NCBI GenBank assembly: GCA_004295015.1
Contig: SHNE01000022.1
Span: forward strand, 62,001-126,000
Source of the DNA: Bacteroidota bacterium
GTDB taxonomy: Bacteria; Bacteroidota; Bacteroidia; AKYH767-A; 2013-40CM-41-45
Length of the DNA: 64,000 bases
Direction: 5' to 3'
Both the position numbers and the translations under genes were made by a program. Shown piece by piece: positions 1 to 64,000 of the stretch. Numbering within the stretch: position 1 is the stretch's first letter; each line of letters starts with the position of its first letter. The notes below the pieces were generated by a model. The model worked only from the letters and a program-made list of their open reading frames with translations. It was not told the DNA's origin and ran no database searches.

Positions 1-2
1 AC

Positions 3-203
3 ACTGAAACGGATGGGCCTAAGGTGGAGCCACTAGCTACGAGCTTTACAGTCGGTGTAACCGATGTTGTCTTTAATGCAGTAAATGCAATTTTTGGCAG
101 GTTACTCCGAACCCCGGAAGGGCATGTAGTTACATTGGCATACTGGAATCAAAAGGACAGGGCCTCACAAGACTGGATACCATATTATTCAAAGCCACTG
201 TAG
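3..203 (+). CDS. C-terminal end of an unidentified protein (5' truncated)
   Basis: An open frame enters from the left window edge and ends at a TAG at 201-203, giving 66 residues with no start inside the window. The tail contains TDVVFNAVNAIFGR followed by a polar, aromatic end (QDWIPYYSKPL). The segment with NAVNAIFGR faintly recalls the C-terminal part of molybdopterin-binding xanthine dehydrogenase-type subunits, but the last 30 residues do not fit that family well and I do not assign a function. It converges with the histidine kinase on the other strand, with 20 bases between the two stops. Confidence 0.5.
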   Translation, partial: TETDGPKVEPLATSFTVGVTDVVFNAVNAIFGRLLRTPEGHVVTLAYWNQKDRASQDWIPYYSKPL

Positions 204-223
204 AGGATTTTCATGTAAATCTA

Positions 224-1639
224 TCAACTATAGAATACAGGAATATTTTTACTTAATGGTTTTGATTTTTCGTTCAAAGAGATTACCGGAAGTGAGAAAA
301 AGAAAGTTGCTCCAATTCCCGGATTTCCTTCAGCCCACACATTTCCACCATGTCGTTCTACAATACGTTTCACAATGCTTAAGCCAACACCTGTGCCTAT
401 AAACTCTTGTTCAGTGTGAAGTCTGCTGAAGACACCAAAAAGTTTTTTATAATAAGCCATGTCAAAGCCGGCTCCATTGTCCTTGATATAGTATACCTGT
501 TCGTTGTTTTTAAAATAGTTACCGATCCGAATTAATGGATTTTCTTTTTTGGCTGAGTATTTCAGCGCATTAGAAATAAAATTCACCCATACTTGATAAA
601 TTAGTTGCTTGTCACAAACACAATCTGACAAATTGTCTATTTGCACGGATGTTTTGTTCTCGGGATCTCTGGGTACAAGTTCAAAAACGATTTTGTCGAT
701 AAGGTCTTTCATGGAAACGTTTTCTTTGGTCATTTCTATTCTTCCCACCTTTGAAAACTCCAGTAAATCCTCGACCAGAGTATGAATTTTTATTGTACTC
801 GTTACAATTCTCGACAGAAGACCTTTTGCCTCCTCCGGCAGGTCCGAACCAAATTCCATTTGCAGAATTTCAGCAAGCGTTGAAATTCCTCTGAGAGGAG
901 AGCGGAGGTCATGTGAAACAGTATGGTTGAAGGCGCTCAGTTCCTGGTTAGCATTCTCCAGTTCATTGAGCTTGGAGTTTAATTGTGCATTCAATTTTAA
1001 AATTTCCTGTTCCTGCTCTATACGATTATCTATATCCCTCACTACACATTGAAATCCTTCGACCCGATCATTATTCATGTTCAGGATTACTGTTTGTTCA
1101 ACCCAGCGTTTTTTACCTTGCTTGTCAATAATCTGGAAGTCTGATATAGTTTCGGGAATTTTTTTGTCAAATTGGTTTAGGTAAAATGCCGCAACTTTTT
1201 TAATCATCGACGGTTCTATCAAAGAAGTAAAATGTGTTCCTATGAGCTCTGCCGGATCAAATCCATATACAGTTTGAATTCGTCTGTTAAAATAATTGAA
1301 ATTTCCTCTATAGTCGGTGATGTAAATTACTTCAGCAGCATTTTCGATCAGCATCTTAAACCGTTCATCCTTTTTTTCATTTAGAATGTTAAGACTCTGG
1401 TCGGTTTTTAAACCTAGAATGAGTCCGGCTAATGCTAATACAGCCGGGGTCAGATCAATTATTTGTAATAGGGGTACTGAGAGGTGCAGTTGAATTATTT
1501 CCGCGAGGCCTATGTCGCCCTGAAGATTCCGGATTCCAAATAAGGTTCCTGCAATTGGAAATCCCAACCCGATGATAAATCCAAACAGGCAATACCTGAA
1601 TGAGTTTTTTGAAAAGTTACCGCCTTGTACAGAGTTCAT
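224..1639 (-). CDS. Membrane-anchored PAS sensor histidine kinase
   Basis: A 471-residue signal-transducing kinase that autophosphorylates on histidine and passes phosphate to a response regulator. Two hydrophobic N-terminal segments (about 15-36 and 56-77) anchor it. A PAS domain follows (about 90-205, with YITDYRGNFNYFN), then a short coiled coil (205-235). The HisKA dimerisation helix has the phosphoacceptor H243 in AFNHTVSHDLRSPLRG. The HATPase_c domain carries the N box (WVNFISNALKYS, near 351), G1 (DNGAGFD, 387) and G2 (GTGVGLSIV, 415). It lacks its own receiver domain. Two single-domain receivers and a NarL-type regulator lie just upstream on the same strand and are plausible partners. 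The ligand is unknown. Confidence 0.9.
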   Translation of the reverse strand: MNSVQGGNFSKNSFRYCLFGFIIGLGFPIAGTLFGIRNLQGDIGLAEIIQLHLSVPLLQIIDLTPAVLALAGLILGLKTDQSLNILNEKKDERFKMLIENAAEVIYITDYRGNFNYFNRRIQTVYGFDPAELIGTHFTSLIEPSMIKKVAAFYLNQFDKKIPETISDFQIIDKQGKKRWVEQTVILNMNNDRVEGFQCVVRDIDNRIEQEQEILKLNAQLNSKLNELENANQELSAFNHTVSHDLRSPLRGISTLAEILQMEFGSDLPEEAKGLLSRIVTSTIKIHTLVEDLLEFSKVGRIEMTKENVSMKDLIDKIVFELVPRDPENKTSVQIDNLSDCVCDKQLIYQVWVNFISNALKYSAKKENPLIRIGNYFKNNEQVYYIKDNGAGFDMAYYKKLFGVFSRLHTEQEFIGTGVGLSIVKRIVERHGGNVWAEGNPGIGATFFFSLPVISLNEKSKPLSKNIPVFYS

Positions 1640-1826
1640 TCTTTAGATAAGTAATAACACCGGTGGATATATGAATATCCGCTATTTTTCCCCGTGCTCT
1701 CCAGGTGCCCATCAAAACTCCGGTCGCAGCGGATTTCTAATGTACTAAATGGCATCCTGGTTAATAGAGCAATTTGAGCATCTTTTTCACAATAGCTCCG
1801 GGGTTAACGGCATTTATACTTTCTAA

Positions 1827-2255
1827 TTATTGATTGGTTGCAAGCAGCTCTTTATTTAGTGATTGTAATTGGTCGAGCTGAAGTGGTTTAATTAAAAATT
1901 TCAAGATGCCCGGATATTTTTTTGCCTCTTGCACATCATTCTCATCGACTGATGAGGTAAGCATAACAACTTTGCAAAAATCGCGAATTTCGCACTTTAT
2001 GGATTGGAATTTCTCCAGAAAATCAAATCCGTTCATTGCAGGCATGTGTATGTCCAGAAAAATTATCTGTGGTAAAGCATCATAATTCTTACTGTTTTCC
2101 TGTAAGTAATCCAATGCTTTTTCTGCAGAATAAAACTCCATAATTTCACTGGAAAAGTTTGACTTAGTCAACATTCTTTTACTGATATAGGCATCGACTT
2201 CTGTGTCGTCTATTAACATTACCTTAAATCCGGAACTGTCCGTCTCGCTGTTCAT
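1827..2255 (-). CDS. Single-domain response regulator (CheY-like)
   Basis: A 142-residue receiver domain with no output domain. The acidic pocket is visible in LIDDTEVD (D16, D17). The phosphoacceptor is D68 in FLDIHMPAMNG, with T100 in VVMLTSS and K123 in FLIKPLQ. These are the full set of receiver residues. The start ATG (2253-2255) is the first in the frame and the length is typical of the family. It lies 187 bases upstream of the sensor kinase on the same strand, so it may relay phosphate from that kinase. Such stand-alone receivers are common next to phytochrome-like kinases. Confidence 0.88.
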   Translation of the reverse strand: MNSETDSSGFKVMLIDDTEVDAYISKRMLTKSNFSSEIMEFYSAEKALDYLQENSKNYDALPQIIFLDIHMPAMNGFDFLEKFQSIKCEIRDFCKVVMLTSSVDENDVQEAKKYPGILKFLIKPLQLDQLQSLNKELLATNQ

Positions 2256-2393
2256 TAATTGTAATTTATATTATAATTTTAAATAGATTATTAATTCGGC
2301 CTTGAAGTAGTTTTGATGTGTATGGTATAGACTTTATTTTTTCACGGGAAAACCATCATGAAAAAGAGGAACATTTTTTCTGCACAATCCGAA

Positions 2394-2783
2394 CTAGTCT
2401 ATAGAAACAATACCCTGTATACCTTTCACAATTTCTCCGATTCGATCAAACTCTGTTGATTTGTCAAGAAAATGATCAGCTCCTAGTCCAATGCACAGCT
2501 CCTTGTATTGCATATTTGGATAATTGGTGAGCATCACCACCCGGGTATCAGGATATTCCTGTTTTACATGCTTGAGTACTTCTATGCCGTTCATACCGGG
2601 CATCTTAATATCCAGAAGCATTAATTCAGGATTTATCAATTTAATCAGAGTCATTGCTTCTTCGCCGTTCTTTGCGTGTGCGATTGACTTGATGAACTTG
2701 ATTTCACTGAGAATCGAATAAAGTCGTTGAACAATGAGCGCAGAATCTTCAACAACCATTACTTTTATTCTTTTCCCATCCAT
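2394..2783 (-). CDS. Single-domain response regulator receiver
   Basis: A second stand-alone receiver. I start it at the ATG at 2781-2783 (MDGKRIKVMVVEDSALIV, 129 residues). The frame is open back to a TTG at 2808-2810, but the nine extra residues (MQHQINYNC) are not receiver-like. In the shorter numbering the acidic pair is E12/D13, the phosphoacceptor is D58 in LLDIKMPGMNG, the conserved threonine is T86 (VVMLTNY), and K108 is in FLDKSTEF. There is no DNA-binding domain. With the neighbouring receiver and kinase it forms a small signalling group. Its target cannot be read from the sequence. Confidence 0.85.
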   Translation of the reverse strand: MDGKRIKVMVVEDSALIVQRLYSILSEIKFIKSIAHAKNGEEAMTLIKLINPELMLLDIKMPGMNGIEVLKHVKQEYPDTRVVMLTNYPNMQYKELCIGLGADHFLDKSTEFDRIGEIVKGIQGIVSID

Positions 2784-2810
2784 ACAATTATAATTAATTT
2801 GATGCTGCAA

Positions 2811-3057
2811 AGGACATAATAATTTTGCTTTGCATTTAAGTCAAACGAAAAAATTGCTCTGAATGTTTATTGAAATCCTTGTAGTTGTTTTAACTACAAA
2901 ACTTTCTTCTTGGCTCGGCATATGGTTGAGCAGATGGTTTGTAAGCAAACAGCTCTCAGGAAATTATTCTTCCTGATTAGGAGTAAATAAAAAATCTGTG
3001 ATTTGGATTGAATCAGTTAAGGGTAGTTCAGACTACTTTAACGAGTGCAGAAATAGC
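2811..3057. other. Intergenic region with three hairpins downstream of the NarL-type regulator
   Basis: Three inverted repeats are visible: 2879-2899 (8-bp perfect stem, 5-base loop), 2956-2976 (7-bp perfect stem, 7-base loop) and 3016-3042 (11-bp stem with one bulge, 4-base TCAG loop). The last begins 16 bases beyond the stop of the regulator at 3058. None is followed by a clear U-run on the - strand, so they may be 3'-end stabilisers or weak terminators rather than classical terminators. No gene is seen here. Confidence 0.35.
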
Positions 3058-3699
3058 CTATTCCAGCAAGTGGTTTGAGATGGCATAATGTGTAAGCTCA
3101 GCACTTGATTTCATTCTCATCTTTTCCAAAAGTCGCATCCTGTAAGTGCTGATGGTATTTACACTCAAGGAAAGATTGTCGGCAATTTCTGTAACCGATT
3201 TACCTGAAGCTATCAACCTTAGTACATCAAATTCTCTGTCGGAAAGCTGTTCGTGTGGCATTCCGGAATGACCTTTTTCAATTGAGTCCAAAAGTTTTTC
3301 GGCAACTGATGTATTAATGTATTTATGTCCGTTCAGAATTTGGAGGACGGCTTTTACCAATTCATCCGGTGCGCTTTCCTTTGTAAGATAACCTGATGCA
3401 CCGGCTTTCAACACACGAACGGCATATTGATCTTCCGAATGAATGCTGAGCACCAGAACCGGAATGGAAGGTTTTTCTGTATGTAATTGCTTTAAGGTGT
3501 CCAAGCCGTTTCGGCCGGGCATAGACAGATCTGTAATAATAATATCCCAATTCCCTTTTCTGGCTTCCAGAAGCAGTTCGTTTCCATCATTTACTTCCGT
3601 GAAACTTACAAGCGGAAATTGGTCCATTAATATTTGTATGAGTCCTTTGCGAACTACGGTGTGATCGTCTGCAATAAGAAACTTGCGTTCTTGGTTCAT
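3058..3699 (-). CDS. NarL/FixJ-family response regulator (receiver + LuxR HTH)
   Basis: A 213-residue two-domain transcription regulator. The receiver (1-120) has D11/D12 in IADDHT, phosphoacceptor D57 in IITDLSMPGRNG, S84/S87-region VLVLSIHS, and a lysine in GYLTKESAP. The LuxR-type helix-turn-helix (about 147-208) has LSDREFDVLRLIASGKSVTEIA and LSVNTISTYRMRLLEKM. It should bind DNA as a phosphorylation-dependent dimer. It is divergently transcribed from the cytochrome c/nosZ operon across a 430-base spacer, so control of the nos genes is possible, though only position supports that. NarL-type regulators are known in nitrogen-oxide sensing, but the same domain pair serves many signals in Bacteroidota. 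Confidence 0.9.
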   Translation of the reverse strand: MNQERKFLIADDHTVVRKGLIQILMDQFPLVSFTEVNDGNELLLEARKGNWDIIITDLSMPGRNGLDTLKQLHTEKPSIPVLVLSIHSEDQYAVRVLKAGASGYLTKESAPDELVKAVLQILNGHKYINTSVAEKLLDSIEKGHSGMPHEQLSDREFDVLRLIASGKSVTEIADNLSLSVNTISTYRMRLLEKMRMKSSAELTHYAISNHLLE

Positions 3700-3977
3700 A
3701 ATTGTTTATTCGAAAAAATTAGAAATAAAAAGAGGCTTGTATCACCTGAAATTTTGAAATAGGTGCTTCGATTATTCATTGTCAAATATTTACCATGTTG
3801 AATTATCATACTCATCTGATGGTAATTGATATGAATTAAATGAATGCTGATTTGTCGCAGAAAAACAGTTCAGCACCTTCAATTATTGCTAAGATAGTAA
3901 AAAAAAGTGAATAAAACCAATATTTTATATAAATAGAGTGCTTATCTCATACGGTCATGGCCTATGGATTCGTTTCA

Positions 3978-3991
3978 TTGAAGCTGATTAA
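3978..3991 (+). promoter_or_regulatory. Possible Crp/Fnr-family operator (TTGAA-N4-ATTAA)
   Basis: The sequence TTGAAGCTGATTAA matches 8 of 10 positions of the FNR consensus TTGAT-N4-ATCAA. If transcription starts about 7 bases after the TACTTTTG box, the site is centred near -71, a usual activator position. Oxygen or NO control by Crp/Fnr proteins is common for nos operons. With such AT-rich sequence a chance match is quite possible. Confidence 0.3.
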
Positions 3992-4041
3992 TGTCAGTTT
4001 CTTAAATGAGGCTGATCATAATAGGGTATTGACTTAGAATT

Positions 4042-4049
4042 TACTTTTG
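4042..4049 (+). promoter_or_regulatory. Candidate -7 promoter box (TACTTTTG) for the nos operon
   Basis: TACTTTTG fits the Bacteroidota -7 consensus TAnnTTTG. It lies 80 bases before the ATG of the cytochrome c gene. There is no good TTG at 19-21 bases upstream, which would fit an activator-dependent promoter. Confidence 0.4.
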
Positions 4050-4129
4050 GTGCAAGAATTTCGATTTTCCGATTAAATCAGAATTCTGATTAGCTAGAAT
4101 TCACACTTAATTATCAAATAGAAATAAAA

Positions 4130-4651
4130 ATGAAAGCGATTAAAACAAATAATTTAGTTCAGATGCTGAGGTATACTTTAGTCTTGTTGTCTCTTGCAAT
4201 TTCATCAATCCTGATTCAGGGATGTTCTTCTGAAGAAAAAAAGGCCGAGTCCGGCTCAGAGGCAGAGAGTGGCAATTTAATGAAGGATGCCGAAGAAATG
4301 GAAGATGACGGATTAGGATTCGGTCCCGTTAAAAGCGTAACCATCCCGGCAGAAATTGACGAGCAATTAGCCGCAGAAGGTTTAAAGCACTTTGAGGCGA
4401 AATGTACAGCATGTCATAAATTTGCCCCCGACAAGTATGTTGGACCGGGTCTTGCCGGCGTAACAAAAAGACGCAAGCCTGAGTGGATAATGAATATGAT
4501 TTTAAATCCACAGGAAATGACACAAAGAGATCCGGTGGCAAAAGGATTGTTCGAGACCTATCTGACTCAAATGACAAATCAGAACGTGACAGAACCGGAG
4601 GCTAGAAGTATGTATGAGTATTTCCGCAAAATGGACGCAACCAATAATTAA
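4130..4651 (+). CDS. Lipoprotein mono-haem c-type cytochrome of the nos cluster
   Basis: A 173-residue cytochrome c that probably carries electrons to NosZ in the periplasm. A signal peptide with lipobox LIQGC puts the lipidated cysteine at C31, so the protein is membrane-anchored. It is followed by a long acidic linker (33-60). The single haem site is C92-x-x-C95-H96 (KCTACHKF). M130 or M148 could be the sixth haem ligand. The VGPGLAGV segment (104-111) is typical of small class I cytochromes. nosZ starts 42 bases downstream. Cytochrome c genes next to clade II nosZ are well known and substitute for electron donors used in proteobacterial systems. Confidence 0.9.
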   Translation: MKAIKTNNLVQMLRYTLVLLSLAISSILIQGCSSEEKKAESGSEAESGNLMKDAEEMEDDGLGFGPVKSVTIPAEIDEQLAAEGLKHFEAKCTACHKFAPDKYVGPGLAGVTKRRKPEWIMNMILNPQEMTQRDPVAKGLFETYLTQMTNQNVTEPEARSMYEYFRKMDATNN

Positions 4652-4680
4652 TATTTATATCCATAAAACTAATTTAAATC

Positions 4681-4693
4681 AGGAGGATTAATT
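4681..4693 (+). promoter_or_regulatory. Strong Shine-Dalgarno sequence before nosZ
   Basis: A perfect AGGAGG (4681-4686) lies 7 bases before the nosZ ATG (4694). Most genes in this window lack any such site, as is usual for Bacteroidota, so this one stands out and supports the chosen start. Confidence 0.6.
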
Positions 4694-6658
4694 ATGAAAA
4701 ATTTAATTTCAAATAAATTTTCGATAGCCCTGTTGCTTGTAGCAAGTGTTTTACTTGCCTCTTGCGGTGGGAAACGAGAAAAGAAGGAAGTCACATCCGG
4801 TGATGCTGCTTCTAAAGTATATGTAGCACCGGGAAAACTTGATGAATATTATGAGTTTATGTCAGGCGGGTTCAGTGGGCAAATCGGCGTGTATGGTTTA
4901 CCTTCATGCCGACTCCTTAAAGTGATTCCTGTTTTTGCAGTTAATGCCGAAAACGGATGGGGTTTCACTGAAGAAACCAAGCCAATGCTCCAAAGTACAC
5001 ACGGCTTTGTGCCTTGGGACGACTCGCATCATCCGGAACTATCTATGACAGATGGTTCTCCAGATGGTCGCTGGTTGTTTATTAACTCCAACAATACTCC
5101 GCGTATTGCACGTATCAATCTCTCAACCTTCCGAACAGAAGAGATATTGGAGATTCCAAACAGTGGCGGTAATCATAGTTCCCCATTTGCAACAGAAAAT
5201 ACTGAGTATGTTGTAGCAGGAACTCGCTTCAGTATACCAATTGAAGGGAATAAAGATGTTCCAATCTCTTCATATAAAGAAAATTTTAAAGGTACTATCA
5301 CTTTTGTAAAAGTCGATAAAGATAAGGGTGATATGGATGTTGCCTTTCAGATCATGATGCCCGGTTTCGATTTTGACCTCAGCCACTGTGGTAAAGGTCC
5401 ATCAACCGGATGGTTTTTCTTCTCTTGTTATAATTCTGAGAGAGCACATACTTTGTTGGAAGCAAATGCTTCTCAGAACGACAAGGATTTTATTGTTGCA
5501 GTAAACTGGAAGCTTGCTGAAAAGTATCTGGCCGAAGGTAAAGCTAAAGATTTTCCGGGTGAATACTATAGCAACCGTTACGACGATAACAAGCACATGG
5601 CTACGTCTACAATCAGACGTTCTACTAAAATGCTTTATCCTAAAGATTGTCCGGACATGATTTACCTGATGCCTTGCCCTAAATCACCGCACGGAGCTGA
5701 TGTTGACCCAACAGGTGAATACATTGTTGGTGGAGGTAAATTGTCTACCGTTATTCCGGTGTTCTCATTTACAAAAATGCAGGCTGCTATTGCTGCTAAG
5801 GATTTCATCGGTGAAGTTGATGGTTTACCAATATTGAAATATGAATCAGTCATTGGTGGTGAAGTACAGAAGCCGGGTCTTGGTCCTCTTCATACAGAGT
5901 TTGATGGTAAAGGCTATGCATATACTTCAATGTTCGTTTCTTCAGAAGTAGTTAAGTGGAAGCTAGGTACCTGGGAGGTTGTTGATCGTATCCCTACTTA
6001 TTATTCTATCGGTCACCTTTCAATCCCTGGAGGGGACTCAAAAACTCCATGGCCTAAATACCTTGTGGCAATGAATAAAATTACGAAAGATCGCTACTTG
6101 TTAACCGGTCCTGAATTGAATCAAAGTGCACAACTTATTGATATTTCAGGAGAAAAGATGAAGCTTCTTAACGATTTTCCTACAGTAGGAGAACCGCATT
6201 ATGCTCAAGGGATTCCGGCAGATCTTGTCATGAAGCATCAGGTAAAAGTATTTAAGCTTGAAGATAACACGCACCCTTATGCTTGTAAGTCTGAGAAAGA
6301 TGCCAGAGTAGAAAGAAAAGGAAAGGCGATTCACGTTTACATGACAAGTATTCGTTCACACTTTTATCCTGATAATATTGAAGGGGTAGTGGTTGGGGAC
6401 ACTGTTTTCTTCCACGTTACCAATCTGGAGCAAGACTGGGATACTCCTCATGGCTTCGCAATCAAAGGTTCAACGAATGCTGAACTGCTGCTGATGCCGG
6501 GTGAAACAGCAACACTTAAGTTTATTCCTAAAACTTCGGATATTTATCCATTCTATTGTACAGACTTTTGCTCAGCATTGCATCAGGAGATGCAAGGATA
6601 CCTTAGGGTTTCGCCTGCCAACTCTAAAGTCCCGATTACCTTTTCGACAGGCAAATAA
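4694..6658 (+). CDS. nosZ: Nitrous oxide reductase, clade II, with a lipoprotein-type signal
   Basis: The terminal denitrification enzyme, reducing N2O to N2 in the periplasm. It is 654 residues. The N-terminal seven-bladed propeller holds the CuZ site; its first histidine pair is H112/H113 in DDSHHPELSMTDG, a form typical of clade II. The C-terminal cupredoxin domain holds the CuA site: C622, C626, H630 and M633 in CTDFCSALHQEM, with a further histidine in TPHGFAI. There is no twin-arginine motif, so export is by Sec. The signal peptide ends LLASCGG, a good lipobox with C24, so the enzyme may be lipid-anchored. It follows the cytochrome c gene and precedes the maturation genes nosL, nosD, nosF and nosY. 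Confidence 0.97.
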   Translation: MKNLISNKFSIALLLVASVLLASCGGKREKKEVTSGDAASKVYVAPGKLDEYYEFMSGGFSGQIGVYGLPSCRLLKVIPVFAVNAENGWGFTEETKPMLQSTHGFVPWDDSHHPELSMTDGSPDGRWLFINSNNTPRIARINLSTFRTEEILEIPNSGGNHSSPFATENTEYVVAGTRFSIPIEGNKDVPISSYKENFKGTITFVKVDKDKGDMDVAFQIMMPGFDFDLSHCGKGPSTGWFFFSCYNSERAHTLLEANASQNDKDFIVAVNWKLAEKYLAEGKAKDFPGEYYSNRYDDNKHMATSTIRRSTKMLYPKDCPDMIYLMPCPKSPHGADVDPTGEYIVGGGKLSTVIPVFSFTKMQAAIAAKDFIGEVDGLPILKYESVIGGEVQKPGLGPLHTEFDGKGYAYTSMFVSSEVVKWKLGTWEVVDRIPTYYSIGHLSIPGGDSKTPWPKYLVAMNKITKDRYLLTGPELNQSAQLIDISGEKMKLLNDFPTVGEPHYAQGIPADLVMKHQVKVFKLEDNTHPYACKSEKDARVERKGKAIHVYMTSIRSHFYPDNIEGVVVGDTVFFHVTNLEQDWDTPHGFAIKGSTNAELLLMPGETATLKFIPKTSDIYPFYCTDFCSALHQEMQGYLRVSPANSKVPITFSTGK

Positions 6659-6672
6659 AGGAGAGAGAGTGA

Positions 6673-6706
6673 GCGGGGGGACATTGTTCCCCCGTTTGCT
6701 TTTATT
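6673..6706 (+). terminator. Hairpin terminator or attenuator after nosZ
   Basis: A GC-rich stem (6674-6681 with 6687-6694, mostly C-G pairs, loop CATTG) is followed by a T-rich stretch (TTTGCTTTTATT). It lies 15 bases past the nosZ stop. It would reduce transcription of the accessory genes relative to nosZ and the cytochrome. Confidence 0.7.
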
Positions 6707-6739
6707 GTAGTTCATGAATTAATAGTTCAATTCAGCTAC

Positions 6740-6756
6740 TGAGTCCAATGGACTCA
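6740..6756. promoter_or_regulatory. Perfect 17-base palindrome between nosZ and the accessory genes
   Basis: TGAGTCCA-A-TGGACTCA is an exact 8-1-8 inverted repeat, 55 bases before the next gene. Its short centre suits a protein-binding operator better than an RNA hairpin. No regulator can be assigned. Confidence 0.4.
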
Positions 6757-6811
6757 ATATGGCAACACAAGAAAAATTAGTTTTATTTTATTGACGAATT
6801 AAATTTTAACA

Positions 6812-7411
6812 ATGAAGAAGAGATCAGCAGTACTTATTGCACTAGCGTCTTTATTAATGATTGGTAGTTTGTACGTTCCACTTTGGGATATCATACTGGA
6901 GGCTCCGCAATACCCTGAAGGCTTGAGTATGCAGATATGGCTTTCTAAGTTATCCGGAGATGTTGGAACAATAAGCGGATTGAATCATTACATCGGAATG
7001 AAAGCTATCAGCGAAGAAATGTTCCCGGAGTTTGGATACATGAAATATATTGTAATCGGAATAATTGTTTCAGGGTTGATTGTGTCAGCCCTAAGAAAAA
7101 AATGGCTTTTTGCCGCTTGGTTCGTTGCCTTCCTAATAATCTCTGCACTCGGTGTGTATGACTTTTATTTATGGGAGTACGACTACGGACATAATCTTGA
7201 TCCTAGAGCCGCAATTAAAATACCGGGCATGACTTACCAGCCACCATTGATTGGTTGTCAGGAGTTACTCAATTTCTATGCCTGTTCATTTCCTTCAACA
7301 GGAGGCTGGTTGATTGTTGTTGCCGGTACTACTTCGTTTTTGGTCTTTGTTGACGAGTTGTTCCTGAGCAAAAAGAAAAGAGAAAATAAGTACAAGCCTG
7401 TCAGCTCATGA
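6812..7411 (+). CDS. Membrane protein of unknown function in the nos cluster
   Basis: A 199-residue integral membrane protein with about four hydrophobic segments (about 8-27, 77-97, 100-120 and 160-180). A periplasmic-looking loop with LSGDVGTISGLNHYIGMKAI follows the first segment. A second loop has CQELLNFYACSFPSTGGW, containing two cysteines. The ATG is followed by a positively charged stretch (MKKR). The stop overlaps the start of nosL by four bases (ATGA), so the two are probably translationally coupled. A membrane protein at this place is common in clade II nos clusters (called NosB in some species), but I cannot establish homology to NosB. A role in copper delivery or electron transfer to NosZ is only inference. 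Confidence 0.75.
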   Translation: MKKRSAVLIALASLLMIGSLYVPLWDIILEAPQYPEGLSMQIWLSKLSGDVGTISGLNHYIGMKAISEEMFPEFGYMKYIVIGIIVSGLIVSALRKKWLFAAWFVAFLIISALGVYDFYLWEYDYGHNLDPRAAIKIPGMTYQPPLIGCQELLNFYACSFPSTGGWLIVVAGTTSFLVFVDELFLSKKKRENKYKPVSS

Positions 7412-7863
7412 AGAATATATATTTTGCAAAGAACAAGATTTTTTGGCTACTGAGCATTGCGTTCCTATTTGTAGCCTGCACTCATTCTCCGAAGCCAATA
7501 GAAATTGGAAAGGATTTGTGTGAATTGTGCAAAATGACTATCATGGACAAGCGCTTTGGTGCCGAATTAATTACATCTAAAGGTAAGATCTTTAAGTTTG
7601 ACAGCATAGAATGTCTCATCGGTCACGTTCAAAAGTTTCCATTGGATCAGTATCCGGTCAAAGCTTTGCTAGTGATCGACCATAATGCACCGGGTGAGTT
7701 TATTGAAGCAGAAAAAGCATTTTATTTGCATAGTGAAAAACTACCCAGCCCGATGGGAGGGAATCTGACGGCGGTTCAAAACAAGAAAACAATTGATGAA
7801 TATATTGCAAATTATGGAGGTGAAATTTGGACATGGGACGAAGCATTCCGGCAATTGCAATAA
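7408..7863 (+). CDS. nosL: NosL copper-chaperone lipoprotein
   Basis: A 151-residue outer-face lipoprotein that binds Cu(I) and supplies it for the CuZ site of NosZ. The signal peptide ends FVACTHS with lipidated C24. The metal motif is C38-x-x-C41-K-M43 (CELCKM), as in NosL proteins. DSIECLIGH (about 72) is also typical of the family. The length is normal. The gene is joined to its neighbours by a four-base overlap on the left and a four-base gap to nosD on the right. Confidence 0.93.
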   Translation: MKNIYFAKNKIFWLLSIAFLFVACTHSPKPIEIGKDLCELCKMTIMDKRFGAELITSKGKIFKFDSIECLIGHVQKFPLDQYPVKALLVIDHNAPGEFIEAEKAFYLHSEKLPSPMGGNLTAVQNKKTIDEYIANYGGEIWTWDEAFRQLQ

Positions 7864-7867
7864 ATTT

Positions 7868-9133
7868 GTGTTGAGAAGATACCTTAGCATTTATTTAAAA
7901 GGATTATTAGGAGCTTTTTTATTCAGCTTACTTCCCGTCGTATGTCAAGCTAAAAATCTGAGTGTAGGGAAAGGTTTTATGTATAGAACTATCAGGGAAG
8001 CGCTGGAGCAAAGTGATACCGGAGATTCTGTGATCGTAAACAGTGGGTTTTATTCAGAAGGGGCCTTAGTTATTGACAAGAGAATTTTTCTGAGAGGTAT
8101 TGGCCTTCCTGTTTTGGATGGTGAATCGAAAATTGCTGTCATTACTGTACATGCCTCAGGCACCCATATAAGTGGATTTAAAATTCAGAATTCCGGATTT
8201 AGTGATATACGGGAAATTGCAGGGATTCGTCTGGATGAAGCACATGCCTGTGTTATTGAAAACAATTATTTTTATAATAATTACTTTGCTGTCTATCTTG
8301 CCAATTCGAGTTACTGCAGAATTCAAAATAACAGAATAGAAGGTTTTGCGAGAACAGAAACTTCCTCAGGAAATGGTATTCATCTTTGGAAAGGGGAGTA
8401 TAATACTATCCTCAATAATCATATCAGTGGACACAGGGATGGTATTTATTTTGAGTTTGTGAAGGAGAGTTCAATCATCGGAAATCTGAGCGAGAAAAAT
8501 CTCCGCTACGGTTTGCATTTTATGTTTTCAGATGATGATGTCTATAAGTATAATGTGTTTCGTGAAAATGGTTCCGGAGTGGCCGTTATGTACACACGGA
8601 ATGTTTTGATGGAGAATAATCGATTTGAGGATAACTGGGGAAGTGCATCCTTCGGGCTCCTGTTGAAGGATATATCCAATAGCATTATAAGGAATAATCT
8701 TTTTTCAAAGAATACGACCGGCTTGTATATTGAAGGCTCCAATAATACCATTGTAAGGCACAATGAGTTCAGGCGCAATGGATGGGCAGTACGGATATTG
8801 GGTGATTGTTATGAGGATACACTTACTGAAAATAATTTTATGGCCAATACTTTCGATGTGGCGACCAATGCCACCAGGAATATGAACTATATTCATCGGA
8901 ATTACTGGGATCAGTACACCGGTTATGATTTGGATAAAGATAAAACAGGTGATATTCCATTTCATCCGGTGAGCTTTTATTCGAAGCTTACAGAAGAATC
9001 ACCTCATACACTGATGATGTTACATAGTTTTTTTGTTGATTTGCTTAATCAGACAGAACGGGTAGTGCCTACGATTACCCCTGAAGCCTTCAAGGATGTC
9101 GCCCCGCAAATGAAGCCATTTATTTATGATTAA
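7868..9133 (+). CDS. nosD: NosD periplasmic copper-maturation protein
   Basis: A right-handed parallel beta-helix protein needed to assemble the CuZ centre. The frame is open from 7793, but the first 25 codons would lie inside nosL and are not signal-like. Starting at the GTG at 7868, four bases after the nosL stop, gives 421 residues with a clear signal peptide (LRRYLSIYLKGLLGAFLFSL, ending VVCQA). Repeated NNxFxxN, SNNTI and IIRNN coils from about 70 to 350 are the CASH/NosD repeats. The last eight bases overlap nosF. Non-ATG start and overlaps suggest a tightly coupled nosLDFY unit. Confidence 0.93.
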   Translation: MLRRYLSIYLKGLLGAFLFSLLPVVCQAKNLSVGKGFMYRTIREALEQSDTGDSVIVNSGFYSEGALVIDKRIFLRGIGLPVLDGESKIAVITVHASGTHISGFKIQNSGFSDIREIAGIRLDEAHACVIENNYFYNNYFAVYLANSSYCRIQNNRIEGFARTETSSGNGIHLWKGEYNTILNNHISGHRDGIYFEFVKESSIIGNLSEKNLRYGLHFMFSDDDVYKYNVFRENGSGVAVMYTRNVLMENNRFEDNWGSASFGLLLKDISNSIIRNNLFSKNTTGLYIEGSNNTIVRHNEFRRNGWAVRILGDCYEDTLTENNFMANTFDVATNATRNMNYIHRNYWDQYTGYDLDKDKTGDIPFHPVSFYSKLTEESPHTLMMLHSFFVDLLNQTERVVPTITPEAFKDVAPQMKPFIYD

Positions 9134-9839
9134 AATTGAAAATTTAAATAAGTCCTTTGGGAAACTGGATGTATTGAAAAACATTAATTTGAATTTCGAT
9201 GCAGCGGAGGTCATATGCTTAATAGGCCCAAATGGTTCAGGGAAAACAACTCTCATCAAATGCTTACTCGGACTCGTATTGCCGGACTCGGGTAAAGTTT
9301 TTGTAAAGGGGGAGAGTGTACTCGGGACATGGGCATATCGAAAGGATTTTGGATACATGCCTCAGATCGGACGTTTCCCCGAGCAAATGAAGATTCAACA
9401 GGTCTTTCAGATGATGAAAGATTTGAGGGGTGGCACCGGAATGATTGACGAGGAGCTCGTTGATTCGTTTTCTCTTGGAGGTATGATGGAGAAGAGAATG
9501 GGCTATTTGTCAGGCGGAACGAGGCAGAAAGTGAGTGCCGCTCTTGCATACTTATTTAATCCCGAAATATTAATCCTTGATGAGCCAACAGCAGGTCTTG
9601 ATCCCATCTCCTCTGAGCGATTGAAATCCAAAGTACTTAAGGAAAAACAACATGGAAAACTTACCCTGATAACATCTCACAATATGACAGAAGTTGAGGA
9701 GCTGGCTGATAAAGTAATTTTTATTGTCGATGGAAGCATTCAGTTAAACAAAACTGTTGATGAAATAAAAAAGGATACAAACGAAAGCCGATTAGGAAAA
9801 GCATTAGCTATAATGATGGAGGGCCAAAGCATTGTTTAA
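9126..9839 (+). CDS. nosF: NosF ABC transporter ATPase
   Basis: The 237-residue ATP-binding subunit of the NosFY transporter, which works with NosD in CuZ maturation and is thought to supply a sulfur species. The Walker A motif is GPNGSGKT (34-41). The signature is LSGGTRQKV and Walker B is ILILDEPTAG, followed by the H-loop TSHNMTEVE. The gene overlaps both nosD (8 bases) and nosY (8 bases), so the three are co-translated. Confidence 0.95.
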   Translation: MIKIENLNKSFGKLDVLKNINLNFDAAEVICLIGPNGSGKTTLIKCLLGLVLPDSGKVFVKGESVLGTWAYRKDFGYMPQIGRFPEQMKIQQVFQMMKDLRGGTGMIDEELVDSFSLGGMMEKRMGYLSGGTRQKVSAALAYLFNPEILILDEPTAGLDPISSERLKSKVLKEKQHGKLTLITSHNMTEVEELADKVIFIVDGSIQLNKTVDEIKKDTNESRLGKALAIMMEGQSIV

Positions 9840-10599
9840 AGTATTGAAATATGTCCTCTATGACATTGTTAGGAGCAGGATGGTACTTGCCTATACACTA
9901 TTGCTCTTCTTGTTATGCTCCGGTCTTTTTTACCTTGGCTCGGATTATTCGAGTACACTTGTTAGCCTTCTGCATGTGATTCTGCTTATTGTCCCCTTGA
10001 TTTGTATTATGTTCGGGACAATTCATTTTTATAATTCCAGAGAATTTATTGAGATGTTGCTGGCGCAACCTGTTGACCGTAACAGTATTTATTTTGGCGA
10101 ATACCTGGGCCTGGCGGGTTCTCTTGTCATGGCATTGTTCATAGGTCTTGGAATCCCCATTCTTTTATGGCAACCAACTGAAGCTGCTCTTTATTTATTA
10201 GTGGTTGGTTTGATGCTTACGTTTATTTTTTCGGCTTTGGCATTTCTCACTTCTGTACGAAGTGTGGATAAGGCTAAAGGTATTGGGTCAGCTTTATTGC
10301 TGTGGTTTTATTTTGCCGTTTTATTCGATGGAGTTGTATTGTTGATCTTACATTACTACAGCGATTATCCGCTCGAAGAACTTGTCTTGGTATTAACCTC
10401 GCTGAACCCTATTGACATCGGTCGTGTGTTGATCTTGTTAAAGTTGGATACCTCAGCACTCATGGGATATACGGGAGCTTTATACCAAAAGTTTTTCGGT
10501 ACCGGATTCGGACAAGTTTTTTCGATGAGTGTCCTTTTAATATGGATTGTTATTCCATTATTTCGGGCAAGGAAAATATTTTCGAAGAAGGATTTATAG
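9832..10599 (+). CDS. nosY: NosY ABC transporter permease
   Basis: A 255-residue ABC-2-type membrane subunit with six hydrophobic segments (about 18-37, 43-63, 92-115, 120-140, 156-178 and 230-250). It pairs with NosF to form the transporter used in maturation of the NosZ copper sulfide centre. The start is a TTG (9832-9834) located inside the end of nosF; no ATG is available at a sensible place. The gene is the last of the nos cluster and is followed by a strong terminator. Confidence 0.92.
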   Translation: MFKVLKYVLYDIVRSRMVLAYTLLLFLLCSGLFYLGSDYSSTLVSLLHVILLIVPLICIMFGTIHFYNSREFIEMLLAQPVDRNSIYFGEYLGLAGSLVMALFIGLGIPILLWQPTEAALYLLVVGLMLTFIFSALAFLTSVRSVDKAKGIGSALLLWFYFAVLFDGVVLLILHYYSDYPLEELVLVLTSLNPIDIGRVLILLKLDTSALMGYTGALYQKFFGTGFGQVFSMSVLLIWIVIPLFRARKIFSKKDL

Positions 10600-10685
10600 T
10601 TTAGTGTTCCGAAGTTGAATTGAAAAAATTGTGGAATGCTACAATTAGCATATGGTAAATTATTGCCTTTCTGTTTCAGTTAAAC

Positions 10686-10703
10686 TCCTAGACTAGGATT
10701 TTT
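10686..10703 (+). terminator. Small hairpin with T-run after nosY
   Basis: TCCTAGACTAGGA is a near-perfect palindrome followed by TTTTT. The loop would be only three bases. It may be a weak terminator ahead of the larger one at 10711. Confidence 0.3.
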
Positions 10704-10710
10704 CAGAAAC

Positions 10711-10753
10711 AAAAAAAAGAGGGAAAGAATTTATTTCTTCCCCTCTTTTTTTT
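10711..10753. terminator. Bidirectional rho-independent terminator between nosY and the OmpA gene
   Basis: A run of A plus GAGGGAAAGAA (10711-10729) pairs with TTCTTCCCCTC plus a run of T (10735-10753). The stem is about 18 bp with one mismatch and has an A-run on the left and a T-run on the right, so it can stop transcription from both strands. It lies between two converging genes. Confidence 0.88.
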
Positions 10754-10775
10754 ATTAGTCCTTCCTGACCTGAAT

Positions 10776-12947
10776 CTATTCAAGGATCGTAAATTCAACT
10801 CTCCTGTTTTTCTGGCGGCCTTGTGCTGTGGTATTCGGTGCTACCGGTTGAGTAAGGCCATACCCCTTTGCAATAATTCTTTCTCCATCAATTCCTCTGT
10901 CGCTGAGGTAAGTTTTGACTGCCTCAGCACGACTTAATGATAAGCGCATATTTAATGCAGCGGAGCCAACATTGTCTGTGTGTCCTTCTATAAGTAATCT
11001 GAACGTTGGCTTCCTGTTGAGCAACTTGATCAATTCCTCCAGTGATAAATAGCTCGTGGAGCGGATTACTGATTTGCCACTTTCGAATTCCAGATTGCTA
11101 AATACCTTATTAATAATCGCCTGATCTTCTTTACTTAGTTGAATTTTCACAGGCTTAGATGGTTTTACCTCGACTTTTTCCACGACCGGACAGCCATTGT
11201 TGGATGAAGGGCCCGGCACAAGCACACAGCTGTCTAATTTATCTATCAGTCCATCTCCATCTGTGTCAGGGCAACCATTGTTGATAGCTAATCCTTTTTC
11301 GGTAATACAACTGTCTTGTGGATCCGGTATAGAGTCCATGTCTGTGTCAGGACATCCGAAGAACATCACTAATCCTGAATCTGTAGGGCATTGATCTTCT
11401 ATATCAATTATTCCATCTCCATCCGTGTCAGGGCAGCCTTGTTTGTCTTTCAATCCGGCAATATCCGGACATTTATCTTCATTATCCGCAACTCCGTCAC
11501 CGTCTTTGTCCGGGCAACCATCAAGTTTTACCAGGCCGGGAATATCAGGGCACTTATCTTTTTTATCTGTGACTTTGTCTTTGTCGCGATCTTTCTTTGG
11601 CCTTCCAAAAATTAAATTAAATCCAAAATGTATATGTGAATTGCGTGCATCCAATGGAGCAATCAATCCGATTATATTGTCTGTCACTGTATATAATTGA
11701 AGTGCCCCAACATTTACGGCTAATCCTGCCCCTACATTGTCAAAAGTGTGATTGAGGTATGAATATGAGAGGGAAGTGCTGAGATGTCTCCCTACTTTCA
11801 GATTGTAGGACAAAGTTACGGAAGGCTGGATTGTTTTTTTAAAAAATTCTGTGTGTACTAATGCCCCGGCAAAACTCTTGTCATTTATAATGTAATTTGC
11901 TCCCAGATACACATGAGTTGGCAAATAGGTTGTGTAGCCTTCTGAGGTTTCCGATGTTTTAAAAGTTTCTCCTATTGAATCCAGAACTGCTTCGAGGTTA
12001 GCAGTTGTATCATTAATGAATCTGATCAGATCCACACCGGAAAACTCGTATTTACCTGCAACAGTTTTGAAATTTTTTACATCTTCCTTCCATTTGATAT
12101 AACCCAGATCAATGATACTGGCACTGAAATTCCAGGTTTCATTATACCTGTATGTTGCGCCAAGATCTGCTGCAAAACCTTTGTTGGCTCTGCTAAACAA
12201 ATATTTTTTTATATTTTTTGTCCGTACACCAGAATCGGATGTGTCGAATTGCTCATATCCTTCTTCACTGTTGTCGGGCGATGAGGTATTGATTACGACA
12301 TCGGTTGGGACCTCAAGACTGTAGTCGTCAGAAGCAGTATAGAGCCCAAAGTCTCCGGCGGTAGAAGAATAGTTCTCCATCCCATATAAATATTTTATTC
12401 TTATACCGGTTGTCCATTTTTCATTTAGGTCGTAGGCCCACCCGATGCTGTAGTCGCGATAATGTGTGGCATCAAAACCTGTTTTTACGAAATCAAGTTG
12501 TTGTCCGATGTAAGGACCGTTTCCTTTATCTATCAAATTAATAAGGTCCTTTGAATAAAGAAATGCAAAATTAATGTGCTCCGTAATATTTACTGTAAAA
12601 TAATTTTTCTTCATTTTAAATCCGAACGAAATCAGATCTGTGTTGAAAGAGGTTTTCAGGAAGTTCGTTTTATGTAATTTGTTTACCGTATTATTAATGT
12701 CAATCGTTACGGAGTCGTCGGATCTTTTTTTATAGAAATCGTGGTAGGTAAAACTACTGTTGCTTAATAAAAAATAGTTGGATGAGATTACAGGCAGTCC
12801 TATATAGAATTTGTAGTCAGGTTTTAGGGATGGATTTACTCTGGACGATTGGGTTATATTAATCGTATTGTATAGCGTCAAATCCTGTTGTGCAAAGAGG
12901 ATCAGACTCGAGGCTAAAAATATGAAGAGTGGTAGGAGTTTTTTCAT
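10776..12947 (-). CDS. Outer-membrane protein: DUF5723-like barrel, TSP3 repeats, OmpA domain
   Basis: A 723-residue secreted protein with signal peptide (1-19, ending LFAQQ). Residues about 20-450 are beta-rich and resemble DUF5723/PorP-like outer-membrane barrels (RVNPSLKPDYKFYIGLP near the start). Residues 454-587 hold five calcium-binding thrombospondin type 3 repeats of the DxDGDGxxDxxDxCP kind. Residues 605-723 are an OmpA-like peptidoglycan-binding domain with D658 (GHTDNVGS) and R673 (LSLSRAEAV), the residues that grip diaminopimelate. The protein would tie the outer membrane to the cell wall. It sits 27 bases after a large lipoprotein gene, probably in one transcript. The domain order is typical of Bacteroidota. 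Confidence 0.9.
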   Translation of the reverse strand: MKKLLPLFIFLASSLILFAQQDLTLYNTINITQSSRVNPSLKPDYKFYIGLPVISSNYFLLSNSSFTYHDFYKKRSDDSVTIDINNTVNKLHKTNFLKTSFNTDLISFGFKMKKNYFTVNITEHINFAFLYSKDLINLIDKGNGPYIGQQLDFVKTGFDATHYRDYSIGWAYDLNEKWTTGIRIKYLYGMENYSSTAGDFGLYTASDDYSLEVPTDVVINTSSPDNSEEGYEQFDTSDSGVRTKNIKKYLFSRANKGFAADLGATYRYNETWNFSASIIDLGYIKWKEDVKNFKTVAGKYEFSGVDLIRFINDTTANLEAVLDSIGETFKTSETSEGYTTYLPTHVYLGANYIINDKSFAGALVHTEFFKKTIQPSVTLSYNLKVGRHLSTSLSYSYLNHTFDNVGAGLAVNVGALQLYTVTDNIIGLIAPLDARNSHIHFGFNLIFGRPKKDRDKDKVTDKKDKCPDIPGLVKLDGCPDKDGDGVADNEDKCPDIAGLKDKQGCPDTDGDGIIDIEDQCPTDSGLVMFFGCPDTDMDSIPDPQDSCITEKGLAINNGCPDTDGDGLIDKLDSCVLVPGPSSNNGCPVVEKVEVKPSKPVKIQLSKEDQAIINKVFSNLEFESGKSVIRSTSYLSLEELIKLLNRKPTFRLLIEGHTDNVGSAALNMRLSLSRAEAVKTYLSDRGIDGERIIAKGYGLTQPVAPNTTAQGRQKNRRVEFTILE

Positions 12948-12974
12948 AGCAATTTTATTGACCTGGCTTTTTGT

Positions 12975-14585
12975 TTAAAGTTCAACATTTAAGAAAGCTC
13001 GAACTCCGATCTTAATGTTCAGCCTGTAGTATGAATATATTGGCACTTGTTCTATAGGAGCATTTTGTGTGTTTACAATGGAAAGAATAATTAATTTTCT
13101 GGCAGTGTAAATTCTTTCCAGCCTGGTTTTAGTAAATTCTTCATCACGCATCTGTCGGTTCGGAAGAATTACTCTGTTGTTTGCATCCAGTAAACCTGAG
13201 GCCACAACAAATTGAGAGGCGTTAGTAAGCAGACTGTCTACTATAACGTAATTTGAATCAGCAAAATAAACCTGAACATAGGCTTCTGCAGGAAAACCAT
13301 TTTCTACATTTATTCTGAAAGTAGCTTTCTGTACTTCATTTACGTCCTCCAGCTCGAAGTCTGTTGTGTCGCTGATGGTGAATCCACTTGCCGAACCTAT
13401 CATTGGAAGATCTACGTCTGCATCAACGCTGAACAGGCTTGAGTCTGAAATAAAGTTATAGCCGGGTGTAGGACTGTTTGATAAGGCATCAACATCAAAT
13501 TCAATAAATCGCGGATTTTGATCCATCACTGTACTAATATTGCTATTTGTCTTATCAATGAAAAATGAGCTTTTGGCGATTTGTCCAAGAGAAACCGGAG
13601 TTAAGACCGGCAAAGGATTTGGAATGGAGCCGGTGATTGGAGTTGTGGTTCCATTATTGGAAATTGCGTTGAATAAATTTAATTGTGCATTAACAGGAAA
13701 ACCAAATGAATTCGAAATATTAAAAGTGATTTTAGGGTCTTTGAATGAAATGTTTCCAAAAAGTGCATTGTTGAATAATTCTATTCTTGAGGAATCACCG
13801 GTTATGTTTAATGATCTTTGTCCGAAGTAGCCATATGCTTCTGCCATAGCCAGTGAATTGAAACCTGTATTAATCGTAAAGTTTCTGTTAGCCGTAGGGG
13901 CAGATGTAGAAGAATTACTTATACTGACACTATAATTTATTCTCAATTGATTATAGGATCCGTTACCTGTGAAGTTGAGTTTATATCCTGCTACATTATC
14001 TGTAATGCCGGCTGTCACCGGTGTGCTGCCGGAATATGTAAATGGGATTGTTTGAGAATAAGCAACTCCATTGAGTGTGGCATCCGGAATTGTCATTGCA
14101 ACGGTACCGCTATGAGGGATCTGCGACTGAATTGAAACCGTGAGTGAGCCCAATCTTAATAACATTGAGTCGAGTTGCTCGCCATTACTCATCGCGAAAG
14201 GAAAAATAATACTGAAGTTTCTCGTTATTGTTCCTGATTGATATAAGGTAGAGCTGTCTACTGGGCTTAGGGTAATAGTCTGACTGTTGTTCTGATCAAT
14301 AAGAGGCATGAACTGATATCCGTATACCGAGTAAATGTTTGCAGTGTAAATCAGGTGAACCAAATCATTGCTGTCAACACCAATTGTTGTTGAATTTGAA
14401 AAACCTGTTAAGTTCTCCATACCAAGCGAGGAGTTAATCAATGGGACAGCAAAGTCGGGATCCCAGTTTGTTCCTGCGATTTTATCATAATCAAAGTCAT
14501 CAGATTTGATGCAACCCGATATAAAGATGGCTGTTAATAATAGAAATGACTTTAATGATGTAATTACTTGTTTTGAGAGCAGCAT
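12975..14585 (-). CDS. Large lipoprotein of unknown function, partner of the OmpA-type protein
   Basis: A 536-residue protein with a lipoprotein signal: lipobox IFISGC with C25, then IKSDDFDYD. The mature part begins with WDPDFAVPLINSSLGMENL, a stretch that I have only a loose memory of from Bacteroidota lipoproteins. The rest is rich in S, T, N and I and looks all-beta, with no catalytic motif that I recognise. It is upstream of and close to the OmpA-type gene, so both probably act at the outer membrane. The ATG at 14583-14585 gives a well-formed signal peptide. Confidence 0.78.
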   Translation of the reverse strand: MLLSKQVITSLKSFLLLTAIFISGCIKSDDFDYDKIAGTNWDPDFAVPLINSSLGMENLTGFSNSTTIGVDSNDLVHLIYTANIYSVYGYQFMPLIDQNNSQTITLSPVDSSTLYQSGTITRNFSIIFPFAMSNGEQLDSMLLRLGSLTVSIQSQIPHSGTVAMTIPDATLNGVAYSQTIPFTYSGSTPVTAGITDNVAGYKLNFTGNGSYNQLRINYSVSISNSSTSAPTANRNFTINTGFNSLAMAEAYGYFGQRSLNITGDSSRIELFNNALFGNISFKDPKITFNISNSFGFPVNAQLNLFNAISNNGTTTPITGSIPNPLPVLTPVSLGQIAKSSFFIDKTNSNISTVMDQNPRFIEFDVDALSNSPTPGYNFISDSSLFSVDADVDLPMIGSASGFTISDTTDFELEDVNEVQKATFRINVENGFPAEAYVQVYFADSNYVIVDSLLTNASQFVVASGLLDANNRVILPNRQMRDEEFTKTRLERIYTARKLIILSIVNTQNAPIEQVPIYSYYRLNIKIGVRAFLNVEL

Positions 14586-14819
14586 GATTGTCCTTTAGGA
14601 TAATGGTGGCGGGATAAAAATAATGTTGTGTTCTTTGACGCATATTTAGTCTTCTCATGAATCGGATTTATCGCATTCGCTTCATGAATTAAGATTAAAT
14701 TTCGTCATTCACTTAAATCAAGAGTTGATTCTTAATTCTAAGTAAAGAAAATCAAGAAGTCTGTCTGTTTTTTAATTAATTCAGTTAATTATAGACAGTC
14801 AATTGTTCAAAGTTTAGAA

Positions 14820-15404
14820 TCATTCCGGAACGAGGCGAAAGCTTGTTCTGTGGATAGGGCTGGGGCCAAAATTTAAGATAGCCTGTCGGTGTTTCATCGT
14901 GCCATAACCCTTGTTTTGATTCCAGTGGTACTGAGGATAAGTCTTATGCAGCTTATGCATGTATTCATCACGAAAAGTCTTTGCCAGTACTGAAGCTGCA
15001 GCAATTGAAGCGAATATTGAATCTCCTTCAATAATGCATTTATGCGGTATGTCTTTGTACTGCTTAAAGCGATTTCCGTCGATCAGCAAAAGTTGAGGTG
15101 TTTTTTCAATTTGATCCAAAGCCCTGTGCATGGCAAGGAATGATGCATTTAAAATATTTATTTCGTCAATTTCTTTATGATCAACATAGGCAACAGCCCA
15201 TGCAATAGCCTGTTCCTGTATCATTGGCCTCAATAATTCACGCCGGTCTTCCGAGAGTTTTTTCGAATCATTGAGAAAGGGCAAGTCGAACTTTGAGGGC
15301 AAAATAACTGCCGCCGCAAATACCGGCCCGGCTAAGCAGCCTCTGCCTGCTTCATCGCATCCTGCCTCGGTTTTCAGTTTTTGGAAATAGGCCTTAAGGT
15401 TCAT
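14820..15404 (-). CDS. rnhB: Ribonuclease HII
   Basis: A 194-residue enzyme that cuts RNA in RNA-DNA hybrids and at single ribonucleotides in DNA. The catalytic start is D17-E18 in CDEAGRGCLAGPVFAAAV, the hallmark of RNase HII. Further family motifs are LNDSKKLSEDRRE, LLLIDGNRF (third acidic residue) and IAAASVLAKTFRD with the fourth acidic residue nearby. The length is normal. It lies 44 bases downstream of a glycosyltransferase gene on the same strand. Confidence 0.95.
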   Translation of the reverse strand: MNLKAYFQKLKTEAGCDEAGRGCLAGPVFAAAVILPSKFDLPFLNDSKKLSEDRRELLRPMIQEQAIAWAVAYVDHKEIDEINILNASFLAMHRALDQIEKTPQLLLIDGNRFKQYKDIPHKCIIEGDSIFASIAAASVLAKTFRDEYMHKLHKTYPQYHWNQNKGYGTMKHRQAILNFGPSPIHRTSFRLVPE

Positions 15405-15448
15405 TTCACAAATAATTATCTAAAAAAGGTTTTTATCGGATGTTTTCT

Positions 15449-16579
15449 CTACTCACTTTTACAAGCCTTCATCATACTTTGCCAGAGATCTTCCGCAGTT
15501 TTATCCCAGTTGAAAGACATTTTGCGCGTTCTCCCTTTTTCAATCAGCTTATTCTTTAATGCTTCATTTTGATACAACTCCTTCATTGCCTTTGCTATCT
15601 CTTCAACAGAAAATGGATCCACTAAATAAGCCGCATCTGCTGCTATTTCAGGCATTGAAGTGGTGTTGGAAGTAATCACGGGCACATCACATCGGAATGC
15701 CTCAATAATTGGAATGCCAAATCCTTCGAAAAGGGAGACGTAGGTTAATGCAAATGCTGAAGCTGTCAATTCCTGCAAGTCTGAATCTGAAACTCTTCCG
15801 GTGAAAATGACATCTGCTTTATAGGTCATGTTTTGATAGGCCTGTTCCATATCCTCAGTCCACCATCTCTTTGTTCCTGCAAGGAGAATTTTGAATCCGG
15901 CACCACTGTCCTTTTGAAAGATGTCGAAGGCCTTGAGTAAATTGGCAATATTTTTACGACGGTGTAGTGATCCGATAAAAATAAAATAGGGTTTTCCCAG
16001 GCTATATCGGGCTCTGATTTCTGTCATTTTGTTCTCAGAAACAGGCTTGAATTCTTCCCCTGCACCATTGTATACAACATCTATTTTCGAATCAGAGATG
16101 TTGTAGGTTTCAGAAATATCCTTTTTCGAAAATTCAGATACTGTAGAAATGCGTGTTGCTTTTTTTGCAAACCTGGAGAAAAAATACCTGTAGTATATTC
16201 TGTTGAAGAAAGGTAAATCTTCAGGATAATGTTCAAAATTAATATCATGGATTACTGCAAGCGTTTTAGACTTTATACTCAATGGCAGGTATCCGTCAGG
16301 AGAAACGAATATATCCGGTTTTAACTTTTTTAAAAAGCGGGCAAGAGACCATTCATACCAAATATACCATAAGATCGGATGTCGTGCTGCGGGCGACAAA
16401 TACACCCCCTTAATATTATCTGAAAAAATAAAGGAAGAATCATAAGGCCTGTCGAAGATAAATACGAATTCATGCTCAGGGTGCAGTTTTACTATCCTTT
16501 TGAAGCTCTCAAAGGCAAAATAGCCAATGCCTTCCATCTTATTTAATTGAAGCATGCGGGTATTTACGGCAATAATCAT
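15449..16579 (-). CDS. Glycosyltransferase, GT4-like (GT-B fold)
   Basis: A 376-residue sugar transferase. I start it at the ATG at 16577-16579 (MIIAVNTRMLQLNKMEGIGY); the frame is open for 47 further codons but those are polar and would run to the start of the divergent gene. The donor-binding C-terminal half has GSLHRRKNIANLLKAF and the E-x7-E type motif (FEGFGIPIIEAF) with TSNTTSMPEIAADAAYLVDP, as in GT4 enzymes. The acceptor is unknown. It neighbours an LpxD-like gene and polysaccharide genes, so it probably acts on cell-surface glycans. Confidence 0.88.
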   Translation of the reverse strand: MIIAVNTRMLQLNKMEGIGYFAFESFKRIVKLHPEHEFVFIFDRPYDSSFIFSDNIKGVYLSPAARHPILWYIWYEWSLARFLKKLKPDIFVSPDGYLPLSIKSKTLAVIHDINFEHYPEDLPFFNRIYYRYFFSRFAKKATRISTVSEFSKKDISETYNISDSKIDVVYNGAGEEFKPVSENKMTEIRARYSLGKPYFIFIGSLHRRKNIANLLKAFDIFQKDSGAGFKILLAGTKRWWTEDMEQAYQNMTYKADVIFTGRVSDSDLQELTASAFALTYVSLFEGFGIPIIEAFRCDVPVITSNTTSMPEIAADAAYLVDPFSVEEIAKAMKELYQNEALKNKLIEKGRTRKMSFNWDKTAEDLWQSMMKACKSE

Positions 16580-16742
16580 TGGCTGAGTTTCTGATGACGA
16601 AAATAAGCATCTTGCTCTCTTTAAAGCCTTAGTTTCTGAATATTTATTTGTTTTACTTGTTGACTCTTTTTTGTTGATAAAAGCAGTCAGATTGGGCGCT
16701 TCCCATGTTTCCTCACACACAAAAACAGTAATTTTGTCGGGA

Positions 16743-17675
16743 ATGAAATTTCAGAACGAAATAAGCCTGGATGCACTGGCTGAATTGACAGGATCCAGAG
16801 TGATTGGTCACGGGAATGCTCTCGTTTCCGGAATAAATGAAATACATAAGGTTGAAGTAGGCGATATCACTTTTGTTGACCACCCTAAGTATTATGCAAA
16901 GGCTCTTCAGTCGATGGCTACCTTTGTTATTATAAATAAAGAAATGCCTGCTCCTGAAGGGAAATCACTTTTGCTATCTGATGATCCTTTTCTTGCATAC
17001 AATACGATTGTTCGCAAGTACCGGGTATTTGAAAGAAGCCATGAGCTGATAAGTCCCGGTGCCAGAATAGGTGAGGGCAGTATTATTCAGCCGGGAACAT
17101 TTGTTGGGCATCATGTCACGATTGGAAAGAACTGCCTCATACATTCGAATGTTAGTATCTACGACCATACTGTAATTGGTGACGATGTGATTATTCATGC
17201 CAATACCGTAATTGGTGCTGATGCATTTTATTTTAAACGTCGGCCTGAAGGCTATGATAAAATGATTACTTGCGGTAGAGTGCTTATTCATGACAAAGTC
17301 GAAATAGGAGCTTGTTGTACGATCGACAAAGGAGTATCAGGTGATACAATTATTGGAGCCGGTACAAAAATGGATAACATGGTTCATATAGGGCATGACA
17401 CTGTAATTGGAAAGAATTGTTTGTTTGCCGGACAAGTAGGAATTGCAGGCGTGGTTATCATTGAAGACGATGTAATTCTGTGGGGACAAGTAGGTGTTCA
17501 GAAAGATCTGACTATAGGTAAGGGTGCAGTGGTCCTCGGTAAATCAGGAGTTCCGAAGTCTTTAGAAGGCGGCAAGACATATTTTGGAGCACCTACACAA
17601 GATGCCCGTGATAAGATGAAGGAGTTGGCATTTATTAAACAACTTCCTGATATCATTGAAAAACTAAAAAAGTAG
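16743..17675 (+). CDS. LpxD-like acyltransferase with left-handed beta-helix
   Basis: A 310-residue protein related to UDP-3-O-acylglucosamine N-acyltransferase, the third step of lipid A synthesis. The N-terminal LpxD domain (1-95) has VGDITFVDHPKYYAKAL. Hexapeptide repeats run from about 100 to 285. The expected catalytic histidine is in VHIGHDTVIG. The usual LpxD motif around GADGFGF is replaced by GADAFYFKRRPEGYDK, so this may be a paralogue with a different acceptor or acyl chain. The ATG at 16743 is preferred over an upstream TTG because it begins the domain. A TAATTTTG box (16729-16736) is only 6 bases upstream, so the transcript may be nearly leaderless. The phosphatase gene starts 7 bases downstream. 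Confidence 0.82.
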   Translation: MKFQNEISLDALAELTGSRVIGHGNALVSGINEIHKVEVGDITFVDHPKYYAKALQSMATFVIINKEMPAPEGKSLLLSDDPFLAYNTIVRKYRVFERSHELISPGARIGEGSIIQPGTFVGHHVTIGKNCLIHSNVSIYDHTVIGDDVIIHANTVIGADAFYFKRRPEGYDKMITCGRVLIHDKVEIGACCTIDKGVSGDTIIGAGTKMDNMVHIGHDTVIGKNCLFAGQVGIAGVVIIEDDVILWGQVGVQKDLTIGKGAVVLGKSGVPKSLEGGKTYFGAPTQDARDKMKELAFIKQLPDIIEKLKK

Positions 17676-17682
17676 AAAAATC

Positions 17683-18933
17683 TTGGCAACAGCTCCTAAA
17701 CAAATCACCGGAACCCCGGAAACTATTTCGGCTGAATTGCATGTGAAAAAGCTTCAGCTTCATTGGCTATTGCAGATTACTAAAGCGATAAATTACAATT
17801 TTTCTACCAAGCAAATGCTGGATGTTTATGAGCATGTGCTTAACAGCCAGCTTAAAGTCGAAAAGCTGGCACTTTTGATTCATGTCAATGAATGGAGTTG
17901 TGCACTTTCCTACGGAACGGATAAGGGTATGCGTGAATTTGATCTGGAGAAAACGTTGGAAGAGCTGAATAAATTACACAACCTCGAAACAGAAAAAGAT
18001 CTTTGGATAAATACCTTCGACACCATGCTTCCTGTTTATCACAAGGATCATATTCTTGCTTATGCACTGCTTGGTGGTTTTGAAAATTCAGTTATCCCGA
18101 ATAAAAATGAACTGCTTTCTTTTGTACAAACAATTACCAATTTAATTGTTGTAGCTATTGAAAACAATAACATTGCCCAAGAGAAAATACGACAGGCAGG
18201 CATTAGAAAGGAGCTCGAGTTAGCAGCTCAAATGCAGACCCTTTTGTTCCCGGTTGATTTGCCATCTACAGTAGATTTTGATCTGCACGCAACGTATTTA
18301 CCTCATCAGGAAGTGGGTGGTGATTATTACGATTTCATTCCCCTAAACGATGATGAGTTCGTATTTTGTATGGCTGATGTGAGTGGAAAAGGAATTCCGG
18401 CTGCACTTCTTATGTCTAATTTTCAGGCCAACCTTCATGCACACGTGCATCATATTTCATCTCTCTCCAGTCTCATTCGCCTGCTGAATACTAAAGTTTA
18501 CTCGAGTGCTAAAGGTGAGAAGTTCATTACTTTTTTTATTGGTAGATATAATATCAGAACCAAAGAATTGCAGTATGTTAATGCCGGGCACAATCCTCCA
18601 TTCCTTATTCACGAGAAAGTTGTTTACATGCTCAATGAAGGCAGCACCGGACTGGGTATGTTTGATCAGCTTCCTTTTGTTAATGCGGGTAAGGTATTTA
18701 TTCCGGAGAATGCCCAACTGCATTGCTATACCGATGGCGTGACGGATGCTGAGAATTCAAAAGACGAAGATTTTGGCATGCATCGTCTCAGAGAATTTTT
18801 AACTGCCCGAACGCACATGAAGGACATTAAACTTTTGCAGGAAGAGCTGGTTTCAAGCTTAAAGGCATTCAAAGAGAGCAGAGATTTTACAGATGATATT
18901 ACTTTGCTCAGCTTTCTTTTTAAATCAAAATAG
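17683..18933 (+). CDS. SpoIIE/RsbU-type PP2C phosphatase with GAF-like N-terminus
   Basis: A 416-residue cytoplasmic serine/threonine phosphatase. Residues about 25-165 look like a GAF sensor domain and are followed by a linker helix (165-190). The SpoIIE-type catalytic domain (190-416) carries the metal-binding motifs GGDYYDF (212-218), MADVSGKGIPAAL (230-242), NAGHNPP, YTDGVTDAEN and DDITLL. Such enzymes usually dephosphorylate anti-anti-sigma factors or related STAS proteins; no kinase or STAS gene is nearby. The start is a TTG, 7 bases after the LpxD-like gene, so the two are probably co-transcribed. Confidence 0.9.
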   Translation: MATAPKQITGTPETISAELHVKKLQLHWLLQITKAINYNFSTKQMLDVYEHVLNSQLKVEKLALLIHVNEWSCALSYGTDKGMREFDLEKTLEELNKLHNLETEKDLWINTFDTMLPVYHKDHILAYALLGGFENSVIPNKNELLSFVQTITNLIVVAIENNNIAQEKIRQAGIRKELELAAQMQTLLFPVDLPSTVDFDLHATYLPHQEVGGDYYDFIPLNDDEFVFCMADVSGKGIPAALLMSNFQANLHAHVHHISSLSSLIRLLNTKVYSSAKGEKFITFFIGRYNIRTKELQYVNAGHNPPFLIHEKVVYMLNEGSTGLGMFDQLPFVNAGKVFIPENAQLHCYTDGVTDAENSKDEDFGMHRLREFLTARTHMKDIKLLQEELVSSLKAFKESRDFTDDITLLSFLFKSK

Positions 18934-19003
18934 TGGCCTTATGGTTTGAATTGAAATTCAGCCTATCAGAAAAATCGGAAAAGTCAGAAAGCTAATATTG
19001 AAA

Positions 19004-20446
19004 TTATTGTTTCAATTTTTTATTCCCGTAAGTTTCATCCCTGTGGTATACGTCCAATGCAACGATCATTGCCATAAAAGCCCATACAGGGACAGCGAGT
19101 TTGTCGGTATCCAGAAAATTATTTAGAACGCCGTGTGTGAAGTAGGTGACAAGGCCAAGAAATATTGCCAGAGTCAGCAGTTTGAGCTGGTCGTTATTCG
19201 ATTTTGAATACAACATCGTGGCTGTATAGACGAATGTGGCAATGATTAGAATCATAGCCAGCATCCCTAATACTCCCTGTTCCGCAAGAGGTCCGATGTA
19301 TTCACTGTGAGCATTTCCCATGTCTCCTGCATTCGTTGAGATGATTGTCATCTCACTCGATTTTTGAAAAGGAGCATAATTAAACTGATAAGTACCGGGC
19401 CCCCAGCCCAGGAAAGGTCTTTGTTCAAACATCCGTAAGGCAGAATTCCAGCGATTGATCCGTTCCAGATTGGAAGCATCAGTCGAAATATTCGAGATGG
19501 ATTTCAAATGTTTGTTTATGTCCGTAGCTGAATCCTGATTGTTTCTTTCCAGACTGATCATGATATCAGTCCTGAAGGTTAGAAACAAGGTAAGTAGGGT
19601 GATACCGATCACTGCCACCGTATAAAACTTGATCCTGAATCTGAAAATGAAGTATACTAACAAAGCGACGACCAGACTCAGCCAGGCTGCTCTCGTATAT
19701 GACAAAACGATTGCAGTCAAAAGAGTGATAAAAACAATGATTGCGATGCTTCTATTGCGAAGATTTGAATTCCAGTTTGTGGAATAGAGGAGGAATATGG
19801 GAATGAATATGGCAATAACCGCTGCGTATGCAGTATGGTCGTTGTAAAATGGAATCATTACCCAGTGCGCTGCCTTTTGAGTCCATCCGTGCTGCGCATG
19901 TCTTATAATGGTATATACGATAACAATCAGTAAGGTAGATACATAGAGCCAGACAAAACGGTGTATGTTTTTTTTGTCTTTGAAAAGCTGGGTGCCCAGG
20001 AAATACATAGGCAAAATAAACCACAGTTGAGAAACGAGATATTTTAATGAAACAACCGGATAACTGCTGGTCAGACTCGTAAAGAAAGTCCAGCCTATGT
20101 GAAAGAAAATAGCAAGGCTTACAGGATGGCCGAGAATCTTTTTGTCAAAATTACCTTCAAAAATAAACTTGAAAATAAAAAGCAGCATGACTCCAAAAAG
20201 CAATGGTTCTGAAGGTATGCTCAGCGCGGGACCGGTGGATTTATCGTTCAGGATTATTGCCAAAGGAGTTGAAAAGGCAATGATATACAGCAATATGTCT
20301 ATACGAAAAACGGAAAGATATAGTATGCCCAATACAAGAGGCGTAGCAGCTACCCAATACATTTCACGGCTCAGAAAATATATACTCAGCCCTAAGAATG
20401 TTAAGGTAATTGCATAAAACCAACGAAGTTCGATTCTGTCCAGCAA
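19004..20446 (-). CDS. O-antigen ligase/polymerase family membrane protein (Wzy/WaaL type)
   Basis: A 480-residue polytopic protein with about 12 membrane helices. It has the Wzy_C hallmark region: a long non-membrane loop (about 300-370) with ERINRWNSALRMFEQRPFLGWGPGTYQ and HSEYIGPLAEQGVLGM. Proteins of this family polymerise or ligate surface glycans at the outer face of the inner membrane. It is last in a - strand series with a flippase and two Wzz-like proteins, so polymerisation of the same polysaccharide is likely. Ligase and polymerase roles cannot be told apart from sequence. Confidence 0.87.
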   Translation of the reverse strand: MLDRIELRWFYAITLTFLGLSIYFLSREMYWVAATPLVLGILYLSVFRIDILLYIIAFSTPLAIILNDKSTGPALSIPSEPLLFGVMLLFIFKFIFEGNFDKKILGHPVSLAIFFHIGWTFFTSLTSSYPVVSLKYLVSQLWFILPMYFLGTQLFKDKKNIHRFVWLYVSTLLIVIVYTIIRHAQHGWTQKAAHWVMIPFYNDHTAYAAVIAIFIPIFLLYSTNWNSNLRNRSIAIIVFITLLTAIVLSYTRAAWLSLVVALLVYFIFRFRIKFYTVAVIGITLLTLFLTFRTDIMISLERNNQDSATDINKHLKSISNISTDASNLERINRWNSALRMFEQRPFLGWGPGTYQFNYAPFQKSSEMTIISTNAGDMGNAHSEYIGPLAEQGVLGMLAMILIIATFVYTATMLYSKSNNDQLKLLTLAIFLGLVTYFTHGVLNNFLDTDKLAVPVWAFMAMIVALDVYHRDETYGNKKLKQ

Positions 20447-20468
20447 GAGTTTCAGTTGAGGATTGTAA

Positions 20469-21419
20469 TCAGATTTTCTTTCTCGAATTGAAAATCAACA
20501 AAGTCATGAAGGCAACCAACAAGGAAGAGCCGACTGATACAAGAACTATTAGCCAACGCACCGGAAATGCTTTCTTATCGGATGGTTGCGGCCTTGTAAC
20601 TACGTTAGCATAGGTTAGTTTCTTATAAACGTCTCTCTCAGCATTTTCATAAACCAATAAGAGATCATTGTAGTCACCGCGTACCCGCCATAAATTCTCA
20701 AACATGGCATTAAAATCTCCACCTTTTTCTTTGAGTGCAGTAATTAAATTTTCAGCTGCTTTAACACTTGCAGAGTTACCTGAGCGGAGCGCCTTTAAAT
20801 AACCTTTGGTAGCCTCGCGCGTTTGTTCCTTGTATTCAAGTAATCCATATTCAAGTCTGTATTCCTTGACCTTTGCTTCCATAGAATCCATCTGATGTTT
20901 TTTTGCGTCAAGTTGATTCTTGGAAATTATCATTACCTCCAACGACTTCTCCGCTTGTAACTGACGGGCTTTCACATCAAAATAATGAATGAGGGAGTCA
21001 ACCATTCTGGAAGCAGTTTTTGGATCCTTATCATATACAGTAATCTCCATTGTCTCATACTCCGTTTTCCGGATATTGACATTTTCATTATAAGTTCTGA
21101 TCACGTCAGTAAGAAAATATTTGTTCTTTACTGTGTCAATGTCATAATGCTTGTACAAGTCAAAGTTTTGGATAATCCAATTTCTGATATCTGACGACTG
21201 TGCAAGCTGAAGCATCTGTTCTGTCGCACTTTCATCACTATATGCAATCAGGTTGGATGGATAGACGAGGGCGAATGATTTGTATTTCGGCTCGATAAAC
21301 CAGGGGGAAGAAAAAAGAATCGAAGCGCCTAAACTGACTAGTCCTACAATTATCAAATGCTTTTTCCATTTGATTAAAGCCTTGATAATTTCTCTGGAAT
21401 CAAAAAACGAATTCTCCAT
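20469..21419 (-). CDS. Wzz-like chain-length determinant protein (second copy)
   Basis: A 316-residue inner-membrane protein with a helix at each end (about 17-38 and 288-310) and a large periplasmic part with coiled-coil segments (about 155-270), the layout of polysaccharide co-polymerases. The N-terminal loop has FIEPKYKSFALVYPSN; the end has PSDKKAFPVRWLIVLVS, where the proline-rich start of the second helix is typical. No cytoplasmic tyrosine-kinase domain is attached. It follows a related but distinct gene by 24 bases and precedes the polymerase-like gene by 22. Confidence 0.85.
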   Translation of the reverse strand: MENSFFDSREIIKALIKWKKHLIIVGLVSLGASILFSSPWFIEPKYKSFALVYPSNLIAYSDESATEQMLQLAQSSDIRNWIIQNFDLYKHYDIDTVKNKYFLTDVIRTYNENVNIRKTEYETMEITVYDKDPKTASRMVDSLIHYFDVKARQLQAEKSLEVMIISKNQLDAKKHQMDSMEAKVKEYRLEYGLLEYKEQTREATKGYLKALRSGNSASVKAAENLITALKEKGGDFNAMFENLWRVRGDYNDLLLVYENAERDVYKKLTYANVVTRPQPSDKKAFPVRWLIVLVSVGSSLLVAFMTLLIFNSRKKI

Positions 21420-21443
21420 TTTTTATTTATATGATTTATTGTA

Positions 21444-22547
21444 TTAAATTTCTTTTAATTTTTCCTTTGTTAACAATATTGTCAAGGCAAGGAGAAAGGC
21501 GCCGGTGCTGCTGAGTAAAACAATCAGCCAACGTGTAGGGTAGGCTTTTTTTTCTGCCGGTTCAGCTTTGTTTACTATAAATGTATGTGAAAGGGTTTGT
21601 CTGGCATCAATCTTCAGGCGATTGTATTGTTCCTTCAGAACCGAAAGTTCCTTACGGTCGAGAGTAAGTTCTTCATTAAGCGATACACTAGCTCCTCCAA
21701 AAGCAGCCATACGATCGAGACGGGGTTGCAATTGCTTCATACGTGCATTTGCACCTTCAATCCTTGCCTTGGTGTTGATTACAGTTGTATCCGTTTCTTT
21801 TAAGTATTTGTTCAGAACAGATAAAGCAGCCACTTCATTGTTGTAAGTTGAAAAAGCACGTGCAAACTCCTCACTCCAGATGGCACTTTGATTGCTGAAA
21901 TCCATCACACCAAAATTTCTCAGCTTGGTTAATGAGTCTTCTTTTATTTTAATTACATCTAATTTTTCCTGGTAGGTTTGTTCAACAATTTGCAAGGCTG
22001 CACTAGCCCTGCTGTGTTGGATTTTACTTTTCATCGTATCCAAAAGCGAATAGATCTCATTGGCTATAGCAGATGCAATAATCGGATTGTGATCGAGCAC
22101 ATCAATGCGAATAGACATGAACTCGGTTCTTGAAAAGTTTATGTTGTCACGAAATTCTTCATTTAATCTGGTTTGCGGAAAATCTTCTGTCGGATCAATT
22201 TCATAGTGATTGATCAAATCAAACTTTTTAATAATGCTGTTTCGAATTTCGTCAGACTTTAAAATCTGAAGCATTTGTTCAGCTTGTTTTTCTGCTCCAA
22301 AAGCAAGGATATCCTGATTCTCGGCGCCGGAAGATTCTAAAATCGCTTTGCTGATTGAATTGGTGGCAGCAGGGAAAAAAACCACCGTTGATCTGAATTT
22401 TGGAGTAATAAAAGACGGACCGGAAAAAATCAATGATGCTAAGGCCGCAATCAGTGTTACTACCAGCAAAGGTTTCCACCAGCGAACTATCAACATAAAT
22501 ACACTTGTGGATTCCAGGTATACGGTTTCCCTGGCTTTCTGAAACAT
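21444..22547 (-). CDS. Wzz-like chain-length determinant protein (first copy)
   Basis: A 367-residue paralogue of the next gene. It has two terminal membrane helices (about 25-45 and 338-360), an N-terminal loop with ITPKFRSTVVFFPA, coiled-coil regions in the periplasmic part, and PAEKKAYPTRWLIVLLSS before the last helix. It shares with its neighbour the segment LKSDEIRNSIIKKFDLINHYEID (here split by only a few changes), so the two arose by duplication. A TACCTTTG box lies about 30 bases upstream. Confidence 0.86.
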   Translation of the reverse strand: MFQKARETVYLESTSVFMLIVRWWKPLLVVTLIAALASLIFSGPSFITPKFRSTVVFFPAATNSISKAILESSGAENQDILAFGAEKQAEQMLQILKSDEIRNSIIKKFDLINHYEIDPTEDFPQTRLNEEFRDNINFSRTEFMSIRIDVLDHNPIIASAIANEIYSLLDTMKSKIQHSRASAALQIVEQTYQEKLDVIKIKEDSLTKLRNFGVMDFSNQSAIWSEEFARAFSTYNNEVAALSVLNKYLKETDTTVINTKARIEGANARMKQLQPRLDRMAAFGGASVSLNEELTLDRKELSVLKEQYNRLKIDARQTLSHTFIVNKAEPAEKKAYPTRWLIVLLSSTGAFLLALTILLTKEKLKEI

Positions 22548-22577
22548 CTGCGCTGCTTAATTGGGGTTAAAGGGCAT

Positions 22578-22585
22578 CAAAGGTA
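22578..22585 (-). promoter_or_regulatory. Candidate promoter -7 box for the Wzz/Wzy genes
   Basis: On the - strand this reads TACCTTTG (TAnnTTTG consensus), 31 bases before the ATG of the first Wzz-like gene. A TTTTC lies at about the -33 distance. The 215-base gap between the flippase and this gene holds nothing else that I recognise. Confidence 0.42.
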
Positions 22586-22762
22586 GAAAACGAATCGGAA
22601 TCTGAAAATAAATTCCCGACTCATAATCCATGATTATTGCTTGACATTCAATTGAATAGGTGAAAATATTCCTGCCTTAATACCCTTTCAGTAAAAGCGT
22701 TCAAATTTGATTTAAGAGATGTTCATTCAAGGCAATTCCTTAAGCTGAAATTAGCCTTTAAA

Positions 22763-24217
22763 TTAAACCTCGTCATACTTCACGATACGGTATAGATTAC
22801 GGATATGGATAAGCCGCAATGAGAATGCTAAAATGAAACAAATTCCTGCTGCAATCATAAATCGGTACATCCAGAACAGTTCAATATTTAAAACATACAT
22901 GTTCACCGCTACACAGGCGAGAATAAATAAAATAGTTCGTGTAATGAATGGAACGTTTATCCTGAATTGAAATGCTCTTTGTACCATAAAAATTTGTGTA
23001 CCCGCAGCAAATAATTGTGTGATGATACTGGATATTGCTGCGCCTACTGCCGAAAATTTCGGAATTAGAATCAGGTTCAGAATAATGTTAATGAGCATCC
23101 CGGTGCTGGCCATGAGATTTAGCTGCTTTAAATTTCCATTTGCCGTTAATAAGGTTCCAAAAATGTAGGTGGCCGAGGCCGGGATAAAGCATGACATCAG
23201 AATTTTGAAAACAGCTGATGATTCTTCAATGTGATCACCACTGTACAACAGATCCATCAGTTCATAGCTGTAAAAGTAGCAGCAAGAGGCTACCACAAAT
23301 GCAGGAATCACCAGCAAGGAAACTGAGAGACGTACTATTTCTTCAACATTTTGCTTCAGTTTTATCATGCTGGAGAAAATAGGTAGCAGAAGTCCTGCAA
23401 ACAATAAGGCAATCATATTGGCTGCGTCGAGCAAGCGGTAAGCGGAAGCATAAATTCCTGCCTCATTGGCCCCAACTCGAAAGGGCAACATTCTTTCGAG
23501 CATAACGACATCTATGCGATTGTAAAATGTCATCAACAAAACAAGAACAGCATAAGGGTAGCTCTTTTTAAGAATCATCACGAAGAACGGCCAGCGCCAG
23601 TGGAAGCGGCGGACTTTGGCTTTGTCAATGACAATTGCCAATGTAATGGCCGCAGTTAGCAGATACGCAGCTGTTTGAGCGTATACAAACCATTGTATTT
23701 GAAAAGTGCCTGCTTCGGAATAATTGAGAAGCAATACTCCACAAATAACAATCATGATGAGCCGGTCGAGAACAGACACGATGCTGTCTGTTTTAAAAAG
23801 ATGCATCCCGGCCAGGTTGGATCTTAAATACATGATGAAGCTTAACAATATCTGATTGAAGATAACTGCAACAAGCATTTTCATCATATCTACTGTATAC
23901 TCGATAATTAATCCGCCAACAATAGTAACTACAGCGAATATTGCAGCAAGCAAGAGTCTTAACATCACAATACTTGCAAAGTGTTTGCTTAGCAAGTGAT
24001 TGTTTTGCGATATGTTTTTATTATTGAAATTGGTAATACCAAGATCGAGTAAAATGTTCAGGAGGAAAGAGAAATTGAAAATGGCATAATAGAAGCCATA
24101 CTGTTCAGTGCCTACAGCATTTTGCACCGCTCTGTCAATACCCAAAATCCAAAAGGGTTTGATGAGCAAGTTTAGTAAAAGAACCAGTGCGAGATTGGTT
24201 ACAAATTTCCGCTGCAT
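22763..24217 (-). CDS. Polysaccharide flippase (Wzx-like, MOP superfamily)
   Basis: A 484-residue protein with about 12-14 membrane helices spread evenly over its length. The N-terminal segment with AVGTEQYGFYYAIFNFSFLLNILLDLG (motif split: GTEQYGFYYAIFNFS, then LLDLGITNFNNK) is characteristic of polysaccharide_synt-type exporters. It should flip lipid-linked oligosaccharide to the outer face of the inner membrane. Two Wzz-like proteins and a polymerase-like protein follow on the same strand, completing a Wzx/Wzy-type set. The glycosyltransferases for the repeat unit are not here, apart from the GT4-like gene at 15449. Confidence 0.88.
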   Translation of the reverse strand: MQRKFVTNLALVLLLNLLIKPFWILGIDRAVQNAVGTEQYGFYYAIFNFSFLLNILLDLGITNFNNKNISQNNHLLSKHFASIVMLRLLLAAIFAVVTIVGGLIIEYTVDMMKMLVAVIFNQILLSFIMYLRSNLAGMHLFKTDSIVSVLDRLIMIVICGVLLLNYSEAGTFQIQWFVYAQTAAYLLTAAITLAIVIDKAKVRRFHWRWPFFVMILKKSYPYAVLVLLMTFYNRIDVVMLERMLPFRVGANEAGIYASAYRLLDAANMIALLFAGLLLPIFSSMIKLKQNVEEIVRLSVSLLVIPAFVVASCCYFYSYELMDLLYSGDHIEESSAVFKILMSCFIPASATYIFGTLLTANGNLKQLNLMASTGMLINIILNLILIPKFSAVGAAISSIITQLFAAGTQIFMVQRAFQFRINVPFITRTILFILACVAVNMYVLNIELFWMYRFMIAAGICFILAFSLRLIHIRNLYRIVKYDEV

Positions 24218-24233
24218 AGACTCAGGTGAGTCG

Positions 24234-24241
24234 CAAATGTA
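24234..24241 (-). promoter_or_regulatory. Candidate promoter -7 box for the flippase gene
   Basis: On the - strand this reads TACATTTG, 16 bases before the ATG at 24217. No clear -33 TTG at 19-21 bases is seen. The leader would be very short. Confidence 0.38.
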
Positions 24242-24296
24242 AGAATTTCAATAGGCAATTGATGGAAAATTGCGAAGCTGAAAATTGAAAATCGAT

Positions 24297-26336
24297 TTAA
24301 TTTCGGCTACGTTTTTTGTAGCGGCAGGTTCCCTCATCCAGAAAATCCACATAAGCCTTTACATCAGGGGTATAGCCTTTGGGTTCCGCCAACAGTTTTC
24401 CCTGATTATCCAATAAAACATAATATGGTTGGGAATTTGTATTATAAACTCTTGCTTGAAAATCGCTCCATTTGTTGCCGGTACTTCTTATTTTTCTTCC
24501 TGTCGTCGGGGAAACGATTTGTTCTTCGAGTGGTAGTGGGGTTTTATCGTCTACATACAGAGATATGAGAACATATTCTTCAGATAATCTTTTGAGCACC
24601 TTCGGGTCGCTCCATACATTGTCTTCCATCTTCCTGCAATTTACACAGCTCCATCCGGTGAAGTCAAGTATGACGGGTTTACCTTGTGCTTTTGCGTAAC
24701 GCATCCCTTCTTCATAATCATGAAAACAGGTAAGGTCGTGCGGACATTCACTTTCGGTTCCCGTTTTCCATTCCTTGTAAAACTCGGGAGGAGGGAAGCC
24801 ACTGATCATTTTCAATGGTGCACCCCAAACTCCTGGTAATAAGTACAAGGTAAAGGTGAGAGAAAGCAATGCAAAGATTAATCGTGTTACTGAGAGGTGA
24901 GTCGTTTCGCTGTCGTGTGATAATCGTATTTTACCAAGCAGGTAGAAGCCGAGAGCGCCGAATATTACCACCCATATAGAGACAAATAATTCACGCTTTA
25001 AAAATCCCCAGTGGTAGGCGAGGTCAACATTGGAAAGAAATTTAAATGCTAATGCCAATTCAATAAATCCCAAGGAGACCTTAACGGTATTGAGCCAGCC
25101 TCCCGATTTTGGCAATGAATTTAACCAGTTTGGGAACAAGGCAAACAATGCAAAGGGTATGGCCAAGGCGACGGAGAAGCCGGTCATTCCGGCAACAGGT
25201 CCGAGGTAACTCCTTCCATGCGCTGCCTCCACCAGCAATGTTCCTATAATCGGTCCTGTGCAAGAAAAGGAAACGAGAGAAAGTGTAAAAGCCATAAAAA
25301 AGATCCCGATGAGACCACCGCGATCGCTTGCTGCATCGGCTTTGTTGATCAGCCAATTGGGTAATGTTATTTCGAAGGCTCCAAAGAATGAAATGGCAAA
25401 GATTACGAAGATCACAAAAAATGCCATGTTGAAATAAACATTGCTTGCCAACTCATTCAAAGCGTCGCTGCCAAATGTCACCGTGACGAGCAATCCTAAA
25501 GAGACGTATATTCCAATGATAGATAATGCATAAATTACTGCATTACGTATTCCTTTTCTTCTGTTGCCACTTCTCTTGGTAAAAAAACTTACCGTCATCG
25601 GAATCATTGGAAAGACACATGGCGTGAGAAGGGCAAGAAATCCGCCAAGCATTCCGGCGATAAATATTCCGATTATGGTAGCATCCATTTCATTGCTTCC
25701 TTCTTCAGAAGTACCACAGCCCGGTTCAAGTTTAGTATGAGGATCGGATGAGAAACTGCTTTCTGTTTTATCTAATGAAGCAGTTTCACCCGGCTTTGTT
25801 ATGCCGGAGTCTTCCTGAGAAGTCTCAACAGGAATTATCAATTCAGTTGAAGGAGTTTGTTCCTTGGTTCCGGATTTTTCTTCCAGTTTTCCTGTCTTTC
25901 CAACGCTAAAGCTGAACTCTTGTTCCTGGAAAATGCATGCTTCAAGGCAGGCCTGATATTCGATTATTCCTTTTATCTCACAAACCCCATCTTTTAGTTT
26001 TACCTTTTGTTTGAAGGTAGCTTCCTTATGGAAAATAATGACTTCTACACCAAAAGTAGAATCAAATTCGTGATGTGGTTTTGATTCCTCTACTTTGCCC
26101 TTAAGTTTGTAACATTTGCTTTCGTCAAATTTGAAAACCATCGGCAAGGGGCCGCCATCCGGGGTAAACTGGGAATAAATATGCCAGCCTTCGTCTAATT
26201 TAACTTTAAAGATGAGTGTGGCTTCATCAGTGCCATTTTCTTCAACTCTGAATGTCCATTTTGCAGGGTTTAAGATTTGCGAAAAGGACGATTGAAAGCT
26301 AAAAAGCAATACAAAAAGAAGGATGAGTTTTTTCAT
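24297..26336 (-). CDS. dsbD: Thiol:disulfide interchange protein DsbD
   Basis: A membrane electron carrier that moves reducing power from cytoplasmic thioredoxin to the periplasm. Starting at the ATG at 26334-26336 gives 679 residues with a normal signal peptide (MKKLILLFVLLFSFQSSFS); the open frame extends 14 codons further without being signal-like. An N-terminal immunoglobulin-like domain (about 20-150) has paired cysteines in CLEACIFQ. Eight membrane helices follow, with the redox cysteines in LLTPCVFP and SFSCTGP. The C-terminal thioredoxin domain has C-V-N-C near residue 565. It could serve cytochrome c haem attachment or copper-site maturation, both needed by the nos enzymes. Confidence 0.93.
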   Translation of the reverse strand: MKKLILLFVLLFSFQSSFSQILNPAKWTFRVEENGTDEATLIFKVKLDEGWHIYSQFTPDGGPLPMVFKFDESKCYKLKGKVEESKPHHEFDSTFGVEVIIFHKEATFKQKVKLKDGVCEIKGIIEYQACLEACIFQEQEFSFSVGKTGKLEEKSGTKEQTPSTELIIPVETSQEDSGITKPGETASLDKTESSFSSDPHTKLEPGCGTSEEGSNEMDATIIGIFIAGMLGGFLALLTPCVFPMIPMTVSFFTKRSGNRRKGIRNAVIYALSIIGIYVSLGLLVTVTFGSDALNELASNVYFNMAFFVIFVIFAISFFGAFEITLPNWLINKADAASDRGGLIGIFFMAFTLSLVSFSCTGPIIGTLLVEAAHGRSYLGPVAGMTGFSVALAIPFALFALFPNWLNSLPKSGGWLNTVKVSLGFIELALAFKFLSNVDLAYHWGFLKRELFVSIWVVIFGALGFYLLGKIRLSHDSETTHLSVTRLIFALLSLTFTLYLLPGVWGAPLKMISGFPPPEFYKEWKTGTESECPHDLTCFHDYEEGMRYAKAQGKPVILDFTGWSCVNCRKMEDNVWSDPKVLKRLSEEYVLISLYVDDKTPLPLEEQIVSPTTGRKIRSTGNKWSDFQARVYNTNSQPYYVLLDNQGKLLAEPKGYTPDVKAYVDFLDEGTCRYKKRSRN

Positions 26337-26431
26337 CATTTGATCTTGCGCCGGATTTTGATGGAAATGCCCATTCAAAACGAATTCACCGGCAAAATGT
26401 TTGGATTAAGCAGCACGAATTTAGAAAAAAA

Positions 26432-27184
26432 TCACTCCCCGAACCATACGAAAAGCTCATTCTGTGTTAATTTCTCTTTTTTATCTCCCTGAATATCATG
26501 TATAATCTTTCCTTCACGCAATAGGATCAGTCTATTGCCATAATTTAAAGCGTCTTTTAGCTGATGGGTGATAAGTATGCATGTCAACCTTCTTTCCGCG
26601 ATAACACGTTTTGCGAGTTTCATAAATACTTCAGACGTTTTGGGGTCTAAAGCTGCAGTTGGTTCATCCATCAACAGGATTTTCGCTTCATCCATCACAG
26701 CCATTGATAGTGTCATGGCTTGTCTCTGTCCGCCACTTAAAGTTCCAACCGGCTGATCCAATTTTTTTTCAAGATCCAATCCCAGGGCACCCACATGATC
26801 CGCAACTTCATCCCTGAATTTTTTACCTGTACCAATTTGTAGTCCTTTTTTTTGCGTGCGCAATGCCGCCAAACGAAAGTTTTCTAATACCGAAAGATCA
26901 GGTGCTGTTCCTAACAGAGGATTTTGAAATAATCGTGCTATCCATTTACAGCGCTTATGCTCGGGTAGATTTGTTGCATCAATTCCATCTACTAAAATTT
27001 TTCCTGAGTCCGGAATAACTGTATCGGCAAGGCTGTTCATTAAAGTTGACTTCCCTGAGCCATTCGATCCGATGAGCACCACAAATTCTCCTGATTTAAT
27101 AGTCAGGTTTATTTCGGAGAGTGCTTTCGTTTCGTTCACAGTTCCCTTTTGAAAAGTATAATTAATATTCTTCAGTTCTATCAT
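26432..27184 (-). CDS. ABC importer ATPase (COG1101-type)
   Basis: A 250-residue ATP-binding protein. Walker A is GSNGSGKS (39-46), the signature is LSGGQRQAM, Walker B is ILLMDEPTAAL and the switch histidine is in LITHQLKDAL. It overlaps the permease gene by four bases (ATGA) and, with the substrate-binding lipoprotein upstream, forms a complete importer of the kind represented by the TrpXYZ system. The signature and D-loop are intact. The substrate cannot be read from the sequence. Confidence 0.9.
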   Translation of the reverse strand: MIELKNINYTFQKGTVNETKALSEINLTIKSGEFVVLIGSNGSGKSTLMNSLADTVIPDSGKILVDGIDATNLPEHKRCKWIARLFQNPLLGTAPDLSVLENFRLAALRTQKKGLQIGTGKKFRDEVADHVGALGLDLEKKLDQPVGTLSGGQRQAMTLSMAVMDEAKILLMDEPTAALDPKTSEVFMKLAKRVIAERRLTCILITHQLKDALNYGNRLILLREGKIIHDIQGDKKEKLTQNELFVWFGE

Positions 27185-28044
27185 GTGCTTTTTTTCAAAT
27201 TGGGAATACTGATAACGATAAGCACAAAGACAGCAACAACTAATTTTAAGTATAAGGCATCAATCCCTATGGTTAATGCGAAAGCAAGGATCAATCGAAA
27301 CAGAATGCTGCCTGCAATAACTCCGAGCAGGTGAATTGTTATGGAGCGTACTTTAAATAAATTTAAGAGTATTTCTCCAATCATCACGGAGCCAAGTCCA
27401 AGAATTACAATTCCAATGCCCATATTGATGTCGGCGAATCCTTGTACCTGTGTAATTAAAAAACCACTCAGGGCGATGAGTCCATTTGCCAGTCCTATGC
27501 CGGCTATTTTCAGTGTTTGCGGATTTACACCCAGAGATCGAATCATTTGTTCATTGTTTCCCGTTGCTCTCATGGCCAGACCAAAATCAGTTTTAAGCAA
27601 GCATGATATAATGGCCCAGAGGAGACTTGTAAAGAGTATAAGTACCAGCAATTGTGAACTTGTATCACTCATGAATGAGTCAGTGAAATTAAAAACGGAG
27701 CTTGTATCTATTAATGGAATGTTTGACCTGCCCATGATGGCCAGGTTCACAGAGTATAAGGCAGTCATCACCAAAATGCCGGCCAACAATGCATTTACTT
27801 TTAATTTAGTGTGGATGAGTCCGGTGCAAATTCCTGCCAAGGCTCCTGCTGCAAAAACAAAGAGTAAAGTTAAGCCCGGAGAATAGCCACTTGAAACCAT
27901 GACTGCGGTAATTGCTCCTCCGAGAGTAAAGCTTCCATCGGTGGTGATATCCGGAATGTTGAAAATCCGCATAGTAATAAAAATCCCCATTGCAAGTGAG
28001 GCGAAACCGAGTCCAAGTAATACGGCGCTGAGGTAAAAATTCAT
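27181..28044 (-). CDS. ABC importer permease (BPD_transp_2 family)
   Basis: A 287-residue membrane protein with eight to nine hydrophobic helices, of the family that includes ribose and branched-chain amino-acid permeases and COG4120. The N-terminal stretch has FNIPDITTDGSFTLGGAI, typical of this subgroup; the end has LKLVVAVFVLIVISIPNL. I start it at the ATG at 28042-28044 (MNFYLSAVLLG); a TTG six codons upstream is also possible. It overlaps the ATPase gene by four bases and follows the binding-protein gene by 87. Confidence 0.88.
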   Translation of the reverse strand: MNFYLSAVLLGLGFASLAMGIFITMRIFNIPDITTDGSFTLGGAITAVMVSSGYSPGLTLLFVFAAGALAGICTGLIHTKLKVNALLAGILVMTALYSVNLAIMGRSNIPLIDTSSVFNFTDSFMSDTSSQLLVLILFTSLLWAIISCLLKTDFGLAMRATGNNEQMIRSLGVNPQTLKIAGIGLANGLIALSGFLITQVQGFADINMGIGIVILGLGSVMIGEILLNLFKVRSITIHLLGVIAGSILFRLILAFALTIGIDALYLKLVVAVFVLIVISIPNLKKST

Positions 28045-28131
28045 TAGAGCTTTTTCGGACAAAATTTCTGATCAGATGCTCAGAAATTGCAAATCCGAAA
28101 TTACGAAATTAAATATACACTGGTTGTGCTA

Positions 28132-29094
28132 TTAATTTACTTTCACAAAAGTGGAATCAAATTGTACGCCGAATAGTTCTGCCTTTTGGCTGTTGTAAAC
28201 CCTGCGACGGACTTTGACCAATTCCGGTTGTATATTCTTCAGGCTTTTGGTTTTCAAAAATTGTGCTGCTTGTCGGCCTGACTGATAGCCCCATTGGTAC
28301 ATATCAGCGCCAAAAGCTACCAGGGCTCCTCGTTTTACTAATCCTTCTTCACTGCTAAATACCGGAATTTTTTCTTTGTCACAGAGCTTTACTATCACTT
28401 CCATGCTTGAGAACACTGTATTGTCAGGCAAGGCAAAGAAGGCTTCAATATTTTTGTTGAGAAGAGCAGCAACAACAAGTTGGGTTTCATTGCTGGAGTT
28501 TACAGGCAACTTCACTAATTCAATTCCAAGGGAAAGGCACATGCTTTCTATTCTTTCAAGTGCATCCATGGATTGAGGCTCACTTTGATTATATATAGTG
28601 CCGATTTTTTTAATCTTAGGAAAGATATTTTTGATTAATAACACAGAGGTGTCAATATATTCCAATGTCTCATAAACACCGAACAGATTTGCAGGAGCAT
28701 AACCTTTTTTATCGGTAAGTCTGGCAATATCCGGTCGTGGCGATACCATCATGAAAACAGGAATGTCACCTGTGCGCTGAACTGCTGTGATAGTTGAGAG
28801 AGTGGGGTTGCTTGCAATTAAATCCACACGTTGACTAATCAGATAGTCGCAAGCCTGAACCAATGTTGCTTGGTCATTTTGTGCATTGCGATAAATTACT
28901 TCAATCGTCTTATGCATTGGATTAAATCCTTCTTCATCCAGGGCGACAAAGAATCCTTTACGTGCTTGTTCAAGGGTTTCGTCTTGAAGCAAGTCAAGGA
29001 AGCCGATGGAAGGGATGTTTCTCTGGCTTCGTTCTTTGCATGAAAAAATGATCAGTGTTGCGAATACAAAGAGGAGAAGAAAGGTGTTTTTCAT
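28132..29094 (-). CDS. ABC importer substrate-binding lipoprotein (COG2984/TrpX-like)
   Basis: A 320-residue periplasmic-binding-type lipoprotein. The signal ends IIFSCKER, lipidated at C19. It has the two-lobe fold seen in the ABC_sub_bind family, with IPSIGFLDLLQDETLEQARKGF at the start (motif split: PSIGFLDLLQD), VDLIASNPTLSTIT, KKIGTIYNQSEPQS and FALPDNTVFSS. Related proteins bind aromatic amino acids or other small organics. It is the first gene of the importer. Confidence 0.88.
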   Translation of the reverse strand: MKNTFLLLFVFATLIIFSCKERSQRNIPSIGFLDLLQDETLEQARKGFFVALDEEGFNPMHKTIEVIYRNAQNDQATLVQACDYLISQRVDLIASNPTLSTITAVQRTGDIPVFMMVSPRPDIARLTDKKGYAPANLFGVYETLEYIDTSVLLIKNIFPKIKKIGTIYNQSEPQSMDALERIESMCLSLGIELVKLPVNSSNETQLVVAALLNKNIEAFFALPDNTVFSSMEVIVKLCDKEKIPVFSSEEGLVKRGALVAFGADMYQWGYQSGRQAAQFLKTKSLKNIQPELVKVRRRVYNSQKAELFGVQFDSTFVKVN

Positions 29095-29196
29095 ATTTCA
29101 GGTTCACATGGAGAAGAGATGTAATACCACCATTTTAAAAAGAAACCGATATTTCAATTGAAGAGTATGGTCTTGTTCATGCAGCAATATTATTTT

Positions 29197-29982
29197 CTAC
29201 CAACTCCCTCCGGCACCGCCACCGCCCGAACTTCCTCCTCCAAAACCGCCGAAGCCACCGCCGCCACCGAAGCCTCCTCCAAAGCCACCACCGCCTGAAA
29301 AATTTCCCCATGATCCGCGGGAACGATTGGAAGCTGCGTTCAGTAAGGCCCATGCTGCCCAGAAGGCAAGATGGTTTGTTTTTGCATAACGTTTAACGCT
29401 ACGAACTTTGGTAAACATGACAATTAAAAAAACTACTAAGATCAGGAATATCATAAACAAGGGTGGCTTTTCATCCTGCCTGGTATTTTTTACATAGTCA
29501 TCTGCACTGTATTCGCCACTAACCAGTGCCATAATGGAATTTACAGCCTGGTCTATGCCCTGATAAAATTGCCCTTGCTTGAAATTTGGAACGATATCCT
29601 GTTCGACTATTCGCTTGCACAAAGCGTCCGGCAGAACGCCTTCAATTCCATAGCCGGTATTGATGAAAACTTTTCGGTCTTCCTTGGCTACAAGCACAAG
29701 CACGCCATTATTGTTTTTCTTTTGTCCGATTCCCCATTTGTTATAAAGCTGCACGGCATATTCAGAAATTTCATAAGATCCTGTACTCTGCATAATCACC
29801 ACAGCAATCTGCGTGGAGGTGCTGTCATTAAAAGCGACGAGCTTGCTTTCCAGGCTTGAAATTTCCTGGCTGCTGAGGGTGCTCGTAAAATCTGTCACCA
29901 GCGTTCCTGATTTCGCAGGGAAATCCTGAGCACCTATAACGGTGTGAACGAAAAGAAAAAATACGAGGAAAATATTTTTCAT
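29197..29982 (-). CDS. TPM-domain membrane protein with glycine-rich tail
   Basis: A 261-residue protein with a signal peptide (1-17), a TPM domain (about 22-150, with TQIAVVIMQSTGSYEISEYA and NNGVLVLVAKEDRKVFINTGYGIEG split across motifs), a membrane helix (about 175-192) and a tail of FGGGF/GGGG repeats (about 228-261). TPM domains are found in proteins linked to photosystem II repair and membrane stress; their activity is not settled. It lies 11 bases after another TPM gene, downstream of lemA, in an arrangement common in Bacteroidota. Confidence 0.88.
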   Translation of the reverse strand: MKNIFLVFFLFVHTVIGAQDFPAKSGTLVTDFTSTLSSQEISSLESKLVAFNDSTSTQIAVVIMQSTGSYEISEYAVQLYNKWGIGQKKNNNGVLVLVAKEDRKVFINTGYGIEGVLPDALCKRIVEQDIVPNFKQGQFYQGIDQAVNSIMALVSGEYSADDYVKNTRQDEKPPLFMIFLILVVFLIVMFTKVRSVKRYAKTNHLAFWAAWALLNAASNRSRGSWGNFSGGGGFGGGFGGGGGFGGFGGGSSGGGGAGGSW

Positions 29983-29993
29983 GTTAAATTTCT

Positions 29994-30464
29994 TCAGGAT
30001 CCTGAATTGTTTTGGCCTGATTTATCGCTTTTGCCAAATACAATTTCATTTGACAATTCATTCTTGTCATTCTTCTGATAAGGGAAATTCTTTTGCAATG
30101 CTTCTCCTGCCATAAGCACGCCGTTTTTTAGGCCTTCGACAAAATTTCCGGTAGTAAAATGGTTTTGCATTGCCATCTTAATTTCATACCAGAAATCTGT
30201 ATTCACTTTGGCATTTATGCCTGAATCTCCAAGGATGGCAAATTGCCTTGAATCAATAGCGAGATAAAAAAGGACCCCATTGCGATCCTTTGTCTTATGC
30301 ATCTTGAGTTCCTTGAATATAAATGCAGCGCGATCTAAAACATTTTCACCGCACTCACTTTCTACAAAAAGTCTTATTTCTCCGCTTGTATTCTTTTCGG
30401 CGACAGCAATGGCGTCTTCGATTTGGAGTCTTTCTTCTTCAGTAAACTTGCCTTCAGCGCTCAT
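29994..30464 (-). CDS. TPM-domain protein, short cytoplasmic form
   Basis: A 156-residue protein with a TPM domain (about 8-130), with KNTSGEIRLFVE, KTKDRNGVLFYLAIDSRQFA and ILGDSGINAKV. It has no signal peptide or membrane helix. Its start overlaps the stop of lemA by one base (TAATG), so the two are translationally coupled. The glycine-rich TPM protein follows. Function is unknown. Confidence 0.88.
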   Translation of the reverse strand: MSAEGKFTEEERLQIEDAIAVAEKNTSGEIRLFVESECGENVLDRAAFIFKELKMHKTKDRNGVLFYLAIDSRQFAILGDSGINAKVNTDFWYEIKMAMQNHFTTGNFVEGLKNGVLMAGEALQKNFPYQKNDKNELSNEIVFGKSDKSGQNNSGS

Positions 30465-31039
30465 TAGAATTTAACTTCAGGAGCTTTTTCACTACCCTTA
30501 TCTGACTCGAAGTAAGGACGGTCTTTGAATCCAAGCAAATTTGCAATCAGCACTCGTGGAAATTTGAGTCGGCTGGTATTGTACGATTGTGCCGCTTCAT
30601 TGTACTGACGGCGCGCCTCGTTAATTCTGTTTTCTGTTCCTTCCAACTGAGCCTGCAATTCCTGAAAATTCTGGATAGCTTTTAGCTGAGGATAATTTTC
30701 TGCCACGGCTAACAATCGACTAAGGGCTCCTCCCAGTTGAGCTTGCGCTGCCTGGTATTGCTGAAGTTTTTCAGGTGTGAGATCATTCGCATCAAGTTTG
30801 ATGCTCGTTGCGCTGGCTCTTGCCTGTATTACTGCCTCGAGCGTTGACTTTTCAAAATCTGCAGCACCTTTTACAACATTAACCAGGTTTGGAATAAGAT
30901 CCGCACGACGCTGGTATTGGTTCTCGACATTTGCCCATGATTTATTCACACTTTCGCGTGAGCTTACCAGGCCATTGTAAGCACTGATTCCCCACAGGAC
31001 AAGTATTCCAAGAACAATCCAGATTGCATATTTTTTCAT
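30464..31039 (-). CDS. lemA: LemA family protein
   Basis: A 191-residue protein with an N-terminal membrane anchor (about 4-22) and a four-helix bundle. The family motifs are YNGLVSSRESVNKSWANVENQYQRRADLIPNLV (shortened here: SWANVENQYQRR, ADLIPNLV), FEKSTLEAVIQARA and AENYPQLKAIQNF. LemA proteins are widespread; their function is unclear. It leads the lemA-TPM-TPM unit and has a good upstream promoter match. Confidence 0.94.
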   Translation of the reverse strand: MKKYAIWIVLGILVLWGISAYNGLVSSRESVNKSWANVENQYQRRADLIPNLVNVVKGAADFEKSTLEAVIQARASATSIKLDANDLTPEKLQQYQAAQAQLGGALSRLLAVAENYPQLKAIQNFQELQAQLEGTENRINEARRQYNEAAQSYNTSRLKFPRVLIANLLGFKDRPYFESDKGSEKAPEVKF

Positions 31040-31083
31040 GATAATTCTGTTGGTTTAGTTTAGGTTTATTAAAAAAATTTCTG

Positions 31084-31115
31084 CAAAGATAAATGTAATT
31101 TGTCGGATAGAACAA
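31084..31115 (-). promoter_or_regulatory. Promoter of the lemA-TPM operon
   Basis: On the - strand a TTG (31113-31115) precedes a TATCTTTG box (31084-31091) by 21 bases. Both elements and the spacing fit the Bacteroidota sigma factor consensus (TTTG, about 20, TAnnTTTG). The box ends 44 bases before the lemA ATG. Confidence 0.55.
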
Positions 31116-31252
31116 TTGCAGCCAAAATAATCTGATATCAATTTGATTAGTAAATAAGGGATAAAAGTGGCAAGAGCCTATGCCAAAGGTTTATTGAAAA
31201 AAAACCTTTGCGGAGGAGGGTGCTTTACGGTAACAAAATAATATGCCGTAAT

Positions 31253-31540
31253 TTATTCGAAAAAATCTATTCCCAGAATAGAGTGAATAGGAATGTCTAC
31301 GTTTCCTTTCAGGATAATATAATTTTCGGTGAGATTCCAGACCGTTGTATCTGTAACCATTCTGCCTTCTGAAGTCTCGAAAATGATTTTAACCTTTTGG
31401 TGGGAAGCGTTACCAAGCAAAAGAGCCCGGTGCAGATCGGATCTTAAATTGCTATGAAAGTTTGCATCCTTTTCAGCACTGATATTCCTGAACTTTAATC
31501 CCGGAATGTCTTCTTTTTGTACAGCTATGGCCTGAATCAT
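31253..31540 (-). CDS. Small protein of unknown function
   Basis: A 95-residue protein without signal peptide. The end is beta-rich: VKIIFETSEGRMVTDT, then VWNLTENYIILKGNVDIPIHSILGID. The latter has the look of a short Sm-like or split-barrel sheet in which an inducing stimulus is judged by strand pairs (like small metabolite-responsive proteins of Bacteroidota). I do not recognise the family. It stands alone, 213 bases from lemA and 230 from the next gene. Confidence 0.65.
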   Translation of the reverse strand: MIQAIAVQKEDIPGLKFRNISAEKDANFHSNLRSDLHRALLLGNASHQKVKIIFETSEGRMVTDTTVWNLTENYIILKGNVDIPIHSILGIDFFE

Positions 31541-31770
31541 AAATGGATGGGTTAATTTTCTTTAGGATAAGAATTTTTGCCGGGGTTTTTCGCAGTTGCT
31601 TAGAAAACGAATTACCGCTTCACTTATTGTTGTTAATAAGAGGATAGCTGAATGATTTTTAGGTGGAAAACATTCATGGCAGTAAATTGTTTCAGGCCAT
31701 CGATCAAATGTTTAAAATGTAAATCAACTATTTACCTGTGAGATGAAACAAAATGAAATTTTCGAATTGT

Positions 31771-32265
31771 TCAGATGGAGCCTCTGAGCGTTAATTCCTT
31801 TAAAATTCTTTCCAGTTCAAGAGGCTTCTGAGTGCCAATCCTTGTATGAGTCCCTTCTTTACTTGTAAGTTCGATCGCTTCATCTCCTCCGGTATAAAAT
31901 CGAATCAAGCCGTTTAGCTGTAAGTTGAAAACGGCATTGTTCAGGTGGTATTTGCTGTATTTTTTACGCTCGATTTTTACAATGTTTCCAATGTCAATTT
32001 TTACCCGGCGCGTAGTCCACAGACCGTCCAGCTCGATATAATTTTTGAAAACACGAATTTTAATATGCAGAACGAAGAGGAGAACAATTGAGATTACGAT
32101 AATACTTATTCCAAGCCAGAAAAAAAGATCTCCGTTTCTGTCGTTGTGAATTTTCCACCAGTATAAGCCAAAGCAAAACAAGGCCAAAGATAATCGACGA
32201 AGCATGCTTAAGGAGTTATAGCCCAGGTATTGCTTCTCTTCAAATAGTGGTTGCTCTTGGTTCAC
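31771..32265 (-). CDS. Small membrane protein with PH-like C-terminal part
   Basis: A 164-residue protein with two membrane helices (about 27-40 and 48-69) and a beta-rich soluble end (70-164) with VFKNYIELDGLWTTRRVKIDI, a pattern (split here: YIELDGLW, RRVKIDI) like bacterial PH domains. The start is a GTG (32263-32265), one base after the tilS stop; no ATG is available nearby. Tight linkage to tilS suggests one transcript, but no shared role is evident. Confidence 0.72.
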   Translation of the reverse strand: MNQEQPLFEEKQYLGYNSLSMLRRLSLALFCFGLYWWKIHNDRNGDLFFWLGISIIVISIVLLFVLHIKIRVFKNYIELDGLWTTRRVKIDIGNIVKIERKKYSKYHLNNAVFNLQLNGLIRFYTGGDEAIELTSKEGTHTRIGTQKPLELERILKELTLRGSI

Positions 32266-32266
32266 T

Positions 32267-33595
32267 TTAAAGTTTATTAATAGTTAAGGTAAAAATGTAT
32301 TGAGTCGATTCGGTAACTTTATATCTCTCGTCAATTCGATGTCCTAAGATACAAACAATGTCTGTACCTGACAAGAGGACGAGGCAATTCTCTTTGTCAA
32401 TACGGTTCACTTTATTGTCGATCAGGAAATCGCTGACCTTCTTTTTGTTCTTCATGCCCAAAGGGTAGAAGAAGTCCCCGGCCATCCAGGGGCGGACGAG
32501 CAAGGGGAAGCTCAGTTTCTTAGCGTCCAGTTGCTGTATGGAAGGCTCTTTTGATACATCCTGACCAGGCATTAACTTCAGGGTTTTTACCTGAATGTGC
32601 AGGTTTTCATAATGAAAGCCCTCATCCGATCCGGTCAGGGATACCGGTTTTAAACTTGCTTCTGAACCGCGCTCAATGATGAGTTCATTCCTGTCCCGTA
32701 GCATTCTAAGGCCTCCTGAGTAGAAAAATTTACCCGGCTTATTAGAGCCGATGATGCTTTCCACATTCGTGGATTTTAGCCCAAGTGCATTCAGAATCAG
32801 TTGAAGTTTGGCAGTCGCCTCGCTTTCTTTTTTTAGTGAAGGGATATTTAATTTCCACTTGTTCTTCCCCGTTGATATGAGAAATTTTGTTGTCAGGCTG
32901 CTTGTCAATTCAGCTTGCAAGGCTGCTGATTGCCTGAGGTTCTCAAAATTCTTCTGCATGACAGACTGAAATTCAGGCTGAAGATTTTCGAGAATCGGGA
33001 TCAGCTTATGCCTGATTCTGTTTCTGAAATAGTCATCTGATGCATTCGATGAATCCTCCCTCCATTTTAACTTTTCTTTTTTGGCGAAGGCAAGGATTTC
33101 CTTTCTTGAAAAAGTGGAAAGCGGACGAATATATTCATCGGTCTTAATCGGAATGCCTGTCAGGCCTTTGATACCGGTGCCACGAAGTAAATTAATAAAG
33201 AAAGTTTCGATGGAGTCATCTAAATGATGTGCTGTAGCCAGACTCCGGTAATTTTCTTTCTGAAGAATTTCGCTAAACCAGGTATATCTCAATTCCCTCG
33301 CTGCAAGCTGTGTGGATACTTTATTCTTCTTAGAATAAGCCTCAATATTGAATTTCTTTAAATGAAATTTAATTCCATGTTTTTGAGCCAGCTTTTTTAC
33401 AAAATCAGCATCAGCATCTGATTCCTTCCCTCGTAAATTAAAATTGCAATGTGCAACAGAGAAGGGGATTCCGGCTCTTAAAAACAATTCGACCATTACA
33501 ATCGAATCAAGTCCTCCACTTACAGCCAGAAGAATTTTATTTTCTCCCTCGAAGAGATCGTGTTCATTCCCGAATTGCAAGAATCTTGAAAGCAT
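32267..33595 (-). CDS. tilS: tRNA(Ile)-lysidine synthase
   Basis: A 442-residue enzyme that turns the wobble cytidine of one isoleucine tRNA into lysidine so that it reads AUA. The ATP pyrophosphatase P-loop is SGGLDS (26-31). Other family motifs are ATAHHLDDSIET (split: TAHHLDDS), FFINLLRGTG and EDSSNASDDYFRNRIRHKLIP (RNRIRH). The C-terminal domain (about 340-442) has MAGDFFYPLGM. I start at the ATG at 33593-33595; the open frame continues 29 codons into the upstream gene, which argues against the longer form. It is essential in most bacteria. Confidence 0.94.
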   Translation of the reverse strand: MLSRFLQFGNEHDLFEGENKILLAVSGGLDSIVMVELFLRAGIPFSVAHCNFNLRGKESDADADFVKKLAQKHGIKFHLKKFNIEAYSKKNKVSTQLAARELRYTWFSEILQKENYRSLATAHHLDDSIETFFINLLRGTGIKGLTGIPIKTDEYIRPLSTFSRKEILAFAKKEKLKWREDSSNASDDYFRNRIRHKLIPILENLQPEFQSVMQKNFENLRQSAALQAELTSSLTTKFLISTGKNKWKLNIPSLKKESEATAKLQLILNALGLKSTNVESIIGSNKPGKFFYSGGLRMLRDRNELIIERGSEASLKPVSLTGSDEGFHYENLHIQVKTLKLMPGQDVSKEPSIQQLDAKKLSFPLLVRPWMAGDFFYPLGMKNKKKVSDFLIDNKVNRIDKENCLVLLSGTDIVCILGHRIDERYKVTESTQYIFTLTINKL

Positions 33596-33635
33596 TTTTT
33601 TGTATTCTTGAAGATCAGGCGACAGATGTATAGAT

Positions 33636-34817
33636 TTATTGGAGCGCAGCGATTTTAACCAGGAGGGCTTCTGTTTCTTCAAAATCTTCCTGGTTCTCTT
33701 TCGCTATAGCGATAGCTTTATTGGCAGCCAGGGTTGCCTCTTTTTTCTTTCCCAGCTTATACAGCACTGCCGCATAGGTATCGTTGTTTGCATACGTGTT
33801 ATCGAGCTCGCACGCTGTCTTTGCCCAGCCTTCTGCTTTGTTCAGCATTAGAACATCATCAACTTTTTCATAGAAAGTCCATGCATAATTGTTTAGTTCG
33901 TTTGCTTCTTCAGGAGAGTATTTTGACATGTAATCAATTACTGTTTGGGCATAAGCATTCCAGTCATTCTGTTTTTCTGCCTTGTAGATATCTGCCTCAA
34001 GAATTATTTTGTCGGCCTCTTTGGACTTTGTGGCAGTTAATTTCCCTTTCATGGTTTCATAGCCAGACATGTCCTTTATATCAACAGCAGTGTAAAGTCC
34101 GGCTGAATATATTTTCAGGAGTTTTGCGTTTATAGCCTCAGGTGTGTAAAGGGCCGAGAATTTTTCTTTTTCCGCTTCAAACATCTGAAAAGTTTCCGTG
34201 TAGTAATCATTCACATGTTTTTCTATAATGGCCCAGTTTTCCTTGTTGCTGAATTCCTTTGGATCTACCGTATTAAAATAATCAGTGACTGCATCTTTTT
34301 TAGAAAGGCATGCTTCATCGAGAAGAGAAAAGTATTGTGAAGCTTTGTCGGCATTGACTTTTCCTCCATTGAATTTTTCTGTACTCGCAGCCAGTCTTTT
34401 GTCAGGATCAAGTGCAATCTTTCCTTGCTGTATGAATTCCTTTGCTTCAGAGCTTCCGCACACTCTGTGTAACTCTGTGCCATCCGATTTTAAATAGAGC
34501 ATCGTTGGGTAATTCTGAACCTTGAATTTTTTGGCGATATCAATTCCTTCGCCTTTTTCCATGTCTATTTTCGCATTGATAAAATTCTGATTGTAGAAAT
34601 CTGCCACGCTATCATTCGTAAAAATATTTTTTGACATGTATTTACACGGTCCGCACCATGTAGTAAAGCAATCGATAAAGATCATCTTGTTTTCTTTTTT
34701 AGCCGTAGCAAGAAGATCTTTGAATGAGCTTTGATTAAAATTTATGCTTCTGTTTTGAGCAGTTGAAATATTTGCTGCAAAAACAAACAGAATAAACAGG
34801 TGGATATATTTTTTCAT
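33636..34817 (-). CDS. Secreted thioredoxin-fold protein with helical repeat C-terminus
   Basis: A 393-residue exported protein. Signal peptide 1-20 (ending STAQ). A thioredoxin-like domain (about 25-135) has the active site C55-G-P-C58 in TTWCGPCKYM, with the cis-proline in NYPTMLYL. The remainder (about 140-393) is alpha-helical, with a TPR-like end (NNYAWTFYEKVDD, TYAAVLYKLGKKKEATLAANKAI shortened). It may act as a periplasmic thiol reductase or disulfide isomerase whose helical part binds a partner. tilS follows 40 bases downstream. A good promoter match lies upstream. Confidence 0.87.
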   Translation of the reverse strand: MKKYIHLFILFVFAANISTAQNRSINFNQSSFKDLLATAKKENKMIFIDCFTTWCGPCKYMSKNIFTNDSVADFYNQNFINAKIDMEKGEGIDIAKKFKVQNYPTMLYLKSDGTELHRVCGSSEAKEFIQQGKIALDPDKRLAASTEKFNGGKVNADKASQYFSLLDEACLSKKDAVTDYFNTVDPKEFSNKENWAIIEKHVNDYYTETFQMFEAEKEKFSALYTPEAINAKLLKIYSAGLYTAVDIKDMSGYETMKGKLTATKSKEADKIILEADIYKAEKQNDWNAYAQTVIDYMSKYSPEEANELNNYAWTFYEKVDDVLMLNKAEGWAKTACELDNTYANNDTYAAVLYKLGKKKEATLAANKAIAIAKENQEDFEETEALLVKIAALQ

Positions 34818-34872
34818 TATGTATTTTTTGGTGTCAAAAGCGAAAGCTAAGCTGAGAATCTGAATAAGATCA

Positions 34873-34904
34873 CAAAAGTACTATTTTGAAAGCTCAATTG
34901 GCAA
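34873..34904 (-). promoter_or_regulatory. Promoter of the thioredoxin-fold/tilS operon
   Basis: On the - strand a TTG (34902-34904) precedes TACTTTTG (34873-34880) by 21 bases, the same layout as the lemA promoter. The box ends 56 bases before the ATG. Confidence 0.5.
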
Positions 34905-35029
34905 TGCTTGAAAGAAATTAACCGAAATCTTGCCGGAAGAATTTCTATGCATGAATCCTAATCACATGGGTTTTCAGTCTATTTTGGAAATTGAGTAGGA
35001 CTTGCATACTTGTAAATCCCTCTGTGTTT

Positions 35030-36331
35030 CTAAAATGCGAAGGAGCCTTGCATGCTTTCGGCTTTAAGCAGGCACTCGTGGTACTCTTTTTCCGGGTCTG
35101 CATTAATAGTAATAGCACTGCCTACCATAAACGATAAAACTGAATTGTTTTTATTGTAAAGAATGCTGCGGATTACCACATTGAAATCAAAATCTCCGGC
35201 AGGATCAAAATAACCGATAGATCCACTGTATAGTCCACGCTTGCTTTCTTCAAATTCTTCTATGAGTTCCATCGCACGGATCTTTGGTGCGCCTGTCATG
35301 GATCCCATCGGAAAGCTTGTCCTTATTGCATCCACCGGATGCAGTTCCGGTTTTAATTCTGAACTAACCGTTGAAATCATCTGATGCAGTCTTCGAAACG
35401 TTGAGATACCAAATAATTCTTCAACTTTCACAGTGCCTTTCATTGCCGTACGACTCAGGTCATTTCGAACCAGATCGACAATCATTACATTTTCTGCCTG
35501 CTCTTTCGGGTCATTGAACAATGCTTCCGCAATAATTTTATCTTCAGATTCGGTTTTGCCCCTTCGGGCTGTTCCTTTGATGGGCTGACTTATTATTTTT
35601 CTGTCACGCTTTGCCAGATACCTTTCCGGACTGGCACAGAGTGCATAGAATTCGTTGAGTCGATAAAATGCAGAAAAGGGCATTGGTGACAGAGCATTCA
35701 TCCTTTCATAGAGTTCCACAGGATTGATGTCTTTAGCAGTACCATAAAACTCCGTGCAATAGTTCATCTCATAAATATCGCCACGTTGAATATGTTCTTT
35801 AATCTTTTTGATATTATCAAGGTATTTATTTTCATCTACCACTGCTGAAATTGAAATGGCAGATTTATTTTCCATAGCAATTGGATGTTCCTGAAATAAT
35901 TTTTCTAAGAATGTTTGAGCTTCAGCCTTGCTATTATGTTCGGGTAAAAAATCAAGAGAGAGACGGTTTTCCGAAACTCTGAGGACATACCTGGGTCGGA
36001 AAAAATGTATGGGAGGGAAATGAATTCTGTCAGCGTTTTCCGAACGAAGCTTTTCAACTTCATCTTTGAGCTCATAGCTTAAATAGCCAAAGAGCCAATC
36101 TTTTTGTGCAGACTGAAAATTTTCTAAGGCATCAAAAGAGTTTCCCTCGACCTTTAAAGTGTCGATTACATCAATTCCTGCAAGTAAATCATACTTAGAA
36201 TAGACATCCTTCTTTCCTTGTTCCTGAGAATTGCTGTTCAGGAATGTATATACCGGATAGTCTTGAATGTTTTTATGTATAAGCTGAAGGTCTTTTTTTA
36301 AATCAACTACTCGTGTCAGTGTTTGACGCAT
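35030..36331 (-). CDS. pabB: Aminodeoxychorismate synthase component I
   Basis: A 433-residue chorismate-using enzyme that makes 4-amino-4-deoxychorismate for folate. The motif PIKGT (K252) is the PabB form; TrpE has PIAGT. Other catalytic regions are RGDIYEMNYCTEF, DLVRNDLSRTA and SFPMGSMTGAPKIRAME (GSMTGAPK). The N-terminal domain with GYLSYELKDEVEKL is present. No glutamine amidotransferase (PabA) or lyase (PabC) is adjacent, so they must lie elsewhere. Anthranilate synthase is the main alternative but the lysine argues against it. Confidence 0.92.
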   Translation of the reverse strand: MRQTLTRVVDLKKDLQLIHKNIQDYPVYTFLNSNSQEQGKKDVYSKYDLLAGIDVIDTLKVEGNSFDALENFQSAQKDWLFGYLSYELKDEVEKLRSENADRIHFPPIHFFRPRYVLRVSENRLSLDFLPEHNSKAEAQTFLEKLFQEHPIAMENKSAISISAVVDENKYLDNIKKIKEHIQRGDIYEMNYCTEFYGTAKDINPVELYERMNALSPMPFSAFYRLNEFYALCASPERYLAKRDRKIISQPIKGTARRGKTESEDKIIAEALFNDPKEQAENVMIVDLVRNDLSRTAMKGTVKVEELFGISTFRRLHQMISTVSSELKPELHPVDAIRTSFPMGSMTGAPKIRAMELIEEFEESKRGLYSGSIGYFDPAGDFDFNVVIRSILYNKNNSVLSFMVGSAITINADPEKEYHECLLKAESMQGSFAF

Positions 36332-36382
36332 AAATGCTTCCGTGAATTTCTGATAAATCTGAGGACAAAATTGCAGAAAAAT

Positions 36383-37123
36383 TCAATCGAATTTGGAGGC
36401 TTCTTCGGTTTTACTTGAATCTGATACGAGGGTGTTGATTGTTTGAAGTTCTTCCTGAGTCAATTCACGGTATTTGCCCGGTTCAAGATTTTCGAGGGTC
36501 ACATTCATTATCCTGGTACGGATCAGCCTTTCGACCCGATAATCGAGATAGTCGCACATTCTTCGTATCTGACGGTTGAGGCCTTGTGTCAGAATAATTC
36601 TGAATTCATGTTTAGTAGTTTTTTCCACAAAACAATTTCTCGTTACCGTATCAAGAATCGGAATTCCATTGCTCATCTCATTGATGAATTTTGCTGTGAT
36701 GGGCTTGTCGACCGTCACGATGTATTCCTTTTCATGGTTGTTGCCGGCACGTAAAATTTTATTCACGATGTCTCCGTCGCTCGTCATAAATATTAGTCCC
36801 TCAGATGCACGATCTAAACGACCGACAGGAAAAATGCGTTTAGGGTATTGAATATAGTCGATAATATTGTCCCGCACATTTGTCTCTGTTGTACAAATGA
36901 TGCCGGGCGGTTTATGAAAGGCGAGGTAAACAAAGTCATGTTGAACCTGTATCACTTTTCCATCAACTGTTACGACGTCAGTGTCAGTTACTTTCGTTCC
37001 TAACTCAGCAACAGAGCCGTTGACTAGAATTTTACCTTCCTGAATCAGTCTGTCTGCTTCCCTTCTTGAACAGTACCCGGTTTCAGAAACAAATTTATTC
37101 AGACGGGTGGAGATTTTTTCCAT
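36383..37123 (-). CDS. rluF: 23S rRNA pseudouridine synthase RluF
   Basis: A 246-residue RsuA-family enzyme. An S4 RNA-binding domain (1-60) has LNKFVSETGYCSRREADRLI (shortened: GYCSRREADRLI). The catalytic aspartate is in VGRLDRASEGLIF. The segment MTSDGDIVNKILRAGNNHEKEY is the RluF form of the family (KILRAGNNHEKEY), and NRQIRRMCDYL follows. It modifies a uridine near position 2604 of 23S rRNA; the same fold also modifies tRNA in some species. Length is slightly short of E. coli RluF. Confidence 0.9.
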   Translation of the reverse strand: MEKISTRLNKFVSETGYCSRREADRLIQEGKILVNGSVAELGTKVTDTDVVTVDGKVIQVQHDFVYLAFHKPPGIICTTETNVRDNIIDYIQYPKRIFPVGRLDRASEGLIFMTSDGDIVNKILRAGNNHEKEYIVTVDKPITAKFINEMSNGIPILDTVTRNCFVEKTTKHEFRIILTQGLNRQIRRMCDYLDYRVERLIRTRIMNVTLENLEPGKYRELTQEELQTINTLVSDSSKTEEASKFD

Positions 37124-37424
37124 GCTATGTTTAAATATTCATCAAAAAAATGCTTCTTATGAATAAACCGAACTAAAAAAATCAATGTGCCGGCTTCTGA
37201 AAAAATGCCCTTGATCGATTTAATTTATTGAATTCATGAAAATGCTAAATGACGTAATTGCTGTGTATCAAGATACATTTTTTATCAACCTGATTGCCAA
37301 TCCTGACCTATATTTTTCTTCATTGAAATGTTTTCTTCTTTAAATCCCTACTGTATTGAAAGTTAGCACGATTCATCCTCAACAATAAACTGTTCTCTCT
37401 TGAAAATTTACTAATATTGGGGAG
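37124..37424. other. Intergenic region ahead of the DarA/DarB locus
   Basis: This 301-base stretch between the divergent rluF and the resorcinol locus should hold the promoter of the ten-gene + strand run. I find no good TAnnTTTG box on the + strand; the nearest is a poor TAATATTGG just before the first gene. No gene or repeat is seen. Confidence 0.4.
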
Positions 37425-37937
37425 ATGAAATTATTTCGACGGCGATTCAAAGGTTTTTATGCCTTCATTTTATTTATTTGCTTCACAAGTATTGCTCCGG
37501 CACAGATCGGCCATGAGCGTAGTTATCATGCTCAACTCTATGAAATATTGAATCATGGTGATGCGATTCGGATTGAAAGCCGGATCAATGACATGAAAGA
37601 TATTCCGTCGAAAGATACCATGGCCTATATTGGGGCATTGAGAATGAAACTGGCGGGCATACTTGGCTCACCGCTTCAAAAACTCAGCACTTTTAAAGAA
37701 GGGAAGAAATCACTGGAGAAGGCAATAAGCATGGATTCAATCAATGCGGAGTATCGCTTTCTTCGCCTGATCATTCAGGAAAATGCTCCCGGAATTTTAG
37801 CCTATAATCATAATTTGGAAGAGGATAAAATGTATATAATCCAAAAGTTTCCAAAGCTGAATGAATTCTTGAAAAGTGAAATAAGAAAATATGCGAGTAC
37901 TTCTAAAGTGTTGACACTTGCTAATCTGAATGAATAA
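37425..37937 (+). CDS. Small secreted protein of unknown function at the head of the Dar locus
   Basis: A 170-residue protein with a signal peptide (MKLFRRRFKGFYAFILFICF, cleaved after APAQ). The rest is alpha-helical, with IESRINDMKDIPSKDTMAYIGAL (shortened: RINDMKDIPSKDTMAY) and GKKSLEKAISMDSINAEYRF, similar to a TPR-like pair of helices. No enzymatic motif is seen. It overlaps the DarA gene by up to eight bases and is probably part of the same transcript. A periplasmic helper role is only a guess. Confidence 0.75.
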   Translation: MKLFRRRFKGFYAFILFICFTSIAPAQIGHERSYHAQLYEILNHGDAIRIESRINDMKDIPSKDTMAYIGALRMKLAGILGSPLQKLSTFKEGKKSLEKAISMDSINAEYRFLRLIIQENAPGILAYNHNLEEDKMYIIQKFPKLNEFLKSEIRKYASTSKVLTLANLNE

Positions 37938-38838
37938 TTTTATGCCTGATAAAAAAGTTCTGATTGTACATTATTCTCAGTCTGGTCAACTTACTGAGAT
38001 TGTAGATAATTTCGCTGCAGGATTTAGTGCTGCTGCTGTGGAGAAAATCAAGGTGCGCATGCAAAAAGAATTTGATTTTCCATGGACGAACGAGCGATTT
38101 TTTGATGCCATGCCGGAGAGTGTTTTAGGAATTCCTTCCGCATTAGATTCATTTCAACCGAAAGAGGAGTCGTACGACTTGATAATATTCGCTTATCAAC
38201 CTTGGTTTTTATCACCCAGCATTCCTGCCACTTCCATTTTAGCGAATGAAGAATTCAGAAAGAGATTGAAGGATACTCCAATTGTCACCATCATTGGTGC
38301 ACGTAATATGTGGTTGAACTCCCAGGAAAAGGTAAAGAAGATTTTGACGGACTGTGGCGCCCATTTGGTTGGCAATATTGCTTTGACCGACAAGAACAAT
38401 AACCTCGTAAGTGCGGTGACCATTTTGCATTGGATGTTGAGCGGTAGAAAAGATTCTTACCTTGGAATATTTCCTAAACCCGGCATTGATGATGATTTGA
38501 TAAGTGGAATGGATAAATTTGGCAAAATGGTTAATGAGTCACTTCATAATAATACATGGGAGTCACTTCAGAAGAATCTTGTGAAGGAAGGTGCAGTAGA
38601 AGTAAAGTCTAATTTGATGTTTATCGAAGCCCGTGCAGGAAAGCTGTTTTCTATATGGGCAAACCTCATCATCAAAAAGAAAAATCGTCGTCTTTGGCTC
38701 ATATTCTACAAGTACTATCTGTTCATTGCTCTTTTTGTGATTGCACCAATTGTTTTGACGGTTTATATGCTTATTTTTAAGCCCTTTCTTGTAGCATCCA
38801 TCCGGAAGAGAAAAAACTACTACCTGGGCTTACAATAA
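37930..38838 (+). CDS. darA: DarA-like dialkylresorcinol-condensing enzyme
   Basis: A 302-residue protein of the DarA type, which joins two beta-keto acyl chains in dialkylresorcinol and flexirubin pathways with DarB. It has a flavodoxin-like start (VLIVHYSQSGQLTEIVDNF) and YDLIIFAYQPWFLSPS, IVTIIGARNMW in the middle. The end has one or two membrane helices (about 255-290, with FIALFVIAPIVLTVYMLIF), so it is probably membrane-bound. The ATG at 37930 overlaps the upstream gene; the ATG at 37942 (MPDKKV) would avoid that and is about as likely. DarB follows 11 bases later. Confidence 0.85.
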   Translation: MNNFMPDKKVLIVHYSQSGQLTEIVDNFAAGFSAAAVEKIKVRMQKEFDFPWTNERFFDAMPESVLGIPSALDSFQPKEESYDLIIFAYQPWFLSPSIPATSILANEEFRKRLKDTPIVTIIGARNMWLNSQEKVKKILTDCGAHLVGNIALTDKNNNLVSAVTILHWMLSGRKDSYLGIFPKPGIDDDLISGMDKFGKMVNESLHNNTWESLQKNLVKEGAVEVKSNLMFIEARAGKLFSIWANLIIKKKNRRLWLIFYKYYLFIALFVIAPIVLTVYMLIFKPFLVASIRKRKNYYLGLQ

Positions 38839-38849
38839 TAATTAGTTAA

Positions 38850-39998
38850 ATGTCTTTAAATCAAGTTTATATAGTTCGAACTTCGCATTTTCTGCCGAAC
38901 GAACCTATCTCTAATGATGAGATGGAAGATTATTTGGGCCTCATTCATGGGAAGCCAAGCAAATCGAGGCGAATTGTGTTGAGAAACAACGGAATAAAGC
39001 GCAGGTTTTATGCTCTTAACCGTAAAGGTCAGGGAACGCACACCAATTCTCAAATGGCTGCGCTTGCTGTGCAGGGTCTTTTTAGCGATCGGCCTTCAGA
39101 AATGAAGGATCTTCAGTTAATCACCTGTGGTACTTCTACACCCGATCAGTTTTTGCCTTCACATGCTTCAATGGTTCATGGCTGGTTGCCTCAATCCGGA
39201 AATGCGGAAGTGGTTTCTCCATCGGGTGCTTGTTGCGCAGGTATGCATGCCTTGAAGTATGCCTATATGGCCATTAAATCCGGTGATGTAAGTTCTGCTG
39301 TATCCACAGGTTCAGAAAGGGCATCAAGAATTTTAAGGTCGGATGTTTTTGCGATTGAAGAACAAAATTCTGAATTGCTCGAAGCCAATCCGATAACAAG
39401 TTTTGAAAAAGATTTTTTACGTTGGATGTTGTCCGACGGAGCAGGTGCTTTTTTATTGTCTGACAAAAAGAACGACGACGGAATCAGCCTGAAAATAGAA
39501 TGGCTTGAAGGTGTTTCATTTGCCAATGATGTTGAAACCTGCATGTACATGGCCGGTGATAAATTGGATAATGGTAGCTTGAAAAGTTATATGGATTATT
39601 CTCCTGCCGAGATCATGACCAATGCGATTCTCAGCATGAAGCAGGATGTAAAATTACTCAGTCAGCATATCGTTTCCCTTGGCTTTGATAAGATGAAAGT
39701 GATTCTGGACAAGCACGGAATTACGGCCGATGACATTAATTATTTTTTACCTCATATGTCCAGTGAGTTTTTTAGAACCAAAATTCTGGATAACATGCTA
39801 AAGAATGGTTTTAATATCCCTGAGGAAAGATGGTTCAGCAACCTTAGCCAGGTTGGAAACGTGGGTGCAGGATCGATTTATCTGATGATCGATGAACTCT
39901 TCAAAAGCAAGCGCCTGAAAAGGGGCGATCGCATTTTAATGGCCGTGCCTGAAAGCGCGCGTTTCTCCTATATGTTTGGGCTTTTAACTGTCTGTTAA
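38850..39998 (+). CDS. darB: DarB-like ketosynthase III
   Basis: A 382-residue FabH-type condensing enzyme. The active-site cysteine is most likely C129 in SPSGACCAGMHAL; C128 is adjacent. H302 (FLPHMSSEFF) and N337 (VGNVGAGS) complete the triad. The start has YIVRTSHFLPNEPISNDEMEDYLG, split here, with FLPNEPISNDEM typical of DarB. With DarA it should condense an acyl-ACP and a beta-ketoacyl chain to a cyclohexanedione precursor of a resorcinol. The next gene begins one base after its stop. Confidence 0.9.
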   Translation: MSLNQVYIVRTSHFLPNEPISNDEMEDYLGLIHGKPSKSRRIVLRNNGIKRRFYALNRKGQGTHTNSQMAALAVQGLFSDRPSEMKDLQLITCGTSTPDQFLPSHASMVHGWLPQSGNAEVVSPSGACCAGMHALKYAYMAIKSGDVSSAVSTGSERASRILRSDVFAIEEQNSELLEANPITSFEKDFLRWMLSDGAGAFLLSDKKNDDGISLKIEWLEGVSFANDVETCMYMAGDKLDNGSLKSYMDYSPAEIMTNAILSMKQDVKLLSQHIVSLGFDKMKVILDKHGITADDINYFLPHMSSEFFRTKILDNMLKNGFNIPEERWFSNLSQVGNVGAGSIYLMIDELFKSKRLKRGDRILMAVPESARFSYMFGLLTVC

Positions 39999-39999
39999 G

Positions 40000-40407
40000 A
40001 TGGAAAAGAAAAACGTACCTCAGGATTTTAGCAAACTCGAGAATTTTACAAGAGAGGTATGTTACGCCGTCGATGAAAACGGAAATTATGTTACAGAACT
40101 CAGCACAGGATGGGATGTTAAAACAACGGCCTTAGACGTGGCATGGTCTGATATCGAGGCAAGAGTTAATGAGGCACGAAAGCAGGTTCTGGAAGGGAAA
40201 GCCAGTCCGGTTCTATTCTTTATGGAATTAAGATTGATGGATATCGGCATCGTAGCTGCCTATACAGGTTTTTGGAAATGGAGCATCAAACGCCACATGA
40301 CAGCGACCGGATTTAAAAAGCTATCCGAAAAGAAATTAAAGAAATACGCAGAAGCATTTAATGTAACTGTTGACGAGTTAAAAACAATGCAGGTTCATGA
40401 AAATTGA
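40000..40407 (+). CDS. Conserved-looking small protein in the Dar locus, function unknown
   Basis: A 135-residue cytoplasmic-looking protein. It has a beta-rich part (EVCYAVDENGNYVTELSTGW, shortened) and a helical end (KLSEKKLKKYAEAFNVTVDEL) that resembles the tail of an Xre-type helix-turn-helix, though no full helix-turn-helix is present. It lies one base after darB and overlaps the BtrH-like gene by 11 bases, so it is translated together with both. No activity can be inferred. Confidence 0.72.
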   Translation: MEKKNVPQDFSKLENFTREVCYAVDENGNYVTELSTGWDVKTTALDVAWSDIEARVNEARKQVLEGKASPVLFFMELRLMDIGIVAAYTGFWKWSIKRHMTATGFKKLSEKKLKKYAEAFNVTVDELKTMQVHEN

Positions 40408-41410
40408 TTTTGAACACGTACAAGCCGCGCATTGTGAAAATGGCGTAACGAAAAACCTGTTGCGATTTAATGGCGTCGATCAAATCACAGAGCCACTGGC
40501 CTTTGGTATTGGCTCAGGATTGTTTTTCATATACATTCCTCTTCTGAAAATAAATAACGGTCCTGCATTTGCTTTTCGTACCATGCCGGGAAATATTTTT
40601 AAAAGGACCTGTAAGTCCCTTGGAATTCCTGTCGTCAGGAAAAAATTCAGCTCCAGAGAGAAAGCAGAGAAATTTCTTGAAGAAAGACTCGCTGAAGGAA
40701 AACCGGTTGGTTGTCAGGTTGGGGTATACTATTTGAGTTATTTCCCCAAAGAATACCGCTTTCATTTTAACGCACACAATCTTGTTGTCTTTGGCAGGGA
40801 AGATGATAATTACCTGATCAGTGATCCGGTGATGGAAACAACGACATCCTTGAGCAAGTATGAACTTGAACGTGTTCGTTTTGCTAAAGGGGCTCTTGCG
40901 CCTCGCGGACAATTATACTATCCAAAATCAAATGTGTCTGTTAGTCGGGAACAGATTCAGTCGGGAATTAAAACAGGTATTCGCAGAAACATTCGCGATA
41001 TGTTATATATCCCCGGAAATTTTGCCGGCGTGAATGGCATTAAATTCACCGGAAAGAAAATTACTAAATGGAGAGATAAGCTCGGTGAACAAAAAGCCGG
41101 AATGTATCTGGCACAGCTTGTTCGTATGCAGGAAGAAATAGGTACCGGCGGAGGGGGATTCCGTTTTATTTATGGCGCCTTTCTTCAAGAGGCTCATGCT
41201 TTTATTCCAAATGATAAGTTACTGGAAATCTCAACACAGTTTACAAAGGCGGGTGACTTATGGCGTTCTGCTGCCGTGCAAGCTGCCGGAATTTATAAAG
41301 GCCGTTTGCAAACACAGGAAGATTTCAATGACATGGGTGAATTTCTTTTTCAAATAGCAGATCTGGAGAAACAAGCCTTCACTGCTTTGTCGAAAATAAA
41401 ATGGCAGTAG
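40397..41410 (+). CDS. BtrH N-terminal domain protein, putative acyltransferase
   Basis: A 337-residue protein whose N-terminal half resembles BtrH, the enzyme that moves an acyl group from an acyl carrier protein to an aminoglycoside in butirosin synthesis. The papain-like fold of that family needs a cysteine and a histidine: here C13 (AAHCENG) and H127 (FNAHNLVVFG), with D143 (LISDPV) as a possible third residue. The C-terminal half (about 180-337) is helical. In this locus it could transfer an ACP-bound acyl or aryl chain to an alcohol, for example the resorcinol. It overlaps both neighbours (11 and 10 bases). Confidence 0.8.
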   Translation: MKIDFEHVQAAHCENGVTKNLLRFNGVDQITEPLAFGIGSGLFFIYIPLLKINNGPAFAFRTMPGNIFKRTCKSLGIPVVRKKFSSREKAEKFLEERLAEGKPVGCQVGVYYLSYFPKEYRFHFNAHNLVVFGREDDNYLISDPVMETTTSLSKYELERVRFAKGALAPRGQLYYPKSNVSVSREQIQSGIKTGIRRNIRDMLYIPGNFAGVNGIKFTGKKITKWRDKLGEQKAGMYLAQLVRMQEEIGTGGGGFRFIYGAFLQEAHAFIPNDKLLEISTQFTKAGDLWRSAAVQAAGIYKGRLQTQEDFNDMGEFLFQIADLEKQAFTALSKIKWQ

Positions 41411-42156
41411 AGGCAGAGTCTGCATTAAAGCTTGATAAACTTAGCTTTCAGTATAAAGGAAGTCCGGCTCCCTCTATAAAGGACTTACACCTGGAAGTAA
41501 GAAAAGGCGAACGTTTTGGTTTACTTGGACCCAACGGAGCAGGGAAAACTACTTTGATGCACTTGCTTTGTGGTTTACTATTGCCCGGGTCAGGTTCCAT
41601 TAAGCTTTTCGACACTGATTTATCCGAAAGTAAAATTTCACACAGAAAACGATTTGGTTTTGTGCCGCAGGATTTTTCTTTTTATCCTGAACTCAGCCCG
41701 GTAGAAAATTTGAATTTTTTCGGTGCTTGGTACGGTTTAAAACAGGATAGGATAATGAAACGTTCCAAGGAATTGCTTCATATTTTGGGATTGACAGAAG
41801 TAAAAGACAAAGCAGTAAAGACTTTTTCCGGTGGGATGAAACGCAGAGTAAACCTCGCCATCGGTGTAATACACAAGCCGCAAATACTTTTTTTGGATGA
41901 ACCCACGGTTGGAGTGGACGTCCAGACTCGCAATGCCATCATTGCCTATCTAAAGCAATTGAATCGCGATGGCATTACTTTATTTTATACCTCTCATCAA
42001 ATGAAGGAAGCCGAAGAGCTTTGTGAGAGAATTGCATTGATAGATGAAGGGAAGATTGTTGTTTCAGGTTCTATTTTTCAATTGTTGAACGATAATAAAG
42101 AACAGGATCTTGAAAAATTGTTTTTAAAATTGACAGGTAAAGATTTCCGGGACTGA
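41401..42156 (+). CDS. ABC transporter ATPase of the Dar locus
   Basis: A 251-residue ATP-binding subunit. Walker A is GPNGAGKT (43-50), signature FSGGMKRRV, Walker B ILFLDEPTVGVD and switch histidine in YTSHQMKEAE. It overlaps the BtrH-like gene by 10 bases and the permease by one (TGATG), so all three are coupled. The family (ABC-2) exports lipids, polysaccharides or drugs. Export of the pathway product, or its insertion in the outer membrane, is the natural inference. Confidence 0.92.
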   Translation: MAVEAESALKLDKLSFQYKGSPAPSIKDLHLEVRKGERFGLLGPNGAGKTTLMHLLCGLLLPGSGSIKLFDTDLSESKISHRKRFGFVPQDFSFYPELSPVENLNFFGAWYGLKQDRIMKRSKELLHILGLTEVKDKAVKTFSGGMKRRVNLAIGVIHKPQILFLDEPTVGVDVQTRNAIIAYLKQLNRDGITLFYTSHQMKEAEELCERIALIDEGKIVVSGSIFQLLNDNKEQDLEKLFLKLTGKDFRD

Positions 42157-43433
42157 TGTACAAGTTATATGCCACTTTACGTAAAGATTTGTTATTGCTC
42201 CTTAGAGATAAGGTAGGGATTACCTTTATTTTTATCATGCCTGTTATTCTTGTACTGATAATTACAAGTATACAGAACAGTGCTTTCGATATTGTAAACA
42301 ATAATAAAGTTCCGGTACTCATTTCGAACCAGGATAATGGGGAAGCAGCTGTACAGTTTTTAGATGCACTGGATAAAATTGGTTTGTTTGAACTTCACTT
42401 GCTTCGGGATTCAGTTAATCCTGTTGATCTCGCAGCTCGAATGCATCAGGAGGATGCATTGCTTGCCATTACTATTCCCATTGGTTTCAGCGAAAGAGTT
42501 TCTAAAAGAGCGGTGATTACTGCAAATAAAGCATTTCAGATTCTTGAAACACCGGAAAGTAAGTCAACTCAGCCTTTAGTTTCCGACACTGTTATTCTTT
42601 ATTATCATCCCGTACTCCAGGACAATTACCGATTGAATATTCAAAATGGCTTGCATAGTGCACTGAAGATGGTGGAAACTAAGCAGATTTTGAAAGTCGT
42701 TTATCAGAGTCTGAATGAAGATGCAAATGTTCAGCAGGTTGATGAGGATATCTTCAAAAGCGGAATTGATGTATTGGAAGTTCCTGTATCCAGAGGAGGA
42801 ATTAAAACTATTCCAAATGCCACCCAGCATAACATACCTGCATGGACAATCTTTGCCATGTTTTTCATTGTGATTTCCCTTGGCAGCAGTCTTGTTAAGG
42901 AAAAACTGAGCGGCAGTCACCTTCGCTTAAAAACACTGCCGACAAATTATCTGATTTCTCTTGTCTCAAAACTCATTTTGTATACAGGCGTATGTCTCGG
43001 ACAGGTATTAGTAATCTTCTCACTCGGAGTTTGGCTTTTTCCGCATATAGGACTGCCGGCTCTCAATCTACCTCAGGATCTCTTTGGTTTATTTCTTGTT
43101 TCCCTGATTAGTGCCTTATGTGCCGTGAGCTATGCCATCTGTATTGGTGTATATGCAAGAACGCAGGAGCAGGCCAATGGATTCGGTGCTGTTTCCATTG
43201 TAATTCTTGCCGCCATTGGTGGCATTTTGGTTCCCGCTTTCGCTATGCCGGAGGCTTTTCGTTCATTCATGGCGATTTCTCCGCTGCATTGGAGTCTCGA
43301 ATCCTACTATGGTTTGTTTCTTGAAGGCGGAAAACTATCCGATGTTTGGGGAAACCTCTTACCTTTGCTGGCAATCACCTTTATATTGCAAATTCTCGCT
43401 TTCGCGGGATTAAAAAAGAATAATTTAATTTGA
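42156..43433 (+). CDS. ABC-2-type transporter permease of the Dar locus
   Basis: A 425-residue membrane subunit with one N-terminal helix (about 20-42), a large extracytoplasmic domain (about 45-225) and five further helices (about 232-250, 275-300, 310-335, 345-370, 400-420). This is the ABC2_membrane_3 layout of exporters such as YhhJ. Partner of the preceding ATPase. Its length and the big external domain are typical. Confidence 0.9.
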   Translation: MYKLYATLRKDLLLLLRDKVGITFIFIMPVILVLIITSIQNSAFDIVNNNKVPVLISNQDNGEAAVQFLDALDKIGLFELHLLRDSVNPVDLAARMHQEDALLAITIPIGFSERVSKRAVITANKAFQILETPESKSTQPLVSDTVILYYHPVLQDNYRLNIQNGLHSALKMVETKQILKVVYQSLNEDANVQQVDEDIFKSGIDVLEVPVSRGGIKTIPNATQHNIPAWTIFAMFFIVISLGSSLVKEKLSGSHLRLKTLPTNYLISLVSKLILYTGVCLGQVLVIFSLGVWLFPHIGLPALNLPQDLFGLFLVSLISALCAVSYAICIGVYARTQEQANGFGAVSIVILAAIGGILVPAFAMPEAFRSFMAISPLHWSLESYYGLFLEGGKLSDVWGNLLPLLAITFILQILAFAGLKKNNLI

Positions 43434-43443
43434 TTAGCATTTT

Positions 43444-43707
43444 ATGGAAAACACAGTATTAAAAGAAGAGTTGAAGGCGAATATCGTGAAGTTCTTAAAT
43501 CTTATTTCTGTAAATCCTTCTGATATAAAAGATGATGAACCTTTATTTGGCGAAGGCCTCGGTCTTGATTCCATTGATGCAATCGAGCTCATCGTTTTGT
43601 TGGATCGTGTGTATGGAATAAAAATTACTGATCCCAAAGAAGGTCGTAAAATATTTATTGATATAAATACGATGGTAGATTATATCGAAAAAAATCGCAC
43701 CAAGTAA
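43444..43707 (+). CDS. Acyl carrier protein of the Dar locus
   Basis: An 87-residue acyl carrier protein. The phosphopantetheine attachment serine is S43 in GLGLDSIDAIEL. The flanking acidic helix is as in type II polyketide and aryl-polyene carriers. It is the only carrier in the window and sits between the exporter and two ketosynthase genes (gap of five bases), so it is dedicated to this pathway rather than the housekeeping AcpP. Confidence 0.93.
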   Translation: MENTVLKEELKANIVKFLNLISVNPSDIKDDEPLFGEGLGLDSIDAIELIVLLDRVYGIKITDPKEGRKIFIDINTMVDYIEKNRTK

Positions 43708-43712
43708 TTTTC

Positions 43713-44900
43713 ATGACAAAAGTCTTTGTCACCGGCATGGGACTGATCACCTCTCTCGGAGATTCAGTTGTAGAAAACCGCAATTCATTGTGTTCCGGTA
43801 AATCGGGTATCACCTCACTCGAACTTTTTAAATCGAAGTACGCCGATTCCTTACCCTTTGCTGAAATTAAAATAGCGACAGAGAAGCTCAAGGAAATTCT
43901 CTCTGTTGACTCAGCTGATTTAACAAGGACAAGCCTTCTGGCATTACACGCATGCAAACAAGCCATTCTCGATAGCGGCCTGGATTCCTCTCAGGTAAAA
44001 TCAATGCGCACGGCTATTGTTGGGGCGAATACGGTGGGAGGGATGTGTCTCACGGATGAATTATATAAAGACTCAAACAGCAAAGAGAAAGGCTCTCCTT
44101 TTCTCGCTTCTTATGATGCAGGTTCTGTTACGCTTTTTTTACAAAAACATTTTGGTTTGAAAGGGATTGCGAATACAATTAATACAGCCTGCTCTTCATC
44201 GGCTAATGTCATCATGTATGGATCACGTTTAATTAAAAACGGACTCGCCGATCGTGTTATTGTTGGAGGAGTTGATAGTCTGGCTAAGTTTACCATCAAT
44301 GGTTTTAATTCCTTGCACATTTTATCGAAAGAAGCTTGCAGGCCTTTTGATAAAAGTCGCCAAGGCCTGAATCTTGGTGAAGGCGCCGGTTTTTTGATTC
44401 TTGAAAAGGAAAGTTTAGTTCAGAATAGGAATGTTTATGCAGAAGTGAGTGGTTACTGTAATGCAAATGATGCATTCCATCCATCCTCCTTATCTGAACA
44501 AGGCGATGGACCTTTCAATGCCATGAAAGGAGCTCTCGATCTTGCCGGGATTTCTACAAAAGATATCGATTATATAAATGCTCATGGAACAGCCACTGAA
44601 AATAATGATCAGGTGGAAAGTGTTGCATTGCTTCGATTGTTTGGAACAGTTCCGCCTTTCAGTTCAACAAAGTCAAATACGGGACATACTTTAGGTGCGG
44701 CCGGAGCTGTTGAGGCGATTTTCTCTATATTAAGTTTGTATCATTCAGAGTTATATCCGCATCTTAGATTTACTGATCCGATTCCTGAAACTAAACTTAT
44801 TCCTGTGCAGGAATATGAAAAAAGGGATATGAAACATGTTATGTCAAACTCCTTTGGCTTCGGTGGTAATTGCACATCATTGGTATTTTCAAAAGTCTGA
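43713..44900 (+). CDS. Ketosynthase, FabF type (KS-alpha)
   Basis: A 395-residue elongating ketosynthase with an intact triad: C160 (NTACSSSANV), H291 (NAHGTATENND) and H325 (SNTGHTLGAAG). GVDSLAKFTINGFNSL (about 186-201) and CRPFDKSRQGLNLGEGAG are family segments. It is followed after three bases by a shortened, catalytically degenerate homologue. The pair therefore resembles KS/chain-length-factor pairs of type II polyketide and aryl-polyene systems. It should extend the ACP-bound chain. Confidence 0.92.
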   Translation: MTKVFVTGMGLITSLGDSVVENRNSLCSGKSGITSLELFKSKYADSLPFAEIKIATEKLKEILSVDSADLTRTSLLALHACKQAILDSGLDSSQVKSMRTAIVGANTVGGMCLTDELYKDSNSKEKGSPFLASYDAGSVTLFLQKHFGLKGIANTINTACSSSANVIMYGSRLIKNGLADRVIVGGVDSLAKFTINGFNSLHILSKEACRPFDKSRQGLNLGEGAGFLILEKESLVQNRNVYAEVSGYCNANDAFHPSSLSEQGDGPFNAMKGALDLAGISTKDIDYINAHGTATENNDQVESVALLRLFGTVPPFSSTKSNTGHTLGAAGAVEAIFSILSLYHSELYPHLRFTDPIPETKLIPVQEYEKRDMKHVMSNSFGFGGNCTSLVFSKV

Positions 44901-44903
44901 AAG

Positions 44904-45944
44904 ATGCTATACATACATAAAGCAAGCTGCATATCTCCTCAGAACACTTTCAACAATGTTGATCTCAGCATTTTAATGCCTTCTTTTGAGAATATGTTGC
45001 GTGCTATCGAGCCGGGTTATGAAGGTATTCCACCCGGACAATTGCGACGTATGGGTAAAGCAGTCCGATTGGGCGTTGGTGCCGCATTGCCCTTGCTTAA
45101 AGATTCTCCTCAACTTGCCGGAATTATTTTGGGAACTGCCAACGGAGGTATGGAGGATTGCATTAAATTTCTGAATCAGATTATTGACTACGACGAAGGA
45201 ACTTTAACACCAACAAATTTTGTTCAAAGTACCACCAATGCCATTGCTTCTCAGATTGCATTTATGTCAGGAAACAAAGGCTATAATATTACTCATGTAC
45301 ACAGAGGTTTGTCTTTTGAGAATGCTTTGCAGGACGCAATGATGCATGCTATAGAAGACCCGACAAAGACTTACCTCCTCGGTGGTGTCGATGAAATTTC
45401 TGATTATAATTTTAATATTGATTTTTTATTGGGATGTTTTAAAGAGAAATTTACTTCCAATGATGCTTTATTCAATGCGAACACGCCCGGCACGATTGCA
45501 GGTGAAGGCGCTGCAATGTTTCTTGTTGGCGGACAAAAAGAGAACTCTTTAGCTTGCATGCACGCACTTTCGGTATTGACTTCAACTGATGAGAGAGAAC
45601 TAAAGGAAAGTTTTGCAGAGTTCATTTACTCTAATAATATTAACTTGGAAGAGGTTGATGTATTTATTAGCGGAGAAAATGGAGACAGACGTCAAGACAA
45701 TTTTAACACAGAAATCGAACTAGCCATGCCTCCGGAAATCGGAATAGTTCGCTATAAGCATCTAACAGGGGAGTATCCAAGTGCCTCAGCTTTTTCGCTT
45801 TGGTTGGCATGTCATCTCGCTCAGGGAAACACAGCCCCGGCTCATATGGTTAAAAAAGTAGGTGCTAAGAAAACCTGCAGGAATATTTTAGTTTATAATT
45901 GTTATCAGGGATTGCAGCATAGTTTTATGCATGTAACAAGCTGA
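44904..45944 (+). CDS. Degenerate ketosynthase-like protein (chain-length-factor-like, KS-beta)
   Basis: A 346-residue thiolase-fold protein, shorter than its neighbour. At the place of the cysteine motif it has NITHVHRGLSFENAL (128-142), so the catalytic cysteine is absent. The first histidine region reads ISGENGDRRQDN and the second KHLTGEYPSAS, so both histidines are lost as well. Retained fold motifs are GIILGTANGGMED and GGVDEISDYN. It cannot condense chains on its own; a heterodimer with KS-alpha that sets chain length is the likely role, as in aryl-polyene ApeC. It ends the + strand run. Confidence 0.85.
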   Translation: MLYIHKASCISPQNTFNNVDLSILMPSFENMLRAIEPGYEGIPPGQLRRMGKAVRLGVGAALPLLKDSPQLAGIILGTANGGMEDCIKFLNQIIDYDEGTLTPTNFVQSTTNAIASQIAFMSGNKGYNITHVHRGLSFENALQDAMMHAIEDPTKTYLLGGVDEISDYNFNIDFLLGCFKEKFTSNDALFNANTPGTIAGEGAAMFLVGGQKENSLACMHALSVLTSTDERELKESFAEFIYSNNINLEEVDVFISGENGDRRQDNFNTEIELAMPPEIGIVRYKHLTGEYPSASAFSLWLACHLAQGNTAPAHMVKKVGAKKTCRNILVYNCYQGLQHSFMHVTS

Positions 45945-46067
45945 TCGCCGTTTTTTTTAGCCTTTTTTGGATATATTTTAACCTGTTGCATCTTTCATTC
46001 AGAAAATTCTGATTGAAGATGACTGGTAGCTGAAGGCTTATAAAATTGATTATGCTTTCTAGTAGGC

Positions 46068-46943
46068 TTATCCAATCCGCAAACTAGTCATAGCAATCGA
46101 CCCCATTACACTTTTATCATTGAAAAAGTTAATTTTTTCATCCTTGCCTTGTAAACCGAGGGTGTAGAGGAGGGGTAAATAGTGTTCCGGAGTTGGTATA
46201 GAAAGTTGGAATGCGCTACCAAGTGATTTGTAATCGATGAGTTTTCGGTGCTCGCGTTTATTGATTAGGTTTTTCATTTCGTTTCTGGCCTCTTCAGCCC
46301 AATCAAAACCGGAGTCTTGTTTGCTCCAGTCAACTTTTCCAAGGTTGTGTACCATATTTCCGCTGCCTAGGATGAGAATTCCTTTCTTACGCAGAGAGGA
46401 TAATTCCTTTGCAAGTTCATAATGATAGCTTGCAGATTGCGTTCTGTCAATGCTCAATTGGATAATCGGAATGTTGGCTTCGGGATAAAGATGTTTAACT
46501 ACGCTCCAACAACCATGGTCAAGTCCCCAGCCATCATCGAGTCCTATTTCTGTTTGCTGAACTATTTTTTTTGTCTCCATTGCCAGCTCAGGGCTTCCGG
46601 GGGCGGGATATTGTGCTGCAAACAATGCTGCCGGACATCCGCCAAAGTCGTGGATTGTTCTGGGTTGTTTCATTGCCGTCACAAAAGTTCCTCTCGTTTC
46701 CCAGTGTGCTGAGATACATAAAATGGCAGCAGGAAGGGGCAGGTTTTTAATAGATTCCTGCCAGCCTCTGGTGAAAGTATTCTGCTCAATAGCATTCATC
46801 GGACTTCCATGCCCGTAAAACAAAACCGGCATCTTTTCAGTCGTTTTGAATGTCGAACTGCTTTTTTGAAATTCTTGTAAGTTCATAGCTGCACCTGTTA
46901 AGGGAAGGAGTAAAAGGGATTGTAGAAAGCTCTTCCTGTCCAT
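46068..46943 (-). CDS. DODA-type extradiol dioxygenase family protein (YgiD-like)
   Basis: A 291-residue protein of the LigB/DODA superfamily. The zinc or iron ligands expected from E. coli YgiD are present: H45 (YGHGSPMNA), H80 (ISAHWETRG), a histidine in GSGNMVHNLG and one in TPEHYLPLLY. The first 20 residues form a hydrophobic leader (MDRKSFLQSLLLLPLTGAAM), so it may be exported, unlike E. coli YgiD. It cleaves catechol-type rings such as L-DOPA in some species. It converges on the Dar locus, but I see no direct proof of a link. Confidence 0.88.
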   Translation of the reverse strand: MDRKSFLQSLLLLPLTGAAMNLQEFQKSSSTFKTTEKMPVLFYGHGSPMNAIEQNTFTRGWQESIKNLPLPAAILCISAHWETRGTFVTAMKQPRTIHDFGGCPAALFAAQYPAPGSPELAMETKKIVQQTEIGLDDGWGLDHGCWSVVKHLYPEANIPIIQLSIDRTQSASYHYELAKELSSLRKKGILILGSGNMVHNLGKVDWSKQDSGFDWAEEARNEMKNLINKREHRKLIDYKSLGSAFQLSIPTPEHYLPLLYTLGLQGKDEKINFFNDKSVMGSIAMTSLRIG

Positions 46944-47210
46944 GGAGTAAATTGTTAAAGCAAATTATATTTTTTATGGGAATTTGGTATTCATACAAAA
47001 GATTTAAAGCAAGGTAAATTTAGATGTAAATACAGAACGTTTTAATATCAGTTCTTGCATTGGTAAATTGAATATTGTTCCGGTTAATTGCTTGGCCGAA
47101 TTCGAAGCTACGAATTTCTTTGGCGACTCATACAATAATTTTATAATTAGCAGAACGAGTTGCCAAGCCCCGGCCTGGACATTTTAGTTGGCCCAATGTT
47201 AAGACTGGTT

Positions 47211-47555
47211 CTATCCACTAATTTCAATGCAGGCTAGTTCTTTATAAGCCGGGTTAGAAATAAAATCCATTATTATTTCGCTTTTAGAAATTAGTAATTC
47301 AGCAATCTCCTTAGTGCGATAATTCCCCATTCTCAACCAAATAATTTTTGGTGGATGGCCGAATAAATTTGCAATATCAAAAAAGTCTGAATCAAAAGTC
47401 ACTATAGAAAATCTGTTCTCCTTAGCATAGTTCCAAATTTGCATATCGGAAAAATTTTCTAAGCCAAGAACTTTTACCTGTCCTGATTCCGGAAAAGATT
47501 TTTCAAGCCTCTTTATAATTCGAAAGGAAATATTTTGGTCGAAAAGGAGTTTCAT
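47211..47555 (-). CDS. DUF5615 PIN-like protein (probable toxin)
   Basis: A 114-residue protein of the DUF5615 PIN-like family. Conserved acidic residues are D6 (LLFDQNIS) and a DSDFFD cluster (about 75-80, FDSDFFDIANLFG). The middle has FSDMQIWNYAKENRFSIVTFD (shortened: DMQIWNYAKEN), characteristic of the family. It begins at the last base of the upstream DUF433 gene, the usual order of antitoxin then toxin. A ribonuclease role is inferred from the fold. Confidence 0.87.
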   Translation of the reverse strand: MKLLFDQNISFRIIKRLEKSFPESGQVKVLGLENFSDMQIWNYAKENRFSIVTFDSDFFDIANLFGHPPKIIWLRMGNYRTKEIAELLISKSEIIMDFISNPAYKELACIEISG

Positions 47556-47776
47556 TAAGCTACCCTGGTTCTATGCTCTCTGTCAGCTGCATAGGCTAAA
47601 CAGGCCTGAATGTCATTCTCGGTCAACTCGGAATAATCTTCGAGAATCTCCTTGGTTGTCATTCCGCTAGCCAGCCAGCTAAGCACATCATAAACTGAAA
47701 TTCGCGTATTGAGAATGCAGGGCTTACCAAATCGTACTTCTGGATTAATAACTATAATTTTTCTATAGTCTGTCAT
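47555..47776 (-). CDS. DUF433 protein (probable antitoxin)
   Basis: A 73-residue protein of the DUF433 (Vap-type antitoxin) family, with NPEVRFGKPCILNTRISVYDVLSWLASGMTTKEILEDYSEL as its core (key parts: GKPCILNTRISVYDVL and SGMTTKEIL). It has a winged-helix-like end. It is one base away from the DUF5615 gene and forms a two-gene toxin-antitoxin-like module. A TATATTTG box lies 16 bases upstream of the ATG. Confidence 0.9.
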   Translation of the reverse strand: MTDYRKIIVINPEVRFGKPCILNTRISVYDVLSWLASGMTTKEILEDYSELTENDIQACLAYAADREHRTRVA

Positions 47777-48067
47777 TGGAAACTATTTTGTCAAATATAC
47801 AAAATTCCTAACAAATATGCAGGCGCTAAGAATTAGGCCTAATCTCACAAGCATGAGCGTGTAGAACGAAAATGCCGTAATAATACTGGTTTAAATACTT
47901 AGGCATACGTCGATAAATGTTATATTTTTTTTTCATGCATGCACGAATATTCTTGCTTTCTATATCATACTCTCGACTTATAAAGTACTGGCGGTTAATT
48001 GCGGTTTTTTAGGCGTGATTAAAACAATTTTTATTCGTGCATTCGTGGCAAAAATAGAGTAGAGGCT
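47777..48067. other. Intergenic region upstream of the DUF433 gene
   Basis: No gene is seen in these 291 bases. It holds a TATATTTG promoter-like box for the DUF433 gene (47792-47799, - strand) and a perfect 9-base inverted repeat TGCACGAAT (47940-47948) / ATTCGTGCA (48033-48041). The second arm is part of ATTCGTGCATTCGTGGCAAAA, shortened here as ATTCGTGCATTCGTGGC, which might be a remnant of an interspersed repeat. Confidence 0.35.
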
Positions 48068-49084
48068 TTATTTTAAAACTAAATCTTTCATCGCTTCAAT
48101 CCAATCAGCATCATCATTCAAGCTTGGTACGAGTAGTACTTCATCACCACCGTGTTCACGAAAAAGTTCATGGTATTCAACGCCAATTTCGTGGATCGTC
48201 TCCAGGCAATCGCTGGTGAAAGCTGGTGCAAAGACCAATAGTTTCTTATCGCCTTTTTCAGCTCTTTCTTTAATAACAAAATCGGAGTAGGGTTTAATCC
48301 ATGGATCCTTACCGAGCCTGCTTTGAAAACAAATGGTATATCTGTCTTTTGGAATGTTTAGAGTCTCTGCAATTTTTCCTGCCGTCTGAAAACACTGCGC
48401 TCTGTAGCAGTATGCATTCTTTTCAGTGAAGGTTTCGCAACAAGAGTTTCCCAGACATTCTCCAAAAGCATCGGCCTTTTTAATTTGTCGCTCCGGTAGT
48501 CCATGAAAACTAAATAATATATGGTCAAAACTCTCCGGTGATAAACTCTTCCCAATTTTAGAGAATGTTTGAATGAAACCGGGATGATCACAAAAGCTGT
48601 TGATGAATTTTATTTCCGGCACAACCTGCCAGCCGGATACTATATCCATCACTTTTTCATGTACACTTCCTGTGCTGGCTGAAGCATACTGCGGAAAAAG
48701 TGGCAGTACAATAATTTTTTTGTAAACAGGTTTCTTGAATTTTTCCAACACGCTTTCCAAAGAGGGACTCTGATAACGCATGGCAAACTCAACTTGATAA
48801 TTTGATCCTAAACTTGTTTGAAGTAATTCTGCCTGTCTCCTTGTATAATGGAGCAGGGGCGAACCCTTTTCATTCCAAATAGTTTTATAAAGTTTGGCCG
48901 ATTTTGGTCCCCTCAACGGTGCAATGATTAAATTGATAAGTAAAAAGCGATTGATGAATGGAATGTCAATTACTCTGGGGTCCATTAGAAATTCCCTGAG
49001 GTATTTCCGTACATCAGAGGTAGAAGGACTATCCGGTGTTCCCAGATTGACGAGAAGTATTCCTGTTTTTAATTCCTGACTCAT
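48068..49084 (-). CDS. hemH: Ferrochelatase
   Basis: A 338-residue enzyme that inserts Fe2+ into protoporphyrin IX, the last step of haem b synthesis. The catalytic H194 is in LFSFHGLPERQ. LLVNLGTPDSP begins the domain, and SDCLETIHEIG holds the conserved glutamate. Cysteines at 210, 215, 216, 226 and 231 (ECLGNSCC, CYRAQC) form an internal cluster like that reported to hold a [2Fe-2S] centre in some bacterial ferrochelatases. The ATG overlaps the stop of the MmcQ/YjbR-like gene by one base (TAATG). Haem supply matters for the cytochrome c of the nos cluster. Confidence 0.95.
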   Translation of the reverse strand: MSQELKTGILLVNLGTPDSPSTSDVRKYLREFLMDPRVIDIPFINRFLLINLIIAPLRGPKSAKLYKTIWNEKGSPLLHYTRRQAELLQTSLGSNYQVEFAMRYQSPSLESVLEKFKKPVYKKIIVLPLFPQYASASTGSVHEKVMDIVSGWQVVPEIKFINSFCDHPGFIQTFSKIGKSLSPESFDHILFSFHGLPERQIKKADAFGECLGNSCCETFTEKNAYCYRAQCFQTAGKIAETLNIPKDRYTICFQSRLGKDPWIKPYSDFVIKERAEKGDKKLLVFAPAFTSDCLETIHEIGVEYHELFREHGGDEVLLVPSLNDDADWIEAMKDLVLK

Positions 49085-49437
49085 TATCTAATTGATTGTT
49101 TTTTCTTTGGTGCTGTTGGAGAAGACTTTTTCGACATGAAATTATAAGCGCAGTTCAGTGCATCTTTAAACATTTTTTTCTTTACTAATTTTAAGTTGAC
49201 AAATGTTGCGCCTTGCAGTCCCCATTTGCCTTTAACCGGATAAAAAATATTTTCATCATAAGCGCAAAATACACTTTGATCTTCCGGGGAAAGTCTCAGC
49301 ATGGCTTTATCATCTTTTTCCCAATATGTTCCAAAGATTTTATTATTTACTCTGAAAGAAGGATTATCAAAATGATCTTGCTCTGTGGCCCCGGCTAATG
49401 ATAAAGCCATTTTTTGATATTCTTCAAATTTTATCAT
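49084..49437 (-). CDS. MmcQ/YjbR family protein
   Basis: A 117-residue protein of the MmcQ/YjbR (CyaY-like fold) family, with ALSLAGATEQDHFDNPSFRV (shortened: TEQDHFDNPSFRV), KIFGTYWEKDDKAMLRL and KWGLQGATFVNL. Members are sometimes called DNA-binding, but the function is unknown. The C-terminal tail is lysine-rich (KKSSPTAPKKKQSIR). It lies directly upstream of hemH, one base overlapping, and 38 bases downstream of lpdA. Confidence 0.9.
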   Translation of the reverse strand: MIKFEEYQKMALSLAGATEQDHFDNPSFRVNNKIFGTYWEKDDKAMLRLSPEDQSVFCAYDENIFYPVKGKWGLQGATFVNLKLVKKKMFKDALNCAYNFMSKKSSPTAPKKKQSIR

Positions 49438-49475
49438 GATGAAAATTCCCTTTCTGCTATGTCCATTCCGCTTGC

Positions 49476-50876
49476 TTACATATGTATCGCCCTGTTTGCA
49501 GTAGTAGCCATGCAGGCTTCTTTAAAAGCTTCCGTATATGTTGGGTGAGCATGACTCATACGAGCGATGTCTTCAGCAGATGCTCTGTATTCCATGGCCA
49601 CAACAGCCTCAGCGATCATGTCTGCGACACGAGGGCCTATCATATGTACTCCGAGAATTTCATCTGTTGCCTCGTCTGCAAGAACTTTCACAAAGCCATC
49701 TGTGTCCATACTTGCTCTTGCTCTGCCACTTGCTTTGAAAGGAAACATTCCCTTTTTGTATTTCGTTCCGGCCGACTTCAGCTCTTCTTCTGTGTAACCC
49801 ACAGCGGCAACTTCCGGCCAGGTGTATACAACTCCCGGGATTAGTAAATAATTAATATGTGGTTTCTGTCCGGCAATCAATTCTGCTACGAGTACACCTT
49901 CTTCTTCAGCTTTATGCGCCAGCATGGCTCCACGCACTACATCGCCGATAGCATAAATTCCTTTTACATTTGTTTCAAGGTTTTCATTCACTTCAATTCT
50001 TCCTCTCCCATCTTTTTTTACCCCGGCTTTTTCAAGTCCTAGTTTATCAGTATAAGGTATACGACCCACACTCAGCAGACAATAGTCTCCGGTCAAATCA
50101 AGTTTCTTCCCGGATTGATCTTCAGCACTCACGAAAACTTCTTTTCCTTTGACTTTGGCAGAGGTAACCTTATGCCCAAGAAAAAATTCAAAACCAAGTT
50201 TTTTCAAACTGTTTTGTAATTCTTTACCAAGTGATTTGTCCATCGTTCCAATGATGGAATCGGTAAATTCTACCACGGATACTTTAGATCCCATCCTTGC
50301 ATAAACTGAACCTAGTTCCAATCCAATAACACCGCCGCCTATAATGATTAAGTGTTTAGGAATTTCTTTCAGATTGAGTGCCTCGGTAGAAGTGATGATT
50401 CTTGTTTTGTCAATTTCTATGCCCTTAAGCTCCGCAGGCTTTGATCCCGTAGCTATAATGAATTTTTTGCTTTCGATTTCTTTGCTTTTGCCATCTGATC
50501 CAAGTATGCTCAGTTTATTAGCAGATAAAAAACTACCATGCCCTGTGTAGACGTCAATCTTGTTTTTTTTCATCAGGAAATTTATCCCGTCAACATTTTG
50601 TTTAACCACATCGTCTTTCCGAAGAATCATCTGTGACAGATTAACTTTCAAATCCTTTAGTTCAATCCCATGGGTTTTGAAACTATGTGAAGCATTGAAA
50701 TAATGTTCTGATGAGTCGAGCAATGCTTTGCTGGGGATACAGCCGACATTAAGACAAGTTCCCCCTAATGTCGGATACTTCTCTATAATGGCTGTTTTCA
50801 TTCCAAGTTGCGCAGATCTTATAGCAGCAACATATCCTCCCGGCCCTGATCCAATTATGGCGATATCGTAATTCAT
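49476..50876 (-). CDS. lpdA: Dihydrolipoyl dehydrogenase
   Basis: A 466-residue flavoprotein, the E3 component of 2-oxo acid dehydrogenase complexes. The FAD site is IIGSGPGGYVAA (8-19), the redox disulfide is C41-x4-C46 (GGTCLNVGCIPSK), the NAD site is IIGGGVIGLELGS and the C-terminal acid-base pair is H444/E449 (HAHPTYTEAF). No E1 or E2 gene lies next to it, so it is probably shared by several complexes. It is followed by the MmcQ/YjbR gene and hemH on the same strand. Confidence 0.97.
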   Translation of the reverse strand: MNYDIAIIGSGPGGYVAAIRSAQLGMKTAIIEKYPTLGGTCLNVGCIPSKALLDSSEHYFNASHSFKTHGIELKDLKVNLSQMILRKDDVVKQNVDGINFLMKKNKIDVYTGHGSFLSANKLSILGSDGKSKEIESKKFIIATGSKPAELKGIEIDKTRIITSTEALNLKEIPKHLIIIGGGVIGLELGSVYARMGSKVSVVEFTDSIIGTMDKSLGKELQNSLKKLGFEFFLGHKVTSAKVKGKEVFVSAEDQSGKKLDLTGDYCLLSVGRIPYTDKLGLEKAGVKKDGRGRIEVNENLETNVKGIYAIGDVVRGAMLAHKAEEEGVLVAELIAGQKPHINYLLIPGVVYTWPEVAAVGYTEEELKSAGTKYKKGMFPFKASGRARASMDTDGFVKVLADEATDEILGVHMIGPRVADMIAEAVVAMEYRASAEDIARMSHAHPTYTEAFKEACMATTANRAIHM

Positions 50877-50938
50877 TGTTTTGAAATTTGTTTGTAATGT
50901 AATCTGATGAAAAATAATTTATACTAAGGAAAGCAAAT

Positions 50939-52582
50939 CTACCACCCCAACGTCCTCTTCGCACCCATAAACAACAGCATGCTTACAGAAATAAATGCAG
51001 CGATAAAACCGATATAGTCTCCATACCTTGCGTAGAAGGTAATGATATTATTCTTGTAAATGGTTTGACTGATGGCATCTTCTTCCCACCATTTAGTCTC
51101 TTGCATAATATCACCTCGTTGATTGATGAAACAAGATATCCCTGTATTTGCTGAACGGGCCACACTTTTTCTGAATTGTACTGCGAGGATTCTGGCGTAA
51201 TCTTTATGCTGTCTGTACCCCGGAGTATCGCGCCACCATCCATCATTGGTGATTACCGCAATCATCTGTGCGCCGGCACGAATGTAATTTGACATGAAGC
51301 CACCATAAATGGATTCGTAACAAATAGCAGGTGCTATTTTCGTTCCGTTAGAAGTGATAAAATTCGTTCTCTCTGCCTGCGTACCCAAACTGCCGGATGT
51401 GCCTCCCAGTTCAATGGTATAATTATCCAGAAATCCGAAAATGCGTGGATAGGGCATCATCTCTACACCGGGAACCAATTTTGATTTGTGATACAACTGA
51501 ACACTGTCTCCATGATTTAAGAGCATGGCTGTGTTGTATGCATCGTAATATTGATCGGCATCCTTAAATTTTCGGGCGGACAAAGGTATTTTTTCTCCGG
51601 GCTCATAGGCATGATAGGATGATAATCCTACAAGAATCTGCAAATGAGGAAAGGCTGCATTAAAATTACGAAGTGTGTTTATGTTTTTATCAATAAAAAT
51701 TTCTTCTTCCCAAATTCCTTCTGCAAGTGCCGTTTCCGGTCCAATGAGAATATTGGTGCTGCTGTCTATCATTGTGGCACTCAGCCTTAACAACTTTGCG
51801 AGCTGATCCGCTGCCGGTCCGGAAAATTTTTCATTGTAAGGATCAATATTCGGTTGTACAACAACAACTTTTACAGGATCTCCTTTGTCACTTCGTCTCT
51901 CATAAATGAATTTTGACAGAAGCAGTGGAACTAAAAACAGCATGACAATCAACAAAGACAGCACCAGGGTGTTCAGGCGTGAAATTTTTGGTATAGTGTC
52001 TTTTTTAAAAAAAGTCTTTATCAATTGGTACAAAATAATATTCATCAATAGTACCCAGAGTGAGCCGCCAAGCACTCCTGTAAATTCATACCATTGGATC
52101 CATTCAGGATTATGTGCGAATACATTTCCAAGGGTAAGCCAAGGCCAGGAAAGTTCCCAATTCAGATGAAGGTATTCGAAGGCAATCCAGTATGATAAGA
52201 GGGATACATAGCCAATGAAGGTTCCGTAGCGTTTTCTGGTCGTGAAATAAATCAGCCAGATGAGTGACATCAGTAAAGCATTGGCTGCTAAAGCGAAGAT
52301 GCTGCCAACATCAGAAGCGTACCAAATCCAATAGGTTGTTAAGACATTCCAAGTGAGCAGGCTGAGGTAGTAATAACCAAACATTTTATAGCCGGGTCGC
52401 TTCGTTTCATGACTGAGGAATTTTTCTTCAAGCCATAAAAGCGGAATAAAGGCTATGAATATCAGGGGACTAAAGCCACGCTCAGGCCAGGCCAGCCACA
52501 ATAATGTGCCACTTAACAAAGCAGATAAAATGTAAATAAAGGGGGATCTTCGCTTTCCCATAATCTTCTGCAAGATTGTCAA
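50939..52582 (-). CDS. lnt: Apolipoprotein N-acyltransferase
   Basis: A 547-residue inner-membrane enzyme that adds the third acyl chain to lipoproteins. Six or so membrane helices (about 15-220) precede a nitrilase-type domain (about 235-500) with the triad E283 (GPETALAEG), K366 (LYHKSKLVPG) and C421 (PAICYESIYG). A last helix ends the protein. This window encodes at least five lipoproteins, which would be substrates. The start at ATG 52582 could be moved seven codons to M8 without loss of motifs. Confidence 0.94.
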   Translation of the reverse strand: MTILQKIMGKRRSPFIYILSALLSGTLLWLAWPERGFSPLIFIAFIPLLWLEEKFLSHETKRPGYKMFGYYYLSLLTWNVLTTYWIWYASDVGSIFALAANALLMSLIWLIYFTTRKRYGTFIGYVSLLSYWIAFEYLHLNWELSWPWLTLGNVFAHNPEWIQWYEFTGVLGGSLWVLLMNIILYQLIKTFFKKDTIPKISRLNTLVLSLLIVMLFLVPLLLSKFIYERRSDKGDPVKVVVVQPNIDPYNEKFSGPAADQLAKLLRLSATMIDSSTNILIGPETALAEGIWEEEIFIDKNINTLRNFNAAFPHLQILVGLSSYHAYEPGEKIPLSARKFKDADQYYDAYNTAMLLNHGDSVQLYHKSKLVPGVEMMPYPRIFGFLDNYTIELGGTSGSLGTQAERTNFITSNGTKIAPAICYESIYGGFMSNYIRAGAQMIAVITNDGWWRDTPGYRQHKDYARILAVQFRKSVARSANTGISCFINQRGDIMQETKWWEEDAISQTIYKNNIITFYARYGDYIGFIAAFISVSMLLFMGAKRTLGW

Positions 52583-52728
52583 AATATTAATTTTAGGGAA
52601 ATGCTAAGAGCAATTAAGCTTCCTTCTAGCCGTTTTTCTTTGAAATAAGGCTTTAGAATTTTAATGGCCAGGACAATTAAATTTAAGCCTTCGGGGATAA
52701 AATTCCGGCCTAAGGCAGCTGAGCCGTT

Positions 52729-53499
52729 TCAATTCTCTTTCTTGACGATGTAAGCGGTGTTTGCTTGTGCCAAAGGCGTAACGACAATATCGTTCAAGAC
52801 TACGTGGGCAGGTCTGGTAGCAGCGAAATAGGCTATATCGGCGATGTCTTCAGCATGTAAGGGCTCATATCCCAAATAGGATTTTTTAGCGCGCTCTGCA
52901 TCTCCTCTGAATCGTACTAAAGAAAATTCTGTTTCTGCAGCGCCGGGATCGATGGATGTCACCTTTATTCCATGCTCGAGCAGATCAATGCGCATACTTT
53001 TTGTCAGGGCATCAACAGCGTGTTTGGTAGCGCAATAGACATTTCCTCTGGCATAGGCTTCTTTTCCTGCAATAGAACTGATATTGATGATGAGCCCCTG
53101 CTTTCGATTGATCATCATCGGCATTATTTGTCTTGATACATACAAGAGGCCTTTTACATTCGTGTCAATCATCACTTCCCAATCATCAATGTCTCCTTCT
53201 TGTATGGTTGAAAGTCCGGATGCAAGTCCTGCATTGTTCACCAACACATCAATCTCTTTCCAGTCATGCGGAAGTGATTGAATATTCTGTTGCACCTTAG
53301 CTCTGTCTCTTACATCGAATGGAAGAGACAATACTTTTACTCCAAATTGCTCTCGTAAATCGACCTCAATCTGATTCAGCCTGTCTTCACGCCTCCCATT
53401 GATAATAATGTCCCAGCCATGCGCTGCAAATTTATAAGCAATAGCTTTTCCAAAACCGGCAGTCGCGCCTGTGATAAAAATTATTTTTCTGTTGTTCAT
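52729..53499 (-). CDS. SDR-family oxidoreductase (YdfG-like)
   Basis: A 256-residue classical short-chain dehydrogenase. The NAD(P)-binding motif is TGATAGFGKAI (10-20), NNAG is at 88-91, and the catalytic S141 or S142 (INISSIAG) with Y155 and K159 (YCATK) is complete. NGRREDRL suggests preference for NADP. The subgroup containing VDIDPGAAETEFSLVRF-type ends (here SIDPGAAETEFSLVRF) acts on 3-hydroxy acids such as serine. The permease gene ends 23 bases upstream, so the two are probably co-transcribed. Confidence 0.9.
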   Translation of the reverse strand: MNNRKIIFITGATAGFGKAIAYKFAAHGWDIIINGRREDRLNQIEVDLREQFGVKVLSLPFDVRDRAKVQQNIQSLPHDWKEIDVLVNNAGLASGLSTIQEGDIDDWEVMIDTNVKGLLYVSRQIMPMMINRKQGLIINISSIAGKEAYARGNVYCATKHAVDALTKSMRIDLLEHGIKVTSIDPGAAETEFSLVRFRGDAERAKKSYLGYEPLHAEDIADIAYFAATRPAHVVLNDIVVTPLAQANTAYIVKKEN

Positions 53500-53522
53500 A
53501 GTAGTTTCTGTTAATCCTAATA

Positions 53523-55442
53523 TCAGGAAATATCAGCTTCGTTTAATTTACTTTTCCTAACCGAATAAAGAAAATAAATAACGAGTCCGACCAAGAGCCA
53601 TATTCCAAAGCCTATCCAATTTGAGATGCCCAATTCACTCATCATATAAAGACAGGAAATTAAGCCTAACAATGGAATGAGAGAAAGGTTTTTAGTATAT
53701 GCATAATAAGAAAGTACGAGACTGCAGATCATGAAAATCCATAATGGAATTTTATGTTTAAATACATTCCATCCTTCCTCAAATTTTTTATTCTGTGGGA
53801 TGTCCAGACTTTTTACAAGCAATTCGTAGTTGTCAGGGGGGAGATTGCTTAAATACGATTCTAAGTCATTGGATGCTTTATCAAAACCTGCTCCGTCATT
53901 TTCCACAACATAATTTTTAATGAGAATGAGCTCTTCTTTCTCCGCATTTCCAATTAATGTCGACGCATCAACCATCACCGGATCATTTTTAAAAAAACGG
54001 ATAACATTTTCTTTATTGTAGGTATAGCTCAATACACCCGCAAGGACAATCAGCAAGGGCATAATATATTTCGCATTCATATATGGTGTGCGGAATTTCC
54101 CTCTTGGTGCATCAGGTACAGTCTGTAATTTAAGAACTCCTGCACAAACAAGTACGAAGGCGAAGAGTGTTCCGATGCTTACCAAATCAGTTACCAATGT
54201 TAAGTTCATAAAAAGTGCAGGTACAGCAGTTACAATTCCTGTTACAATGGTTGCATAACCGGGAGTGCGATATTTTGGGTGGATCTTCGCAAATTTTTTC
54301 GGAAGCAAACCATCGCGGCTCATGCTCATCCAAATACGTGGTTGGCCAAGAGCAAACACCAACAGGACACTGGCCATGGCAACAATTGCACTCAAGGCGA
54401 CAACGCCCGAAAACCAATGTAGTCCGATCTTTTGAAAGACAAAGGATAAGGGATCGCCGACTGCCAACTCTGAGTAATTCACCATGCCGGTTAATACCAG
54501 GGCTATGCCGACATACAGTACTGTGCAAATTATTATTGCCCACATCATTCCTCTGGGTAAATCACGCTGTGGATTTTTACATTCTTCGGCTGTGGTACTT
54601 ATGGCATCAAAACCTATGTATGCAAAGAAAACGGCAGAAACACCTTTCAATACTCCCGAAACTCCATTAGGCATAAAGGGGTCCCAGTTTTCTGTGTTCA
54701 CATAAAATGCTCCAACAATAATAACCAGCAAGACCACTAATACTTTTATCACAACCATGATATTGCTTGCATTCCTCGATTCCCTGATCCCTCGGTATAC
54801 CAGCCATGTAATCAGAATGATAATAAATAAGGCAGGTATATCTGCAACAAGATGAATTCCTAGAATCACCGGTGCATTTGTCCATGCGATATATGAATCC
54901 TGTAGTGTGGGGCTCAGGTTTTCGAATATTTTACCACTGTTAAGAAGGGCTTCAGCCTGTTCATGCCCATTCATGGCAGTGAGAAAATCCATGGTCATCC
55001 ATACGGGAATATGAATTTGATTATTGGCAAGTAAACCGGTAAGATAATCTGACCAGGATATGGCTACCGTAATATTTCCAATGGCATATTCCATGATCAA
55101 TGCCCAGCCGATAATCCAGGCAATGATTTCACCGAAGGCAACATAACTGTAGGTATAAGCACTACCGGAAACGGGAACCATTGAGGCAAACTCAGCATAG
55201 GCGAATGCCGCGAATCCACAGGCTATGGCAGTGAATATGAAGAGGAAGATAACACCCGGACCACCACTTGCACTGGCATTTCCTATCGTACTGAAAATTC
55301 CGGCTCCGATGATCGCTGCAATTCCAAAAGCAGTAAGATCCCTTACACCAAGGTGTTTGGCCAAAGGAAGATGATCTCCCGAATCACCGCCCGCAGCTTG
55401 TTCAAGAATTTTATGGACAGATTTTTTTCGGAAAAGATTCAT
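53523..55442 (-). CDS. APC-superfamily amino acid permease with extra soluble insert
   Basis: A 639-residue transporter of the cationic amino acid transporter type. The first helix region has the substrate-binding GIAAIIGAGIFSTIG (split) and the usual CAT/APC pattern follows through about 12-14 helices. Between about residues 475 and 560 a hydrophilic segment (KNDPVMVDASTLIGNAEKEE to NVFKHKIP) interrupts two late helices, an insert not usual in CAT proteins. Substrate is unknown. A promoter-like TACATTTG lies upstream; the SDR gene follows. Confidence 0.9.
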   Translation of the reverse strand: MNLFRKKSVHKILEQAAGGDSGDHLPLAKHLGVRDLTAFGIAAIIGAGIFSTIGNASASGGPGVIFLFIFTAIACGFAAFAYAEFASMVPVSGSAYTYSYVAFGEIIAWIIGWALIMEYAIGNITVAISWSDYLTGLLANNQIHIPVWMTMDFLTAMNGHEQAEALLNSGKIFENLSPTLQDSYIAWTNAPVILGIHLVADIPALFIIILITWLVYRGIRESRNASNIMVVIKVLVVLLVIIVGAFYVNTENWDPFMPNGVSGVLKGVSAVFFAYIGFDAISTTAEECKNPQRDLPRGMMWAIIICTVLYVGIALVLTGMVNYSELAVGDPLSFVFQKIGLHWFSGVVALSAIVAMASVLLVFALGQPRIWMSMSRDGLLPKKFAKIHPKYRTPGYATIVTGIVTAVPALFMNLTLVTDLVSIGTLFAFVLVCAGVLKLQTVPDAPRGKFRTPYMNAKYIMPLLIVLAGVLSYTYNKENVIRFFKNDPVMVDASTLIGNAEKEELILIKNYVVENDGAGFDKASNDLESYLSNLPPDNYELLVKSLDIPQNKKFEEGWNVFKHKIPLWIFMICSLVLSYYAYTKNLSLIPLLGLISCLYMMSELGISNWIGFGIWLLVGLVIYFLYSVRKSKLNEADIS

Positions 55443-55470
55443 ATTTGATTGAGTTGAGGATGGGAATAAA

Positions 55471-55506
55471 CAAATGTAAAAAGATATTTGAATTCATATA
55501 GACAAA
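55471..55506 (-). promoter_or_regulatory. Candidate promoter of the permease gene
   Basis: On the - strand TTTG (55503-55506) and TACATTTG (55471-55478) are separated by 24 bases, a few more than usual. The -7 box ends 28 bases before the ATG. Confidence 0.4.
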
Positions 55507-55610
55507 TGGGATTAATCATTTAGTTCGTAAATCAGATTACATCCAAGGACCGATAATCTAATTTGACTTCTGTAAAGCAGTATTTAAATTGAATTTTCTT
55601 TTGGAATACC

Positions 55611-55790
55611 CAATTTGGATGGGCGCGTAGGCCTGACCAATTGCCGGGAAGCGCCAGCATGTGCGGCTGGCAGGGTCAATTGGTCTTGATTTTTTTGCTT
55701 ACTTTTTTCATCAAGGAAAAAAGTGAGAAGGGGTTTGTGGGTTGTAGAAGCATGTGTGATTGGGTAATCTGGAAATAGATGACTGAACCT
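55611..55790. repeat. Structured direct repeat, copy 1
   Basis: The first of two diverged direct copies in the 671-base gap between the permease and the membrane protein. It begins CAATTTGGATGGGCG and holds two nested hairpins. Hairpin A pairs GACCAATTG (55635-55643) with CAATTGGTC (55677-55685), with an inner GCCAGC/GCTGGC stem (55653-55658/55666-55671). Hairpin B pairs a 12-base arm CTTACTTTTTTC (55698-55709) with GAAAAAAGTGAG (55716-55727) around loop ATCAAG. It resembles REP-like or small structured RNA elements. No convincing coding frame is seen. Confidence 0.7.
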
Positions 55791-55817
55791 ATTATTTTTT
55801 AAAAAAATGCTGACCAG

Positions 55818-56040
55818 ATTTCGATGGACGTGTTGGCCTGACCAATTACCGGAAAGCGTCAGCATGTGCTGCTGGCAGCGTTTTTATCCGCCTCCAGAAG
55901 GCAATTGGTCTTGTTTTTTTTCGCCAGTAGTCGGACACCGTGCTTAATTTTTTATTAAGAAAAAATTGAGAAGGACATTGTGAGTCGAAGGGGCTTGTGT
56001 CATGTAGCAATTTGGAATTAAATGACTAAGTCCATGGATA
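55818..56040. repeat. Structured direct repeat, copy 2
   Basis: The second copy, 205 bases downstream of the first. Hairpin A is retained (GACCAATT at 55840-55847 with CAATTGGTC at 55902-55910; inner GTCAGC/GCTGGC at 55858/55871, one C-G pair now T-G). Hairpin B (CTTAATTTTTT at 55943-55953, loop ATTAAG, AAAAAATTGAG at 55960-55970) has one C-G pair changed to A-T on both sides. The changes keep pairing. Two short insertions, between the two arms of hairpin A and before hairpin B, account for its larger size. Confidence 0.7.
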
Positions 56041-56113
56041 ATAGATGGATTTGTCTAAAATATCCTCAGAGAATTCTGCCCTTAGTACGGTTTTAGATAA
56101 AAATAATTTATGC

Positions 56114-57448
56114 TTAATCTTCTACTCTTTTTTGAAGAATTTTTCTTTTGTAAAAAGCCATTCTGCCCAATAATCTTTCATGATCGATACCGCTGATTAA
56201 TACAAAGAGGAGAAAAGGCAAGGCAGGAACTCGGTATCTAACCAAAGCACCTATAATAGGAGTGATTAATCCTGCTAAGACAAACATAAGCAGTACAAAA
56301 AATAATGAGAATAGGATTATAGGAGGAACAGGATCCAGGTTCTTCTTTCTGTATACTATAGTCGCAGCAATGACGAGAAGAATTAGTATGTTTTCAATAA
56401 ATGAAAACAGGATGAACGGATTTCCTTGAACATCACCGGGAAATGGTCTTAACAAAGTATTGAAAAAAGCTGTTGGGGAATTTATGAGAATACTCTTCAG
56501 CCCATAGTCTAGTTGAGGGATTTCGATAAGGCTTTTCGCTTTGGTTAGCTCTACGAGGCTGTTAAAGTTTTTTTGTTTCCAGTAGATAATATCTGCGACA
56601 TTGTATTCCGGAAAAATGTAATGGATATTAAAAACAAGAATGAAGTAGATAAGATATGCAGCTACGAATGTAAGAGCTACCTTCCATCCGGTATTTTTTC
56701 GTGATAGTATCCAGGCTATTATTCCGGGGAAAATGGATATAAGTACATACAGCTTGGTAAATACAAGCAGAATAAAACTCAGGATAAACAAAAAGATGTA
56801 TTTAGTTTTAAAATGATTTGTCAAAAGTTTGTTAAATGTGTAAAGCATTATTCCAAAGGCGAAGAGTAATAAGCCATCTTTCAACAGGCCTGATCCCCAA
56901 AAAAGTACAGAGGGGAATAAAAATATGGAACAAAAAATCAGTTTCGATGCAGAAGGGATATAACTCCGCATGGTTTTGAAAATGCAGGCCAATCCGATAA
57001 ACGAAATAAAATTGATAAAGACCACATGAACAAAATAGTAGCCAAGAGAAAAAAAGCGGAAGAAAACATTTAGACGGATGATGGTTTTGTTGTCGTTGAA
57101 CATCACATCTCTGTTAAGCCAGAAATTCATTTCAGCATAATATTTTCTCAGCTCAGGAGCATCACCACCAATTCCAGTAAACATCCTGACAAAGTCAAAA
57201 GGCTTGCTGAACAAAGTGTCAAACATGATTTTGCTGTCGTCAAAAAATTTAAAAGTGTCAGCAGTAGCGCGGTCAGGATAATAGTAAGTATATATAAGTC
57301 CAAGCGAAATACCTGCCAATACTTTGAGGCAAAAGGCCATCACGAACCAGGAGCGGGGGATGCCAATCCCTCCGAGTCCGGGTGCTCTAAGAATGAGCGC
57401 AATAAATAAAAATAAATAGCCTGTTAGCAGGATCCATTCCATAGCCAA
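56114..57448 (-). CDS. Polytopic membrane protein of unknown function
   Basis: A 444-residue protein with about ten membrane helices. An extracytoplasmic loop after the second helix holds DRATADTFKFFDDSKIMFDTLF (split: ADTFKFFDDSKIM), and FGSGLLKDGLLLF-type text (FWGSGLLKDGLLLFAFGI, split) follows later, a pattern seen in membrane proteins near exopolysaccharide genes in Bacteroidota. Glycan-polymerase or mannosyltransferase-like function is possible, but I do not recognise a family. The first ATG (57448) or the third codon ATG could start it. It is divergent from purL. Confidence 0.72.
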   Translation of the reverse strand: MAMEWILLTGYLFLFIALILRAPGLGGIGIPRSWFVMAFCLKVLAGISLGLIYTYYYPDRATADTFKFFDDSKIMFDTLFSKPFDFVRMFTGIGGDAPELRKYYAEMNFWLNRDVMFNDNKTIIRLNVFFRFFSLGYYFVHVVFINFISFIGLACIFKTMRSYIPSASKLIFCSIFLFPSVLFWGSGLLKDGLLLFAFGIMLYTFNKLLTNHFKTKYIFLFILSFILLVFTKLYVLISIFPGIIAWILSRKNTGWKVALTFVAAYLIYFILVFNIHYIFPEYNVADIIYWKQKNFNSLVELTKAKSLIEIPQLDYGLKSILINSPTAFFNTLLRPFPGDVQGNPFILFSFIENILILLVIAATIVYRKKNLDPVPPIILFSLFFVLLMFVLAGLITPIIGALVRYRVPALPFLLFVLISGIDHERLLGRMAFYKRKILQKRVED

Positions 57449-57532
57449 TTCTACTCGGAAAAATTAAATTATCTTTGTATTGGGAGAATTATTTATTTGC
57501 AATTCTTCAAAAGTAGAGAAATAAATTATCCC

Positions 57533-57540
57533 TACTTTCG
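57533..57540 (+). promoter_or_regulatory. Candidate promoter -7 box of purL
   Basis: TACTTTCG lies 36 bases before the purL ATG and is close to TAnnTTTG. On the opposite strand, TACTTTTG at 57508-57515 could serve the divergent membrane-protein gene. Confidence 0.38.
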
Positions 57541-57576
57541 CATAAAATCAGTTTTACATAAATTATATACCGACAC

Positions 57577-59811
57577 ATGTCAGAAGTGATGGATCAGGCC
57601 GCCGGCCTGGAAACCGCGAAAGAATTAGGACTACTCCCCGAGGAGTTTGAACAAATTAAAAAGTACCTGGGCAGATCGCCAAACTTTACAGAACTAAGCA
57701 TTTACAGCGTTATGTGGAGTGAACATTGCTCCTACAAAAACTCTATCGTCTGGTTAAAAACCTTACCTAAAGAAGGACTTCATATTCTTGCAGAAGCCGG
57801 ACAGGAAAATGCCGGTTTGGTTAATATCGGTGACGGATTAGCTTGTGCCTTCAAGATTGAAAGCCATAATCATCCCTCTGCAATAGAGCCTTATCAGGGC
57901 GCAGCTACAGGTGTTGGTGGTATAAACAGGGATATTTTCACCATGGGCGCTCGTCCGGTGGCTCAGCTGAATTCTTTGCGATTCGGGAATCCAAACTCAG
58001 ATAAAACCAAGGCACTGCTTCGTGGTGTTGTTAAAGGTATAGGGGACTATGGAAATGCTTTCGGCGTTCCTACTGTAGGAGGTGAACTGTTTTTCGACGA
58101 TTGCTATAATGTTAATCCTCTTGTGAATGCGATGTCTGCAGGAATCGTTGAAGTAGGCAAAACCATCTCCGCCATTTCTTATGGACCGGGTAATCCTGTT
58201 TTCATAGTGGGCTCGGCTACCGGAAAAGATGGAATCCACGGAGCAACTTTTGCTTCGGGTGATTTGCACGAAGATTCTGCAGATGACCTGCCTTCAGTTC
58301 AGGTTGGGGATCCGTTCACAGAAAAATTATTGCTTGAAGCCAGTTTAGAAGTCATTAAAACCGGTGCCGTTGTTGGTATGCAGGATATGGGTGCAGCAGG
58401 AATAATTTGTTCTACTTCAGAAATGTCTGCCAAAGGTAAATGCGGGATGGTCATTCATCTCGATAAAGTTCCGACACGTCAGCAAAATATGTTAGCATGG
58501 GAAATTCTGCTTAGTGAATCTCAGGAGCGCATGCTTGTTGTGGTGAAGAAAGGAAGAGAAGCGGAAGTACAACAAGTATTTGATAAATGGGATTTGAATT
58601 GTGTTCAAATCGGACAAGTGGCCAGCGGAACTCAACTTAAGTTTTACATGGGAGCAGAATTGGTCGCTGATGTGAATGCTGATTCTCTTGTCCTTGGTGG
58701 TGGTGCACCTGTTTACAACAGGGAGTATACAGTTCCTTCCTATATCAAAGAGCACAAACGATTTAATATTGATTCAATAGCAGAACCTGAAGACCTCAAA
58801 CAAGCTGCAGACTTTCTCTTATCACATCCGAATATTGCCTCAAAAAATTGGCTTACTAAACAGTACGATTCAATGGTTGGCACAGTAAACATGAGCACAA
58901 ATGCTCCTTCAGATGCTGCCATTGTCAACATCAAGGGAACAGATAAAGCACTTGCTTTAACAGTTGATTGTAATGCGCGCTATGTTCATGCAGACCCGGA
59001 GCAAGGTTGTGCTATTGCAGTGGCAGAAGCAGCAAGAAATATAGTTTGTAGCGGAGGAGAACCTTCAGCAATTACCAATTGCCTGAATTTCGGAAATCCA
59101 TATAATACAGAAGTTTACTGGCAGTTTGTGCAGGCAATCAAAGGAATGGGAAAAGCTTGCCGCAAATTTCAAACTCCGGTAACAGGCGGGAATGTGAGTT
59201 TTTATAATCAGAGCTCTGATGAAGGACCGGTTTTCCCAACACCAACAATTGGTATGCTTGGAATACTTCCTTCCAAATCCAACCGTATGACGCTCGACTT
59301 CAAACAAAGTGGAGATTATATTTATCTGATAGGTGAGTCGAAAAACGATATATCCTGTTCTGAATATCTTTATTCTTTTAATAAAGTAAAAAAGTCGCCG
59401 GCGCCATATTTTGATTTGGATGTTGAATATAAAAATCAGCAAATCATAAAGCAGCTGATTCAAAAAGGATTAGTGCAATCAGCGCATGATGTTTCCGATG
59501 GCGGATTGTATGTCACCCTCACAGAATCAGCCATGCCACGCGGACTTGGCTTTTCTATCGAGACCGACTTCGACTGCCGTGCCGATGCTTTCCTTTTTGG
59601 TGAATCACAAAGCAGAATTGTCGTTTCCGTTCATCCTGATAAACTGGATGATTTTGTAAACATACTCGCCTCAAGCGATGTAGAATTCTCAAACCTGGGC
59701 AGCGTAACCGACGGAGAAATTGTCATCGACGAATCAGATTTCGGCTCCATCGCCCAGGCAAAAGATTTATACGACAATGCCCTCGGCAAGCTGATGAGCA
59801 AAGAAGTATAA
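57577..59811 (+). CDS. purL: Phosphoribosylformylglycinamidine synthase, PurL subunit (small form)
   Basis: A 744-residue enzyme for the fourth step of purine synthesis, of the small PurL type that works with separate PurS and PurQ. Family segments are [14 protein letters not shown] with catalytic-region H49 (EHC), [13 protein letters not shown] with the catalytic histidine, and GGDTVGAS-type late motif replaced by [12 protein letters not shown]. The ATP-binding and auxiliary nucleotide sites ([24 protein letters not shown]) are present. Neither purS nor purQ is in the window. A very long terminator hairpin follows. Confidence 0.96.
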
Positions 59812-60133
59812 GTCTGATATATTAAAACAACACAAAGCAGAAAAAAGGTTTAGATTTCCGAATGAAATCTGAACCCTTTTTCTGCTTTGTGACCAAAAAA
59901 GAAGCACCCCGTCATTCCCTGGTATCTTGTGCTTGAATAGCCACGAGGATAGTTTTCTTTATTAATTTTTTTGACTCCGATCTCTGCGATCATATTCTGT
60001 TATGTTATTTCGCAACAAAGGACTCCTAATCGCAAGAGTCTATTCAGCAAAATGCACCTATACTATTTGTTAATTCCCATTTTTACTCTAATTCCCCCCT
60101 TGTTTCTTCCACATTTCTTCTGAAATTAGCCGG
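59812..60133. other. Intergenic region between purL and the Asp-box protein gene
   Basis: Of these 322 bases, 59831-59891 is the terminator hairpin. The remaining part holds no recognisable gene, repeat or clear promoter box for the next gene. Confidence 0.4.
59831..59891 (+). terminator. Long terminator hairpin after purL
   Basis: A 28-bp stem (59831-59858 with 59864-59891) with one A-C mismatch, one wobble pair and the 5-base loop CGAAT. The inner part (about 59847-59875) is directly followed by CTTTTT, so it fits a rho-independent terminator; the outer stem repeats CACAAAGCAG / CTGCTTTGTG. Confidence 0.85.
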
Positions 60134-63061
60134 ATGAACATAGCTCCTTGTACTTTAAAGTATTGCCGACCGGCAATTTTCACACTTGTTTTATTTTTCT
60201 TCGGAAGCAATCAAATTTTTGCTCAGACAATCGACTATACCTCGGGTACAGATCGACTCAAGAGTTTAGCCAAAAGAAAAGCACTAGAAGAAAATTCTCT
60301 GGTGAAGAATGTCATGTTTCGTAATATCGGCCCGACTATCATGAGTGGGCGCGTGGTAGACTTAGATGTTAACCCGGAGGACCCGACAGAATTTTATGTG
60401 GCCTATGCTTCAGGTGGACTGTGGCACACTAAAAATAATGGCCAAACATTTGTTCCGATCTTTGATAATGAAGACGCCATTACCATAGGTGATATTGCGG
60501 TCGACTGGAAAACGCGTGCGATATGGGTTGGAACGGGTGAAGTAAATAGCAGTCGAAGTTCTTATGCGGGTACCGGAATATATCTCAGTACTGATACCGG
60601 AAAAACATGGACCAATAAAGGCCTCATTGAATCACATCACATTGGCCGAATTATCTTGCATCCAACGAAGCCGGGTGTGTTATGGGTTGCTGTATTAGGA
60701 CATCTATATTCGGCCAATGCTGAGCGGGGTGTATATAAGTCTACTGACAATGGAACTACATGGAAACTTGTTTTAGCTGTAGATGAAAATACAGGAGCAG
60801 TGGACATGGATATTAATTCCAGGAATCCCGATATTTTATATGCTGCCATGTGGTACAGAGAGCGCCGCGCATGGAATTTAATTGAAGGGGGAGTAGGTTC
60901 AGGAATTTATCAATCACTTGATGGAGGAGAGAAGTGGAATAAACTCAACGGAGGAAGTTCCGGATTTCCGGATGGTGAAGGCATAGGTCGTATTGGCCTT
61001 ACTGTATCACCTGCTGATCCAAATATTTTGTATGTAATTCTTGACAATCAAAATAAAAGGAATGATACAGATGAGAGGGACAGCTCGAAAATTGATTCCA
61101 AGGATTTAAAAGGAATGTCTAAAGAGAAGTTCCTGAAACTTGATGATAAAAAACTGGAATCTTTTTTGCGGGATAACGACTTCCCTGAAAAATATACGAT
61201 TGAAATAGTTAAAGATCTTGTTAAAACCGATTCAATCTCGGTTGATAATATTGTCGAATACTCCAATGATGCAAATAATTCTTTGTTTGACACGCCAATA
61301 ATTGGCGCAGAGGTTTATCGAAGTGATGATGCCGGGAAAACATGGAAGAAAACGCATGAGAATTATATCAAAAACCTATTTTATACCTATGGCTATTATT
61401 TCGGTAAAATTAATGTCTCTCCTTTCGATGCAAATAAAATTACTGTTTGCGGTTTGCCATTATTGATGTCGACCGATGGAGGTAAAACTTTCAAATCAAT
61501 TGATGGAGATAATACTCATGGCGATCACCATGCAGTTTGGATGAGTCCAAAACGTGATGGCCACATGATCATCGGCAACGACGGAGGCTTGAACATTTCA
61601 TATGATGATGGTGCATCATGGTTTAAAGCTAATACGCCTGCGGTTGGACAATTTTACAGCGTGGAGGTCGATATGGCAAAACCGTATAATGTATATGGAG
61701 GATTGCAAGATAATGGCGTATGGACCGGTCCTTCCACTAATGTTAGTGATGTGAGCTGGCAGCAATATGGAGTATACCCATACAAATTTATTATGGGAGG
61801 TGACGGTATGCAGGTGCAGGTCGATACGAGAGATAATGCAACTGTCTACACAGGTTTTCAATTTGGATACTATTATCGCCTGAATAAAAATGTGGATGGT
61901 GAATCGATGTCTGTAAAACCGCGGAATAATATCGGTGAAAATAACTATCGTTTCAACTGGCAAAGTCCGATTTGTCTTTCGAAGCATAATCAGGATATAT
62001 TATATTACGGGTCGAACCACTTTCATCGCTCACTTTTGAAAGGAGAAGAAATGAAAACCATGTCAGCTGATCTGACTAAAAATTCTATGAAAGGTGACGT
62101 GCCTTACAATACTCTTACAACCATTGCTGAATCGCCCATGCGTTTTGGCTTAGTATATGCCGGAACTGATGATGGCATGCTATGGGTTTCGAAGGATGTG
62201 GGTTATTCGTGGACTTTCATTGCAGACTCCTTACCGAAAAATTTATACGTAAGTCGTGTAAGTGCTTCCAATAAAGCAGAAGGACGAGTTTATCTTTCCA
62301 TGAATGGCTACCGGAACGATCATTTCGAGCCCTACGTTTTCGTTTCTGAAAATTATGGAGCAAGCTGGAAAAATATTTCAATGGGATTACCGGCAGAACC
62401 GGTGAATGTGATCAGAGAAGATCCGGAAAACGAGAATTTACTTTTTGTCGGGACAGACAATGGTCTCTATGTTTCAATAAACAGAGGTGAATCATGGATG
62501 GCCATGAATGGAGGCCTTCCTCGTGTTCCGGTTCATGATGCAGTTATCCATCCCCGCGACGGAGAAATTGTTTTAGGAACACACGGCAGAAGCTTCTACG
62601 TGGCTTCCTTGAAAGAAATCCGACAGATCAATGATTCTTTGCTAGGGAAGGATTTAAAAATACTGGAAGTTACTGCGCCAAAATTCAGTAAGTCATGGGG
62701 TGCAGATCCGGGTTTCTTTTCTAAACCTATGATCCCTGAGTTGTCCGGTTCCTATTATTCTAAGAATCCGGGGCTATCAACAGTGCGCATTCTAAGTTCG
62801 AATGGTATCTTGCTTAAAACTGTAACTGATACTACTGAAGCCGGATTAAATTATTTTCATCCTGTTTTATCTATGGAAGAAACGGTAGCGAATCTATTGT
62901 CTAAAAAAATAGGCCGAACAAAGAATCCGACCGAATTGCCTCGCAAATCGGATGATGGTAATTATTATTTGCCTGAAGGAAAATATAAGCTGGAAATTAC
63001 CCTTGCTTCCGGAACTAAGGAATCAATGGATTTCGAGGTTGGAGTGATTAGTCAGAATTGA
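60134..63061 (+). CDS. Large secreted Asp-box (BNR/sortilin-like) propeller protein
   Basis: A 975-residue exported protein (hydrophobic signal about 15-31, ending IFAQ). It contains about nine Asp-box motifs of the SxDxGxTW type (DTGKTW, DNGTTWK, DGGEKWN, DAGKTWK, DGGKTFK, DDGASWF, DVGYSWT, NYGASWK, NRGESWM). The boxes are split by a helical insert rich in D, K and S (about 310-375), between the first three and the later ones. This layout is like VPS10/sortilin or GH74-type double propellers. Annotated relatives are called glycosyl hydrolases, yet no catalytic residues can be pinned down. It lacks an obvious type IX sorting domain. It converges with the TlpA-like gene. Confidence 0.85.
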   Translation: MNIAPCTLKYCRPAIFTLVLFFFGSNQIFAQTIDYTSGTDRLKSLAKRKALEENSLVKNVMFRNIGPTIMSGRVVDLDVNPEDPTEFYVAYASGGLWHTKNNGQTFVPIFDNEDAITIGDIAVDWKTRAIWVGTGEVNSSRSSYAGTGIYLSTDTGKTWTNKGLIESHHIGRIILHPTKPGVLWVAVLGHLYSANAERGVYKSTDNGTTWKLVLAVDENTGAVDMDINSRNPDILYAAMWYRERRAWNLIEGGVGSGIYQSLDGGEKWNKLNGGSSGFPDGEGIGRIGLTVSPADPNILYVILDNQNKRNDTDERDSSKIDSKDLKGMSKEKFLKLDDKKLESFLRDNDFPEKYTIEIVKDLVKTDSISVDNIVEYSNDANNSLFDTPIIGAEVYRSDDAGKTWKKTHENYIKNLFYTYGYYFGKINVSPFDANKITVCGLPLLMSTDGGKTFKSIDGDNTHGDHHAVWMSPKRDGHMIIGNDGGLNISYDDGASWFKANTPAVGQFYSVEVDMAKPYNVYGGLQDNGVWTGPSTNVSDVSWQQYGVYPYKFIMGGDGMQVQVDTRDNATVYTGFQFGYYYRLNKNVDGESMSVKPRNNIGENNYRFNWQSPICLSKHNQDILYYGSNHFHRSLLKGEEMKTMSADLTKNSMKGDVPYNTLTTIAESPMRFGLVYAGTDDGMLWVSKDVGYSWTFIADSLPKNLYVSRVSASNKAEGRVYLSMNGYRNDHFEPYVFVSENYGASWKNISMGLPAEPVNVIREDPENENLLFVGTDNGLYVSINRGESWMAMNGGLPRVPVHDAVIHPRDGEIVLGTHGRSFYVASLKEIRQINDSLLGKDLKILEVTAPKFSKSWGADPGFFSKPMIPELSGSYYSKNPGLSTVRILSSNGILLKTVTDTTEAGLNYFHPVLSMEETVANLLSKKIGRTKNPTELPRKSDDGNYYLPEGKYKLEITLASGTKESMDFEVGVISQN

Positions 63062-63071
63062 TTTTCTTTAA

Positions 63072-64000
63072 TCACTCAGATTTTTTCTCCTTGAGCTTAT
63101 GCTCTATAAAGTCTTTCACCTTCTCGGTGTCGAGACGCTTTGCTAAAATGCGTTTCTCTGCATCCAGCAAATAAATAACAGGAGTTGAATAGATGTCGTA
63201 GTAATTTCTGAAATTCGTTTTGTTGTACAGGTCGGAAACATTTATCCATTTAAGATGATGTTCCTTGATGTAGTTTTTCCAGAGATCAATATCAGATTCA
63301 ATACCTATTGAAAAGACTTCAATGCTGATACCGGCAGCTTTTGCGCTGTCGTAATACTGAGACAGTTTAGGTATTTCAATTTTACAATGACTGCAGGTTG
63401 GGTCCCAAAATACCAGGATGGTATAGTCTGCTTTCACATCTTTTAGGTTACGCAGCACCAACCCTGTATCAGGCATAATTAAATTATACGCTTTTTCTCC
63501 AAGAATATTCGGCTTGATTTTATCAACACGCTCATGAATCTTGGCCTTTAATGCCGAGTCAGCCCAGAAGGCTTCGTCCGTTAAATAATATTTTTCTGCG
63601 ATATGAACGAAGATTTTATCATAACCCATAATCTTCGAGGTTTCATAGTAGTTTGCAAACGTGGCAACACAATATTTGAATACTTCTTTATTTGCTCTTG
63701 ATCTGTGAATGACTGTATCTACTGATACAATGATTGAATCGGGGAGAGGTACAGTAAGCTGTTGTGTGTAGGTTTTTATTTTGTTGTAAAAAATCGGAGT
63801 GCGTAGAAGTCGGTCATCGGAGAAATCCAGATCGTCAAAATAGTGAGACTTGTAATACCTGAATTGGAATGTGGAATCTGTTATGACGCCATTCGCATCT
63901 TTAGGTGCTTCCGGAACTTCCGGCTCAGACATAGCCCGTATTATTTGAGCCATAAAAGTTTTAGGATAATCTTTAATAATCTTAAAGCGATATTCCTTCA
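63072..64000 (-). CDS. TlpA-like thioredoxin-fold protein with N-terminal helical domain (cut by window end)
   Basis: The frame is open to the right window edge, so the ATG at 63951-63953 is probably internal and the start lies beyond. The visible part has a helical domain (about 50-165 from that ATG) and a thioredoxin domain with the active site C-S-H-C in WDPTCSHCKIE, preceded by TILVF, and the cis-proline in STPVIYLLD. Such proteins (TlpA/ResA-like with a DUF-type N-terminus) are periplasmic thiol reductants in Bacteroidota. It converges on the Asp-box gene with 10 bases between stops. Confidence 0.85.
   Translation of the reverse strand, partial: KEYRFKIIKDYPKTFMAQIIRAMSEPEVPEAPKDANGVITDSTFQFRYYKSHYFDDLDFSDDRLLRTPIFYNKIKTYTQQLTVPLPDSIIVSVDTVIHRSRANKEVFKYCVATFANYYETSKIMGYDKIFVHIAEKYYLTDEAFWADSALKAKIHERVDKIKPNILGEKAYNLIMPDTGLVLRNLKDVKADYTILVFWDPTCSHCKIEIPKLSQYYDSAKAAGISIEVFSIGIESDIDLWKNYIKEHHLKWINVSDLYNKTNFRNYYDIYSTPVIYLLDAEKRILAKRLDTEKVKDFIEHKLKEKKSE

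Follow-up and report, generated by a model that had tools for sequence, protein, structure and literature searches.

The main finding of this study is that the ten-gene operon at 37425-45944 is, with little doubt, the dar half of a complete pathway to a flexirubin-type pigment, yellow-orange in colour, and that the polyene-forming flx cluster of this pathway lies elsewhere in the same genome. The operon was found in a window of 64,000 nucleotides (the whole stretch of DNA that was analysed, G000:C6:62001-126000), which belongs to a 3.86-Mb draft assembly of 56 contigs that is 99.98% complete. The apparent incompleteness of the operon reflects where the genes lie and not the biochemistry: the pathway is split in an ordinary way and adds one more case to an arrangement that has already been described.

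The dar operon

The operon consists of ten co-directional plus-strand ORFs, all intact, with spacings of -8, 11, 1, -11, -10, -1, 10, 5 and 3 bases in order, four of which are overlaps. The genes, and what each assignment rests on, are as follows.

37425..37937, + strand: conserved leader gene encoding 170 aa with a likely signal peptide (60 of 80 named loci have a homologue)
37930..38838, + strand: DarA, dialkylresorcinol condensing enzyme/aromatase, flavodoxin-like fold (darB-adjacent gene of relatives; predicted fold)
38850..39998, + strand: DarB, KAS-III-like ketosynthase/cyclase (NF053539)
40000..40407, + strand: DarG, flexirubin/dialkylresorcinol protein (NF053545)
40397..41410, + strand: DarH, BtrH-like acyltransferase, candidate ester synthase (NF053550; conserved residues; model)
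41401..42156, + strand: ABC-2 exporter ATPase (ABC_tran)
42156..43433, + strand: ABC-2 exporter permease (ABC2_membrane_3)
43444..43707, + strand: acyl carrier protein (ACP), darC in Azoarcus (PP-binding; LDSI motif at residue 41)
43713..44900, + strand: FabF-like ketosynthase, Cys-His-His active site (ketoacyl-synt N and C; motifs TACSS, AHGTA and NTGHT)
44904..45944, + strand: chain-length-factor (CLF)-like protein, a degenerate ketosynthase (Ketoacyl-synt_2; HVHRG motif, active-site Cys apparently replaced)

Both the compact layout given in the preliminary description (ten plus-strand genes, gaps of 11 bases or less, overlaps) and its family assignments (DarA, DarB, a BtrH-like protein, an ABC-2 pair, an ACP and a ketosynthase pair) hold, the latter by profile searches and, for DarA, by comparison with relatives and by fold. 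DarB scores 606 bits against NF053539 (cut-off 550), with C128, H302 and N337 invariant and C129 nearly invariant in 12 sequences, and DarG scores 191 bits against NF053545 (cut-off 170). DarA has no match in Pfam or NCBIfam, hence no cut-off is applicable, and it aligns lengthwise with the darB-adjacent gene of relatives at 33-50% identity. Its predicted structure is flavodoxin/WrbA-like, with FMN flavoproteins and WrbA as matches in a fold search and a helical C-terminal part, while a sequence search of solved structures returned weak flavoprotein matches only. The leader gene has no family match in profile searches; its homologues are, as a rule, immediately upstream of darA.

The preliminary description listed an aromatase, DarC, as missing, which is a naming error. 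In the published dar nomenclature (PMC3949708, Table 1), the name darA belongs to the aromatase and darB to the cyclase, and darC stands for the ACP; the aromatase is therefore DarA itself, and it is in the operon. With DarB, DarA next to DarB, and the ACP (DarC) at 43444-43707 all present, the resorcinol half is complete. The other reported absences were borne out beside the operon: no tyrosine ammonia-lyase, ketoreductase, dehydratase or AMP-ligase gene was seen adjoining it, and the flanking genes tested are unrelated to it. Convergent with the operon end is a minus-strand gene (46068-46943) for a LigB-type aromatic ring-opening dioxygenase-like protein, probably unrelated to the operon. 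Just 3' of the operon, on the minus strand at 47211-47776, is an adjacent DUF433/DUF5615 gene pair whose ends share one base, arranged like a putative toxin-antitoxin module. At 40.2% G+C, the operon differs little from the window as a whole (39.7%), so composition shows no sign of recent import. A scan for sigma-70-type promoters found fewer sites than in shuffles, and the terminator-like sites of the operon fall within genes.

The polyene cluster on a second contig

Searches of the genome for ketosynthases, aromatic lyases and AMP-ligases each gave matches at one common place on another contig, C2, where a continuous plus-strand gene run with polyene-type genes extends over C2:51581-76490. 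This run is the complete flexirubin polyene cluster of the same genome. It begins with a tyrosine ammonia-lyase, a ketoreductase, a ketosynthase, an ACP and an LPLAT gene, followed by a small protein without Pfam match (alignable with genes of dehydratase size that adjoin darB in relatives), an extra gene, a thioesterase, a ketosynthase and a methyltransferase. Then come an FAD halogenase-like protein, a conserved gene, an ACP/ketosynthase/CLF set, a polysaccharide deacetylase and LolA; a second conserved gene, a FabA-like dehydratase, a GT2 and an MMPL-acyltransferase-methyltransferase fusion; and last a CrtI-like oxidase, an AAT/C45 protein and an AMP-ligase. In total, the cluster holds three ketosynthases, one CLF, two ACPs, dehydratases, and exporter and acyltransferase genes. 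The lyase is FlxA (NF053541 equivalog, 829.7 bits, cut-off 700), and the AMP-ligase gives a PF00501 match at C2:75432-76064, with coumarate as its predicted substrate. FlxA, the AMP/CoA ligase, and the ketosynthase/CLF with ketoreductase and dehydratase that a flexirubin pathway needs are thus all on C2, and the gene content agrees with that of published flx clusters (PMC3992019).

Of the two readings offered in the preliminary description, a cluster split on the chromosome is the one that stands: the lyase, ketoreductase/dehydratase and AMP-ligase genes that it suggested looking for near other ACP and ketosynthase genes were all found together on C2. A minimal pathway taking its chains from elsewhere is not supported, since the genome has this polyene cluster. 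DarA, DarB and DarH occur as one copy each, so that there is no complete cluster elsewhere with a darA and darB of its own, and a second dar copy is rejected given the completeness of the assembly. The two loci are on separate contigs of a draft (C6, size 175,253; C2, size 236,132), which places them at least about 119 kb apart. The ACP, ketosynthase and CLF-like genes of the operon are distinct from their C2 counterparts, with 30-51% identity.

Together, the two loci would form one pathway. DarB and DarA, whose activities, like those of FlxA and FlxY, have been established in Chitinophaga pinensis (PMC3992019), would condense two fatty-acid-derived chains and aromatise them to a 2,5-dialkylresorcinol. 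FlxA and the AMP-ligase would supply an activated 4-coumaroyl starter for the flx ketosynthase/CLF, ketoreductase and dehydratase to lengthen into an ACP-bound aryl polyene. At its Cys-His-Asp site, DarH would then esterify a resorcinol hydroxyl with this polyene, and the pigment would reach the outer membrane through the ABC pair together with the products of the flx export genes. The final product, its export route and the role of the operon's own ACP, ketosynthase and CLF-like protein are aspects of this scheme that we infer.

DarH as a candidate for coupling the two halves

DarH scores 464 bits against NF053550 (cut-off 300), and C13, H127 and D143 are invariant in an alignment. A sequence search of solved structures gave no useful relative, designed helical proteins only. 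Along almost the entire protein, the DarH model (pLDDT 91) finds structural matches in CtaG, the AziU2-U3 complex and CcbD (Foldseek E 3e-10 to 1e-7), with VIA-align Z scores of 22-25 for this group and 14 for the next, the match to CtaG having a Z of 24.9 and an rmsd of 3.3 over 295 aligned residues. The titles of the structure entries mention CcbD in complex with a PCP (carrier-protein) domain, as well as the CtaG variants C11A, H128A and D144N; judged by sequence position, C13, H127 and D143 of DarH appear to match CtaG C11, H128 and D144. DarH thus combines the fold and the Cys-His-Asp residues of BtrH-type, carrier-protein-dependent acyltransferases.

DarH also tracks DarB in other genomes. 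In a set of 100 related genomes, with DarH and DarB counted over their cut-offs and FlxA-like lyases at E up to 1e-100, DarH is in 18 and DarB in exactly the same 18. The lyase is in 17 of these 18 genomes versus two of the other 82 (17 with both, one with DarH only, two with the lyase only, 80 with neither; Fisher p 4.5e-16, a value that ignores shared ancestry). The single congener examined, G001, has none of the three, and the trait is therefore accessory. Below the DarB cut-off, we observed DarB-like synthases at G052:C15:120692-121792, G071:C103:10580-11680 and G064:C8:2631-3731, where the open frames are longer (about 616-635 aa); G052 and G071 are without DarH, so their synthases look like a different StlD/DarB-related system. 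A distant DarH-like gene broken by stop codons is at G086:C99:5275-6217 (L035, L036, L061).

Because its fold matches carrier-protein-dependent acyltransferases and C13, H127 and D143 are invariant, DarH is the leading candidate for the enzyme that joins polyene and resorcinol as an ester, and we consider it somewhat probable that it moves an ACP-bound aryl polyene to the resorcinol hydroxyl much as CtaG and CcbD use carrier-bound acyls. The earlier suggestion that the BtrH-like protein couples the two halves is consistent with this and gains support from the fold; the reaction itself is one that we infer. In the open-access literature, we found no paper assigning DarH experimentally, and the coupling enzyme proposed for flexirubin is FlxW, not a BtrH-like protein (PMC3992019). 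It is conceivable, if on the doubtful side, that the two loci cooperate while FlxW, whose proposed mode of coupling is ligase-like (PMC3992019), or another flx enzyme, such as the AAT/C45 protein or the LPLAT among the acyltransferases encoded on C2, makes the ester, DarH having another acyl-transfer role. However, both the fold of DarH and its exact co-occurrence with DarB argue for DarH, and together mark it out as a candidate coupling enzyme that can be tested directly. NCBIfam already names DarH an acyltransferase, so that only the reaction would be new if it is indeed the ester synthase.

Distribution of the split and comparison with known systems

The lyase and DarH are on the same contig in four relatives (G032, G061, G062 and G070) and on separate contigs in the other 13 genomes, all drafts, including the one studied here. 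The dar genes are inside the flx cluster in several relatives (L044, L045, L055). Among the 80 named loci, 58 span at least 17 kb; four or more polyene-type genes lie nearby in 23 of these, and no more than one in 30. The order of the operon is conserved: the identical ten genes recur in 25 other loci, with hosts including Terrimonas ferruginea (strain DSM 30193), Flavitalea and Reichenbachiella agariperforans, genes 1-9 in 11 loci (for example in Dyadobacter) and genes 1-8 in 19 (for example in Mucilaginibacter). In one locus from the Cyclobacteriaceae (L120), the dar exporter ATPase and permease each match two separate stretches, which suggests a duplication or a frameshift.

We regard it as very unlikely that the operon is self-sufficient, that its own ACP, ketosynthase and CLF-like protein provide a short polyketide or fatty acyl chain, and that a dialkylresorcinol esterified with this chain is made and exported, the polyene cluster not being involved. 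That these three genes are distinct from those on C2 would fit such a pathway, as would G094, which has DarB and DarH and in which no FlxA-like lyase was detected; but the lyase accompanies DarH in the other 17 of the 18 genomes with DarH, including this one, the operon is without a ketoreductase or dehydratase, and a published split pathway yields flexirubin (PMC3992019). That the operon is instead the remnant of a degraded flexirubin cluster with a working copy elsewhere, a reading with a negligible chance and with the absence of polyene genes from the window as the one point in its favour, is rejected because the ten genes are intact, in an order conserved in other loci, and because DarA, DarB and DarH are single copy, with no second dar set in the assembly.

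A dar half paired with a distant flx half is also what is found in C. pinensis, where darB/darA, at the dar locus with Cpin_6850/6851, are distant from flx genes Cpin_1853-1877 that include, as here, a tyrosine ammonia-lyase, CoA-ligase, ketosynthase, ketoreductase, dehydratase, LolA and export genes (PMC3992019), a comparison of gene content and not of gene order in DSM 2588. The 37-kb flexirubin cluster of Flavobacterium johnsoniae has the same two halves, but joined in one cluster (PMC3992019). Across the wider set, the two halves are commonly split, so annotation based on windows or clusters will frequently recover just one half of a flexirubin pathway. The order within the operon matches that in the arcuflavin dar cluster of Azoarcus sp. 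BH72 (azo0283-0293), which runs darA, darB, a small conserved gene, a BtrH-like gene, ABC ATPase, permease, ACP (darC), ketosynthase and an extra gene (PMC3949708). Unlike the operon described here, that cluster has two additional genes, of prevent-host-death and PilT type, and its polyene is xanthomonadin-like, with an XanB2-type starter instead of tyrosine (PMC3949708). The split was therefore already known from C. pinensis (PMC3992019), and the content of the operon from Azoarcus (PMC3949708).
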